Shown one piece after another: positions 1 through 64,000 of a stretch of DNA of 64,000 bases. Under the pieces are notes generated by a model. That model made no database searches and was not told the origin of the DNA. It saw nothing but the letters and a program-made list of their open reading frames with translations. Each line of letters starts with the position of its first letter. Position 1 is the stretch's first letter. The translations under genes and the position numbers were made by a program. Source of the DNA: Ilex aquifolium (taxonomy: Eukaryota; Streptophyta; Magnoliopsida; Aquifoliales; Aquifoliaceae); assembly GCA_951799425.1 (NCBI GenBank), contig OX637409.1, positions 15,603,460 to 15,667,459 on the forward strand. Direction: 5' to 3'.

Positions 1-252
1 CAATTCAAATGACTTTAAGGAACCAGAACTGACGTGAATACATGAAGTGAATCTCACTTTTTTTGATGGAGTAGTTATTATATTTACATAGATGAGATGA
101 AAAGTTACTGAGTTGCATGTGATTCACTCACTCACTTGTTGTTTTCTTATTATTGGATGGTGATAATATGTGACGGTGATGATTTTCTATTAAACATTGA
201 ATATTTTCTCTTCTTTGAGTGGCAACTTAAATGGATGAGTGATTTTTGGAGC

Positions 253-366
253 AATGTTATATAGATCTAATTTAATGCAGTCATTGGATTAGTTGTCAAG
301 TCTAATGTTAGATAGAATAGGTCTCGCTTTTAATCCAATAACTGTAATTGATTAAGTTCATATTAG
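253..366. repeat. Small fold-back (MITE-like) element, family 1
   Basis: The left arm begins AATGTTATATAG and runs to ATTGGATT. The right arm is an imperfect inverted copy of about 33 bp, from AATCCAAT to about 366. The same arm sequences, in the same order, occur in the longer element at 45687-45976, so the two belong to one dispersed fold-back family. It is non-coding, and I could not define its target duplication. Confidence 0.45.
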
Positions 367-423
367 TTCTCCAAATTTGGTCAAAATAGCATTTGCGTCC
401 TTTATGCTTTTCTCCACTTTTTA

Positions 424-650
424 GAGTAAATATTCATTGTAAAGGTTACACAATGTCAGTATTATCACGTGGTGTAATTGTCCCATCATAGACAAACAAG
501 TGAGTAATGTAGACTCCACTTTTTTACACGGGTTGATTACTATCTTACATGAAAGAATAGGATCCACTTTGTCCACTTGTGTAATCATTGGATGGTTAAA
601 CCACGTGACAATACTGACGTAGTATAACCGTTATGATTAATATTTTCTCC
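424..650. repeat. Fold-back (MITE-like) element with ~60-bp inverted arms
   Basis: The segment at 424-485 (GAGTAAATATTCATTG ... TATTATCACGTGG) is matched as an inverted copy by 590-650 (CCACGTGACAATACTGAC ... AATATTTTCTCC), with scattered mismatches. About 105 bp lie between the arms. There is no coding content. The structure fits a non-autonomous DNA transposon; the superfamily is not clear. Confidence 0.55.
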
Positions 651-977
651 TTCTTTGTTGACCTGATATACTCTTCAAGCATCTCAACTTTTGGCAAATG
701 CATTAAAAGAATGAATTCTAAGTAATAGGCTAAAAAATGCAAAAATTCCCAAGATTGAAAGAAAAGATATGCAGTATTGGATTAAAGATAAAATGATAGG
801 GCATATACTCCATTTTGACAAACAAACATGTTCAAGAACGAGCACATATACAATAATGGGCTTGAAGTTAAGAGATAATTTGATAGCTCCTCTTCTACAT
901 ATCAACATTAGTTCTTATTGCCCACACTGCAATTAGTTATTTCTCTTGCTAGCAAACGTATCAAAAGGTACATGAGT
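651..977. other. Spacer between fold-back element and P450 relic
   Basis: AT-rich sequence with no recognisable gene, RNA or repeat. The open frames here are short and without family motifs. Confidence 0.5.
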
Positions 978-1378
978 TTACAGCTTCTTGATCAAAAGAT
1001 CTACTCCAAATTCTGGCTTTATAACCAATTAGGAGAGAGAGTGAAAGAGAAGTTGGACACAAGGGCAGCAATCAGGCTCTTGAGTTCAATCATGGCCAAG
1101 TTTTGCCCAACACAAATCCTTGGTCCGAACCCGAAAGGTAAGAACCTATGTGGAAGCTTGCATGCACCATTGACTCCGTTTGTGAACCTCTCAGGGTTAA
1201 AGGTCAAGGCGTCTAGTCCCTAGAATTCGGTTTCTGTGTGCATTGTCACCAGCATGGTCCAAAGGATGACACCCTTTGGTATTTTGTAACCTCCAATTGT
1301 CATGTCATTCAAGGTCTCCCTTGCCAATGCAGGACCTGAAGGGTAAATACGTAGCGTTTCTTCAAGAATCATTGTAAG
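978..1378 (-). pseudogene. Cytochrome P450, last-exon relic (CYP72-clan, CYP714-like)
   Basis: This is the final exon of a membrane-bound P450 mono-oxygenase. On the minus strand it opens after an intron acceptor (TTTTGCAG, AG at 1380-1379) and carries the K-helix ExxR motif (EETLRIYP), the PERF region (FNPERF) and the haem loop PFGFGPRICVGQ with the cysteine ligand. The layout resembles CYP714-type gibberellin or steroid oxidases, but the subfamily is a guess. Two lesions are visible. An in-frame TAG at 1222-1220 stands where the family has a tryptophan. A frameshift near 1020 separates the haem-side helix from the expected C-terminus, which is still readable in another frame as VIKPEFGVDLLIKKL followed by a stop at 980-978. 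No upstream exon was found toward 2.4 kb, so this is a truncated relic and not an active gene. Confidence 0.88.
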
Positions 1379-1651
1379 CTGCAAAACAAATCGATTTCTA
1401 CAGTTAGGTCATGTGTTTTCGAGACATTTTTGCACCATGATTACTCCATCTAGGATGGCTAACAAGTCATGTCATACCATGTTTTTATATTGTGTCGATT
1501 TGTTTATTTCATACATGATCCATGGGTAATCATAGTAGTGTCTTGTATGAGATATATTTTACATGATTCGTATTATGTTTAGTATAGTTCTTATTAACCT
1601 ATTTATCAAACGAGTTTGACTAATCAACTCGTTTGTGACTCGAATCCATTA

Positions 1652-1774
1652 AGAGCTAAACTAATATCCAACAACTCTTTCAATTTTGTGTTAGAGATAA
1701 ACTAATATCCAACAACTCTTTCAATTTTGTGTTAGAGCTAAACTAATATCCAACAACTCTTTCAGTTTTGTGTT
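1652..1774. repeat. Three tandem copies of a 41-bp unit
   Basis: Copies start at 1652, 1693 and 1734, giving an exact 41-bp period. The units begin AGAGCTAAACTAATATCC and differ by one or two bases. The array is non-coding and lies downstream of the P450 relic. Confidence 0.85.
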
Positions 1775-1877
1775 GGATCGGTTGATCATATTAAGGATTA
1801 TCATGATATAAAGAAATTTGATTGTGTATATTTTTTTTAATATGTCAATACGAAATACAACCTTTAAACAATAGAAT

Positions 1878-2390
1878 TAGGGGCGACAATTTATGACACT
1901 ACACGAAAACATGACTCGAAAACGATACGAAATTTACGGGTTAATGTTGACTATTTCTCAACACGAACATGCATATGATATGACTTATTAACACGAATAA
2001 TAAATGAGTTGAGTTAGTGTCTACCCAATTGACACGATTAACACATTTAAGTAGTATTATAAGAATAAAATATTAATTTTTTATTATATTTTATCAAGTA
2101 GTAACCCAATTCTTGTACAAAAAAAAATATTTTTACTCATTTTTATTATTATATTTATTAAGTTAGTTTTTAGTTTATAGAAAAAGTATGAGCATATATT
2201 CGATTAAGTGATAATGAAATTTTAGACATAAAACTGAGCGTTACATTTTTTATTCACAGATTATTTGGGTTAACACGAACACGACAAAAAATAAATAAAT
2301 TGACACGACTAGTAAAACAAATTGGGTTAGGGTTGATTAGTCCTCGACACGATCCTGAAATGACACGATATGATACAATTGCCACCCCTA
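1878..2390. mobile_element. Non-autonomous hAT-like DNA transposon (TAGGGG-TIR family)
   Basis: The left end reads TAGGGGCGACAATT and the right end AATTGCCACCCCTA, a short imperfect terminal inverted repeat. The flanks are AATAGAAT (1870-1877) and AATATAAT (2391-2398), an 8-bp target duplication with one mismatch, as expected for hAT insertions. The interior is non-coding and rich in ACACGA motifs, like the related copies at 3194, 35112, 40535 and 51788. Confidence 0.7.
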
Positions 2391-3185
2391 AATATAATAG
2401 CTATAATACAAACGAAGATAATTAGCACTTTTAATAATCTAGATAGTAGCTAATACTATAGGAAAATAATATTTGTGATAAAATAAGTTTAAAATAAAAT
2501 ATTTATATACACATATATATAATTTATATAAAGATAAAAGAAAAGGTGGCATGTGAGTCCTAAGAGGCATGTAATTCACTGTCTTGAAGTAGCCAAGCCT
2601 CCCTACGTGAAGGAACTGACGGACACTAGCAACTCCAAAATCCAATCTAAATGTTCACAACAACACCTCCTCCATGGTCACGTCCGCTAGTGGGAAGATG
2701 TGAATCTGACACTAATCCAGTTATCAAAAACAATAATAAAATAATACGAGATCTTGTAGGAATATAAGTAAAAACAGTAAGAGAATAAGCCAAAGGGGCA
2801 GTCGACAAAAGTCTTTTCTGGCGAATTGCTTTTGGGGAAAGAAAATCTTAATAACAACAAAAACTACCAAAGAACAAAGTCAGGAAATCAGTAGACTAGC
2901 AAATGACGTTTGGTACAGAGAGATTAGAAGTTGATGGTAGAATCTGATGATCAAGACTAGCTCTTCATAGCGCCTTTTATAGCCAATTGTTACTCCCTTA
3001 TTCGGTTGTCATGGCTATGTCATAGGGTTTCCTTGCCCAAAGGTGTCTCATGATTTAGCCAAATTGGGGTGTGCTTGGTGAAGCAATTCACAGTTGGCTT
3101 CCTAAGGAATTGGTTATATACTTGGTTTGGTGTTAATGGTAATCGATAAAAGCTCCAGCTAGTATCGACAACTATGCCCTGGGCT
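2391..3185. other. Intergenic, nothing recognised
   Basis: AT-rich DNA with no open frame showing family motifs and no clear repeat structure. It lies between two hAT-like elements. Confidence 0.5.
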
Positions 3186-3193
3186 CTTGTCGT

Positions 3194-4035
3194 TAGGGGT
3201 GTCAAACGTGTCGGGTTGGGTTAAACGTGTCGGGTTAAACGGGTGACGGGTGAAAAACGTATAAACCCGTACACGACACGTTTAATAAACGGGTAAAAAA
3301 TCGAAACACGAACACGAACTGTTTAATAAACGGGTAACACGACACGAATCGTTTAACCCGTTTAATTTTTATAAATTTTTTTTATTTAAATTTAACCATG
3401 ACCAAAAAATTACTCAATTAAAATTTTAAACTCCATTAATTATTCCCAACAATTGTATTCTCTTAATTAAAAGATTTCCAATTTGTTAGTACTTACAAAA
3501 ACAAGTGAGAAAGTTGGAAGACTAAAAGTAGAGGCTGCAACCTTTTATAGCCGCATGGGAGGTCTCAGTTGCACTGTGAAACCGATGTGGGATTCAATTC
3601 AAGTTAAAAATGTGTTTGCAAACTGCTGAGTCAGCAATGCTGACCCACAAGCCACAAAGGACATGGGAGGTCTCTGTTCCAAGTCACACTTCTCACATCG
3701 AGTGAACGGCTAAGGGTTAAAGGGAAAACTCTGTACTTAATGGATGGGAATCCACTCGGCAGTTTGGTTTATTGTTTGTATATAATATATTTTAATTTTT
3801 TTTAAATGCATTGAGAAGTTGCATTTTTTTTATTTTTCTTAAATATTTATAATTATATTATTTTATTTTAACGGGTTAAACGGGCTAAACGGGTTAAACA
3901 TGTCTCACCCGAACACGATTCGTTTATTAAACGTGTTAAACGGGTTAACCCGTTTAACACGCGAACCCGTTAAGGTCTCACCCAAACCCGTTTAATTAGC
4001 GGTTAATCGTGTCGTGTTGGATTTTGACAGGCCTA
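3194..4035. mobile_element. Non-autonomous hAT-like element with exact 8-bp target duplication
   Basis: The ends are TAGGGGTGTCAAA (left) and TTTTGACAGGCCTA (right), inverted copies with two mismatches. The 8-bp flank CTTGTCGT is found intact on both sides (3186-3193 and 4036-4043), which fixes the boundaries. The 842-bp interior is non-coding. Both outer thirds are full of ACGGGTTAAACGGGTT-like motifs and the core differs. It is the clearest member of the TAGGGG-TIR family here. Confidence 0.9.
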
Positions 4036-4043
4036 CTTGTCGT

Positions 4044-4711
4044 TATGACTTCGCTGTTCAAAAGATGTCTATTATTGTCACTAGAGTTTTGCTCACTAAA
4101 GATGTTTGGAATGCTAGGCCAGCTTCCCTAGGGACCTCTGTGCCCCTAGCCTTGGCACACTAAAGCAAGGCACGACCCCAACAACTGTTTGACATGGGTG
4201 TGGGCAAGGCATTCCAAAGTCTGATACCCGAGATGTGGGGCCGATGATCGGTGGGACCTGTCGTTGGTGGAAGTCCCATGCATGCCTGAGAAATGCAGTA
4301 CATGCATGGGCAAGTTCGGCACAAGCAAGCAAGCAAGGATAGCCGGTGGGCTCGAATTGTGGTGCATTTCTACGTTAGAAGACTAAGCCATGGGCTGGGC
4401 ATGGCTTGGCACGCAAGCAAGTGAAAATCAAGTGTTGTCGGCTCACAAGGAAGACATGTGCACATCATGTGAGATGGTTTCAAGCAGTTGAGGCATGTGC
4501 ACTGCATATGGTAGCGATTCCAAACAGTTGTTGGCATGTGCACATCAGATGGTGGCGGTTCTAAGCGGTTACTGGCATGTGCACAACATGCAAGATGGTT
4601 ATGAACAATTGATGATCGAATCAGCTAATGGTTACAACTGCTCCTGCCATGATCAGCACATTGTGGGGAATGGCAGAGGGACTCAACTATGTTCAATAGA
4701 TTGTGGGGGAG
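4044..4711. other. GC-richer spacer before the gypsy LTR candidate
   Basis: No gene was recognised. The segment is less AT-rich than its neighbours and ends in a purine-rich stretch (TTGTGGGGGAG) just before the proposed LTR start at 4712. That looks like a polypurine tract and would suit the 3' end of a retrotransposon interior. The frames here carry no family motifs. Confidence 0.35.
4440..4610. repeat. Imperfect ~41-bp tandem repeat around CATGTGCAC
   Basis: The core CATGTGCAC occurs at 4455, 4494, 4535 and 4576 (spacing 39, 41, 41). The sequence between cores is also similar (GATGGT...TTC-AA-CAGTT). It is a decayed minisatellite. Confidence 0.6.
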
Positions 4712-5388
4712 TGTCAGAACCACCCATAATCCTTGGAGGCGAATCTGATTGGTGCTTGCAATCCTAGTAGTTGGGGATGTCAATTGCATGGCTGAGTTGG
4801 CTAGAGCTGGGTGGCGCTAGAATTGCCTAGGCTGTTGAGCATTGTAACCGCCATTGTATGCTATATGTACAAATGTTGGGGTCTACAATCAGAGTCGGCT
4901 CAACGGTAGAGAAAAAAAAAACGTGGGCTTTAGGTCGCATTTATAAACAAGGCCCCAAATTTAAGAGATCAATTATGTAATACAAGTCAAAAATTAAAAT
5001 TCAATACAATTTAGTCCAACCAAAACACTCCCTAAAGAGTAAGCCAACAAAAATAATTTTAAAATTTAGGCCCAAAAGTAAAACCAACCTCACACAATCA
5101 AATTTATTAAAGGACAAAAAAAAAAAAAAAAGAAGAAGAAAGTCTTGACATCATCAATTTTTTTTCTTACTTTCTCCTATGAAAAGAAAAATAATAGGTA
5201 TCAAACTACCATATTCTCTACTTTTCTCAAACTCGATTTTGTTGTGATTTAAATACAAAATACCAAATAAACTATTCATTCTCATGAAGGATCCAAAATA
5301 AAACCTAATTTAATTTTAAAAATATTTTTTTGATAAAGTGTTGCTCGTAGCAAATAAAATATAACAGAAATTTAGGTAAAAGTTACAA

Positions 5389-5432
<44 letters not shown>

Positions 5433-6019
5433 TAAATGATCTTAAAATTTTTGAAGATAGTAAAATAATTCAACAAAAAGATATTAATGAATGTATTTGT
5501 AATAATAGTCAATCATGTAATACCACAATTTTGATGAAGAAGATACAAAATAAGCAAGAAGAACATAAAAATATTAATGAGGTAATAGATTATAATCTTA
5601 TCAAAATATTTATGATCAAAAGTCATACTATCAACTAAAAAAAGATGTTAGTGTAATTTAAAAAAATTAATTAGTAAACTTTAAAATTTAAATTAAAAAT
5701 TAAAAATATTAAAAATAACAAAGCCTCATTGACACTTATCGCTTTAGGCTTCATATGTTCTCAAGTTGCTTCTGTTTGCAGTGAACCAAGAGAGTTTGGA
5801 TACGTTTTGTAAGTAGACCCATAGCCGGAATCCTTTAAGCTTATTGAGAAGTAAAAAAGTTTGGCCATTTGGCATGTAATCTTGTGTGCCTACTATGAAT
5901 TTGATTCTTGCCCATATTATGTTCGACAGTGTGCTTCTGTGAGAGTTGGCTGAGAGTAAGTGTTAAATCTTAATGCTATCATGAGGCAAAAATTCGAGTG
6001 AAATTTGACCCCTGTGACA
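4712..6019 (+). mobile_element. Candidate 5' LTR of the decayed Ty3-gypsy element
   Basis: The segment starts TGTCAG and ends TGTGACA, an inverted TGTCA/TGACA pair. It is followed directly by GTTGGTATCAAAGC, a good match to the initiator-tRNA-Met primer-binding site used by many plant LTR elements. The gag remnant begins about 30 bp further on. About 850 bp of very AT-rich DNA in the middle (roughly 4890-5740), with a (TA)n tract, looks like a later insertion, because the two outer parts read like one LTR. No second LTR copy was seen in the window to confirm the limits. Confidence 0.45.
5392..5430. repeat. (TA)n microsatellite
   Basis: About 39 bp of uninterrupted TA dinucleotides inside the AT-rich segment of the LTR candidate. 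Confidence 0.9.
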
Positions 6020-6049
6020 GTTGGTATCAAAGCTACAATTTTTTATCAT

Positions 6050-9000
6050 AGCTGGTGTAAACGCTACGGAATTACATGAATGTGTGACCCGTCTAGAAGA
6101 TTTTATGTGCGTCCCTCATGATGATGCTGCAATAAGCGTGTCTGTGTAGATGCAACAACACGCTGTCCAAATTGTAGGTTTGAGGATGACCTTCGACAGT
6201 TATGTGATAGACATCAATTCTAAGATTGCTTCAATGATAGAGGATGTTCTATCCCTCACGAATGTTGTCGAGACCAATATTAAGGATCTTGAAGACGAGC
6301 TGGCTCTTGTGAAGAGAGCCATGCATTCTCGACCTGATGCGAGGAAGACGTCTTCGAAGATCAATGTCCTTGAACCCAAGACCTTCCGTGGTACACGGAG
6401 TCCAAATAACTGGATAACTTTCTGTGGGATATAGAGTAGCACTTCAAAGCTGCTCATGTGCCTATGGGAGAGAAAGTGATCATAACCAACATATATTTTT
6501 TCAGGAATGCCAAACTTTGGTGGCAAACTCAGAATGAGGACGATGCTTTTGCAGGACGGCCCAAGATCGAGATGTGGGACACACTAAAAAAGGAGTTGAA
6601 TGATCAGTTCCTACCTAGCAACACGACATAGATTGCTAGGGACTCGGTCAAGACATTGAAGCATACAAGCACTATTCGTGACTACGTGAAAGATTTCAGT
6701 TCTTTAATGTTAGATATCAAGAACATGTCTAAGGAGGACAAACTTTTCAATTTCATGTCTGGTTTGCAAGGATGGGTACAAACTATGTTGCGTAGGTAGG
6801 GTGTGCATGATTTGCCCATTACTATTGTTGTTGCAGATGGCCTCATTGACTTCAAGATGGGCATCCAGGGCCTTCTAAAAAGAAGAAGATAGATGGTGGT
6901 GGCAAGAAAGACAAGGTTGACATTTCCAAGGATACGAAGAACACGGACTAGAAGAAGAAGAAGCACAGCGGTGACTCTAAAAAGCTAGACAATAGCTAGA
7001 AGAAGAAAAACTTCGAGTCTGGTTGCTTTCTCTACGGTGGTCCTCATCGCGTCAAAGACTACCCCAAGCGGGAGAAGTTAAGTGCCCTTGTTATTGAAAA
7101 TGGTGGTGAAAGTGATGATTTGTGCCCAACTCATGTCAATCCTCTACAATTGCTGAATGCAATCACTTTTTGAAAGGTTCAACAGCCCCGCAAAGGCCTA
7201 ATGTTTGTGCAAGCAAGGAAGTTCTGGCCATGGTGGACACGGGTGCCACCCACAACTTCGTTGCGTAGAGGGAATTGGGAACTTTTGGCCTACAATTGAC
7301 AAGAAAACTCAAGGATGTTAACTTTGAAGCAATGTCAGTGCGTGACATGACAAAGATAAGCCTGAAAGGGCGTTTGTCGGAAGGGCGGGTGAGTTTGATG
7401 GCAGTATCTTTGGACGCCTTTAACGTCATCCTTGGAAATGAGCTCTTTATCAATGCTAAGGTGGCACTGATGCCACATTTGAACGGGATGCTGATCTAGG
7501 ATGAGAGAGGATCATGCTTTGTGCCTACGGTGTTGACAGACCAAAACAAAAAGTATGAAAAATAGAAGATGGAGATATTGTCTGCTATGCAAGTGAAATC
7601 TGGGATGCGAAAAAGTGAGATGACATACCTTGTTGCTTTGGTGTAGATCAAACTTGATGTGAAGGTTGAAGTGCCCAATGCTAGGACAAAAATTCTGGGG
7701 GAATTTTCTGATGTTATGCCCCCAGAACTCCCCATGACCCTTCCGCCTAGACATGTTATTGACCACAAAATCAAGTTGGAGTCTGGTGTAAAGCCTCCAG
7801 CCCGTGCCCTCTACCGAATGTCGCCCATGGAGTTGGTAGAATTGAGGAAACAGTTAAACAAATTGCTCTATTTTGGCAGCATGAAGCCCTCTAAGGAGCC
7901 ATACAGAGCCCCAGTCCTTTCTAAAAGAAGCAAGATGGTTCACTGCGAATGTGCATCGACTATCGGGCCCTAAACAAGGTGGCAATCAAAAACAAGTATC
8001 CTATTTTGAATGTTGTTGATTTGTTCGATAGGCTCTCCAAAAAAACTTTCTACACAAAGTTGGACTTGACGACTGAGTATTTGTTCAATCATTATTGTTC
8101 ATTTGAATTCCTTGAAATGCTCCATTTGGGCTCACAAACGCCCCGACTACTTTTTTCAATCTAATGATTGATGTTTTCTATGATTACATCAATGTGTTTA
8201 TGGTTGTTTACTTGGATGATATTGTAGTCTATAGTGAGTCATAATAGGACCACTTAGAAAATCCAAGGACGGTGTTCTCACGGCTTAGAAAGCACCAGTT
8301 GTATGTCAAGAAGGAGAAATTTGAATTTTGTCCCCAAGCACCAACCAAAGTGCCTGAACTGCGGTATTTCCTTAGTTTAGCCAACTATTATCTTAAGTTC
8401 ATTGAGGGTTATTCAAAGAAGTGAAACACCCTGACTAATTTGCTGAAGAAGGACTGGAAGTGGGACTGAGATGATCACTGTTAGACTGCTTTTGAGAAGC
8501 TGAAGCATGCAGTGTCTTTTACACCAATGCTGAGACTGGTAGACTTTGATTTTCCATTTGAAGTGCACACTAATGCCTCGGACCGTGCCTTGGAGGGGTC
8601 CTCGTTCAAGAAGGACACCCGATTGCCTTTGAAAGTCGAAAGCTAAAAGATGTAGAGCAACACTACTCATCACATGAGAAAAAAAAATGACAGTTGTGGT
8701 GCATTGCCTTGAAATTTGGAGGCACTACTTGTTGGGAACGAAGTTCACTTTTGTGGTGGACAATGTGGCAAATACTTATTTCAAGTCCCAAAATAAGTTG
8801 ACTCCAAAATAGGCCTGGTGGCAGGAGTTCCTTGATAAGTTCAGTTTTCTATGGGTTCACATGCCTGGAAGGCAGAACCAAGTTGTTGATACATTGAGCA
8901 AGAAGGAGGTCCATGATTATGTTGCTACAGTTTTTATTATGCAGACCAACTTCCTTGCAGACCCAAACTGATGTTGCTTACAACAAATTTAAGCGACAGG

Positions 9001-9474
9001 TCGGTGACGGTTTGGTTTGTAGATATTGGCTGAAAAATAACCTACACTATGCCAAGGGAGGCAGACTCTATGTTAATGCGAGAGGAAAACTAAGGCATGA
9101 GTTGCTGCGTGAAACACATGACTCCCAATAGGCAGGACATCCCAGAGTCGAGAGGATGCTTACCTTGCTGTCTCGCTCCTACTAATGGCCCGAATATGGA
9201 AGATGAAGTTGAGGCTTATGTTAGAACTTATTTAGTTTTCCAACTTGACAAGGTTGAGAAGAAGAAGGTAGTGGATTTGCTGCAGCCCCAAGCCATTCAT
9301 GACAGACCGTGGCAATCAGTCTCGATAGATTTTATATGCAACCTGCCAAAGATTGATGGCATGTGCTCGATCATGGTGGTGGTCATCGTTTCGTATGTCG
9401 TGTTCATTTTTGTGCCCCATGCTTGTTCTGTAGATGTTGCTACAGAAGTTCTTTATCAACATATAATGGGTTGA
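6050..9474 (+). pseudogene. Ty3-gypsy gag-pol relic (chromovirus-like)
   Basis: This is a decayed retrotransposon polyprotein readable in several frames. The gag core (about 6360-6800) is followed by a lysine-rich linker and a damaged zinc knuckle (CFLYGGPHRVKDY, about 7020) in which two of the usual cysteines are tyrosine. A retropepsin with VDTGATHNF lies near 7230. Reverse transcriptase pieces run from 7640 to 8300, with the YLDD active-site box near 8212. An RNase H remnant lies at about 8390-8700. Integrase runs from about 8990 to 9474, with the HHCC region and WQSVSIDFI. There are many in-frame stops. The RT thumb is deleted near 8340 (FCPQAP runs straight into TKVPELR), and integrase is cut off at 9474 with no chromodomain or 3' LTR. 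It is inactive. Confidence 0.9.
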
Positions 9475-11700
9475 ACCTGTATATAGGAATCCTTGAAAGC
9501 AAGTAGAATACGAACTTAGATGCAAAAGAATCACATACAAGAACACACTTATATAAATGGAACAACCCAAGATTGAAAAAATCACATAGTTAACATCAAA
9601 ACCACTATGTAAAGAGAAAAATACAGAGAGGAGGCCATCCTACATGGTATTACATAATACTAGGACTTCAAAAAGTTGTGACATAGTTACAAGAGTATCC
9701 TCTTACCAAACATGTCAAATGTGGCCTAAAGTTTAAAGGGATGTCTAGATGGATTAGCTCCTAAAGTCCGAACAACTACATGAATATGGAAAACCCAACA
9801 TTTATGCTTGTGTATCTGACATAACTATTTAGTTATTTCTCCAATGTCTAGCTTGCTGCCAGGTATATTAGTTGGAAAAAAGAGGTGAATGAAATGAGAG
9901 CATATCAACGTTACAAAAAGAAATGTGTAGAACCAATATAGAGGAAGCCTTGAAAGCAAGTAGAATATGGACTTTGAATTTGGAAAGAGTTGAAGGGAAG
10001 TGGAATGGGTTAAAATCCTTGAAAGGCAAAAATGGGTTGGAAAATGGCAAACATTTTGTAATGGCAGTGGAATACGAATTGGGCAGTGGGAATACCTAGT
10101 TTAAGTAGACAAACAGCTTGGTCTTCATGTGAACTGCTACAATTTGAAACCTAGGGCTCACAGTCGCATCCTAGGGCTCACGGGTTCTACACCTGGGTCT
10201 AAAATTGAAATTGTAGCTCTTGATCTCTTAGTTTGTCTTCTTCGATTATATTTGAATCTTCAAGCATACAGAACACATAAAATTGGTGAGGACCGAAATT
10301 CCATGGGTCAGAGATTTACGTGTTCTGCAACTTTGAAATCTATGAAGAATCTCCACAATTAGGGCACAACAACGACAAATTAGAAATTAGATTTGATTGG
10401 TTATAGGTGAACATTGATTGGCAAGGAGAAAGAATGAAGGAAGAAGACAGAAAGAATGAAGAAGAGACAGAAGAAGGAAGGGAAAGTGTAAGAAGCTTTG
10501 AAGAAATACTAAGTGCTTAAAAGCCTGGTGGGTTTGGTGTATATGTGTCGTGAAAGCGGGGTTATCAAACCCGTTTCATTTATAAAAAGTGTATTTTTTG
10601 AATCCGTTTTTAACTAAGATGAATGCAGATTCAACAAATATGCTTTTAATAAGTCTCTTATTTTGAGTAAGTTTAACCTTTAAAAACATAGATGTTGAGT
10701 CTGCTTTATAAGTGAAAGCGGTTTTGTTGCCTCCACTTTATAAGTAAGCGAATTTGTTGACTCCGTTTTATAAGTGGAAGTGGATGTGTTGCCTCCACTT
10801 TCTACATGAAAGTAGATTTGCTGACTTCGCTTTCAAAAAGTGTCATAGATTGGTAAATAAGTTCAAAATTACTGTAGAATAGTAATATTGTTTAAAAACA
10901 ACCATACATTGGTAAATAACTCTTTAATATGTTGTATTGGAATGAACATGAGTCTTAATCCCAACAAATAAAAGAGGAGCCTCTTTATGTATTCAATTTG
11001 TTTTTTTGGATGAAAAGTCTGATGGAAAATAAAATTTTTGAATTTTTCTATTTCTTCTAATGATATAATGATGGTTGAGTCATTTGCTTCATTGTTTCAA
11101 GCGTTGCAGTTGCAAAATCTATTTTTACGTTAGCCATTCAGCTCCCAGATTAGATATTCATGAAACATCAGGGAGAGAATACTCCAAACCAACTCTTGTT
11201 CATGTGATGTGTAAATCTCACACTTTTCTTGCTTATGGGTCTTCGTGGAAAATCTCACTTGATAATAAAAATTTGATTCGACTCCAATTCAATTCAATTT
11301 GGCTCTATTTCGACCTCTACCAATCTCTCAATCTCTATATCTTACCTTCGATCATGGCCTTTCAAGTACCTGTAAATCTAATTGGTGAATCATTTGAAGT
11401 GTCGATCTCTTCTCATTAATTAGGTATAAATCTAATTTGCATCTGATTAAATTTTAATTTTATTATTTTTGTTCACGAATTTTCAATTTTCTATTTAGTT
11501 TCATTGATTCGAGTTCTCTTGAGATGTTGAACTTGGAACATATTTTACGGATTAATTAATTTTTTTTTGAATCGATGCACAAGTCCCCCAATGGGCAAGA
11601 TGGAATAAACCGACTTTCTGAAAAAGGTGGAATAAACCGTGCGTCAAAATTGACAAAAGCGTGGTTCCCAAGCTTATTTCCTTGCAGGTGACGTTTTGAA
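9475..11700. other. Intergenic region between gypsy relic and ATPase pseudogene
   Basis: No gene was recognised. A phrase CCTTGAAAGCAAGTAGAATA occurs at 9490 and again near 9949, which hints at an old local duplication. Imperfect repeats lie at 10688-10845 (separate entry). The open frames show no family motifs. Just upstream of the ATPase there is a TC-rich tract (11701-11720) and a TATA-like CTATTTAAG. Confidence 0.4.
10688..10845. repeat. Imperfect ~38-bp repeats (CTCCACTTTATAAGTGGAAG type)
   Basis: About four decayed copies combine a TTGTTGACTCCG- or TTGTTGCCTCCACTT-like half with TTATAAGTGGAAG-like halves. The motif pair TCCACTT/AAGTGGA is partly self-complementary. Non-coding. Confidence 0.45.
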
Positions 11701-12609
11701 TCTCTCTCTCTCTCTCTCTCGTGTATGACTATTTAAGTTTAGGTTTCTCACACCCCAATCATAAGTCACACACACTTGAGCAAATTACCGAGTTCTGATT
11801 TCCATTTTTCGAATCCAATCTCAAATAATCTGAAAATGTTTGGCTTCTCAGAAATGAAATCATCGGCCGCATCGATGATGTTAGTCCGATCAATGGCCAA
11901 CAAGATCATCCCCAATCCAGCCCGATCCTACATCCAATCAGCGATTCACTACATCTTCAGTCCTCTCTCCACTCGGCTCACTATTATCGTCGACGAGCAT
12001 TATGGAAGCACTCGTAATCAAGTCTACGAAGCCGCAGAGATATACCTCCGCACCAAAATCAGCCCCAACGCTGAGCGATTCAAAGTTCACAAAACTCCGA
12101 GACAGAAAAACCTCAACATCAGCATCGAGAAAAATGAAAAGATCGACGATACCTACCAGAACGTTCAGCTAAAATGGAGATTCGTCTCTGTTGAGCCTCA
12201 GGACCGGCATGCTGGACAAAAAAGATTCTTTGAGCTCACGTTTCACAAGAAATTCAAAGAAAAAGTGTAGACCGATTACTTACCCTTTGTTCTGGCTAAG
12301 TAAAAGGAGATAAAAGATAATGACAAGGAGGTGAAGCTCTATGCCATGAATTGTCTATACGATTATGATGAGGGTGAGGATGGTGGTGGAAGGGTTTGGG
12401 GTTCGGTCAATTTGGAGCATTCGTCGACGTTTGAGACTCTTGCGATGGATAAAGAGATGAAGAAGGTGATGATCAATGATTTAGAGAGATTTGTGAGGAG
12501 AAAAGAGTTTTACAAGAAGGTTGAGAGGGCTTGGAAGAGGGGGTACTTGTTGTATGGACCTCCTGGGACTGGGAAATCGAGCTTGATTGCGGCGATGGCG
12601 AATTATTTG

Positions 12610-12780
12610 GGTGTGGCTCCTCTACGGTAAGTGAGTTACCGTATATCATGCGGTTAAATGGAGCGACAACGTTTTGATGGCTTTTTGCAATTTTGTTTTT
12701 AAATCCTTACCAAAAACGTCATTTGGGTCATTGAAGTCAAAATCAAAAATCCCTTTCTCCCTCTTCTTCTTCGCCAAACT
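12610..12780. repeat. Left terminal inverted repeat of the MULE
   Basis: It starts GGTGTGGCTCCTCTACGGTA and pairs with the reverse complement of 17411-17590, with about 10-15% mismatches and small indels. The similarity fades after TTCTTCTTCG near 12775. Confidence 0.9.
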
Positions 12781-13399
12781 GTCGCTGCCTTCTCTCATAG
12801 TCTCACTCAAGCGCCTCATCTCTCTCTCTCTCTCTTCTCCTACATTCGGCGACTAACGACCTCCGCCTACCCTCCGCCAAGAAGATGATGTTGCCTTCTT
12901 TCCCTCTCTCACTGATCGCTGACCAGTGACCAGGTAACCCATATTGTACTCTCTCTCTGCCTTCTCTCTCTCTGTCTTTGCTCTTTTGCTAATCGTTGAC
13001 CAACAACATCAATAAATTCTAGTGATTGGTTTGTGCTACTATTTTTGGTTATTGATTTTGCGAAAATAGACCTAATTTCAGATTTTGTGGACTGAACTCA
13101 CTAATTTTAGATTTTGCGAAAATAGAACTAATTTCAAATTTGGTTAATTACTGGAGATTGGTTAATTAAAGGACTATGTATCAAAATTTTGTGGACTGAA
13201 CTCCCTGCAATTGGGTGTTTTTTTTTTTCATTTCTATCCTGTAATTTCTCAACAATCAGGAGGAACTGCGTTTTGTATTTTCCATTTGATATATAATGTG
13301 ATGTATTGTCAAAAATTGTTTTACGATCCAGATGTTTGGCAAATTTGAGGTTTTTGAATGCTTCTTTGCTAATTGCAGGGATTGTCTCTTTTTTGAATG

Positions 13400-13640
13400 C
13401 TTCTAATGGGCTGTGGAATGTAGAGTGAACATGAATGAATGGGCTGCTGCATTTTGCTATACCAGCACTGTAGTTTATACCATGAATGAATGAATGTAGA
13501 GTGAACATTTTGCTATACCAGCACTATAGTTTGGAGCACTGTTGCATTTTGCTATACCAACACTGTAGTTTGGAGCACTGTTGTAGTTTGTTATACCAGT
13601 AACATGAATGAATGGGTTGCAACTTATAATGTTGAATTTT
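13400..13640. repeat. Local repeats inside the MULE (ATGAATGAATG / TTTGCTATACCAGCACT)
   Basis: The phrase TTTTGCTATACCA(G/A)CACT(G/A)TAGTTT occurs three times at about 45-65-bp spacing, mixed with ATGAATGAATG(G) and TAGAGTGAACAT repeats. It is a decayed minisatellite in the transposase-distal part of the MULE. Confidence 0.6.
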
Positions 13641-13677
13641 GATTACCATTGTCCTTTCATGTTTGTAGTGTTGAAGA

Positions 13678-13898
13678 ATGGCATCTTCAAGCATGGCAAC
13701 AAGCAACGAAAAGTTAAGATATCGGAATATACAATGCACCAATTGTAAGAAGAAGATGTAATGACATTGAAGTTGAAGATTTAAGAACTTTGTAATATAG
13801 TTCAACGTGTTAAGGAAAAAGAAGGAGCAATGAAGTCATATATGTTTGTAGCCATGTTACTAGTGGTGATGCTTTTGTTTGTGATTCTAGTGAAGTAG
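13678..13898 (+). pseudogene. Small CxxC plus C-terminal hydrophobic ORF remnant in the MULE
   Basis: An ATG at 13678 opens a short frame reading NEKLRYRNIQCTNCKKKM before a stop. About 65 bp later an ATG at 13830 opens MKSYMFVAMLLVVMLLFVIL, a single predicted membrane segment, with its stop at 13896-13898. An N-terminal Cys-x-x-Cys motif followed by a short coiled-coil-like stretch and a hydrophobic tail resembles plant GRF-type zinc-finger proteins with a C-terminal anchor, which often occur in repeats. If so, the middle of the zinc finger is lost. The identification is tentative. Confidence 0.3.
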
Positions 13899-14008
13899 AG
13901 ATGTAAGAGTAATGGTGTATTGATGGAAGTTGTGTTGTGAATGAACTTGTGGGTTTAATTTGAATGAAATTGTGGGTTGTGTATAGCGTTGTGACTTGGA
14001 AAAAAGAT

Positions 14009-14085
14009 AATTTTCATCAAAAAAGATCACGTTCATACAAAAAGATCACGTTCATCAAAAAAGATCACGTTCATTAAAAAAATGG
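14009..14085. repeat. Tandem GATCACGTTCAT-AAAAAA repeat (~20-bp unit)
   Basis: Three close copies of AAAAAAGATCACGTTCAT(C/A/T) follow each other, flanked by decayed copies (ATAATTTTCATC, AATCACG). The array lies just downstream of the transposase 3' end. Confidence 0.75.
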
Positions 14086-14188
14086 CGCATAATCACAATC
14101 ACGCATCATGACCATGTTCATTAAAAATAGAAAATAAATGTTTTTCAACAAAATGATCCAACAAGCAACTAGTAGCCCCCAAGCATCT

Positions 14189-16690
14189 TTATAATTGCTG
14201 ATCCTCCAAGCATCCTTCCAAGTTGTATCCCCCATTCATGAAAAATGATTTAGCATCATTTAAAGAATGCATATGTGTTGAATCTGTCGGAGTACCCTAC
14301 ATTAATGAGAAGGGGTCAGACAAACAAATTTGATACATATGTGAAATAATAAAATTATTAATAAGGTAACATACCATAACACTTTGTAAACTATTTGAAG
14401 CTTGAGAAGACAATATATTCGAATGACCATATGCTGATGTACACGGGTGACTGAAACCATGTACCTAGAGTACAAAAATAGTTACAATTAAGTTTATAAA
14501 AATATGAAGTGAATAAAAATATGTCGAAGCTTGTGATAAGTACATTTATGTTTATAAAAATATGAAGTGAATAAAAAAAAACCTACAATTATATTTATAC
14601 GATACCTTAGACATATGTGATGGTTGTGAAGCTTCCTTTTGTCTCTTTGGTGCTTTCTTATGCCAAGATTTTAGTCGACCCCAATCCTTGTAATCTTCCT
14701 CTCTTTTTTTGAAACCTTTAACTTAGAGAAGGTTTGGGTTAACATTTTTTATTCCTTCTTCATGGTTTGAATCATCGCCACCATCACCAATTGATGAATA
14801 TATAATATCCACTTGTTTGAACAATTCCTCAACACCACGTGACACTAATTGATATGTAGGTTGAAGACCAGAGCCTCAAGCAGCTAGTTGTACCATTCTA
14901 TGACAAAGCTGCCTGTAACGTGACACCACCATTAACTTGGGATCCTCTTCATTTGACATGGTACTAGGGGCCTGAGTATAACTCTGTCTTTCAGCTCGTC
15001 TCCATCTCTTAAGTATGTATTGTTCGGGAATTTGCTTAATATTCATCATGTCCAAGACTTTAAGTGCATGGTCACATAATATGCCTTCCATTTCAAACTT
15101 CCAACAACTACAATTGACTATCTCCTCATTAGCCTTAACCAAGACCAAATACTCTCTATGCTATTCAAATAATTGAACCACAAATTGATGCCACTCATCC
15201 AACACATCACATGGTGTCGCAATAGCACACTAAAAGATATCATACTCATCTTGGAATAGCTCAAAAATAGTAGGAGTGTACACTTGTCCTGCTTGCACTA
15301 ACATTGGAGCTCTTTTTAATTTCAATCTAGGTAATTTTTGCCTAGCTTGGTATTCTGAGTCTGACACTTTATACCGCTTATCATTCACAACTCTTTCAAA
15401 ATGTACAAAGAACTGAACAATGTCATGGTCTGGCTTTAAGTACTTCCGTAAGGTTGCATTCAAGCTCCCACTCAGTTGGGTGTTTCTCATTCCTGCAGTG
15501 AAAGTCCTCTTCATATACACCTACCCCCATTTCTCTCGCAATGCCCAAGTGGATTTCATCCACATATTATCATGCAAATTATACTCCACAAGCAACGATT
15601 CCCAAGCCTCAGATAATTCATGCTCTTCCTCATATACATACACACACTTTTTAAATCGAGCAGAAAAATGTGAACCATCTTTATATATGTTCCCTAAATG
15701 TTTCAAAGCATTTTGGCAAAGGTGCCAACAACATAACCCATGGTATGTCTCTGGCATCACTAGAGAAATAGTCTTACCATCGCTTGATCTTGGTCGGTGA
15801 AGATGGTAATAAGATATTTTCCAGACATAGCTTGTAGGAATGTCTCAAACAACCACTAAAATGATGCTGCTGTTTCATCATACAATAATGCAGCTCCAAA
15901 TAAGACTGTCTCCCTGAAATGGTTGAAGCTAGTAAAACAAGCAAAAGGTCGATACTCCTTATTCATTCTAAAAGTAGTGTCAAATGAGACAACATCTCCA
16001 AAGTTGCCATAATCAATCATCACCCTTGGGTCCACCCAAAAAATATTAGTAATATGTTACTCTGCATCCAATTGCACCCCATAATAGAATGATGGATTTT
16101 TAACTGATTGCATTTGAAAATACTTCAACAAACTACCTGCCTCACCATACCTCAAGTCTCGTTGTCTCCTTTCACGGAGGTAATTCTTTTGGTCTTGACG
16201 AGTAAAACCTAGGTTTTCATTTCCTCCCGACTGAGTACTTAAAAGTTCATAGGAAACCTTAAGTGACATTCCACAATCCACTGCCATATCAATATTAATG
16301 TCTTGTGCTCCGGTAACCTTCCGTTGGAATGGCATCATATGCATACATTCAGCAAAGTGCAAATGATGGCTGTGGTTGTCATCCCATTTCACCACAACAA
16401 ATTTGTCAATTTCTCTATTAAGAGATATGCACATATGAGCTTGACAATTTGTTTGTGTCTCTGCTCGAGGTTTCCTTATTTGACACTCTCTGACCTTGTT
16501 TACAACAAACATATTTTTTGTAAATGACAATGCCATTTTTCAAACTTTAATTCTGAAAATCTTTTCTCACGCTAAATCCCACAGACCCTCCATAATTATT
16601 GTAAAACGCATAAGCATCTTCTTCAGTATCAAATTACATATCAATATGAGATCTATTCTCAGTCACATTAACTCCTAAATCATCCATCAT
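14189..16690 (-). pseudogene. FAR1/FHY3-type MULE transposase, broken
   Basis: The N-terminus starts near 16690 (MMDDLGVNV). Next is a FAR1 DNA-binding region (EEDAYAFYNNYGGSVGFSVR; further on CQAHM and KWDDNHSHHLHF). The MULE DDE domain follows, with SFDTTFRMN near 15980 and FTDQDQAM near 15790, CWHLCQNALKHLGN near 15720 and LKPDHDIVQFF near 15420. A SWIM zinc finger (CSCWKFEMEGILCDH) lies near 15090. A further C-terminal tail (about 14876-14615, then about 14467-14374 and 14298-14189 as apparent small exons with GT-AG borders) ends in NLEGCLEDQQL. Several in-frame stops (for example after GVQLDAE at about 16057) and frameshifts divide it. It is very similar in order and spacing to the host FAR1-related sequence family, which descends from such transposases. 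It is oriented opposite to the host ATPase gene. Confidence 0.9.
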
Positions 16691-16875
16691 AGTATCTTAC
16701 AATAAAACATTTAATTGAAATGACATTATGTGGTGAATGAAACACATAATATATGTATGACATTCAAAAAAAAACAAAAATCAAACTGAAACAATATTTA
16801 CCACAAAAATAGAAAATATTAATTGTTTGAAAATATTAATATTATTAACTCAACAAGGTCTTGAAACAAATGAGT

Positions 16876-17106
16876 AAATGGACGGCTGAAGTTTTTGATG
16901 TGGAGTTGATGAGATTTCAGAACATTGAAGAAGAGATGGTACAGATGCTGCAAATTGCCATGGCATGTGTTGCAAGGGTGCCAGACATGCGGCCCAGCAT
17001 GGACGAAGTTGTTAGAATGGTCGAAGAAGTCCGACAATTTGACTCAAAAAACCGGCCATCTTCTGAAGAGAACAAATCCAAGGACTCAAATGTGCAGACC
17101 CCATGA
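16876..17106 (+). pseudogene. Captured C-terminus of an LRR receptor-like kinase (At5g58300 type)
   Basis: The frame reads [20 protein letters not shown], then [20 protein letters not shown], and ends SKDSNVQTP with a stop at 17104-17106. This is the end of kinase subdomain XI plus the short tail of plant inactive LRR receptor kinases of the At5g58300/At3g08680 group. No other part of the receptor is present, and the match begins abruptly at the tryptophan codon. Another frame-like stretch upstream (LKQMSK) is not receptor sequence. The piece lies between the MULE transposase start and the right TIR, on the opposite strand. Its frame has no stops, so capture may be fairly recent or the frame may be under selection. 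Confidence 0.88.
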
Positions 17107-17410
17107 TTTTCTGGGAACTCATATTTTTTTTTAATTTCAAGTTTTCCAGCAGTATGTTCTGAAAAATTCATCTGATTCAAGACCCAATTGAATGCCTCCA
17201 TACACACATGCACATATTGGGAAGCTATATAATCATAAAATATCTCTATTAATTTCATAATGAAACATACACATATGAAATCTGGTTTTAATACCGTACC
17301 ATCATTTGATGAAGAGGTCTGACTTTTGGCGTTCACTGCATTTAACGAATAAGAAGAGGGAGAATGAGTTGAGAAGAAGGCGGGAGAAACAGTCATCAAA
17401 CTGTAACCTA

Positions 17411-17590
17411 GTTTGACGAAGAAGAATCGGGAGAAAGAAAATGGATTTCTGATTTTGATTTCAAAGATCCAAACGACGTCGTTTTTGGTAAGGATTTAAA
17501 AAAAAAATTGCAAAAAGCCATCAAAACGTTGCCGTTCCACTTAATCGCATGATATGCGGAAACCCACTTACCGTAGAGGAGCCACACCCA
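17411..17590. repeat. Right terminal inverted repeat of the MULE
   Basis: Inverted copy of 12610-12780. It ends CCGTAGAGGAGCCACACCCA directly before the second AATTATTTG copy. Three to four extra bases and a longer T tract account for its greater length. Confidence 0.9.
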
Positions 17591-18148
17591 AATTATTTGA
17601 AGTTTGATATATATGATTTAGAGCTTACGAGTTTGTACTCGAACTCGGAATTGAGGAGCATTTTGGTGTCCACTACGAATCGGTCGATCATTGTGATCGA
17701 GGACATCGATTGCAGTGCTGAGATGCAATAGCGGCAGTTGGGGAATGACTCTTCCAACACCAAGGTTAGTTTTTAAGGTTTTTGTTTTTTCAGAATAATT
17801 TTGTGCCGTTTCCAAATTATGTCATGCCCAAAATTATTTCCTTGTCTAATTTCTAATTGTTTACCACGGGCTCTATCTTGTAAACTATGTTTTGTCCAAT
17901 CGAGTTATTTAAAAATATTTATGAAGTGTAAGGGGTTTAGTATCCAAATCGACTAATTCTACACATTGAATCTAGAATGTTAGACCTAAATTCTTCTTAA
18001 TGCAGTTGACACTGTCCAGGCTATTGAACTTCATAGATGGATTGTGGTTGAGCTGTGGAGGTGAAAAGATCATTGTTTTCACAACCAACCATAAGGATCG
18101 CCTTGATCCTGCTCTGCTTCAACCTGGTCGAATGGACATGCACACATA

Positions 18149-18681
18149 GTTTTAAAACCCGGCCCGGACATCAACCCGGAGAAGGGATCGTGTTAATGAG
18201 TTACTGGTTTAACCACTAGGTCACTGGTCGAACCGGTGATATAATAAAAAATAAAAAATAATTATTAATGATGATAGATAGGATAAAAAATTACAATAAT
18301 TATAAAAATGACATGTTTAATATATATTAAATCAAACAAACACTCAAAAATTATCAAACCAATACATTAAATTCCAATACAATTTGCCTAATATGCTGTT
18401 AATCAAATCAAATAATATGCTTTTAATTGCATAGTTCTTGAAATCAACTTCATAAGAATTCATACAAATCATATTAGATCTAACCAGCACAGAGAAATAG
18501 AGAGAAGGAGAGAGTACCTGCTATGTTTCAAGATTCTCAAGTCTCAAGAGAAAGGCACAAAGAAGGAGGGGGTTAAGCAAATCGCCAACAAAGATCTAAG
18601 TTAGTCTTGTTATGCCTTCGTAAGCCAGTAATTTGTTCGACTGTTCAAGTTCAACACTTGATTGAGTGAAACCCCGAGCAA

Positions 18682-18716
<35 letters not shown>

Positions 18717-19211
18717 CGGTACCTACTGTTGTGTTCTAGAGAATGAAATTCGTAGAGAAGAAGGGGTGAAGCAACTCGCCATTGAAGATCTGAACGAATA
18801 TTGTCTTACCTTCGTAAAATCGTAGTTCATTCGACTGTTCGAGTGAATGAGCCAGCCACATCGTAGAGAGAGAGAGAGATGACTGAATCGGAGTGAGAGA
18901 CTGAGGGTCATCAAACCTCAGACTCCAACGATAAGGCAGAGAGGAGAGCAAGAGGTAGAGGCTCAGCTGCTCAGAACGACAAAGATCAAATAAGGGCAAA
19001 AATACCCAAAAGCCTGATTTTATAACATTTTACTTGATCCGGCGGGTTTGACAAAAATTGTCCGGTTCAACGGGTTAGGGGAAGAACCGTCCGGTTTAAC
19101 GGGTTTTATCCGGTCTTTTTACATAAACAATCTAATATGAGAACCGACCCAGTTTAAGCTCCGGTTCTCTGGTTCACCGGATCAACCCGTCGAACCGGGT
19201 CGGATTTTAAA
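18149..19211. mobile_element. Non-autonomous DNA element in the ATPase C-terminal exon
   Basis: The insertion separates GRMDMH from MSYCTTQGF of the ATPase. Its ends are inverted and CG-rich: left AGTTTTAAAACCCGGCCCGG, right CCGGGTCGGATTTTAAAAT. TTTTAAAA stands at both junctions (18150-18157 and 19205-19212). It is palindromic, so it may be terminal sequence or a duplication, and the exact borders are open. Both ends are made of CCGGTT/AACCGG phrases. The core holds two diverged direct copies of about 170 bp (18500-18670 and 18700-18850), each led by a GAGAGA tract. It has no ORF. Confidence 0.7.
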
Positions 19212-19739
19212 ATGTCTTACTGTACAACTCAAGGATTTAGGCTCTTAGCTGCGAATTACCTCGGCCTAGGCGATCACCATAGGCTCTTTGGTGAGATCGA
19301 AGGCTTAATTGAGAATGTACAGGCGACCCCTGCAGAAATTGCTGAGGAGCTAATGAAGAGCGACGATGCTGACATAGCTCTTGGTGAAGTAGTTAAATTC
19401 CTAAAGCGAAAGAAAAGTGAAGCCAATAACATCAAGGAGGAAAAGAATCTGGCGCTTGAAGCCCATGATATCAAGGAAGAAAAAACTAGTGGAGCTGAAA
19501 AGGAGGCCAAAAGGATGAAAACTGGGAAAATTGCTAATAGAACCGTAAGAAACTGTATGAAAAGATCCACTAGAGGAAGAAGACATCGGCTGCTGTGAAC
19601 AAGAAAATGTAAGCGCTGTATATATATTGATGAGTTGTAGAACGACTTTTAAGGCAGACTCAAAGCGATTTATTCATTGTGGCATGGGCTAAACCTTTCT
19701 GAATGTCGATTCGAGCTAGAGCTAAAACAAAATTATAAT

Positions 19740-20290
19740 CCTTATCAAAGCGATTGAGTATATAGACTCAAATGTTACCATATCTCCCTCGTATTCTGCT
19801 TTCATAATCTGAAAGGGATAAGAAAATCCCATGAGAAATCCACAGGATTTCCCAAATCTGAGCACAAGTTTCCTAGTTTCCATCAAATATAAACTCCACC
19901 GGATTCAAATTTTCGATTTGTTTTGGGTTTACATGATCATTAATCATAATTTTGATGTATTTAATGCTTCTATTTGATGATATTTTTTCTGTCTCTTTAG
20001 TCATTGAATTTTCGAAATTTAACTATATTCCTCAAGGCTTATTGGTGTCTGCTAATTTTTAACAGTAATATACACAGAAATGGATTCTTTTAAATCGACT
20101 CTTTCCAAGTTAGCATTTGGAAATGTAATGGCAGCTGCAACTTGTGATTATGAAAAAGTTGTGTTCTTTATTTGCATATTCTCATGTCTACTGTCTGAAA
20201 GTTCAAGTTTGTTATGTACTTATTGATTTACAACAATGGAAAATTTGTTTGCTACATTTACTGGTCGATTATTATTGTACGTTCAAGTGA
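19740..20290. repeat. Duplicated block, copy 1 (PLP3 exon-1 region)
   Basis: The sequence matches 21025-22150 in the same order: GTATATAGACTCAAATGTTA, then CAAGTTTCCTAGTTTCCATC, TTTGATGATAT, the exon described below, and TTGCATATTCTCAT. Copy 2 carries about 570 extra bp between the first two matching parts. The block includes 5' flank, exon 1 and the start of intron 1 of one gene. Confidence 0.8.
20080..20157 (+). pseudogene. PLP3: Phosducin-like protein 3 / TXNDC9-type gene, exon 1 only (copy 1)
   Basis: The ATG at 20080 opens MDSFKSTLSKLAFGNVMAAA, then TCDYEK, ending at a GT. Plant PLP3 proteins (thioredoxin-fold chaperone cofactors for tubulin folding) begin this way, with LAFGNVMAAAARDYQKE. 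Only exon 1 is present. Downstream exons encoding the thioredoxin fold were not found, and the insertion at 20320 follows. A cysteine replaces a conserved arginine, and the donor context is altered from copy 2 (GTTGTG versus GTGTGT). It is a gene fragment. Confidence 0.65.
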
Positions 20291-20319
20291 TTCTTTATGT
20301 GGTTCTGTATTGCATGTAT

Positions 20320-20652
20320 GGTTCAAGATTACAGTATTGACCGATAACTCGAAGGGTTCTGAGACACATCGGTCACTGCGTTTGGGCGGGGTTGCATTCA
20401 ATATGACCTAAAAGAAGAAGTTGAACCTCGCGATAAATTTCAAGTTATATCGCGGCGTTGTGGAACCGTATTTGCCAATTCGGTGGCTATAATTCAGCAA
20501 CTCAAAATTGACTCGGAAACAACTCGACGACTCGGCCAAGTCGTGCGAGATTCGGTGTTTATATATAACGTATAACGGTATCAACTAGAGTGGTGCGAAG
20601 TCGGATACGACTCAACCGACTTGTATCAGTATCGATTGATACTCTGAACCTT
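20320..20652. mobile_element. Possible DNA transposon with GGTTCA termini
   Basis: The left end GGTTCAAGATTACAGTATTG and the right end CGATTGATACTCTGAACCTT are imperfect inverted copies. The interior is rich in GACTCG/CGAGTC motifs typical of some plant hAT-like families. The flanks ATTGCATGT and ATTGTATGA agree at 7 of 9 positions. The matching block of copy 2 lacks this segment, which supports insertion. Confidence 0.5.
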
Positions 20653-21024
20653 AATTGTATGATTTTGTTGGATATTGTGTCGTCCCAGATTGTTAGATAG
20701 GCTCGAGATGCTTGCCCAATAGATTGTGAAGGATTTATCCTGTTGAAAAAATGCAATGAGAGAACACAATCCACTTAGCAGTACTATGAAACGTTTGAAG
20801 TAGGCTTACGAACTGTTTGAGAGCAAGAGGAGAAGTATATGGCTCTGCCTGTCTCTTTATCTCTGTCTCTTACTTGATTCCTCCTGTAGCGATAGCTTGT
20901 TTCTCTATATCTTCAAATTTTACATTTTTCTAGACTTGAATTTTGAAAGTAGGACCTCTCAAAGTCTAGAAGAACTAGGACCTCTCAAAATCTAGAAGAA
21001 CTTACTCTGGGTATGTTCACATAT
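20653..21024. other. Spacer between the two duplicated blocks
   Basis: No gene was recognised. The short phrase CTCAAA(G/A)TCTAGAAGAACT occurs twice in tandem near 20957-21001. Confidence 0.4.
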
Positions 21025-22150
21025 CAGTGCAATTAAGTACATAGACTCAGATGTTGCTATATCTTCCTTTGATTCTCCTCTAATAATCTGAGCATAGAAA
21101 AGGAAGAGAGAAGAGAATCTCATGAAAAATATGGTGAGAAATCCCTGAGGTCCTAAATTGAATCATTGTAGGCCATCCTCCATTTTTGTACTGTCACATT
21201 TCAATTGTCATCACCAATGTATGCGTCTAAGAGAAGTTAAGATGTCAAATGCACTCAGTTGCAATTTTAAAAAATCGTTTGCTCTAAATTCAGTTTGAAT
21301 CCCAATTTAATTTGAATCTTTCAACTCGTGTATTGATTATGTTAACATTATTAAACTCCGATTGGAGTTGAGTCCGAAATTTGGGTTGAAACTTGAGTTC
21401 AATGGATGAAAATAGAGATTAGAATGGGATTAAATTCGGGTTCAATGTGGGTTCCTCGTAAGCTGGGCTTGGATTTGGGAAATCTCCATCCTGGTTTCCT
21501 TTACCACGGGAAAGGGAAATAACATAAAAACCAGTGTAGTTATGTGAAACCAAGCATAAATCAGTTAGAACTTCAATCGGCGTGTGACCGGGTTAAACTT
21601 CCCAGCCCTTTTGTGCACCAACTGCTTAGGGAAAAGACATTTCACTCACCAGCGTAGGTTCTGAAGGCTGCTTTTCAATTTGAGATCTCGAAGTAAGGCC
21701 TGTACAATTTTCCTAGTTTCTATCGGATTTGAACACCTCAGGATTTAAGTTGTCGATTTGTTTTGCGTTTAAATGATCATCATTGTGCATTTACTCGTGA
21801 TTTTGGTGTAGCTAATTGTTCTATTTGATGATATTTCTTGCTCTTTAGTCATTGAGCTATCAAAATTTAACCATATTCCTCGTCTCATTAGTGTGTGTTA
21901 ATTTTTCAGAGTGGTATACACTGAAATGGATCTGAATTCAGTCGAATTGACTATGTCCAAGTCCAACTTAGCTTTTGGAAATGGAATGGCAGCTGCAGCT
22001 CGTGATTATCAAAAGGTGTGTTCTTTATTTGCATATTCTCATATCTACTGTCTTCAATTTTGAAGTTTTGCTATATACTTCTTGATTTACCTCAAATGGA
22101 ATATATTTGGTACATTTACTGATTAATTATTCTGGTATGGTCATGTTCGT
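21025..22150. repeat. Duplicated block, copy 2 (PLP3 exon-1 region)
   Basis: Partner of 19740-20290. The 21140-21700 portion has no match in copy 1. It contains several TTGAATC/GAATTGGG-like phrases but no gene. Confidence 0.75.
21926..22015 (+). pseudogene. PLP3: Phosducin-like protein 3 / TXNDC9-type gene, exon 1 only (copy 2)
   Basis: The ATG at 21926 opens MDLNSVELTMSKSNLAFGNG, then MAAAARDYQK, ending at an intact donor AAAAG|GTGTG at 22016. It keeps the ARDYQK motif better than copy 1. As in copy 1, no further exon was found before the TNL gene on the other strand, so this is a duplicated first exon. An alternative is a functional first exon spliced to distant exons, but nothing here supports that. 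Confidence 0.68.
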
Positions 22151-22780
22151 TCTCAATGCGGTACTCAAGTGTCTTCGTGCAAACCATCTTTGTCCTAAAT
22201 AGTTATGGCAGTTGTCTTACAATTTCACTATCGCATCAAACCAATGGATATTTTCCCTTTTTCCTCTACCAGCAATTCAACCATTTGTTTTTTCAATTAT
22301 ATCTTCTTTTTGTGCATTTTTATCAAACAAATATTTATAATTTTTCCTTATTCTTTTGCAGAAGATTCACTTTAATCTTTAAATTGTTGTCTTGCCTCGA
22401 TTATTAAAATGTAACAATAGCAGAATTCAGATTCCCTCATGAGCCAGGGGGAATGATGAATTATGTTGCTTAAAGTGTGTGGTTGAACTAAAACAGTACA
22501 CTTAAGGCGTGAAAAGGAAATAGAGAGGAGAAAGATTGCACATCGAAGATAGAAGAAAAACATGGACAAAATTTGGGTCAGAAAATCAACGGTGAAGTTA
22601 AGTCTGATTTTCATGGGTTTTAAATGCTTAGTACAGAGTGTTTGGAAGGAGGACAAAGGAAGAGAAAGGAAGTAAAAAGTTATAATTTCTTTCCTTTTCT
22701 ATTGATTGGCACATGATAAGAGAAAATAAAAAGGGAATAACTACAAATTTGGTCTTTGTTTCTTCTCCTCTTTCCTCTTT
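22151..22780. other. Spacer downstream of the TNL gene
   Basis: No gene was recognised. It holds the presumed 3' untranslated region of the minus-strand TNL gene. T-rich stretches are common on the plus strand. Confidence 0.4.
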
Positions 22781-25700
22781 TTAATTTCTCTTCCTTTTTC
22801 TTGTCTTCTTTCCCAATGGAGCTTGCTGTAAATCAAGGAAGACCTCCGGGGACACTACTGGCTTCCCTCTACGCAATGAGAGCGGTTGATTGCCAAAGTA
22901 GTACACAAGTGTGTCTCCATATGCCGATGCATGTCTAAGGTTGACGTCACTACTAGATTGTGCATCCTTGTCTTCCTGCTCGTCGTACACAAGATGGACT
23001 CCAACCTCCTTTACCTTTACATTACCCATTGAAATTGAAACACTCAGTTTATCACCAGGTTCAAACTGAAACCTAAGCTTCCAATGACTTATCCACATCA
23101 TATGTTCATCTGGTTCTGGAACTCCGCAAAATGTTGGCATATAGATCACCTTATTCTTGGTCTCATTACTGATTTCAGTTTTAATTACCACTTTGCCCGA
23201 AAAATTTTCTTCATGGATGGCATAAACACAACACATGTTCAGCTTGTGAATCGTGAGATTAAGAGCTGAAGGGACTGTAAAAGATATTGAGGATCCTGCT
23301 TTTCTATTGTCGAAATAGTCTGGAACTTTGCTTGCAGGAAGAAATATGCTGAATATTCCATCTTCGGACAGCCCCTATGCCATGAAAATTATAATTTCAA
23401 TTTTCAACTTTCACAATTGCACCCAAGTAGTTGGAAGGAGGGGGGGGGGAGAGAGAGAGAGAGCACCTGGATGGGGAGTTTGCTTGTCGTTGATGTTAAC
23501 TGATTGAACAATTCCACCTTAGTGCTTCTGAGGGATTCTATGTTGGACAACTGCAAATTATTGATAACTGCTGCACTAATGTTTGATACACGTTCTAACT
23601 TGAAATGCCCTTGCATCTCCACTAGATTCTTGCATTTATTTAAGTCGAACCACGGTTCAGAGGCCAAAGATGATGCATATTCTATTTTTTCCAATGATGG
23701 GCAATCGCTCGTAAATAAGTAGTATTTTATATGGGGTAGCCCTGTGAGTGTTTGCAGCTTTGAACATGAATCTACACGGAGCGCGTCGAGACTAGTAAGA
23801 CTTCTGACACAATCTGGTAGGCTATGGATTGGATTTTCGCTTAGATGTAGCACCTTCAACAAGGGTAGGCTCCGAAAATCCTCAGGAAAATCACCATCAG
23901 ATAGGTTGCATCCTTGAAGACTTAATGTCACTAAAGAATGTGGCAAAATTGCCTTTGCTAATTCTGGATGCCTTCTTGGTTTAGATCTCCCAAACCACAT
24001 GAATGAAAGCCAAGAAGTATTCTGTGTGGTAATAGAGGGTAATAGGCTTAGGTTGACTCCATCGGCATAGAGCACTTTAAGTTCTTTCATCTCTCTTAGC
24101 TCTGACGGCAACTCTTCAAGATTTGAGCAACCAGAAATATTTAATGTTTTGAGTGATTGTAGCATGCCTATGTTTCTTGGAAGCTTCTTTAAATTTTTGC
24201 AATCTTTCAGATTGAGGAAAACAAGTCTCCCAAGATATCCGATTGATCCATCAACCTCAACCAATTTTACACAATCTTTTAGGATCAATCTCTCAAGATT
24301 AGGGAGCCATGAGAAATCAGGGGTGGTTGTAAGGGCATGGCAGTGTCTGAGGTCAAGGATCTTTAATAACCTAAGAACCTGTAAAAGAAGGGAAAACAAG
24401 TGGGGAAGCTTATGTTAGAGACATGAAAACCTAGAAACCCTAAAAATAGAAGGTAAAAAGAGGAGGGCAAAGGTGGACCAGTACCATACCTTGGATTCCT
24501 TCCATACCTGTTCTAAGCTGCCATTGCGCATATCAATGGCAACCACCTTCTCCAATGGAAAATCACTTGGTACAAATTTCAAAGGAAACCCGTGCCAACA
24601 CAACCATCTCAAGTTCTTTGGAAACTCTTTGTAGCCTCCAATAAGTCGTACATAATTAATTTGTAGGAGTCTTAATTTGTGCATCATTGTGAATGCATCG
24701 GTTTCCAAGTTGGCCTCATATGAATTGTTAATGTTGAAGATTCTCATGCAGTGCTTATCTTCCTCAAGCATATTCATATTGAGAGCAAGGCCTTCGATTA
24801 TATTTGTGCCCTAATAGAAAAACATCGGAGGGATAATGACAAGATAACAGATAATAACAATCACGTATGTACACTTAAAAAGGTAATTTCCTTACAGATT
24901 TTTCTTTCAACACTTTAAAGGAATCTTTATAATGCCACAATCTTCGACGCTTGCCAAGATCCTTAGTTGACTGCCGAATAATTTCTCTTCCCATCTGCTG
25001 AATCAATTTATGCATCATCTATTGTTAGGAGACATCTATCCATAAGATTTTGAACCCCTACGGTTGTAAAGAAACCACATTCATCTAGTATAGTAACTAC
25101 ATAAGCCTTGTCCATTCCAACAAAGAAACAGGCAATCTCAAGGAACAAATCTCTGTCGTGGTCATCTTCTAAACACCCATAGCTTATTTCAAGTTTATCT
25201 TGGATTTTGCTGTCATGAATTGCTTCGAATTTCTTTAATGCACTTCTCCATACGTCCACACTTCTATCGCGCAGAGCAGAACCTAAAACTTGAAGAGCCA
25301 AAGGAAGCCCTTTGCAATGTTGTACAACCTGTTTTGAGTACTCCAAGTAACCTTCAATGGGATGGCCTTGCCCAAAAGCATGCCAACTAAAGAGCCTAAG
25401 GGATTCATAATCATCCATTGCCTCAACATTATATATCTTAACTTCGTACGGCTTCAACAACTGCATGTTCGTGGTTGTTATTATGATTCTACTTCCTGGA
25501 AAAAACCAATTTCGTATTCTAAGAAATGTGTATAGTTGATCTTTTTCATGAACATCATCTAAAACAAGAAGAACTCTATGGGATAATACGACATCTCTTA
25601 TCTCAATGATCCCTTCATGAACACTGTTTATTTTTTTCTTTTTGCCTTTTCGAATATCTGAAAGAAGTTTTCTTTGTAACCGAATCAAACCATTAGGCTG

Positions 25701-28071
25701 TTTGGAGATTTCTCCAATATTCGCAAGAAAACTGCGACCTTCAAATCTATTAATGTTCAAATCAAAAACGTGTCGGGCGATGGTTGTTTTCCCTATCCCG
25801 CTCATCCCACATATTACGAGAATGCCGACATCAGTTAACCCATTTTGCAACCACAAATTAATGTCTTCGACTCGAGAATCGATTCCAATTAGGTGTGGTG
25901 CGACAATTGGGACTTTGCAATTCACTTTATCCTCAATAACTTTCACAATTTGCTTGATGAACTTTGACTCATACCTACACTTTGGGATGAATTGAACAAT
26001 TGATCAAAACATGATTGTCAAAAAATAGAAATAAATGAAACTATATTGTACTGCAAACAAGTAACTAAGATTTCATCTATTGAAGAATGTATTGATATAA
26101 GTTGAAAGAATTCAATGTTTATGAACTTGACACTAAATGTATAAGAAAGACAACAATTCAAAAGAGAAACTTTCAACTTGTAGTTTCATACCATTTACCT
26201 TGCTTTTGTCTCATATTCTTTGTGTGCCTTATTAAGATGCATTATTGCGCATTCTTCAGATTCCTACTTAATTCGGCTATTTTTGCATTTTTAGTCTAGC
26301 TTTATTTGGGGTAAGAATTTTAAGGGTGTCGTTTCTAAAAAGTGGTCTATGTCAAATGAGACACCTTGAAAAGTGATCTACTTCATTAATGACACAACTC
26401 TAATCAATCATATTGTCAATCTAAATCAAATTGAAAGGGTTGCAGCCACTTTGTTTAGTTTGACAAGATTACTAAACAATTGCAAATATATTATTAGATG
26501 GAATTTTTTCTTTCCTATATTTTGACTTGGGAAATGATTATTGTGTGCTAAAGATGCTATATTCTAAAAATTTCTTGATAAGTTTCCATATAATTCAAAA
26601 TGATTGGCGCACACAACACAACACGGGATAATATGAGATATATACTTGGTTTAATAGTCATTCTTTCTCATGTGAGTTCTTTCTATGAATATAAAGAAAT
26701 ATTAAAAAATTGCTATCCCCAAGCTCACAAAAATAACTGTCCAGTCAACAAATCCCAAAAATGAGTATTCCACAGGCATTTACCTGTTAATCCACAGATG
26801 CCATTTTTATCTGCTTATTTTGGGATATAATGCAAGTACTACTTATAAATTGCTGGGATATTATTGGTGCTTGTTGCATACCTTATATTTGCTTCTTGAT
26901 CATGTAAATTTGGTAGCAATAGATTTCATGATGCAGCTGGTCTGTTAGAAGCTAAAAAGGCAATAGTAGCGACAAAGAGTCACAGACACAATCTTGAAAA
27001 TTTTCATCAAGTTGATTGGAAACGCCGACATCTTCACGATCCATCGTTTTACCAATGTTATTTAGCTTTTAGTCAAATTCCTCCAGGTAGGCTTTCAAAT
27101 TTGTAATCTTTGATTTTGAATTAAAAGTCCGAGTTGATCACCATTGCTTATTCATTGCTTCTATTCTTTAGGATTATTCTTTCTGATTTCATTTGATTTT
27201 GCTATTTTTAGTATGTTTTATTTTCTCTAGATGTCATTTTCTACAAGATTTTATGTTCAGTCCATTATAAATAGAAAGTTGTAAGCTACAGGGCAAGACA
27301 TCTTATTGCTAGTAATATTATCAGAATTTTTCTCTTGAATTAGTTTTCCTAGTGGTTTCTAGGTTGATAATTGTTGTCTAATCACTTCTGCTTCACTACT
27401 TATTTTTTTATGTGACGCCAGGTTGTTTGAATATGCCTCTTCTTGTTTTGCACATACAATTCTGTTTGTCATCTCTTCGTGAAACATTTCCAAAATTTTC
27501 AAAATAAAGGAAAATGATGTGTAAGAAAAGAATTTGCAGGCAATTACCCATTAGCTTCATTTCTTAAGACCATCCCTTCGAGTTCTGCAACTTCTTTAAG
27601 TGCTTCTCTCCATTCTTTGACCTTATCCATCCATTCCTGCTTCTCTTTATCGTACCTTTCTTCCTCAATTCTCTTCTGGTATCTGGCAAATGCTTCTGCA
27701 AAACTTCCTGTTTGTTCCCTAAATTGGGAAGGATCTACATCATAGAAGACGGGTAGAACAAAATGGCTCGAGGTCCTCTTATGATTGAGGATCATGAGCA
27801 GTTCATCAAGGCACCATGTGGAAGCTGCACAGTCCTTTGAGAAGACGATTATTGAACTCCTTGACTGTTGGATTGCTTTTTGGAGTTCTGAACTAATGTT
27901 TTCTCCTTTCTCTATTTGGTCTTTGTCGCTAAACGTGCGAAAACATGCATTCTCCAAAGCTGTGTAGAGGTGGTCGGTAAAGGTCTTGCGGGTGTCTTTA
28001 CCTCTGAAACTCAAGAACACATGATATGCACATGGAGGCATAGAAGAGAAGACTGATTGGGTTCCTGCCAT
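22781..28071 (-). CDS. TIR-NB-ARC-LRR-C-JID disease-resistance gene (TNL), one frameshift
   Basis: This is an intracellular immune receptor. The five exons, all with GT-AG borders, are 28071-27548, 25974-24896, 24810-24490, 24378-23467 and 23374-22781, about 1,140 residues. Exon 1 is the TIR domain (YHVFLSFRGKDTRKTFTDHL). The putative NADase glutamate is E90 in STWCLDEL. Exon 2 is the NB-ARC: P-loop GMSGIGKTT (~231), RNBS-A FEGRSFLANIGE, kinase-2 LLVLDDV (~310), RNBS-B GSRIIITTTN, GLPLAL (~398) and RNBS-D FLEIACFFVG. Exon 3 is the NB-LRR linker with the first repeat. Exon 4 holds about 8-10 LRRs (LKILDLRHC, LKTLNISGCSNLEELP, LKVLHLSENPIHSLP). Exon 5 is the C-JID domain seen in RPP1/ROQ1-type receptors, with basic KKTRKRKRN at the end. 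Phases fit at all junctions except for a shift at about 25010-25020, between CLLTI and MMHKLIQQMGREIIR, where a stop (TAA, 25008-25010) interrupts frame 1. The MHD motif reads MHK. It may be a recent pseudogene or an assembly error, since everything else is intact. Confidence 0.93.
25975..27547 (-). other. Long first intron of the TNL gene
   Basis: The donor is GG|GTAATT at 27547-27546 and the acceptor is TGTAG at 25975. Joining restores phase (ANG to YESKF). At 1.57 kb it is much longer than the other introns (80-110 bp). I saw no gene or clear transposon ends in it; it is AT-rich. Confidence 0.8.
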
Positions 28072-28601
28072 CGAACAAACCCGTCGGTTGATATCAAATC
28101 AGTCCTTGCTGGAGTCTCCCACTGGAAAGCTCAGTGGAGTGCTAGCTAGATCATACGAGCAAACAGCTAATGACCTGTGTTCTGGGCTTGGTGGAATAAT
28201 CTTGCAAGCTTCTTGTATGCGAGACTCTCTCTCTCTTCCTAGTGCTAGCTACACTTTCTTGTTTTTCCACCTTTGTCAGCTAGTCTGGTGTGACTTTTTG
28301 ACCACCAGGGGTCCATTGTTCAAGTTTATCAGTAATTTAACCCATCATCTTCTCTAGAAAACAAATATGTCAGAGTTAGACTGCTTTATATTAGTATATA
28401 GGAAGAATATCAGACTATATAAATGCTTATTAAAGAGCAAATCTTAGCATGAACAGTAGTTTGTAAGTGGTAGGGTTAATACGTGTGATTTGATACAAAA
28501 GTGAATGCCTGTTGCTCATCTTTCTACTCAGTAGTGAGAGTACTAGTCATCTCCTTTTGCACTATTCTGTTGCCTTATGTAAGTCTGTGTGTGTGTTTAT
28601 G
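28072..28601. other. Upstream region of the TNL gene
   Basis: Presumed promoter and 5' untranslated region of the minus-strand TNL. No convincing TATA box or repeat could be fixed. The open frame at 28088-28357 on the plus strand has no family motif and overlaps this flank, so I do not call it a gene. Confidence 0.35.
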
Positions 28602-29164
28602 TAGGGGTGGAGCTAAATATTAGAATCGATTATTTTAATTCAAGATCAATTGTAAAATCCCAAAAAAATATAGCTTCTCCGATTGATCTAAATAAAAAAT
28701 ATTTTGATGTCCTTAGGAAAAAAAATTAAATGTGATCCAAATAGACTTGTGTTGATGCACCCTCTAATCCGGCCATCTATTTAAATTTATTTATAATTAA
28801 TCAAAATTTTGTTTCATTTAAAACTATTAAATCTAAAAAATAAAGAACGGCCAGGATCACTTCATATTTTTTTGATAAGTGAGATCACTCCATAATTTCA
28901 TATTGTTTTTAGGGGTTTTTGGAAGCCGGTACACCTAATTAGAGTTATAGAAAACCTCAATAGGCCGATATATGGGCCGCAACTGAAAGGCAGGCTATCA
29001 TAGACAAAAGATGCTACACCTTGCCAGTAAAATACAAGCTTACCCATAACATTTTATAATATTTCAATGGGAGTAATGTCCTAAATGTTTTGAAATTTTA
29101 AATATACCCTACATGTTTTCAAAATTGCAGTGGGGTAGCTGCCCCCACTGTAGATTCGCCCCTC
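28602..29164. mobile_element. hAT-like element with near-palindromic CAGTGGGG-AGCT-CCCCCACTG end
   Basis: The left end is TAGGGGTGGAGCTA and the right end TAGATTCGCCCCTC, inverted copies with three mismatches. Just inside the right end is CAGTGGGGTAGCTGCCCCCA, a near-palindrome also found at 42461 and, halved, at 49500. The flanks are TG repeats, so a target duplication cannot be read. There is no ORF. Confidence 0.5.
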
Positions 29165-30429
29165 TGTGTGTGTGTGTGTTTTGGTTGGATTATTTATCTG
29201 TAAGTTGTCCAGTTTTTTTATAAAACTTTGGTTTCTTAACCCAAAAAATGGTTGAGGAAAAAAAAATTCTTTGGTCCTCATAGATCATATCCCGGATCAA
29301 GTCTTGTGATGTTCCTGAAAATTTGTTTGGCTGAGGTTCGATATTCTTTTTGGTAAATTATATCGGTGGTCCTTGAAGTATATAATATGTCTCGGTTTGG
29401 TCCTTCAACTTCTAATTGCACAATACTTCTTAAAATTTTCAATTCGCTTCTAAATGATCGCATTTTGCTTACATCACTAAATTATGCCTAGTATCTTGCA
29501 TTGCTATCTCAATTATCATATTTTTTATATTACACTTTCAATTAGGGTTATGAATTTCACATTGGTCCATCAATTATAACATTTTTTACATTGCATCCAA
29601 CTATTGTTAATGATTTAATATTGTCCCAGTTTTAGACATTGAAATTTATATTTTACAGGACATTGGTTGTTACCATGATAGACGCATGGTTTCTTGGGAG
29701 TGTGAACCAATTCAATTCAAGTAGTTGAGGGATTAATGTTCGAAATTTTATTAATGCTAACAATATAGGTATCTTTTTGTGTTATATATATATACTAGTC
29801 ATAACTCGTGTCTAAAGGCACGATAGAACAAAAAATTTGAGTCCTAAAAAATCAATATTAAATAATAATTTTTCTTTCCTTCATTTATTTGATTAAATCA
29901 TTTAAAAATTATTTTTACCCATTATTTTCTTAAAGATATTAACAAAATTTTCTCAAAATATGTAATTCGATAAATTTTTTCAATAGATCTATACTATCGT
30001 ATATGAATAATATCTGAAATAAAAATTATGTTAAATTACAAATTAATCAAATATTAAATGGTTGAGCATGTGATAGAAATGAGTGATGTGATGGTTTTAG
30101 GAGAGGAATGTATAGCGGATAAAATTTAACTTACTATGTGTTTTATTATATAAATTTGTATAGATATAAGGAAAAATTTCAGCCAGATCTCCTGTAGTTA
30201 GGTCTAAATTCAATGACACATCCTTTTGATTTTGAAATTTCACCGTCACTCCCTGTTAGTGATTGTCGGGTTACACCGTTAATGACGATGGTTGATTTAT
30301 AGAAATATCCCCGAGTATTTTATATGTTAAATTTTATTTACACCCCTTATTAATAAACCTAACTTTAACAACACCCCCTGTAAATAGACCTAATTTTAAC
30401 AACCCCCTCTCTTGATTATGAAATTTCAA
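29165..30429. other. AT-rich intergenic region
   Basis: No gene was recognised. It contains a (GT)n tract at the left edge, a passage reading GGTGGTCCTTGAAGTATA...TGGTCCTTCAACTTCTAATTG that recalls dispersed plant repeats, and another at 30180-30430 of similar style. Neither has both ends. Confidence 0.4.
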
Positions 30430-30962
30430 TAGACTCTCTTTTAGTTCTATTATATTAGTTTTTATTTTGATCAATTTAATATTCAATTTTATCAAATTAA
30501 TTTTCTTTATTTAATTTAAACTAAATTAACATTTCATCTCATTAAATCAACACAAAATTGATATTTAATTTTATCAAATTAGCATTTAGTTATATTAATT
30601 TAATAATTCATTTCATCAAATTAATATTTAATATTAAGTTATTATTTATTTTTATCAAATCAACATCAAATTGACATTCAATTTTATTAAATTAAACTAT
30701 TTAATTTATTTAATAGAATATTAAATTCCATTAATTTAAAATTTAACCTTATCAAATTAATGTCATTTCTTTAATTTAACACCAAATGAACATTCAATTT
30801 TATTAAAACAACATTCAAATTTATTCAATTAACATTAAATTCAATCAAATTAATACTAAATTAATATTTAATTTTATCAAATTCAAACTAAATTAATATT
30901 TAAATTTATCAAAATTATGATCAAATTTATTCAATTAATATTAAATTTTATCAAATAATTTT
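30430..30962. repeat. Degenerate AT-rich repeat array (TTAATATTTAATTTTATCAAA)
   Basis: For about 530 bp the sequence is made of diverged copies of AATTAATATTTAATTTTATC, about 24-32 bp apart, with changes such as AACATTCAATTTTATT. It looks like an old minisatellite or slippage product, not a transposon. No coding potential. Confidence 0.6.
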
Positions 30963-31691
30963 AAAATTTATATATGAAGTATGATGTGTGAGGAGCGGTC
31001 GGGCGACGTTGTGGAGCACATATGATAGCAGAGGAATTAGAAATGGATGAGATTTTGACATTGATTTTATCAATTGCAATTTTTATTATAGAAAAATCAT
31101 TTTTAACTATAAAAATTATTATAATGAAAATTATAAAAACTTGATTATGTAACCAAATGAGTGATGATATGATGACTAATATTATAACAAAGTTATAATA
31201 CAACGTTTTAAAATAAAAAATTCATTGGGATAAAAGTTAAATCATTATTTTATCTACTGATAGAGGCAAAAGTTATTGTTATAGGGGTTGTCATTAAATT
31301 TAGACTCAACTACATGGTGTTTAGATGAAACTTTCCCTAGATATAACATGTAGATATAGTGTGTCTTCGATCTTTGTACTATATATATGTACAGTAAATA
31401 TGTGTGTGTGATATTCACAGTAAAGTTGGAGAGCAGCTGAATTAGAATAGAATTTTGGGGAGACATGTGTCTCAGTTTGGAAAGAGAATCATGACATATG
31501 AGAGTGTGAGAGACAGTCAATGTCTCAGTATAGAAAGTGATCCCTTAACATAAGAAATAAAATCAGGGAAATAATGATAAGAGTTGTAATATGTATTTTA
31601 GGGAGAGAGAGACAGAGTTGAGGAATGAGAGATCGCTTAATTGGCGGATTTGATTGGGTTGGGGAATTAAATTTAGGAATGTTAGTTTTGG
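30963..31691. other. Intergenic, nothing recognised
   Basis: AT-rich, without gene or repeat borders. It precedes the solo LTR. Confidence 0.45.
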
Positions 31692-32083
31692 AAACTTGTA
31701 AAACCCGGGAAATTTGGATTTTTTTTAAAAAGGGCAAAATAGTAATTTGCCACTATAATGCGTATTTAAAATACTCATGTTTTAGACCTCGGATGAGGAA
31801 ACAGAGTTCGCTGTTGAATTCGTATCGCGAAAACGAGTCACCTTGTCAAATTTCGTCGAATTCCGAGATAGTCGGATTTTACACGTCGTTCGAGGCGACT
31901 GCGTGGCGAATGACCTCACGAACGTCCCCATAAATGAGTTTTATAAAATTTCCTTAAAATTAAGTTTAAGTTTAAATAAAATTAATTTGAACTTAAACCG
32001 GGACCAAATAAATCGTTTCGGGACGAAATCGAACCCGATTAAGCGAGGGACACGTGGCACGACGTAGGCCGAGTATTTAAAAC

Positions 32084-32091
32084 TATAAATA
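32084..32091 (+). promoter_or_regulatory. TATA box of the solo LTR
   Basis: TATAAATA followed by GGGG about 390 bp into the LTR, upstream of the GA-rich presumed leader. It is the normal position for the U3/R border in long plant LTRs. Confidence 0.55.
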
Positions 32092-33756
32092 GGGGTAAAT
32101 ATCTAGAAAATCAGATTATTTTTTGCCCCTTGTGTTCTTGTTTGGCCGGCCAAGAGAGAGAGAAGAGAGAAAAGAGAGAAAACCTAAAACTCCAAGCTTC
32201 CTTCGTCGATTCCCGGAGTTCCGTCGCTCGGATTCCGTCGAACCAAGAGCTAAAGTCGATCACATCGACGAGGGTTACGCAACCACACCAAGAGCAAGGG
32301 ATTTCACCGAAGATCCAAGAGAGGAGATTTGGGGGAAATCTAGACTTGGGCTTGGAAAGTGTTCTTGAAGCTTCCTTCGAGAGAATTACGCTTCAAGAGG
32401 TAGGGTTTCTCCTACTTGGGACTATTTTTACCTTAGGTGTTAGTAGACTAAGGGTTAAAAGTTATATATGCATATGTATTGAAATATATATATGTCTATA
32501 GTTATGGTAATGGAAAGGGAGCATAGAGTTGGCCTAGGCTAACTTCTAGCTTGATGTTATTACATAGGAGTTCCATGTGGTTTCTCTTATAACCTGGTGA
32601 CATTTGAGCTATATGGTTGCTTGGAATGTGTTATGTGAAAACATGACTTTAATGATTACTAGGTGTTTGATAAAATGCCTAGGTGAAATTGTGTGTGTTA
32701 CTTGCATGATGCTATGTTATAACATGCTTGGGTGATTGTGAAATCATATGCTTAGGATATGGTTGTTGGATGAAGAGTGTTGTTGATATATGCATGAAAT
32801 GATATATTGAACATAATGAGATATGGTAGTTATGTGCTTTTGATATAATTGCCATTGATGTATTGGAAATGTTTATATGTTGTCATGAGCATATTGAGCA
32901 TTATGTTGTATGCAATGGAACATGGCATTGCATATGCATCTCATTACATGGGTGTGTGTGCATGGTTGATGTCAATACCACACTTGGGAATTGACAATAT
33001 GGCTTGGGAAAAAGTTGGGTCGAAGACCTAGCTAAGCCGCTTGATTGCATGATAAATTGGGTCGGGATGAGCAAGAAGAGGCATGACGACCTCTCGGGTG
33101 AAAGACCCGGTGTTTGGGGGGTGCACTCCGTTGGTATAAGAGTCCATAAAGTGTACGGGTGTGGAAGACCATTGGTTAAGTCCATAAAGAAGTCCGATCC
33201 CAAGAAAGACCCTAGTTTTCAAAATATCATTTGATGTAAACATAAATGATGAAATGAAACACTTTGGCATTGCATCGTGTTGTATGAGTCGGTGAGAACT
33301 CGGGTTAAAATGCATGAGTGAGTGACATCTCATTTCATGGCATGGTATGTTGCATTCCAACTTAGAATGCATGTCCTTTTGATAAATGATTGTTTGCAAA
33401 TGAATGTTGCATGAGCATGAGCATCTAGGGGAAGAGTAGCCCTGGTAGGGTTTATTTTACTAGGCGTTGGCTCACCCTATACGGGAAACATTTCAGGTAT
33501 GGGGTTTACACCGGCAGATGGCTCACTTGGAGAACATAAAGAATGAAGGGGGCCGGCATGTGGCCTTAGTTCGAGTTTTTGTAAAACTTTTGTATAAATT
33601 CCATTTGATGTGTAGATTATGGAATTAAATGTAATGGAACTTGTATAAGTTGTGTATTATATGAAAAATCGTATTATACATGTGTTGGATGAGTTAGGAA
33701 TGTATTAGAATGGATTGGAAGTGAAAAACAAAGGAAAAAGGCAAAACTGGCAAAAT

Positions 33757-33868
33757 CGTACCGATACGCGTACCGGTACGTAGACAGACAGAAGGCAGAG
33801 CGTACCGGTACGCGTACCGGTACGTCGATGTCCAGTGGGTTCAGTGTACCGGTACGCGTACCGGTACG
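33757..33868. repeat. Three 24-bp GTAC palindromes at exact 44-bp spacing
   Basis: Each block is two tandem copies of the 12-bp palindrome CGTACCGGTACG. Blocks are 33757-33780, 33801-33824 and 33845-33868, so starts are exactly 44 bp apart, with 20-bp spacers of unrelated sequence. Only two substitutions occur in 72 block bases (GAT for GGT in block 1; the first base of block 3). The blocks stay conserved while the spacers differ, which sets this apart from a plain tandem repeat. Confidence 0.95.
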
Positions 33869-34164
33869 CCCACCAAAACTCAGAATTTTTTTTTTATTTT
33901 TGTTTTCTTTGCCAAGCCTTTGGGCTATGTTTTTCCTTCCCTCTAATGATCAAATTGGACCCTAATGGGGTATGAATCATGGGGAGTTGGACTGGGGTTG
34001 GATCGAATGAATGCTGAACCGAATTTTCATTTTGGATTATAACCTCGGTTTAAGGATGTTATCGATGTGGTGTCGGGTTAAGCGACATCCACGGGTATTT
34101 CCGCGGATTGATGGGTTGTCAACGGTTAATACAGGACCCCCGGAAAATGGGGTGTCACAAAACT

Positions 34165-35103
34165 AAAAGTTTTGAGCGGCAAAAAATTTTCAAGAGCTAA
34201 TATGGTACGTAGGATCGAAACGATCTGAGACGTCAATAGCTTGAGACAGTTTGAAATATCGTCAGCCGTTGGATGATGCATTTTTTGATCTCAAAACGAT
34301 CTGAGTCGCTCTTTGTCTCTTGAATTCAAAATTGTTCTACTTTATTATATAGATATTTAATTCATCTGAAATTAATGGGTAACAGCCGTTAGGAACCCAC
34401 TAACCTAACTATCCTTTGTCGTTTTGCTACGACAACAACTTTATTTAATCATTAATGTTATTGAGACATAATTTGGAGATATAATGAGTTGTCAACAATG
34501 AAATGATAGTAAACATAAATGGACAATGATCTTATTTTGTTCTTTAATAAGTCAGTCCGGTTTTAGTATTTATTAAACAAGAAAAAATAAATCATGACAT
34601 TTAATATGCTACCTTGAGGTCAATGATCAAAATTTTGTTTTGAAATGTTCGAAACGTTTCTGTTTTCAAGGAGACTGAATCAAATCATTGATGAAATCAA
34701 AATTCTAATATTTTGAGGTATTTTATAATCTTTTGATATCTTATATATTATTTCAATGTATTTGCACAATTGTTTCAAAATGTTTCAAGATAGTTTGATA
34801 TATTTTGACTAACATTTTGGAAAAATAATTCTTACATTTTATTTTTTTTTTTCATTATGTTTCCGAAACGGGTCAAAATATTTTTGAAACACGTCAAAAC
34901 GTTCATGTTTTCTAAGTGATTGAAACAATACATCGAAACGAAATTTTGATCTTTGCTTGAGGTGTTTATATCTATACTTTCTTGAGATTGAATACTTTGA
35001 ACGTTTCAGATCATTTTGTGAATATTTATTGTTTATCTAACAAACAAAATTCACTCTCTGAAATATATTTTGTGGCCCAAATATTTCTGGAGAGAGACAT
35101 AAC
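34165..35103. other. Intergenic, nothing recognised
   Basis: AT-rich, with recurrent CGAAACG and GTTTCAAAATG phrases that may be transposon debris. No ends or gene were found. Confidence 0.4.
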
Positions 35104-35111
35104 CACCCAAT

Positions 35112-35347
35112 TAGGAGGGTCAATCGTGTCGTGTGACCTGTGTATCGTGTATTTTCATGTTTTGTCATTGTTATTCATGTCGTGTTCGTATCATGACTAT
35201 AAAAAAAAAAAATCTATTTAGTGTGCTCTGAGTATTAAACATTAGTTTAAATTATTTATTATATGTATTTAATAATCGTGTCAATTTTATAATCGTGCGT
35301 GTCGAATATGTGTCGGATTCGTATTAACGGTCAGAATTGACACCCTA
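35112..35347. mobile_element. Short hAT-like element with exact 8-bp target duplication
   Basis: The left end TAGGAGGGTCAAT and right end AATTGACACCCTA are inverted with two to three mismatches. CACCCAAT stands on both sides (35104-35111 and 35348-35355). The element is 236 bp, non-coding, and belongs to the TAGGGG-TIR family. Confidence 0.85.
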
Positions 35348-35355
35348 CACCCAAT

Positions 35356-38189
35356 AGCTCTATTTCAAACTCTCTACTCCCCCAACTCCTCTGTGTCTAT
35401 CTCTCACACGTCTCTTCTCTCTCTCCATTCCTCCAACTCTCTGTCTCTCTTAGAAACAACGGCTGTCTCTGAAAAATCAGCTGCAAACTAGGGTCGGCAT
35501 CTCAGATTTAATCCTTTAAAGATTAAATAGTGAGAGTCAGAGTCAAGAAATTTCTTTAGTAAAATAAGAAAAAAAATCAATTGAAGGGAGTTTTAGACAT
35601 ATTTGAGAGCCCTTCGCATGACACCTTCCCTTGACCTCAAGACTTGTGCCCTCAACTGTTTGTCCTTCGGTGTTCTTTCATCTATTATGTTTTTGCCACC
35701 AGTCTACAACTGGAGAATTAATGACCAATTTACGATAGTTTTTAAATAAAATTATCAAATTATGATATTTTTGAATTTATTTATTAGAATATGGTATTTT
35801 TTAACAAAAGGAAGTTAACAATCCCGCTTTAAAGATCAAACATGTTCGATGCTTTGGTCGGAAATTACTTCTGTGGGATTTGATCAGACATTTATTTAAA
35901 AGCGAGGTCGTTCATAGTTTGGTAGATAAGTTTAAAAGTACTGTAATTTGATAATTTTGTTTCAAAATTATTGTAAATTGGTACTTAATTTCAATCTGAA
36001 TGGTGATTTTTTATTTTTTGATAATTTCATGTGATATTCTTAGGAGCTTATACATTACACATAATTATGTGAAATATACAAGTTTTTTTTGTGAGAAAAA
36101 AAAAACCACAAGAATCATGCCCCACTTGGAAATTAATGTTGAGTTTTGATTAAATGGTGAAAATTGGGTGTTTGTAGGTACAAGGGATGAAGATGTTTTG
36201 GAATCAAAGTAATATCAAGGGGAAGACTTGAAAAGTAGTGGAAATGGACCAGGAAGCATCAGCAAGCAAATCAGAGAAATGGCCTGTTGTATTGGGACAA
36301 CTTATATCAGTTCATCAGGCTATAGAAAGGTCTTGTACCGGTTCAATATTGAAGAATAAAGGCTGTTGTATCGGTTCATCTTGGCTTTGTACCGGTTCAA
36401 ACATCAACAGAGTTTTGTATCGGTTCTTCACACACAACTACGGCGCACAAGTTTCGAGCTTTCATTTCGTTGCCGTGAAGACTTCTCCATCAACTTGCAC
36501 ACTTCTTGGGTGGCTACCACTACCTAGGACCTTGCTTTTGATTGGTTGTTGGCACCTCAAAAGCTTCACAAGTGCGCTCCGATTGCACGACACCGACAGG
36601 AGGAAACTTCTTTGGGAAATCACCACCACCCATCACCTCATCACACTTAGCCAACGAAGAGGAAGAAGGAAGAGATGCTATTATATATACATTGCTATCC
36701 ACATTTGAAGGGAGGAGCCTGAGTTCTTGGTCTTAGTCTTAGCTTTTACGTTTTGTTTAGAAAGTTGTATTTTTGCCGGGTTTTGGAGAAGATGAAGTGT
36801 GGATTTTCATTTCCATTTTTAATGCTTAATTTTTATTTTTTGTTCTTCTATTTGAACTTATCATTTTGAAGTAAATCATAGTGAAGCTATTCCTTTCGAT
36901 CTCATTGCCTACTTTCTTGTGAAGTTGATGTTGATTTTTGCGAATTTGATTTGATGAGTTTTACTTCTGATTATGTTTCGGCATGATCCAATGAAGGATT
37001 CTCACTCGTACTCAAGTAGTATCGATTCTTTAATGGGTTCTATCTGAGGGAATGCATTGTAGATTGGAAAAACCAATTTCAAAAACTTGTGGTGTGTGTT
37101 CACTTTGATTTCTCATCAATGGATCTTCCGACACAAGTAATATTTAGAGTTCATATCCACATCAAATTATTTAAATTTCTAGTTGTTATTTTCTATCCAC
37201 AAAGCTACTTATTGTTCAAATATGATTTTAATTGAATATTTTTCGTCCAAGCAAGCTTGATTACAAGTTTAGATAAGTTATAAATGAGAATCAAATAGCT
37301 TGATTACAATGACATTATTTCCGAAGATTAATCGATTGTTTTCCATTTGATTTTACTACACTAGTTGCTATTTTCACCAACTCTCCAAACGCCAAGAATT
37401 TTCATTTAATTTTCAATAAATCACTATTCAAGTTGTCTTGTTCCCCGAGGAGACGACCTCGGATTTCTGAGTTGCTACTCTGCACACTCTTCCTACGCTT
37501 CGGAAATACATTAAAACCATCTTAGAAAGTCAAGCATCTTTGGACATCAAGGGTGCCACACCTAGAATTTTTTATTTTTGAGAGAATATGGTAGGTTTGG
37601 GTAACTTAGAGGAGTTGGATATTAAGATTCTAAAATTGGATAAAACTATTTGTTGGTTAAAGTGGGAGAATGAAAGTAGCAGAGTAGAAGGAAGAAGGAA
37701 ATTACTTAAATTATTAGGGGAAAAAAAAAAATCTTACCTTAGCTTGGTCGTTTCTCCATTCCTATTCCCATATAATCAAAAACTACTAACAATAGGCCCG
37801 TGAATCGTGATGTGCAATTTTTTTGCCCCACCTATAATCTAATAATGATGAGACAGTATGGTAGGTTCACTCCAAGTGTTTGAGCTTATTCAAATATATG
37901 ACCTACTCAGATTGACATGTAATCTCTCCAAGGCTATGCCAAATTAGTAGACCCACCTCTATATTATAAGAGTCAAATTCAAAATTTCTAAGTTTCAAGT
38001 CTTCTAAAAAATAACTCAGGACCTTTGGGCTACCCGTTCAAGATTTAAAAGTTATCTGTTGGATACATACGTCAAGAGTTATTTCTCACCCTCAATAGCC
38101 TTTGTAATAAAGCTTTTGTGTCCACAAAGGGAAATAATAGGAATGATGAACATAAACCTACATAATCCAATTCTTGTAATGCCAAATAC
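35356..38189. other. Intergenic with probable decayed LTR sequence
   Basis: No gene was recognised. From about 36170 to 37560 the style is retrotransposon-like: repeated TGTACCGGTTCAA / TGTATCGGTTC phrases at 36325-36425, and near the end CTTGTTCCCCGAGGAGACGA followed by CCTCGGATTTCTGAG, which recalls the 3' region of Athila/Tat-type LTRs. Borders and a target duplication could not be found. The open frame at 36238-36708 has no family motif. Confidence 0.35.
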
Positions 38190-39544
38190 TATAAGACACA
38201 ACAACAACAAAAGGTTGAACATAACATGATCAGTTGGGTATATGCAGAGATATAAGCTCAAAAAGGAAGTTAACCTCGGTCCCAATTAGTTGGACCATTT
38301 TTTGATCCTACACATCACACACTTTTGTGAGAAAATGTTAAGAGAAGACCACATTCAACAAGTTGACCAACGAATAAAAGACTTAGAGACAAGTTAGGAA
38401 AAAGATACGTGTCAAGTACAAAAAGAGTAGGGGTAGAAAGAGGACCAACATGAGTAACAGATAAGTGTGAACCATCAACAATATATATGAGAGACACAAA
38501 GTTTAAAGACGTCTTATAAGACACCAGGGAAGAATCAGATGTCATATGCTTACAACAGACTGAGTGTATAAACCAAGAAGAAGATTTACCTGAGAAGACT
38601 AATAAGGCAGTAGAAGTACGAGATAGAATTTGGGTGACAGTTGTCTCAAGGTTAGTTGCAGTAAGAGAAGACAAAAGAGGTGAAGAGAGGGAGTTGAAAT
38701 CTGATGAGTTGGTAGGAGCAATAGCAATAGGTTTATGGGATGGATGTAGCTTAGCCTTCTAAGCATCCTAGCATCCTTAGCCTTTTTCTTTGGACAATCA
38801 GAAATGTGGTGGCCATCTTCCTTACAATAGTGGCATTGGTCATTGAAACGAAGTGGTCTATATGAAGAAGCTGTCGTAGCGAGACTAGCTGGAGTAAAGG
38901 AGCTAGACGATACAGTGACCACAACCAGATCAATGGAATGGACCCGACGAATCTTTTGTCGTGTCTCCTTAGAAATGAGCTCTGTGGGCAACCTCAAGTG
39001 TAGAAAGAGGAGAGCGATGAAGCAATGAGGCTCTAGTGGTTTCAAAATTATCCTGAATATGCATCATAAAAAGAATAAACTAACGAAGATCTCGATATTC
39101 TGTAAAGAGCTTAATGGACTAACCATCAGGAAAAGTTAGGTCCGCTTGAGAAAGCTTCTCTCAAACACAACTAACCTAAGTGTGAAACTTAGAAAGAAAC
39201 TTGTTAGGTTTCTAACGCATCTGATAAAGCTTAGGTTCTAGCTAAAATTGAAGAGCAACATCATAAAATAATTGTATCCGTTTGCCAAAAAATTCTAGGC
39301 AAGCTTGGCATTTCTAAAATTAGGAAAAAGACTGAATAGAAGGAACAAATGCATTCATAAACCAGGAGAGAATCTTGCAACGAGTGCCTTCCCTAGTTTT
39401 TGTGGGTTTCTATTTTATTCCAGTTACAAAATGCCATAATCTTCGACCAAGCAGAAAAACTGACATTTGTTGGGCCCAAGTATTGTAGTTGATGTCATCT
39501 AACACAATCTCTATAGGGAAAGCAACGTCATTTAGAGAAGTCAT
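38190..39544 (-). pseudogene. Ty1-copia gag-protease relic
   Basis: Gag starts at the ATG 39544-39542 (MTSLNDVAFPIEIVLDDINY, then NTWAQQM). A CCHC zinc knuckle (CHYCKEDGHHISDC) lies near 38810, the protease entry WFIHSVCCKHM near 38560, and the gag-pre-integrase region near 38330. Stops and shifts break it, and at about 38315 the frame changes and meets a stop. The relic ends near 38190, with integrase, RT and RNase H missing. It lies behind an LTR with a good primer-binding site on the same strand. Confidence 0.85.
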
Positions 39545-39888
39545 AGCAGAAAAGTGATAATGCTAACTGAATTAGAGCAAATAGAGGGCACGACTGGAAC
39601 AAGCATGAAAAAGTAGTAATGGCAAGTCAAAAATCTCATTGTAGTTTCGTCGGAAAGGTCGCCTGAACTGAAGCTAGTGGCCGAAATGGTTGCCAGAAGA
39701 TGGAGGCCAAAAAGTGAACGGCGGTTGACGGGAAGGTCGTCGGAGGTTGGCTGGGTGGCGATTAGAGGACAGCAGGAAGGACACAAAGAGAGAATGGACA
39801 AGAGCCTCAAGTGTTTTGATATAGAGGATCCTCATCGCAAGACAACTACATAGTATACTACCCCTGGCCAGAAAGATTCACGAGTCTA

Positions 39889-39901
39889 GGCTCTGATACC
39901 A
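39889..39901 (-). promoter_or_regulatory. Primer-binding site of the copia element
   Basis: On the minus strand the sequence reads TGGTATCAGAGCC directly after the LTR end, the standard complement of initiator tRNA-Met in plant copia elements. Confidence 0.9.
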
Positions 39902-40117
39902 TGTAAAAAAAAGTAATAGAAAAATGAATAACACTTGTGTATTGTTTTGGTGTGATTTGTCATATACATGAGGTGATTTATTTATATAGTACAAGAGAGT
40001 AGTGAAGTTTCATAGTCTAACTTTTATGAGACAAACATATAAACATTAACAGTAAATATAAATGACATGATCAGAATATAAACTTACTAATCATGTCAAA
40101 TTTCCTTCCCTATCACA
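39902..40117 (-). mobile_element. 5' LTR of the copia element (216 bp)
   Basis: On the minus strand it begins TGTGATAGGG at 40117 and ends TTTTTTTTACA at 39902, followed by the primer-binding site. TG...CA ends and the position fit a short copia LTR. No second LTR was found because the 3' half of the element is lost. Confidence 0.8.
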
Positions 40118-40310
40118 ATAGATTTATTTGACGAATAGCATTACACAAAGTGAACATGACCCATTCAATGAATAAATCGCGTTGGATTGGACAAGTTGAA
40201 TGGATTATATTCACGTGTTATTCTGGTGTTCCTGTATTAAATTAGTCAAACGGGTTGAGACTAGAAACCTTTTTCATGTTGAGATCGAATTAGTTTAATT
40301 GCCACCCTTA
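40118..40310. mobile_element. Truncated hAT-like element (right end only)
   Basis: It ends TTTAATTGCCACCCTTA, the right end of the TAGGGG-TIR family. Its left part is absent and the copia LTR abuts it, so the copia element probably inserted into or deleted part of it. Confidence 0.4.
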
Positions 40311-40534
40311 ATTGGGGTAAGGAATTGGGTACCAGCGTACCCTTCTGGGTCGTCAGGAGAAATCAATCTTAAAGCATACATTGAAGACTATGGCCACGAG
40401 GGAAGTAGTCAAGTTTGCCAAGTATTGGAAGGCGACTTTATGTAGGGTATGAAGTCCATCAAAGAATCTGAAGGTGAATTTTCTCCACTAGGATTTGTAA
40501 TAGCAGATATAAATCGTGTTCAATTAGTTTGAAT

Positions 40535-40881
40535 TAGGCCCATCAATCATGTTAGGTAAGATGGGTTTGTGTCGGGTTTTAACGGGTTTATATAAAAAAA
40601 TATTTTACCCACACCTGATTCGTCTTTTAATTCGTGTATAACGAATCGTGTCGTATCAAGTTCGTGTCGTATGTAATTCGTGTATAACAGGTATATAAAC
40701 GAGTCGTGTCGTATATTTCTTTTTGAATTGCTTCACCCATGTCCGATTCGTTTATTAATCGTGTCGTGTCGTATCGGATTCACTCGTTTATTAAACGGTG
40801 GCTTAAAAAAGACTCAAACCCTCTATTTTCGTGTCATGTTCGTGTCTTATTAACGAGTTGTATCATATTTTGACACTCCTA
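40535..40881. mobile_element. hAT-like element with decayed target duplication
   Basis: The left end is TAGGCCCATCAAT and the right end TTTTGACACTCCTA. The flanks GTTTGAAT and GTTAAAAT match at 6 of 8 positions. The interior is full of TCGTGTCGTAT motifs, as in the other members of the family. There is no ORF. Confidence 0.65.
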
Positions 40882-41739
40882 GTTAAAATATCGTTTGATA
40901 ACTTTTTCATGAGTATATTATTATTTCTTTTTTTTTTTTTTTACTTTTCAAATATTTGTAATGCCCTAACTCCTCTAGAGATTAGAAAAGACTTAGTTCA
41001 TTGATAAAAAGATCAAAGAAGCTAGTTTGCCATGCTTGTGCCACAAAGATGTATAGTTCGAGTTTGAGATGAAATGCATCTATATGAAGGAAATACTTGA
41101 GTTAAAGGTTTTGAATTAATTTTGGGTTAAATTTGAGCTCGAATTGGAGGTCTTATAAATTGAGTTTAGCCTGAGCTGACCTCTCAACCTGCCAAATTGC
41201 TTGGGTTGTATGGTTATGCTCAATGTACTTTAAAGCTTGGGCTGAAATTTATAACAAGACCACTCCATTCAAGCTCTTAACGTTCATGGACATGGGTGGC
41301 TAAAGCTGAGGTACTACAGTCTAGCCTAGTTGAAATAGTTAAGTTTGGTTATCGGAGGCCATTTTTGGAAATTGCTTTTTTTTTTTTTTTTCTTGAATAT
41401 TTTCAGCTTGTGGAACAAGTAGGATACAGATTCCCTCTATTACTCATTCCTTTCAATTTCCTCCAATACAGTGCGAGATATGTGACATGTGTAAGAGTTT
41501 AAATTTTAATGGACAAAAATTTTTCCTTGCGAGAAAATTCCTTAAAAATGGTTAACACTCCACTAATAACAAAATGAATGATGAAACAACTTGTCCATTA
41601 AAATTTAAATTACACATGTCACCCATTTATTACTATATTAGAGAGAATTAAAAGGAATGGGGTAATAGAGGGAATCTAAATCCGGACAAGCAGAACTCCA
41701 CAATTATTAGTTATTGCTGAAAAGACGTGATTTCCATTT
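40882..41739. other. Intergenic, nothing recognised
   Basis: AT-rich. A 14-bp poly(T) tract lies near 41378, and a 41400-41480 passage is repeated in inverted, diverged form near 41580-41690 (CCTCTATTAC / GTAATAGAGG), so part of it may fold back. No gene. Confidence 0.4.
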
Positions 41740-42460
41740 GATAAGCTAAAACACTTGGAGATAGGGGACATAATTGGTTTATTATTGCATATAGAAAGAA
41801 ACAAAAAAGATTGACAAATGGTCAATTAAATTAATCTACATTTCACTTTCTATTATGTTGCATTGACTAAAAAGAAAGGGGAGGGAAAGGGAATCGATAA
41901 CTTGGGCAATATTTGGAGTGGGTAGCTTCTTATTTACTCGAACAAATCGATTTTACTTTTGTTTAGATATAAATATAAATAAAAAAATGTTAATTGAGTT
42001 GGTTGACCACGTCAAAACAAGAGGGGGAAGTGGAACTAGTATTGAAATTTCTATTCATTCAACAATAAAGATTGTTGAACGAAATATAGAAAGGGAGAAT
42101 GATCAACCTAAATTAGCATCATTGTAGTTCTGTTCTATTGATCAATTGAGTTTAGCCCAGTTGGCCGTCTAAGTTGAACCGTCTCTATATTTTGATGCTT
42201 AATAAAACATAATTGATACCATCTTATTGACAAAAAAATCATCAGCAGATTGAATTAGTTCACTTGAACACGTCATTTGGATAAGCTCAAACACTTGGAG
42301 ATAGAGTACAAAATTAAATTAGTGTTACATACAAGAATGACAAATGATCAACTTAAATTAACCTGCATTTCACTTTCTATTATGTTTCATTTTCTCAAAA
42401 TTAAAAACTTCAAAGGGAAAAGAGAAAGGGAAGGGAAATCGATTTCTTAGGCAATGTTTG

Positions 42461-43428
42461 CAGTGGGGGCAGCTGCCCCCACTACATTTTTAAATAGTTT
42501 TGGGACCTATATAAATTTTTGAAAATTTCAAAAATTTCTGAATCTTGCCCCCACTAATTTTTTTATAAAGTATAGGTGGAGTTAGTGTAATTTTAAAACC
42601 ATTAAACATAATTTTGTCAGCTCACTCATTTAACGCCATTTACTCGACGTCTTCTTCATTCGAACTTCGGTCTCTACGACTCTACCTTTCTTCACCAGCC
42701 CTCACTTCTTTCTTTCCTTTGATTTCTTGGAAGTTTTGATATATTCATCAACAAATCGACTTACTTGGTTGTTGGTATTGGAATATATAGTAGCAATTAT
42801 CTCACAAAAACCACAAGAATAAGACTTGAGAAAAACAAAACAGTTGTTGATTGATGCTATAATGTATCACTTTAATTTCAACATAAGGTAAAGCATGAAC
42901 AAGGCAAAAAATCTGATGCAGTGAATCACACAAATTCCACTCCAAAAACTTGTCTATGTCAATTAAAAATTCAATACAAAAAGACCCAAATACAGGGGAA
43001 CTATATCTAAAATTTCAGCAACAAATACACAAGTATTGTGAATTTATGGATTATAATTTGATTATGTATAGTACATTATGTCATTCATTACGAACTTAAT
43101 GAAGAACTATTAAATTTGAATCTAATTAGATAAATTCATTTTTTAATTAGTTATGGATAGATTCTTGTAAGAAAATCAACACTAGAATAACCGCTTCCTA
43201 TTCAGGAAATATATGATCTTTTGATGTGAAATTTTTTTTTGTTGCCTTTTTTTATACATCGCTCAGATATATGAGTTGTGCATCTAAATGATATTTTTTT
43301 TATGGAACTATACATAAAAAAAAGTTTATTAAGAATATACTTTTGACGAAAATAATGTTGTATTTATAGTTTAAATTTAAAAATTTTAGGTTGCCCCCAC
43401 TAAAAAAAAATTCTGGCTCCTCCCCTTG
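42461..43428. mobile_element. hAT-like element A with a perfect 22-bp palindrome at its end
   Basis: The left end is CAGTGGGGGCAGCTGCCCCC; bases 42462-42483 are perfectly self-complementary. The right end CTGGCTCCTCCCCTTG fits the inverted CAGTGGCGGAGC-type hAT terminus. The interior is homologous, in reverse, to the element at 48405-49510. The sister duplication unit at 41905-41930 reads GGCAATATTTGGAGTGGGTA without this element, so it serves as an empty site. The target duplication is not clear. No intact transposase was seen. Confidence 0.72.
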
Positions 43429-43744
43429 GTGGTGGATAACTTCTAATTATTTACTTTGACAAATTCACTTTACCTTTATTTAGGCATAAATTAAAGAACG
43501 TTAATTGGATTGGTTGCCCATGTCTAAAAAGTAAATATTAAACTACTCATTCAGTAATTTTTTAAAATCAAATCACAAAACTTTTAACAATTTGTACAAA
43601 AGAAAATATATGAACAAAAATATGGTCGAGTTGAATTAGCATTATCGTCAATTTTATTTTGTTAATCAATTAGGTCTAACTTAGTTGGCTACCGAGATTC
43701 CACCATATTTATTTTTTGATGCTTATTAAAACATAAGGGGGACT

Positions 43745-44441
43745 TGTTAGAAAAAAATAGTTTTAAACAAGATTATTTGAGCAACTTGAAGCTTAAGTAA
43801 AAATAGGACCCAAACCGAATTTTTAAATTTCTATCCGTTACTTTGAATTTGGAGTCGAAATGGGTCAGGTTCATTCCGGAGGCTGTGTTCATTCCAAATG
43901 TGCCTTTACCTATTCAAATTAAAGAATATGTCTCTTAAATCTGAACAATGACAACTCATGCCTTTTTCAGACAATCTGAACAGCCACAAAGGGTTTATAA
44001 ATAGATTGTCCCATTACCATTTCAATCCATCTCAATTCTAGATTCTAGTTTCAGAATTTGTTTTCTCTCTCTCTCTCTCTCTCTCCCTCTCTGCATATTG
44101 TTATATTATTCTTATAGTTCGGTTCAAGTATAAACACAAGTTATATTCGCTGGAATATTAAAGATTGAAGTGTTGCTTCTTCAAGAACGTAAAATCCGTT
44201 CTATCTTGGGAGACAATTACTCATCAATTTTGAGCACCGAGAGAGAGCAACTATGTCATTAGGAGATTGTATTTCACAAGGCTCGGATTATCTATTTTAG
44301 TTTTTTTATTAATTGTTCGTGCAAATCTGCGTCCTTGTGAGTGCACTGTTTTTGCTTTCTATACATTTTGTTTAGATTAGTGCATAAGTTAGATTTTATA
44401 CAGTTTAATATAATCTAATTATATAATTATTTTCTATAACA
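43745..44441 (+). mobile_element. Copia-type solo LTR (697 bp)
   Basis: It begins TGTTAG and ends CTATAACA, an inverted TGTTA/TAACA pair. TTTATAAATAG at about 43995 is a promoter-like TATA box, followed by a (CT)n leader at 44063-44085. The neighbouring duplication copy lacks it (ATTGATACCATCTTATTG at 42210 versus AAGGGGGACT | LTR | AGACCATCTTATCG), which shows insertion. The flanks GGACT and AGACC agree at 3 of 5 bases, so the target duplication is decayed. Confidence 0.78.
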
Positions 44442-45686
44442 AGACCATCTTATCGACAAAAAAAAAAAATCAACAGATTGAATTAGTTCATTTATGTTAT
44501 AATTAAAGGAAGGTAATTAGGTGGGTTGTTCACATTAAAAAGAAATATATATAAAAAAAAAAACGTTGGCTGGGTATGGTCTTCTACAAACTATTATCTA
44601 TCTTTGGATGCATAAACTATTTTATTTTTTTAATATTCAAAGCCTTTAATATAAAAAAAATATGAAAAATGGTAGGTAATTGCATGAGTTTTTTATAAAC
44701 TAGCCGCCAAGGTTGAAAAACTGGTAACCGGTTTAGGTGGGATTTGTTAAAATAGTCCAATCCAGCCCTTCAAACCATGCACATTGTTGTGATGCATCTT
44801 AACAACACATCGTGTTGTCATTTAGCTAAGTCTTGTGTTTTTAATAAACAGTTATTGCGTTTAATTTAAACTGTTGTGATGCATCTTAAAGTCGTAAGTG
44901 ACAACTAAAAAGGACAATTTGGGTAGACATTGTTCCTAAACTTTCACATCTAGATAAGCTCAAACCATTGGAGGTAATGCAAACAATCAGTCTATTATTA
45001 CATTTTCAAGGGCATTTGGCATTTTGCGCTCCGAAAGATGTCCAAATTTCCAATTTACACCCTGAAAAACATTGTTCCTGAACTTTCATGTCAGGATAAG
45101 CTCAAACCCTAGGAGGTAACGCTTACAATTGGTTTTTATATTATATTTCGAAGGAAAAAGACGAGCAGAAAAATGATTAAACTAAATTTCATTTCCACTT
45201 TTCACTTGTTCTTTTGTTTCATTTTATTTCTTTCTAGGGAAGCTTATATGTTTGTAGAGGGTGGTAGTTATTTTTACACCGTACCTCTCCGAGCGTGACT
45301 AGGCTTGGCGATTCTAGACACGAGCTACACCCAGAATCAATCAATTTGGATTTATTCTCAATGATATCGGTTAGTACACGAGAGGACTCATTAAATCAAA
45401 TAAATGAATTGACACGAACCTGCTAAACAGGGTATTATACATCATTATATAAGTGTAAGATATAAGTTAATCGAATTTTGACATCACACATATATTTTTT
45501 TTTTTGTGTGGGTGGGGGTTGAGAGTAAAGTCTTACCACTAAGCCACATGACTTAGATATGAAACAAATCCACCATAGAACGACCATAGATACAAGGCAT
45601 ATTTTAGGTTGCACCATCTTGATAAGAAACATCCTAGGCCACAACTTGGAACCTACTTAGTAATAAATGATGATTGTTTGTTAACC

Positions 45687-45976
45687 AATGTTATAAGACC
45701 TAATTTGTGGACTTAATTAGGAACCTAATTCAATGTTGTTATTGGATTAATTATGAATTTCAATGTTAGATGGAACCCACACCTAATTTAATGGCTACAT
45801 TGAATTAAGTCTCAATAGCATTTTTCTTGTTAGCTATCAATTTGGATAGGAAAATGCTACTTGGATTTAGTTTGAGTACTTAATTCAATGTAGTCATTGG
45901 ATTGAAAATGGACTCTATCTAACTTAAGAACTCATAATTAATCCAATGACAGCACTGATTAAGTCCCTATAACATT
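45687..45976. repeat. Fold-back (MITE-like) element, family 1, longer copy
   Basis: The left arm AATGTTATAAGACC...CAATGTTGTTATTGGATTAA and the right arm TTAATCCAATGACAGCACTG...CCCTATAACATT are inverted copies over about 90 bp. An inner inverted pair, ATTCAATGT(T/A)GT(T/C)ATTGGATT, also recurs. Related to the element at 253-366. Non-coding. Confidence 0.65.
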
Positions 45977-46429
45977 ACAGATTTGAATAAAATCTAGTCA
46001 TATGGAGATGAGGATGGGGATAGAATCAATAGGCAGTCGTTGAGACCTGACCCAGGTAATACCTAGGTTGAGTGATTTCTTAATTACTCGGATTAGTCAA
46101 TATTGTTATCATTTAGATTTAAATTTGGAAAACAACAATAGAGTAGGTAGTCGAAAGCTATAAAAGTCAAAAAAGAAAAAGAAAAAAGAACATAAATAAA
46201 GAAGTGTAGGTTAGACGGCATTGATAACTATTTAATCGAAATTTTTCTTGGAAGGTGCATTTGTTATTTTTTACTCCACTGGACTATGACACATTGTCAT
46301 TCATTGGTTCCACCGCTTTTTATTTCGTGATGTCTGATAAATACACATTTGGAACCATCTTATAAATCGAATTAAATTAAACTTATTACGTAGGTTGTCC
46401 ACATTAGAACACCTTCATATACAAAACTA

Positions 46430-47999
46430 ATATAAATATATTTCCAATGTAGCATAGAAAGATGTGTAGACACCATATACAGAGGAACAAAAGAGAGAAA
46501 ATGAAACAAGAACCCAATATTTAACATCCTCATTGGTCATTGAACCAGAACCCAATATTTAACATATTGTTGTAAATGTAGGTTACCGTGTATAACTATT
46601 ATGCATGAATAGTGTCCACTCTGCACAATTAGTGACGTATAGTGTTAAGTATTCTATATAATTATGTATCTACACTACATAAAGAAATAAAAATAAATCA
46701 TCTCCCTAAAGAACATGAAAATTTCTAGAAAAAATATATAAATTATATATTTGAAATTTGTAAGTTATTGTGATGCCAGAAGATCACAATTTAATTTCTA
46801 GTGTCGGAGCTCAAATGACTGATTACAAAACACAAATTCTAAAGCTCGTAATATATATATATATAGGTTATTTAAGTATCTAGTCTATACTTGTTCTATA
46901 TATCTGGATACAAAAAGTCGTCGTGCTATTCATCCTTCATGTTCGTATCACAATCCATGGGCAACACTTTTTTTTTAGAAAGTATCAAGTAGTTGACAAT
47001 TTCAAAATCAAATATATTTTGGATTCTATTTAGATTTAGGAAAATCCCAGAACAAAATGAATCTGGATTTCTTGTGGGAATGATTTGGAATATTCAAAAC
47101 CAAAATAGTTATATTTGCTAACAACAACATAATAAAGGCATTTAATCAAATATAGATTGATCCAAAATCTGATTCAAACCCAATATAGCACCTTAAATAC
47201 GTATTCGTTTTTTATTTTTTTTCTTTTGCATTTTTACTTCTGTTATTTTTTCCTTGCCCGAGCTTATTCCATTTTCCAAAAGATAATCATATGTATAGTA
47301 CTATACATATATGCATTTATAACTGTATTATTTATATACTAAGATGCATATCGATCCTTTTTATAAAATAATAGCTAAATAATTTTTTTTTTTGAAGAAA
47401 TTGATTTTTGCTTAAAAAAAGTTTTAAGTGGTTAGAAAACCTTACCACAAGGTAAATAAATTGTTTAAAGTTTCAAATGTTGAATGGGCAGTAAAGTGGC
47501 TCACCAGCTGCCTCGATAAGTACGATATGCTAACAATTAGCTTGGGAGTAAACACCACTTTGTAATGCCCAACCTCTTAGCAAACGTGGTTCTTAATTAA
47601 TGACTTATCATTTCTTTTTCATATAGATTTTCTCCATAGGATATATCGATTCCTTGTATTTTTGACATTAATGCTGACGACAACCTTGCAGAAGGAAAAC
47701 TTCAGCATTAACCTTTGGATTAGTAATCAATTAAAGTTATTGAATATAAAAGTGAGTTGCATTTAACATTAGAATTTACAACTAATCAAATGACTACTAC
47801 AATAAATTATATTTTTGATTAAATCTCCAAATTAGCTTCCTTATATAGTGTTACTCGTCCTTGCAATGGAGCGCACCACTCAATCAACTTCTTTGATTAT
47901 TGATTCTTACTATTCCAACTATACAATTTAATAATATAATGGGATGATGGAGCAACATAAAATGAAGAACAGTGTTAGGATCCATAGTAGTTGGCAAAT
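46430..47999. other. Intergenic, nothing recognised
   Basis: Very AT-rich. A phrase AGAACCCAATATTTAACAT is directly repeated at 46508 and 46549. No gene, RNA or transposon border was found. Confidence 0.4.
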
Positions 48000-49767
48000 T
48001 ATGGCCAAACTTGCGAGCCAGACGTTGCTCATGCAATTATGGAATAGTGATGGGCGGGAAGCCATGTTCAATGGTGGTGATAAATATGCCATATTCTTCA
48101 CCCAAACAATTCAAGGTGAAGTGCACAAGATCGGAGTCCTTGATTCTTTCATTGATGGCTGCGAGAGAGTCCAATAGCAGTTTGACGCAGGTAAGATAAC
48201 TAGAAACAATGTCATTGCCCTCAATGATGCCTTGCAGCTCCTAGAGAAGGTAAGATTTTTGGGCAGTTGATTGTTGTTGATAAAGGTCAGCGAGAGCGTC
48301 CCAAACTTCTTTGGCAGTCTTGAGACCAAGTAATTAGGAGGATAATAATTCCTTCAAATTAACATTGATACATGCTTTGACGAATTGATCTTGTTTATGG
48401 CAAACAGTGGCAGAGCTAGACTTTTCGTGCAGCGGGGGCAATCTAAGATCATAATATTGACATTATTTTTTCACACACGATAACTAACGATAATTTTATA
48501 GGTCTAATTTCATTAAAAGAACAACAATTAGAGGCGAAAACCATATAGACAAGCAATATATGAGAAAGGCTAAAAGAAAAAACTTACTATAAAATATCCA
48601 CAAATGCCAAGATTCAAGATTATTTGAATAAACTACTTTCATAAGATCGAACTCCTTTATGTCATCTTATACCATCCAATTTTCAAGGATGGTAAAATTT
48701 TCAATGAGATTGATACACAACCAATCATATAATCTTTTAATTCAAATTCAATAATCAAAACTTTATTATCTGTTATAGCAAAAAAAAAAAAAAGGGCAAT
48801 AATAACCAAAGCCCTACTAACTGTGTAGTAATAAAAAAAATAACATAAGTTTCAAAATCGAAGAAATAGTTTATGCATAATCTCTTGCAACTACTCCGAT
48901 AGAATCTCCTAATATCCCATTTCTATTAAATCTATTCACTCAATTAATTGGATAAACGTCGATTGAATTCGAAAACGAAGTCAAGAAGGCTGAAGAGAGG
49001 GAAGACATAAAAGAGATAAGAAGAGATGTGGGATACCCAAGAGAGAAAAATTTAAAAAAAATGATGTTTATAACATATCTTGTATAACATATGTTTACCA
49101 AGTTCGAGTGGTAGTTATTCGGGGTTAGTGTCGAATTATTTATTTGAAGGGACTAATTCACCTATTTATCACTGAATTTCGTTATGGCTAAACCTCTACT
49201 AATTCTATGTTGATTTCAATGGTCATATTTAAAATTATGAGGACTAAAAGTAGTTTCTCAAATTTATCTAAATAAACAAAATTTCGTGAAAAATACGAAC
49301 TAAAGGTAGAGACCGAGAGTTGAAGTTCGAACAAAGAGTCGAAAACGAAGGGCGTGGAAAATAAGGCTGCCAAAGTTATATTTTGATGGTTTCAAAATTA
49401 CACTAACCCTATATTTTATGAAATTTTCAGTGGGGCAAGATTCAGAATTTTTTGAAATTTTCAAAATTTTACCTAGGTTCCAAATTTTTTTAAAATTTCA
49501 GTGGGGGCAGCTTAGGATGCTCTCGTTTGGATTGGGTGTTGATTGACTAGACGAATAGGTTATAGTAGATGATGGAGGGACAATGGATCCGTCAACATAG
49601 CCAAAAAGATCAGTCCTAATGAGAATCGATTCAAGTTGAACACGCCAAAGAAGATAATTGTTGCTTTCAAGTTTTACCGAAACAAAGTTGGTTATGTTTG
49701 TGAGGGGAAGAGTTGAAGACTGAGTAGAAGAAGTCATGTTCGTGGGTTGAAAAAAAAGAGGTTTCAA
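48000..49767 (-). pseudogene. Ty1-copia gag relic, split by a hAT-like element
   Basis: The N-terminal part (49767-49511) reads LPLTNITNFVSVKLESNNYL, then LWRVQLESIL and FGYVDGSIVPPS, a copia gag start. It breaks at the edge of the 48405-49510 element and resumes at 48404 with KQDQFV and LKTAKEVWDALADLYQQQST, running down to about 48000. Stops are present after NLKELLSS and KSYLL. The zinc knuckle and all of pol are missing. The two parts lie in proper order and orientation, so one gag was interrupted. Confidence 0.8.
48405..49510. mobile_element. hAT-like element B, inserted in a copia gag
   Basis: The left end is CAGTGGCAGAGCTAGACTTT, a typical plant hAT terminus. The right end is AAATTTCAGTGGGGGCAG. 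The right 130 bp (49376-49510) is the reverse complement of the start of element A (42471-42600) with scattered mismatches, and the left end matches the right end of A. The gag frame on both sides shows an insertion, but the flanks do not show a readable 8-bp duplication. No transposase was recognised. Confidence 0.72.
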
Positions 49768-49788
49768 AATTTTATGGCTCTAATACGA

Positions 49789-50418
49789 TGAAAGATTGAA
49801 AGACTAATGTGTTTGGATCACTTACCTGATGATGCACAAAAATGGATTCATGCACAATCAACAATCGAGTGTATAATTCAGGGAAATTAATGGAACAATC
49901 AATAAAGTAATTAATAAAGGAGACAAAGATTGGGTCAACAAAGGCAACAGACAGATGTATAGTGGTTCGGTCATGGTGACATACTCCACTCCGAAGACGG
50001 CGACAGTGGCCGGAGAACTTTATTAATAAAGTAGATGATGAGGGAGAGAGCAAGGGTAAGCTCTAGGAGAGGTTGGGTAGCTATGAGAGAGATAGCTTGT
50101 GTAAGGGTGTGTAGAGCGATGTGTCCCTCATGTGTAGAGGGCTTACAATTTATAAATACAGAGACTTAGTTGAGGCGGTGGCATGAAGGGTAGGTTACTA
50201 GCCTTTCGGGGAGGATAGCTACAACTAGGATAGGTACAATTAAAGATAGTGTTGATCTCTGAGAGTGCATATCCCGGTAATTACTCCCCACGTGCGTTGA
50301 TCTTCTGGGCCTCATGAATTTTGGATTTCTTAAACTTTGGACTTGACCAAATCCATGAGTTAGTCTTGACCTACTTTGTAGGTAATTTAGGCTTACTTAA
50401 TTAATTGTGTCTGACCCA
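49789..50418 (-). mobile_element. Probable LTR of the split copia element
   Basis: On the minus strand this lies directly upstream of TCGTATTAGAGCC, a mutated initiator-tRNA primer-binding site (49788-49776), and of the gag start. It includes a TATA-like TATTTATAAATTG near 50150 and ends ...CTTTCA. The outer border near 50418 (TGACTGGG on the minus strand) is a guess; there is no second LTR copy to compare. Confidence 0.45.
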
Positions 50419-50455
50419 GTCAAATCCGAGCTCATCATTACGCATTATTAGGTTT

Positions 50456-51680
50456 TCGCAATGCAGTCTGAATATCAGGCCCTTCTTCGGAACAACACAT
50501 GGACTCTTATTTCGTATTAATTGCACATGAATATTGTTGGATGCAAATGGGTTTATTGCCTCAGATGTCATAGCGATGGCACACTAGAACGCTATATAGC
50601 TTGTCTCGTTGCCAAGGGATTCACTCAACAACCTGGAATGGGCTACACTGAAACCTTTAGTTTTGTTGTGAAGTCGGCTACTATTCGCACCGCTCTTAGC
50701 TTGGCCGTCTCCAACCACTGGCCCATTCGTCAACTATTGTTCACAATGCGTTTCTTTAATGGCGTTTTTAATGAAGAAGTATACATGCAACAACCACCTG
50801 ACTTTGTTAATTCTTCGCATCCGTCACATGTTTGTTGTCTGCACAAAGCTATACATGGCCTTCATCAAGCACCTTGAGCTTGGTTTCAAAGATTATGTTC
50901 CTTTCTCCTCATCATTGGCTTATGTCGTAGTCAGGCTGATACATCAATGTTTGTCATTTGGACAACCAAGATTACATTGGTTCTTCTTTTGTACGTAGAC
51001 GATATTATCTTCCCAGGTGATCAACCATCAATGATCATTTTTTTCCATTCTCACCTAGGACGGGATTTCGCTATGAAGGATATGGATGATCTACATTATT
51101 TTTTGGGTATTGAAGCTACTAGAACTGATTATGGCCTTAAATTAAAGCAAAACAAGTATACACTTGATTTATTGCAAAGCGTTGGTATGATTGTATGCAA
51201 ACCATGTGCCACTCCTATTTCCTCGGGTTCTAAAATGTCTGAAATTGATGTCCTAATACTCGTTATTCGATTACTGGATTTTGCATTTTCCTAGGATCGA
51301 ATCTTGTATCATGGGCCTCTAAGAAACAACCAACTGTTTCTAGATCTAACAATGAGGCAAAATATAAAACCTTGGCAGTCAAACCTTCCGAAATGTTATG
51401 GCTTTCATATTTGATTCGAGACCTTCATCTTTAACTACAACACCCCATGATTCTTCACTGCAACAATCTTAGTGCAACAAACATGACAACAAATCCAGTT
51501 CTTCATGCTCGCACAAAACACATTGAAGTTGACTACCATTTTGTACGAGATCTTGTCGTTAAGGGTGCTCTTTAGGTCCAATTCCTTCGAGCTAATTCTC
51601 AACTCGCCGACATCTGCACAAAAGGATTGCTTACTCTAATATTTTTCCACCATATATCCAAACTAATACTGGTTTTTTAG
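50456..51680 (+). pseudogene. Ty1-copia pol relic (RT and RNase H)
   Basis: Reverse transcriptase motifs run in order: EYQALLRNNTWTL, GCKWVYCLRCHSDGTLERY, LVAKGFTQQPGMGYTETFS, YMQQPPDF and LLYVDDII with the YVDD box. It continues to CKPCATPIS. About 100 residues are then missing before the RNase H part (TGFCIFLGSNLVSWASKKQ; later [15 protein letters not shown] and LADICTKGL). Stops at about 50518 and 50876 and several shifts inactivate it. TTTTTTAGGGGAG at the end is a polypurine tract, and TGGATGATAACG after it (51689) may be the start of the 3' LTR, cut by the gypsy element at 51772. It is opposite in strand to the gag relic, so it is either another element or an inverted part. Confidence 0.88.
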
Positions 51681-51787
51681 GGGAGTAATGGATGATAACG
51701 ACATACTGTGACTAATATATGTACAATAGGATTTGAAGTAATCCAGAATTCTATGTTATCATGTATAGAATTGATGATACCAAGAAT

Positions 51788-52338
51788 TAGGGGTGTTCAA
51801 ATTTTCGACTGGCCGCAAGTTCCTACCCTACCCTACTGAACGGTTAGCCGCAAAAATCGGGTAGGAATGTGGAAGAGTTTTTGGTCTTCCGATTAAATCG
51901 GGTAGGAATGCGGAATAACCACACACCTCACTCCACTGCTCCTCCTCCATCGTTCCAGACTTCCAGTCCCGATTCAAGCAAATGACCAAGATTATTTGTT
52001 TAGTTTATTTAGTTTATTTGTTCATGGTGACCAAGATTTTTTGTTAACTATGCAAGCATTTATTCTGATATTTATTTCTTGGTTCAATTTACAGTTCCAA
52101 CATATCATTTTTTTGTTCAATTTACAGTTCCAACATATCATGAACAATGCTCCTTTGACCTAATTTATTAATAGCTACATATTTACAAAAGTTTTTAACC
52201 GACTTCCTACTCGATTAATCGGGTAGGAATACCACACCTGTCGGGTAGGGTAGGCCAAGAAAAAATTCTTCCGCAAAGTATGGGGTAGGAAGACGGAAGA
52301 GCATATTTCCTACGCGTAGGATAGGGTGAACACCCCTA
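51788..52338. mobile_element. hAT-like element with exact 8-bp duplication, inside the gypsy LTR
   Basis: The ends are TAGGGGTGTTCAA and GGTGAACACCCCTA, inverted with one mismatch. CCAAGAAT flanks both sides (51780-51787 and 52339-52346). Repeated TCGGGTAGGAAT motifs occur in both halves. No ORF. It is the youngest insertion of the nest copia > gypsy > hAT. Confidence 0.9.
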
Positions 52339-52633
52339 CCAAGAATGAATTCCAAGTATGAGATCGGTAAGGGAGGTATGATCAGGAGGTCAGCTAAGAC
52401 CTCCAGAGCTCATGGGTCCAGACCTCAAGTCCCCCCCCCCCCCCCAGAGCAAACGGTCAGGGAAACGAGAAGGAAACAGTTGTATAACAGAAGGCGCCCC
52501 CCGAAACAATAGCCAAACAATATTCAAGGCGCAAAATTCTCAATTGGCCAAGGTCCTCTCCCTAAATCAAGGGGGATCCCACGAATGCAAGACAAGGATC
52601 TCGCTGCAAACCCCTTAGATATAGGAATTTCGT

Positions 52634-52641
52634 TATAAATA
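52634..52641 (+). promoter_or_regulatory. TATA box of the Tat LTR
   Basis: TATAAATA within CGTTATAAATACTATACAG, about 290 bp before the LTR end, followed by a GA-rich tract. Confidence 0.55.
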
Positions 52642-52930
52642 CTATACAGAACCTCCATTGAAGGAGAGAGAGAGACCAAAGGAACCCTAGTTGCATGAGA
52701 AACATACTATAAATTCCATGCGCCATTAATAAAAACACAAGGAGCAAGAGCCCCCCATTGAAGAGTGGACTAACCGAGCTCCCAAGCTAGTGAACCACCA
52801 TACATCCTCTGTGCTAGATATCCCAACCCCCTAAGTCTTTTATCACAATCCTCACGAGCCTTGTAGCTCGGATCCACGCTGTTCAGCATAATCCAAACGT
52901 TCTTCTCGTTTACGTGAGTTAACACCATCA

Positions 52931-52950
52931 GTTAGGCGCCGTCTGTGGGA
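52931..52950 (+). promoter_or_regulatory. Primer-binding site of the Tat element
   Basis: TTAGGCGCCGTCTGTGGGA directly after the LTR end; the GGCGCCGTCTGTGGGA core is characteristic of Tat-type elements. Confidence 0.8.
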
Positions 52951-52991
52951 CGACTGTTCTCGTTACAGATACACTGATCCTTCAGTAATTG

Positions 52992-54536
52992 ATGGTCTCA
53001 ACTCGCAACATGAGTAGAACCCAAGCCAACCCGCTACGGATGTAAAATCAACAGGAAGCCACTAGTGGCCAATAGCACGAGAATCCTCAAGATTTCATCC
53101 TCGCTGCCGAGGCTAATCCACCTCTGGCGGATCCCCCAACGAATAACGAGATGGAGGCCCTTCGCCTGGCCAATCAATGTCTATTTTGACAGAACGAGGA
53201 GCTCCTAAAGCTTTTACAACGTCTGCAGGAGACACGACCAGCCCAAGAAGGCCAGAACGACCTCCCTCTAAGGGAGCCACATCATCTTGATCCCCTGAGA
53301 GAAATTAACGAAGGAGGGAAAAATAGTCAGGCTATAGGACACCTTCCCTATCTACCCCCTAGGAATGGCAATCATGAAGAAGTGAAAAGTCAGAATGATG
53401 GGGTCGAAAGAAATGATTTCTTCCCTTATCAGCAGGAAAGGAGATAGCAGTACTGGGAGCAGCGCTTCAAGGATATCCAACAAGAGCTCAGCCACATGAA
53501 GGAGACTATAAGGGGTAGAACCCCTGTAACCATGGACACCTTGGTGCAGCAAACCGAGTCTCAATTCACTACTGGGGTGTTGGATTTCCCCCTTCCACCG
53601 AAATTCAGAATGCCACAGGTGGAAGCTTTTGATGGGACGAAAGACTCCATGGACCACCTCAATACTTATAAGAACCAGATGGAGTTGCACCAGTATCAAG
53701 ATCCAATGCGTTGTCGCACCTTTGCCATCACACTGAAGGGGTCAGCCTTAGCATGGTTCAAGAGGCTCCCCCCAGCCTCGATCTCCTCCTTTAAGGAGCT
53801 CTCTATTTATTTTGTGTCTCATTTCATAGGAGCTCGGACCTACAGAAAACCGAGTTACCACCTGTTGAATGTGAAACAAGGCTCCCAGGAAAACCTGAGG
53901 TCTTATGTCCAAAGGTTCAACTCAGAATCACTAAAGGTGGATGTCCCAGACGAGAAGTTTGCTATTACTGCTTTCATAGCCGGCTTAGGAGTGCAGTCAA
54001 ATGACTTGATGTTCTCCATATCGAAGAATCCTCAAGCAAGCATGGCAGAGGTGCTGGCTAAAGCAAAAAAATATATAAACGGCGAGGAAGCTCTCCTCTC
54101 TAAGGTAGGGAGCTCAACCTCACAAAGGGATAAAGTGAAAGAAGAAAAGAAGAGAGATCGAAGTCTTAGGAAAGAAAGAAGACAAGATAGGTCTCCAAGA
54201 AGAGACAGGGACCGCTCCCCCAAAAGGAGGGGAAATGTCAGAGATAGCTTAGGTTCTCTACAGCCAGAGCTGCAGCCGAGGTACGCACCTCGGCAGATCC
54301 CTCCCCTCACAGCCACAACATCCCAAATCCTCTATGAGGTGCATAATGAGAAGTTCCTGAGATGGTCACCTCGGATGAAGGCGGATCCAGCAAAAAGAGA
54401 TCCCACCAAATACTGTGAATACCACATGGATCATGGCCACCACACTGACGATTGCATCCAACTAAAGAAGGAGATCGAATTCCTGATCCAACGAGGACAG
54501 CTGAGGCATTACGTAGTCAATGACAACCAAAACTGA
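52992..54536 (+). pseudogene. Tat gag polyprotein (broken N-terminus)
   Basis: The likely start is the ATG at 52992. The first 165 codons carry stops at about 53042, 53079, 53187 and 53446. From 53496 the frame is open for 346 residues. The capsid-like retrotransposon gag domain reads KFRMPQVEAFDGTKDSMDHL, then FAITLKGSALAWFKRLPPAS, LLNVKQGSQENLRSYVQRFN and FIAGL. A basic, arginine/serine-rich linker (KKRDRSLRKERRQDRSPRR) follows, then a CxxHx..HxxDxC knuckle (CEYHMDHGHHTDDC). It ends at a TGA (54534-54536) that is in frame with the following protease region. Confidence 0.9.
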
Positions 54537-55115
54537 GCTCAGCCACCTCCAGCACCTCAGCAACAAGCACTTGCGCTACATCAGCAACCTTTGGGGGAGA
54601 TCAGAGTAATATCTGGAGGATTCGCAGGAGGAAGGGAGTCCAGCTCAGCCAGAAAGGCTCACCTGCGAAGAATCAGAGGTGGCGAAGCACTGGAGGTGCT
54701 CACGGTGTCCAAAACACCTCGGCTGAGCACAACCATCACTTTCTCAGAATCAGATTTGGAAGGCTGCCATCATCCCCATGATGATCCATTGGTGGTGAGG
54801 GCTGTTGTTGCCAACATAACTATGCATCGAGTTCTAGTTGACAATGGGAGCTCTACAGACATCATTTTCGCCTCTGCATTTGACAAAATGGGCATAGGCA
54901 GGGAAAAGCTCGAGCCAGTAAGTGCTCACTTGTTGGGATTCTCCGGGGAAATGGTGTTACCCCTAGGATCAATCCAGCTCGTACTCACAATGGGAGATCC
55001 TCCCTGTCAAACCACCACTACCATGAAATTCTTGATAGTTGATGCGCCATCGGCGTACAATATGTTACTTGGGAGACCTTCCCTCAATGCAATGAGAGCT
55101 ATACCTTCAACATGA
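54537..55115 (+). pseudogene. Tat aspartic protease
   Basis: The frame is the same as gag after the TGA. It contains VISGGFAGG, SESDLEGCHHPHDDPLVV, the active site VDNGSSTDIIFASAF (DNGSS, an Asn variant usual in this lineage) and YNMLLGRPSLNAMRAI. It stops at 55113-55115. The link to RT is damaged: GATGACCTCGACATGAGGGA occurs twice (about 55119 and 55160) with a short AT insert, and the frame changes. Confidence 0.85.
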
Positions 55116-55170
55116 GGGATGACCTCGACATGAGGGATGAGTATAAAATATATAGTTAGATGACCTCGAC

Positions 55171-56590
55171 ATGAGGGATGAGTTGGACACTAGACCCATG
55201 CCGTCAGAAGAACTAGAGCCAATACAGCTTGATGAAGAGCCGGAACACCTAGTTTACGTGGGATCTAAGCTGATCAGAGAGATTAAAGACCTCCTCATCC
55301 AGTTCCTGAAAAAGAACAGGGGAGTGTTTGCCTGGAAACAGGAGGATATGGAAGGTATAAACCCCTCAGTCATTACACACAAGCTTAGTGTGAATCCCAC
55401 CTGCAAACCTGTTAAACAGAAGCGGAGAAGCTTTGCCCCAGAACGAAAAAAGGTAATAAATGAAGAGGTCAGCAAACTTCTTCATGCGAAGGCCATCAAG
55501 GAGGTAGATTACCCTACTTGGTTAGCAAATGTGGTTCTTGTCAAAAAGACCAATGGCAAGTGGTGACTCTGCATCGACTTTACCGACCTTAATAGAGCTT
55601 GCCCTAAGGATAGTTTCCCTTTACCTCAGATTGATCTGATCGTAGATGCCACCGCTGGACACGAGCTCCTCAGCTTTATGGACGCCTTCTCAGGCTACAA
55701 CCAGATCAGGATGGACCCTAATGACCAAGAGAAGACCTCCTTTGTGACTGAGTAGGGAACATATTGCTATCAGGTCATGCCTTTTGGGTTGAAGAATGTC
55801 GGGGCCACTTACCAGCGCCTGGTGAATCGAATGTTCCAAAAGAAAATTGGGACGTCCATGAAGGTCTACATCGATGATATGTTGTTAAAATCACTAAAGG
55901 CAGAGCTCCACATACAGCACCTTGCAGAGTCTTTCCAGGTCCTTAAGGAGTACAAGATGAAACTTAATCCAGCCAAATGTGCTTTCGAGGTATCTGCAGG
56001 AAAGTTTCTGGGCTTCATAGTCAACAGCAGAGGGATTGAGGCAAACCCAGAGAAGGTCAAGGCAGTACTGGATATGCAGCCACCATCTAATACAAGGGAG
56101 ATCCAACGCCTGATAGGAAGAATAGTTGTCTTGAGTCGTTTTGTGTCCAGATCAAGCGACAAATGTCAACCATTCTTTCAGGTCTTAAAGAAGGCGTTCC
56201 AATGGGATACCCGGTGTGAAGAAGCATTCAAAGCTCTGAAGGATTACCTGAGCTCCCCCCTGTCCTGGTAAGCCCTTTGGAAGGGGAGGTACTCACTCTC
56301 TACCTAGCTATCTCAGACTTCTCGACTAGCGTAGCACTAATAAGAGAACGAGACAGAGCTCAGCAACCAGTCTATTACTGTAGCAGAGCTCTGAGGGGGG
56401 CAGAAGAGAGATATCCAAAAATGGAGAAGCTTGTTTTAGCTCTGGTTACAACTGCTAGGAGACTTAGGCCCTACTTCCAGGCTCATACTATCGAGGTTCC
56501 AACAGATCAGCCGATGAAGCAAGTACTGCATAAACCAGAGTCTTCGGGGAGGCTGGTTAAGTGGGCCATAGAGCTCAGTTCGACATCCGG
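55171..56590 (+). pseudogene. Tat reverse transcriptase and first RNase H
   Basis: RT begins with KNRGVFAWKQEDMEGI and goes through IKEVDYPTWLANVVLVKK, CIDFTDLNRACPKDSFPLPQ, FMDAFSGYNQI, VMPFGLKN and VYIDDMLLKS (the YIDD box, usual YVDD), GKFLGF and IQRLIGRI. Stops replace an expected Arg codon at 55563-55565 and a Gln codon at about 55753. A one-base loss in a C run near 56260 shifts the frame. The RNase H then reads LYLAISDFSTSVALIRE, YYCSRAL and YPKMEKLVLALV. Confidence 0.9.
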
Positions 56591-56599
56591 TACAAGCCA

Positions 56600-57090
56600 A
56601 GAACTGCAATTAAAGGGCAGATTTTGGCAGATTTCATCGCAGAATTCACGACAGCTACACCCATGGAGGCCACACAGCTAGTACCTGACCTCCCCACATG
56701 GAAGCTTTCAGTAGATGGAGCGGACAATGCTTAGGGAAGCGGTGCAAGTTTAATTCTGACTTCTCCAGAGGGGATAGATGTCGAATACGCCCTCAGGTTT
56801 GGGTTTAAGACTTCGAACAATGAGGCAGAATATGAAGCTGTCATTGTTGGACTCAACCTTGCTCACTCAATGGAGGCAGAGCAGTTAGAGATTTGCAGTG
56901 ATTCCCAGCTCGGAGTGAATCAGATAGAGGAGTCTTACGAGGCCAAGGGAGAGAGAATGATCCTTTACCTTAGAAAGGTACAGGAGTTTATAAAAAAGTT
57001 TGTGTAAGTGAAGATCAGACACGTTCCTAGATCAGAGAATTCGTGGGCAGACACATTAGCAAGGCTAGCAACTACTTCGCAGGAAAACTT
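56600..57090 (+). pseudogene. Second, archaeal-type RNase H (aRNH) of the Tat element
   Basis: After a frame change near 56580 the frame reads FDIRYKPRTAIKGQILADFI, WKLSVDGADNA (stop at about 56731), GSGASLILTSPEG, FKTSNNEAEYEAVIVGLNLA, LEICSDSQLGVNQI and HVPRSENSWADTLARLA. These hold the D, E, D, D positions of RNase H. A second RNase H between RT-RNase H and integrase is the mark of the Tat lineage. A further stop follows KKFV at about 57005. Confidence 0.88.
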
Positions 57091-57299
57091 GGATAGACTA
57101 ATACCAGTGGAACATCTTGCAAAGCCATCAGTGAGTACTGAGGAAGAGGAAGTGCTCCCTATTTTGGCCCTGCCAAGTTGGATGGACCCCATCATGGGGT
57201 ACCTACAAAACGGAACCTTACCAGAAGACCCCAAGGAAGCTGCAAAGCTAAGAACCAGGTCAGCCAGGTTTTCTATCTCGTAGGGTAACTTATACAAAT

Positions 57300-58390
57300 G
57301 GCATTTTTCAACACCTCTCCTTAAATGCGTGGGAGATGAAGGCGCTAACTACATACTTAGAGAAGTCCATGAGGGGATCTACGACAATCATATCGAAGCT
57401 CGGGCTTTGGCAGGAAAAGCGTTGAGACAAGGGTATTACTGGCCCACTATGCTAAAGGATGCCTCTGATCTGGTTAAAAAATGCAAGATCTGCCAGGAGC
57501 ACGCCAACATCCCTCATTGTCCACTCGAGCTATTAACCTCGGTGGTAAGCCCTTGACCGTTTCAGCAATGGGGTTTGGACATACTTGGACCCCTTCCCAC
57601 CGGTACGGGACAGTGCAAGTTTGCCATTATAGGGGTAGACTACTTCACCAAATGGGCAGAGGTAAAACCTTTGGCAACAATCACTAAACAGAAGGTTCAA
57701 AACATCGCTTGGAAGTCAATAATTTGCAGGTTTGGAGTTCCCAGGGCTATCGTATCTGACAATGAAAAGCAGTTTGACAACCCAAAGTTTAAGAAATTCT
57801 GTGTTGAGCTAGGGATAAAGAACTATTTTTCAGCTCCGCCTCATCCTCAATGTAATGGACAAGCAGAGGTCACCATTAGGACCATAAAGGCAGCCCTGAA
57901 GACCAAGCTGGAAGATCTGAAAGGTAAATGGGTGGAATACATCCCAGAAGTACTATGGGCTTACAGAACAACTGTCAGGTCTACAACTCAAAAGACGTCG
58001 TTTGCTTTGGCTTTCGGAGCTGAAGCAGTGGCGCCTGTTGAGGTTGGACTCCCATCCCCCAGGATTGAATTCGCAAGTACCGAACACAATGATGAATCAC
58101 TTCTGCTGAGCCTGGACTTCTTGGATGAAAAGAGAGATAGAGCTCTATATCTTATTAAGAGCTACTAGAGGAAGATAACAAGATACTATGACAAGAAGGT
58201 TAGACACGGGAGTTTTAAGGTAGGAGATCTGGTGCTTAAAAAGCTCCTACTCGCGAGAAAGGACCCCACTCATGCAAAGCTGGGGCCTAATTGGGAGGGC
58301 CCCTTCATCATTCAAGGGTAATCAGACCTGGAAACTACGAGTTACAAACAGATGAGGGGAAAATCTTACCTCACTCTTGGAATGCAGAGC
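57300..58390 (+). pseudogene. Tat integrase
   Basis: It starts with the HHCC zinc-binding part (REVHEGIYDNH ... GYYWPTMLKD ... CKICQEHANI). The core follows with catalytic D in GLDILGPLPTG, D in AIVSDNEKQFDNPKF and E in QCNGQAEVTIRTIKAALK. The tail has VLWAYRTT, ALAFGAEAV and, after a stop at 58168, RYYDKKVRHGSFKVGDLVLK and LGPNWEGPFII. Frame stops occur at about 57556 and 58168, and a frame change near 58320 affects the last part. There is no chromodomain, as expected for Tat. Confidence 0.9.
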
Positions 58391-58499
58391 ATCTTAAAAG
58401 GTTTTTTCAGTAAGTTTTCTTCTGTAATAAGATTACTCTCAATAAGACAATAAGTTTTTGATTTATCCCTATGAGGCTGAAGTAGCTAAAAAGCTAACA
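58391..58499 (+). other. End of the Tat pol region
   Basis: A T-rich stretch after integrase (FFSKFSS in frame) leads into the tandem repeat. No feature. Confidence 0.4.
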
Positions 58500-58930
58500 A
58501 TGAACTCTTCAGTTCATAAATTAAAAATGAGCTCCATAGCTCAGATGAACTCTTCAGTTCATAAATCATAAATGAGTTCCATAACTCACGATGAACTCTT
58601 CAGTTCATAAATTAAGAATGAGCTCCATAGCTCACGATGAACTCTTCAATTCATAAATTAAAAATGAGCTCTATAGCTCGTGATGGACTCTTCAGTTCAT
58701 AAAATAAAGATGAGCTCCATAGCTCAAATGAGCTCTTTAGTTCATAAAGTTAACGTGAGCTCCTTAGCTCACAAAAGCCATATGAGCTCCATAGCTCAGA
58801 TGAACTCCTCAGTTCATCAAGTTAAGATGAGCTCCTCAGCTCATAAGCAAACAATGAGCTCTTCAGTTCATGAATATGCGATGAGTTGCGAGCTCATAAG
58901 AACCATGAAGGGCTCTTCAGCTAATAGGTA
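58500..58930. repeat. ~46-bp tandem repeat of the Tat 3' region
   Basis: The unit combines ATGAACTCTTCAGTTCATAA and ATGAGCTCCATAGCTCA halves. The first half starts at 58500, 58545, 58591, 58637 and 58683 (spacing 45-46), then the array becomes more diverged to 58930. Each half is itself self-complementary (GAACT...AGTTC, GAGCT...AGCTC). Such minisatellites between pol and the 3' LTR are known in Tat elements and can seed satellites. Confidence 0.9.
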
Positions 58931-59074
58931 CACAACTTAATAAAAGACGAACTCGTCAATCCACGATTCACAGGCATGCATAGGGAACAAGCATTCAACA
59001 AAAAGGATGAATAGAGGTCTCTATTTATTCAAGTTGACAGGATAACAAAAGGAAAGAAAAGCGAGGGAAAACTC

Positions 59075-60132
59075 CTAACTATCTCCAAGTCGCTTCTTCA
59101 GCCCAGAGACCTCTTCCCTCAGCGTATCTCTTTCTTTCTCCACCTCGGAAAGCATATTCAGAAGTTTACTCCTAGCGGAGGAAAGCAAAACTGCTCCAAA
59201 GGAGGAATCTGGCGATGAAAAAGGAGAACCACTCCTCCTACGCTTGCTGGAAGATATGCCAGCATCCTCATCTCCATCCAATTCAGAAGAAAATGAGGCA
59301 GGAGAATCTGGGATGAAGGCAAAATCTAAAGTAGCAGCTGCAGCGCTGAATAAAAAAAGGTTCTCGGGTACCACCAACTCTGGAAAAGACATAGACTCAG
59401 CATGGATCATTTGTTCAACATTCATCTCCTCCACTAAGTCCAGGTCAGGTGCACCTATGCAGTAGAAGCATGCCGAGGACAAGCCAACACAAAATTTAGC
59501 CAAAAAAAGCTTACAAGGCACCTACCTGTATAAGAAAAACTCTTCCAGGATCGAAGAACCCTGGCCCCTTTACATCTCAGCTCAGTAGACCTCCAAGAAT
59601 CCCCGGAGGTGAAGAAAAAACGTTGATCACAACCTTCAGGAGAGGAGGGGAGGTCGAGAACCAAAGGACGCAATTCGAAGCGCCTCCACCGGAAACAGCT
59701 AAAACAGGGAACCTCATCCTCTTCAAGTTCATAAAAGTAAAGGAACTCGGCAATTTAGGGGAATTCACAATTACCTTGCAGGCGCCAGAAGAGGAAAAGG
59801 CTAATCATGGTAGCCCATCCTCGGGGAGAAAGACGAGAAGGGCACAATCCATAATAAGCCAGGATCCACCCAATGGAAGGATGGATGGGAAGACGAATGC
59901 CCATCTCCAGAGCACCCTCAAAGAAGCAAACTTCCCCTCGAGGAAGGTAGTTACAAGGCCCATCAGAGGTTGGGACTCGTAGGGACAAGTCCAGTTCAGG
60001 GAAGAATCGCTTCTTGATGCCGTCCAGGTCTAAAGGTCTCATCGTTGAAGGGGTTAGGTAACGAGAATGCCACCTCCAGTCGATCCCAAAGGAAGTTCGT
60101 TCCTTGAACAAAGAAGAAATAGAGGCAGCCAT
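59075..60132 (-). pseudogene. Antisense ORF A of the Tat element ('gypsy-type transposase' domain protein)
   Basis: The start is the ATG at 60132 (MAASISSLFKERTSF); an upstream ATG at 60177 is possible. Exon 1 ends at 59526 (ACAG|GTAGGT), and exon 2 runs from 59454 (CATAG|GTGCACC) to the stop at 59075. The first part has RGEVCFFEGALEMGIRLPIH and SPRGWATMISLFLFWRLQ. After a one-base shift near 59757 come IAEFLYFYELEED and CDQRFFFTSGDSW, the pattern of the plant Transposase_28 domain (Pfam PF04195 as I recall it). Exon 2 is acidic, then SSSKRRRSGSP, and ends in a coiled-coil stretch LLNMLSEVEKERDTLREEV. Despite its name the domain's role is not established. Except for the shift it would encode about 330 residues. 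Confidence 0.78.
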
Positions 60133-60458
60133 CAGGAACTCAAGGGAAAGGAAAAACAAAGAATGTGAAGTCTTCAAGATTCAAAAAGAGGCTCCAAGAT
60201 TTGTAAGTAATGAAGAAAGCCCAAAGAAACCCGGGATTTTAAAGGACCAAGAAGTACCGTTTTCTTTTGGAAACCAAGAAACACACGAAAATTATAGCCG
60301 ATGGTCCCTTAAAGTTCCAAAATCATGATGGCGGTTACAATTTTGAAAAGTAAATGTGTACGTGCAGTAAAGAGAAAGTTGGGATTTAGCTCTATCAACC
60401 CAACTCGGAGAGCTAAAATCAATAAGAGAAGATAATAAAACATGACCAGAATAATTCT
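60133..60458. other. Spacer upstream of ORF A
   Basis: Presumed 5' region of antisense ORF A. No motif was fixed. Confidence 0.35.
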
Positions 60459-60739
60459 GGATTCCTTAGGATTGAGGTCAGCTCGTGTGACTGCGTGAAC
60501 ATCCTGGTACATCTCCTTAAGGCCATCTGCCTCAAGACCCTTCTTGATGTACTGACTAAAATGGGGCTGGTGTTTCTCAAGCTCATCTTCCATCAAAGTT
60601 CTTCTGCAATATGACCTCTATAGATGAACTTGTGTTAGACCTCAGCATCAAGTTGCTTACTCTCTTTGCCAAATCCAGCAAACCTCTTATCATTATGAGG
60701 AATAACAAGTCTACTATCCAGCGCCCCCTTGAGGGCACC
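60459..60739 (-). pseudogene. RPL5: Ribosomal protein L5 (uL18) fragment
   Basis: Minus-strand frames read [20 protein letters not shown], then [14 protein letters not shown], stop, [11 protein letters not shown]. After a small deletion with a frame change the sequence is [20 protein letters not shown], then [20 protein letters not shown] and LNPKES. This is the C-terminal third of the cytosolic 60S protein L5. Plant L5 has [20 protein letters not shown] and YIKRGIEADGIEEMYKKVHA in the same order. No intron is visible in the stretch. One stop (about 60637-60635) and one shift show decay. It lies between the two antisense ORFs. Sequence on both sides is not L5. Confidence 0.88.
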
Positions 60740-61287
60740 AGACAACGGAGGCGAGCTCCTTAGCTCTTTAGACCTGAGAAGAATCAGGTCCACCATGCAT
60801 GACACCTCAACTTTACACATCACCAGCTTTTCAGTTTCCCTAGACCCATCAATCTTGCTTTAAGGAAAACCCTAGCATTCCTCAAAGTAAGGGGGGCAAG
60901 GGAGAGGGAAGGGGAATACATTCTATGTGCTATCAAAACGGTGAACACAACATAACCATAATAGAAACTCAGGAGAAAGTAGAACAGATTGTGTTTAACA
61001 GTTACAACAGTATATCAAAAAGGCAGCACAGATGTGCACAAAAAAAAATGTGTGTACATTTTCAAGAAAGAAATCCTAAGTTTGTTCAAAAAGAACAGAA
61101 GGGGAGTCCAATTATTCTGAGGCCAGGGTATCGGCAGGAGCAGGATAAGAGCCTGGTAGATCAGCAATAGGAACCTCAGAGTGTCCAGAGGCAGGAACCT
61201 CAGCTTCAACAAGAGCTTTCTCCACCAGGTTAGCTGAGAAAGGAATAACAGTAGGGGTGACAGAAAATGGAGCAGGGAGCTCAACAA
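60740..61287. other. Spacer between ORF B and the L5 fragment
   Basis: No gene was recognised. A minus-strand frame runs into the L5 match but its upstream residues do not look like L5, so the capture border is near 60740. Confidence 0.4.
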
Positions 61288-63726
61288 TCATCGAAACTGG
61301 GCATTCTTAGAGGTAAGAGTTGCGGAGGGGACTGGAGAAGAAAGGGAATCTTGAGTCATGGCCTCAGCAGGCGGAATAGGTGCCTCAGTACCTCCAGGAG
61401 TTCCCTCAAAAGCAGAAGGGGGTGCCCTGGCCCCTTCACCAGCCGAGATCGCAAAATCAAAATTCAGGTCAGGATATGCTTCTTCAGCTGTATCCTGGAA
61501 AGCAATCCACCTTTTGGCCCACCAGGTGATAACATCATCCTTCAGCTTAGCAATCAGATAATCCTTTTCTTTAACAACCATTCTCTGCACCTCAAGCTCA
61601 CCTAGAGTGGCGTCATACGCCTCTGCCAATACATCATACTCCCTTTTCATGCCGTTATAAGAGCCCAAAGCCTCAAAGGTCTCCTAGCTGGCTTTGACCC
61701 AAGCTTCGGTCTTAAGTTTGAGCTCCTCATTGACCTTTTTGAGCTCATCTCTGCTCCTATTCTCTTCATCTTCAGCCCTCTCTTTCTCCACCTCCAAGCT
61801 CTTGAAGGTAGAAGCTTGTCTCTCCACTTGCTCTTGGAGACCTTGAGTTGAATTTGAAGGTTATCATTAGCAAATGCTAGCTCTGCGACTTTAAATTCAA
61901 ATTCCTTGGACGCCTTGGTAGAGCTCTCCAGGGAGCGAATTCGACTCATCAAACCCCTCACATGTATGGCCAGCTGGGGAGATATATGATCAGAAATGAG
62001 AAATAACATAAAATGGCAAGTGTAAGGCGAAAACTTAAGCAGAGCAAGAATAAAGACTTACAGCTGTAGTTCCATGAAGGGCTGAGTTAATGGAGCTCTC
62101 AAGAGGCATCGTGACATCCCTCTGAACGTCGGAGTCAGAAATGATGGAAGTAATGGCACCAGCCGCAAGCTCAACATTGTCAAAGAAAGAGTCTTTGTTC
62201 CCTTCCACTTTAAGAGACTTCCCTTTCTCTAACTTGGAGCTCAGTTGGGATGGCTGGGAGAGTTTCTCAGACGACCCGAGAGGAGGGGAGATAGGCTGGA
62301 GGTGAGGAATCAACTCCATGGTCCTCTCAACCTCAGATGAGGAAGGAGAGGTCCGGCCCTGCGCAAGAGCTTTACCAGAAGCATGCAGAACCCCTTGGAA
62401 AGGAGGGATCTCTGTGACTTGTAGGACGCTCAATGGTGGAGCAAGTGCTCTTGTGGTTGAAGCAGGAGGGGTAAGTGGCACTCCCGACTTCTGCATTTTA
62501 GCTCGGGTAACAGGGCTACTACCAGAACCGACCTTAGCCTTGCACTTGTTCCTGTTCCTGCTCTTCTTTAACTGAATTACCCTAGCCTGGAGTTCTTCTG
62601 GGGTAGGCTCCATTGAGGAAGAACCTGGAAACTTAAAATGGGCAAGTTAAGAAGGGTTAGGGGAATAAAAATTTGAGATGAATGGAGAAAGTATCATCTG
62701 CTATCTCCTCAGCATCGACAATGGATATAGGAATAGAGGTCTCGATCCTCACCTCTGGAAGACTGAACCCTTGCGATACGAGAACCCAAGGCTTAATGAA
62801 ATCAGAGTATTTCTCTGAACCACAACCTCCCAATGTCCGCAAAACCCGCTTATCCTCAGCACTAAGCTCAAGACGGGAACCTAAAAGGCAAAGCAAGCGA
62901 AATGAGGTCAGTATGGAAAGGAATCAAAAACGATCTTAGATCGCTCAGACAAGAACTTACCCAAATTATCAGGGGCACTTCAAGCCTGAGGGATTGGCAG
63001 AGTGTCGGAAGTATCTGCAGGATTGAACTCCCACTGACTGCCCCACACAAAGAAGAAAAGTTTCTTCCAGCCTTTGTGAGAGCTCAGGAGGTTAGAGATA
63101 ATTAACTTAGCTTTGGTCCGTTTGGAGATATAAAAAAAACCATCAGTGGAGGTAGACTTAACATTGAAAAGTTCCGTGAGTAAGGAAACTGTGGGAACCC
63201 CAAGTTTATGTTTCTTAAAGAAAACAAGTAGACCCACTAGAACACCCCAGAAGTGCTGCAGAACACTCTTAATAAATGGGTGTAAGGGAAAACGAATGCC
63301 GTTCTCAAAGGCAGTCACAAAGAAACAGACCTTCTTATGAACTTGGGACACATAGGAAGTGGATGTATCGGGGCACCAGTATTGGACACCTAGAGGAAAG
63401 CCAAAGCGAGCACTGAGAACCTTCATAAGAGGAGGAGAGGCCTCACTGGCACCCGAGCGCTCTACAGCTCTGAAGGTAGCCCCTATACCCTCAGTACTGC
63501 CTGAAATTCCTACGCCACTTACCTTGGCTTTACCTTTACTAGGGTTTTTAGGCACTAAGGAAGGTGAGGAAGGGGGCTCTTCAGCTTTCTCCTCGATATC
63601 GAGAGAATCAACACCAGGAAAGTTGTCAATGTCGTTACCTACTTCACCTAAATCAGAATCCTCTTCGACAGACATATCTCCTAAGAGGGAGACAGAGGAG
63701 GGGGTAGCTCTAGAGGAAGCAGACAT
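61288..63726 (-). pseudogene. Antisense ORF B of the Tat element ('gypsy-type transposase' domain protein)
   Basis: The start is the ATG at 63726 (MSASSRATPSSVSLLGDMSV). Exons by GT-AG borders: 63726-62961 (donor G|GTAAGT), 62880 to about 62740, 62624-62062 (donor GCT|GTAAGT) and 61973-61288. Exon 1 carries VSQVHKKVCFFVTAFENGIR, FPLHPFIKSVLQHFWG and GWKKLFFFVWGSQWEF, a Transposase_28-type domain like that of ORF A. Exon 2 reads LSAEDKRVLRTLGGCGSEKY. Exon 3 is basic and proline/serine-rich (KKSRNRNKCKAKVG), perhaps a nuclear localisation signal. Exon 4 is a long coiled coil that ends in an acidic and alanine/proline tail. Lesions: TGA at 62982-62980 where Trp is expected, a shift near 61845 and TAG near 61686. 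Order and partly intact splice sites suggest it was a spliced gene until recently. Confidence 0.75.
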
Positions 63727-64000
63727 CACAAGGCAGGAGAAAGGAAGATTAAAAGATCTGTAAAGAGAGGGAACCTCTGAGAAACACTCTCTAAGGGTCA
63801 AGGGGGCAACACAACAACTGCCAATAAGGAAAACCCTAGCCATAGAATAAGGGTCCAAGAAGAGGGGAATTCGGATAAGGAACGACCCCGGTTCCTAAAA
63901 TAACAGAATCGGAAAGTCCAGAAATGAAGAAACCACCTCAGACTCGAGGGATCCAGAACGAAAGAACATGTAAGGAGCCAGGAACGTACCTAATCGAAGG
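63727..64000. other. Upstream region of ORF B, to window edge
   Basis: The presumed promoter and leader of antisense ORF B, and perhaps the approach to the 3' LTR. Neither a TATA box nor the LTR start was fixed. Confidence 0.35.

Follow-up and report, generated by a model that had tools for sequence, protein, structure and literature searches.

A decayed MULE in the holly genome that carries a transposase relic and the 3′ end of an LRR receptor-kinase gene

Results and Discussion

A MULE lies within an AAA-ATPase pseudogene

The window, by which we mean the whole 64,000-nucleotide stretch of Ilex aquifolium DNA analyzed here (C19:15603460-15667459), contains a MULE of 4,981 bp (12609-17589) that sits within a copy of an AAA-ATPase gene. 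The 5′ part of this host gene (11743..12608, plus strand) encodes AAA_assoc and AAA P-loop domains recognised by Pfam, and its exon continues beyond the element (17599..17731, plus strand) to an in-frame stop that has no counterpart in two relatives on C20. Joining the flanks across the MULE gives the empty site ANYLKFDIYDLELTSL and an uninterrupted ANYLKFDIYDLE reading, and at the insertion site the uninterrupted C20 relative reads GCGAATTATTTGAAG. All genome searches covered an 800-Mb assembly of 103 contigs. With the 5′ part of the host gene as query, 14 matches were found, and the best of these besides the window itself, C20:23499914 (91%) and C20:23354383 (79%), are both uninterrupted where the MULE has inserted. 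A preliminary description of this DNA had placed the element in an AAA-ATPase gene; the insertion holds, as the flanks rejoin in frame, but we rejected an intact gene, since the host copy is a pseudogene with three in-frame stops, none of them in either C20 relative (two, at 12268-12270 and 12301-12303, lie in the 5′ part). Upstream of the P-loop, the 91% relative itself carries a one-base frame change. The host gene may have been broken before the insertion or by it. A 146-codon frame (19158-19598, plus strand), about 1 kb from the rest, could, judged by eye, be the C-terminal portion of this AAA-ATPase gene.

Borders of the element

End-to-end alignment and a count of 22-mers delimit a left TIR of 172 bp (12609..12780, plus strand) and a right TIR of 180 bp (17410..17589, minus strand), close to the ~175 bp first estimated and inside the ~100-500 bp of the MULE superfamily. 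The two are ~87% identical (180 alignment columns; local score 242, against a maximum of 31 in 200 shuffles). Allowing at most 3 mismatches, we found the terminal 22-mer at just two places in the window, inverted relative to each other (12609-12630 and 17568-17589), and in 0 of 100 shuffles.

Symmetry of the TIRs starts from GGG, at 12609 and at 17589. We placed the target-site duplication (TSD) directly outside these bases, as GAATTATTT (12600..12608) and AAATTATTT (17590..17598), a 9-bp pair with one mismatch, because flush duplications adjoin the GGG end in other family copies; the uninterrupted C20 relative was part of the same basis. The preliminary description had instead taken as duplication the 9-mer AATTATTTG, which is present as a perfect pair at 12601-12609 and 17591-17599. 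This pair is real, but its placement is one base off relative to the TIR symmetry and the flush TSDs elsewhere, and we rejected it as the TSD. Searching the genome with the left end as query yielded at least 41 matches (40 of 110 candidates scored), two of which are the window element's own ends; 28 of the other 39 start at 12608 or 12609 (query base 8 or 9).

Ten other family copies were inspected at both ends, those of L011, L012 and L027 being partly hand-placed. Four copies (L009, L013, L014 and L054; L013 has GAG, not GGG, at one side) are flanked by exact 9-bp duplications that directly adjoin the GGG end, L028 by a 10-bp duplication, and L011 by a 9-bp pair in which one base is mismatched. 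In L027 there is an 8-10-bp repeat, its right end being degraded and set by hand, and no duplication was found within 12 bases of the ends of L010, L012 or L015/16. The 9-bp and 10-bp duplications, like the imperfect pair in the window, lie in the 8-11 bp range of the MULE superfamily.

The element retains a FAR1-MULE-SWIM transposase relic

The minus strand of the element carries the relic of a FAR1-MULE-SWIM transposase (14600..16690, its 3′ limit approximate), as seen from reading frames and from Pfam on separate pieces. The likely start codon is at 16690-16688, with the next stop 18 codons on, and the coding sequence is interrupted by eight in-frame stops (near 16636, 16059, 15858, 15523, 15232, 15163, 14878 and 14725) and changes frame at least twice (near 16550 and 15777). 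Four of the five minus-strand pieces between 16539 and 14876 that we submitted to Pfam found a match. FAR1 scored under its cut-off (24.8 bits against 28.1; E 3.6e-5) and covered profile positions 46-89 of 90, the first half of the profile seemingly lying in another frame. The MULE domain (PF10551) was matched over its cut-off by a 66-aa piece (27.9 bits against 27.6; E 3.2e-6), and the end of the same profile matched the next piece under the cut-off (18.1 bits; E 0.0038). A C-terminal SWIM domain, as in Jittery-type MULEs, scored over its cut-off (24.4 bits against 19.6; E 2.1e-5), and the piece at 15230-15520 had no Pfam match. That the MULE has a transposase of its own was thus confirmed, in the form of a relic.

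We compared seven of the window stops, leaving out the start-proximal one, with 18 family loci wherever these could be aligned, some of the loci being parts of one copy. They are common to 0/15, 1/13, 0/12, 1/11, 0/11, 0/12 and 2/12 alignable copies, so that four are private to the window copy, two occur in one other copy and one occurs in two. Several resemble, by eye, changes caused by cytosine deamination. Since its stops are mostly private, the transposase frame of the window copy was most likely in a better state on arrival than it is now, as judged from this comparison of sequences. No source of transposase without stops was found among the 18 loci, each of which has at least one in the compared codons; no intact source was therefore seen, and transposition in trans is equally compatible with these data.

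The element holds the 3′ end of a receptor-kinase gene from C4

The interval from the right TIR to the transposase start contains a 328-bp segment (16877..17204, plus strand, opposite to the transposase) that corresponds to the 3′ end of an LRR receptor-kinase gene elsewhere in the genome. A search of the whole assembly with 16790-17330 returned 37 matches from 23 candidates, all of them scored, and the parent gene at C4:6332121-6332447 is 95% identical across exactly 16877-17204. The next best-scoring gene match reaches 78% over 232 bp, and shorter matches reach up to 82%. At the parent locus, a 467-codon open stretch matches LRRNT_2, LRR and the kinase N-lobe, and a 215-codon stretch matches the rest of the kinase. 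The receptor-kinase tail had been described as captured rather than native to the MULE, and the C4 gene bears this out.

The segment consists of a kinase C-terminus of 75 codons and a stop (16879..17106), open in the window copy, followed by 98 bp of the parent's 3′ UTR (17107..17204), as delimited by alignment with the parent. The preliminary description had spoken of an open 77-codon fragment; the frame is indeed open, but its parental part amounts to the 75 codons and stop. Pfam recognised no kinase domain in the 85-aa kinase-like piece, and the kinship therefore rests on the parent gene and on a sequence search of the PDB, in which the piece matched the C-termini of the BIK1, BAK1 and BRI1 kinases (7 sequences, E 1e-4 to 4.2e-3).

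Three carriers share both junctions

Two further MULE copies carry the piece, at C5:8554010-8554569 (91%) and C2:14161817-14162257 (93%), and the junctions are identical in all three carriers. Both hold the same piece rather than a full-length kinase. The window copy is alone among the three in being nearly complete, with transposase and fragment together: the C5 carrier has lost the transposase region corresponding to 14888-16155, and the C2 carrier is interrupted, with no match beyond 15469 in the stretch fetched. At least five places in the family (L018, L019, L024, L053 and L054) have both MULE flanks without the kinase piece; an alignment of L018, L019 and L024 with both carriers and parent puts the flanks 22-49 bp apart in these three.

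At the left junction, MULE and parent overlap by 2 bp (AA, 16877-16878), and at the right junction by 6 bp (CATACA, 17199-17204). Among 200,000 random junctions, overlaps of at least 6 bp had a frequency of 0.002 and those of at least 2 bp a frequency of 0.17; therefore, only the right overlap is unusual and the left one is at chance level. Together, the overlaps fit repair by template switching. An origin of the kinase piece as a transposon inserted separately, or as native sequence of the MULE family, is extremely unlikely, and we rejected it: no TIR or TSD was seen at the edges of the piece, where there are only MULE flanks, these flanks lie close together in the fragment-less places, and the parent gene is on C4. 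We found no support for this explanation.

The fragment has diverged at the pace of the MULE body

Over 327 columns, the three pieces differ from the parent at 14 (window), 18 (C5) and 21 (C2) sites and from each other at 18, 21 and 24, a divergence among carriers of 5.5-7.3%. Six sites set the three pieces apart from the parent with the same base in each; these could be changes that preceded the spread of the piece, or changes in the parent. For the MULE body, we compared window positions 16155-16876 in the carriers and in 14 fragment-less copies (L017 was dropped, its match being shorter than 450 bases). The carriers are mutually nearest, at 6.5-6.8%, and 6.9-11.3% away from the fragment-less copies, so that fragment and body are similarly diverged. 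On the best tree, the carriers fall on one side of a branch with a support of 67/91.7 (not starred). The window copy's end branch in the body tree measures 0.037, which at a substitution rate of 7e-9 per site per year would correspond very roughly to 5 million years.

A probable single capture followed by spread and decay

We consider it highly probable that the element is a dead MULE that formerly encoded a transposase and probably belonged to the Jittery/FAR1 type, and that its lineage captured the piece once from the C4 kinase gene, then spread and then decayed. The events could have begun with a break or a stalled copy between the right TIR and the transposase start. During its repair, the template would have switched to the 3′ end of the C4 LRR receptor-kinase gene and back, guided by the 2 and 6 bp of shared sequence, and some 320 bp of kinase sequence would have taken the place of roughly 20-50 bp of MULE filler. 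This recombinant element may then have transposed to give at least three copies (on C19, C5 and C2), one of them in the AAA-ATPase gene, the element itself, rather than a relative, perhaps supplying the transposase. The transposase would have decayed afterwards, mostly through the stops private to the window copy. Against this account stand the weakly supported carrier clade and star-like tree, the mismatch in the right TSD, the chance-level left overlap, the transposase loss in the C5 carrier and interruption of the C2 carrier, and the stops present in all 18 loci compared.

Captures of the same piece two or three times independently, or its spread between copies by gene conversion, would also give several carriers, and the body tree, with one starred fork of 14, leaves room for either, as does the finding that the carrier bodies are almost as far apart as copies of a burst. 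Independent events would nevertheless have had to produce the same two junctions three times, and the six sites common to the pieces against the parent (subject to possible parental changes) also argue for a shared history, as does the single change of state that explains fragment presence on the best tree. We therefore regard repeated capture or conversion as improbable, and a single capture followed by spread as well supported but not proven.

A further question is whether the captured piece has a function, either as antisense or small RNA against the parent kinase, made by transcription from the right TIR, or as a 75-codon peptide. Antisense to the transposase, the piece is placed in the interval from the right TIR to the transposase start, and TIR promoters are known from MuDR (PMC3310237); judging from position and orientation, a transcript from the right TIR would contain antisense kinase RNA. 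Identity to the parent extends to 66 of 308 21-mers, with a longest identical run of 55 bp, and the frame is open in the window copy. Against this, the 75-codon frame has one stop in the C5 copy, where the alignment of carriers and parent also shows an insertion of ~21 bases, and two in the C2 copy; between window and parent it differs by six synonymous and five non-synonymous changes, without stops; and the orientation may be due to chance. Substitutions, stops in two of three copies and divergence at the rate of the MULE body gave no sign of selection or function on this frame, and we rejected selection on it given the stops in the C5 and C2 copies and a fragment divergence close to that of the body. 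A function of the piece is thus very unlikely. It is likewise highly doubtful that the antisense kinase 3′ end formed part of the transposase leader, with the result that transcribing the transposase yielded antisense RNA to a host receptor kinase as well; if true, this would have linked transposon activity to host signalling while the MULE family was active.

Relation to known gene-capturing elements

With TIRs, a TSD and a host gene piece between the TIRs (its parent being on C4), the element resembles Pack-MULEs and other Pack-TYPE elements. It differs in keeping a near-complete transposase relic, whereas Pack-MULEs, in two surveys, are non-autonomous by definition and free of transposase sequence, and transposase-bearing elements are classed as autonomous or removed before captured genes are counted (PMC4858842, PMC8903248). 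Since such surveys set transposase-bearing elements apart, their rarity is partly definitional, and the earlier remark that Pack-MULEs usually lack transposase holds with this qualification. In the order FAR1 (a match under its cut-off), MULE and SWIM on one strand, the holly element is like the Jittery-type MULEs (group 36, with FAR1 at the N-terminus and SWIM at the C-terminus; PMC6446971), and its TIR lengths are within their 39-292 bp; the TSD given there is 8 bp or not indicated, whereas it is 9 bp here, and the likeness is one of domains and TIR length.

Transposase together with a transduplicated gene piece has already been described in grapevine, where one study (PMC2528002) reports Jittery-like MULEs that carry ULP sequence on the downstream side of the transposase, a CACTA family that contains coding and 3′ UTR sequence from a PPR gene, oriented opposite to the transposase, and a Mutator family with cellulose-synthase pieces (transposase status not stated in the passage). 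The captured genes are others, and ULP and PPR lie downstream of the transposase, whereas the kinase piece lies upstream. For animal Pack-TIRs, a further study (PMC8277862) reports that 67.6% of cases have microhomology (1-36 bp, median 2 bp) at one or more breakpoints and proposes gap filling or fork switching, multicopy cases being tied to fork switching followed by transposition. The holly element shares with them a small replaced gap, internal breakpoints, microhomology and several copies after capture, and differs in being a plant element whose carrier keeps a transposase relic. By analogy with these Pack-TIRs, the junction picture is that expected from template switching in gap repair. 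The known picture of gene-piece capture is unchanged by this element, which is an unusually clear case of a known kind, with parent, both junctions, carriers and fragment-less relatives in one assembly. Screens that set aside transposase-bearing elements before searching for captured genes miss such cases.

Further observations on the family and the window

We also screened 14 family copies or partial copies, that of the window included, for further captured sequence, some of their ends being guessed. Segments of at least 120 bp without a match in the other 13 were present in every copy except that of the window (some at guessed ends). L010 (C1:51990100-51993500; element 283-3133) has a 2.4-kb interior without counterpart in the other copies examined, with an open frame resembling RNase H by eye. 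The C5 carrier, L009 (C5:8551200-8558000), has a 2.2-kb stretch inside one TIR that none of the other examined copies share, and its transposase core has been cleanly deleted. The longest listed stop-free stretch inside the window element (192 codons, 16917-17495, minus strand) extends from the right TIR across the captured piece, in antisense to it, and is probably due to chance. The plant-like gene content of the window comprises TIR-NBS-LRR-like, LRR receptor-kinase and FAR1-like frames. Frames of a TIR-NBS-LRR-like resistance gene, with TIR, NB-ARC-like and LRR stretches by eye, lie at 22781-28098 (minus strand), and frames like those of a Gypsy-type retrotransposon (gag, protease/RT and integrase-like, by eye) lie at 53448-58168.
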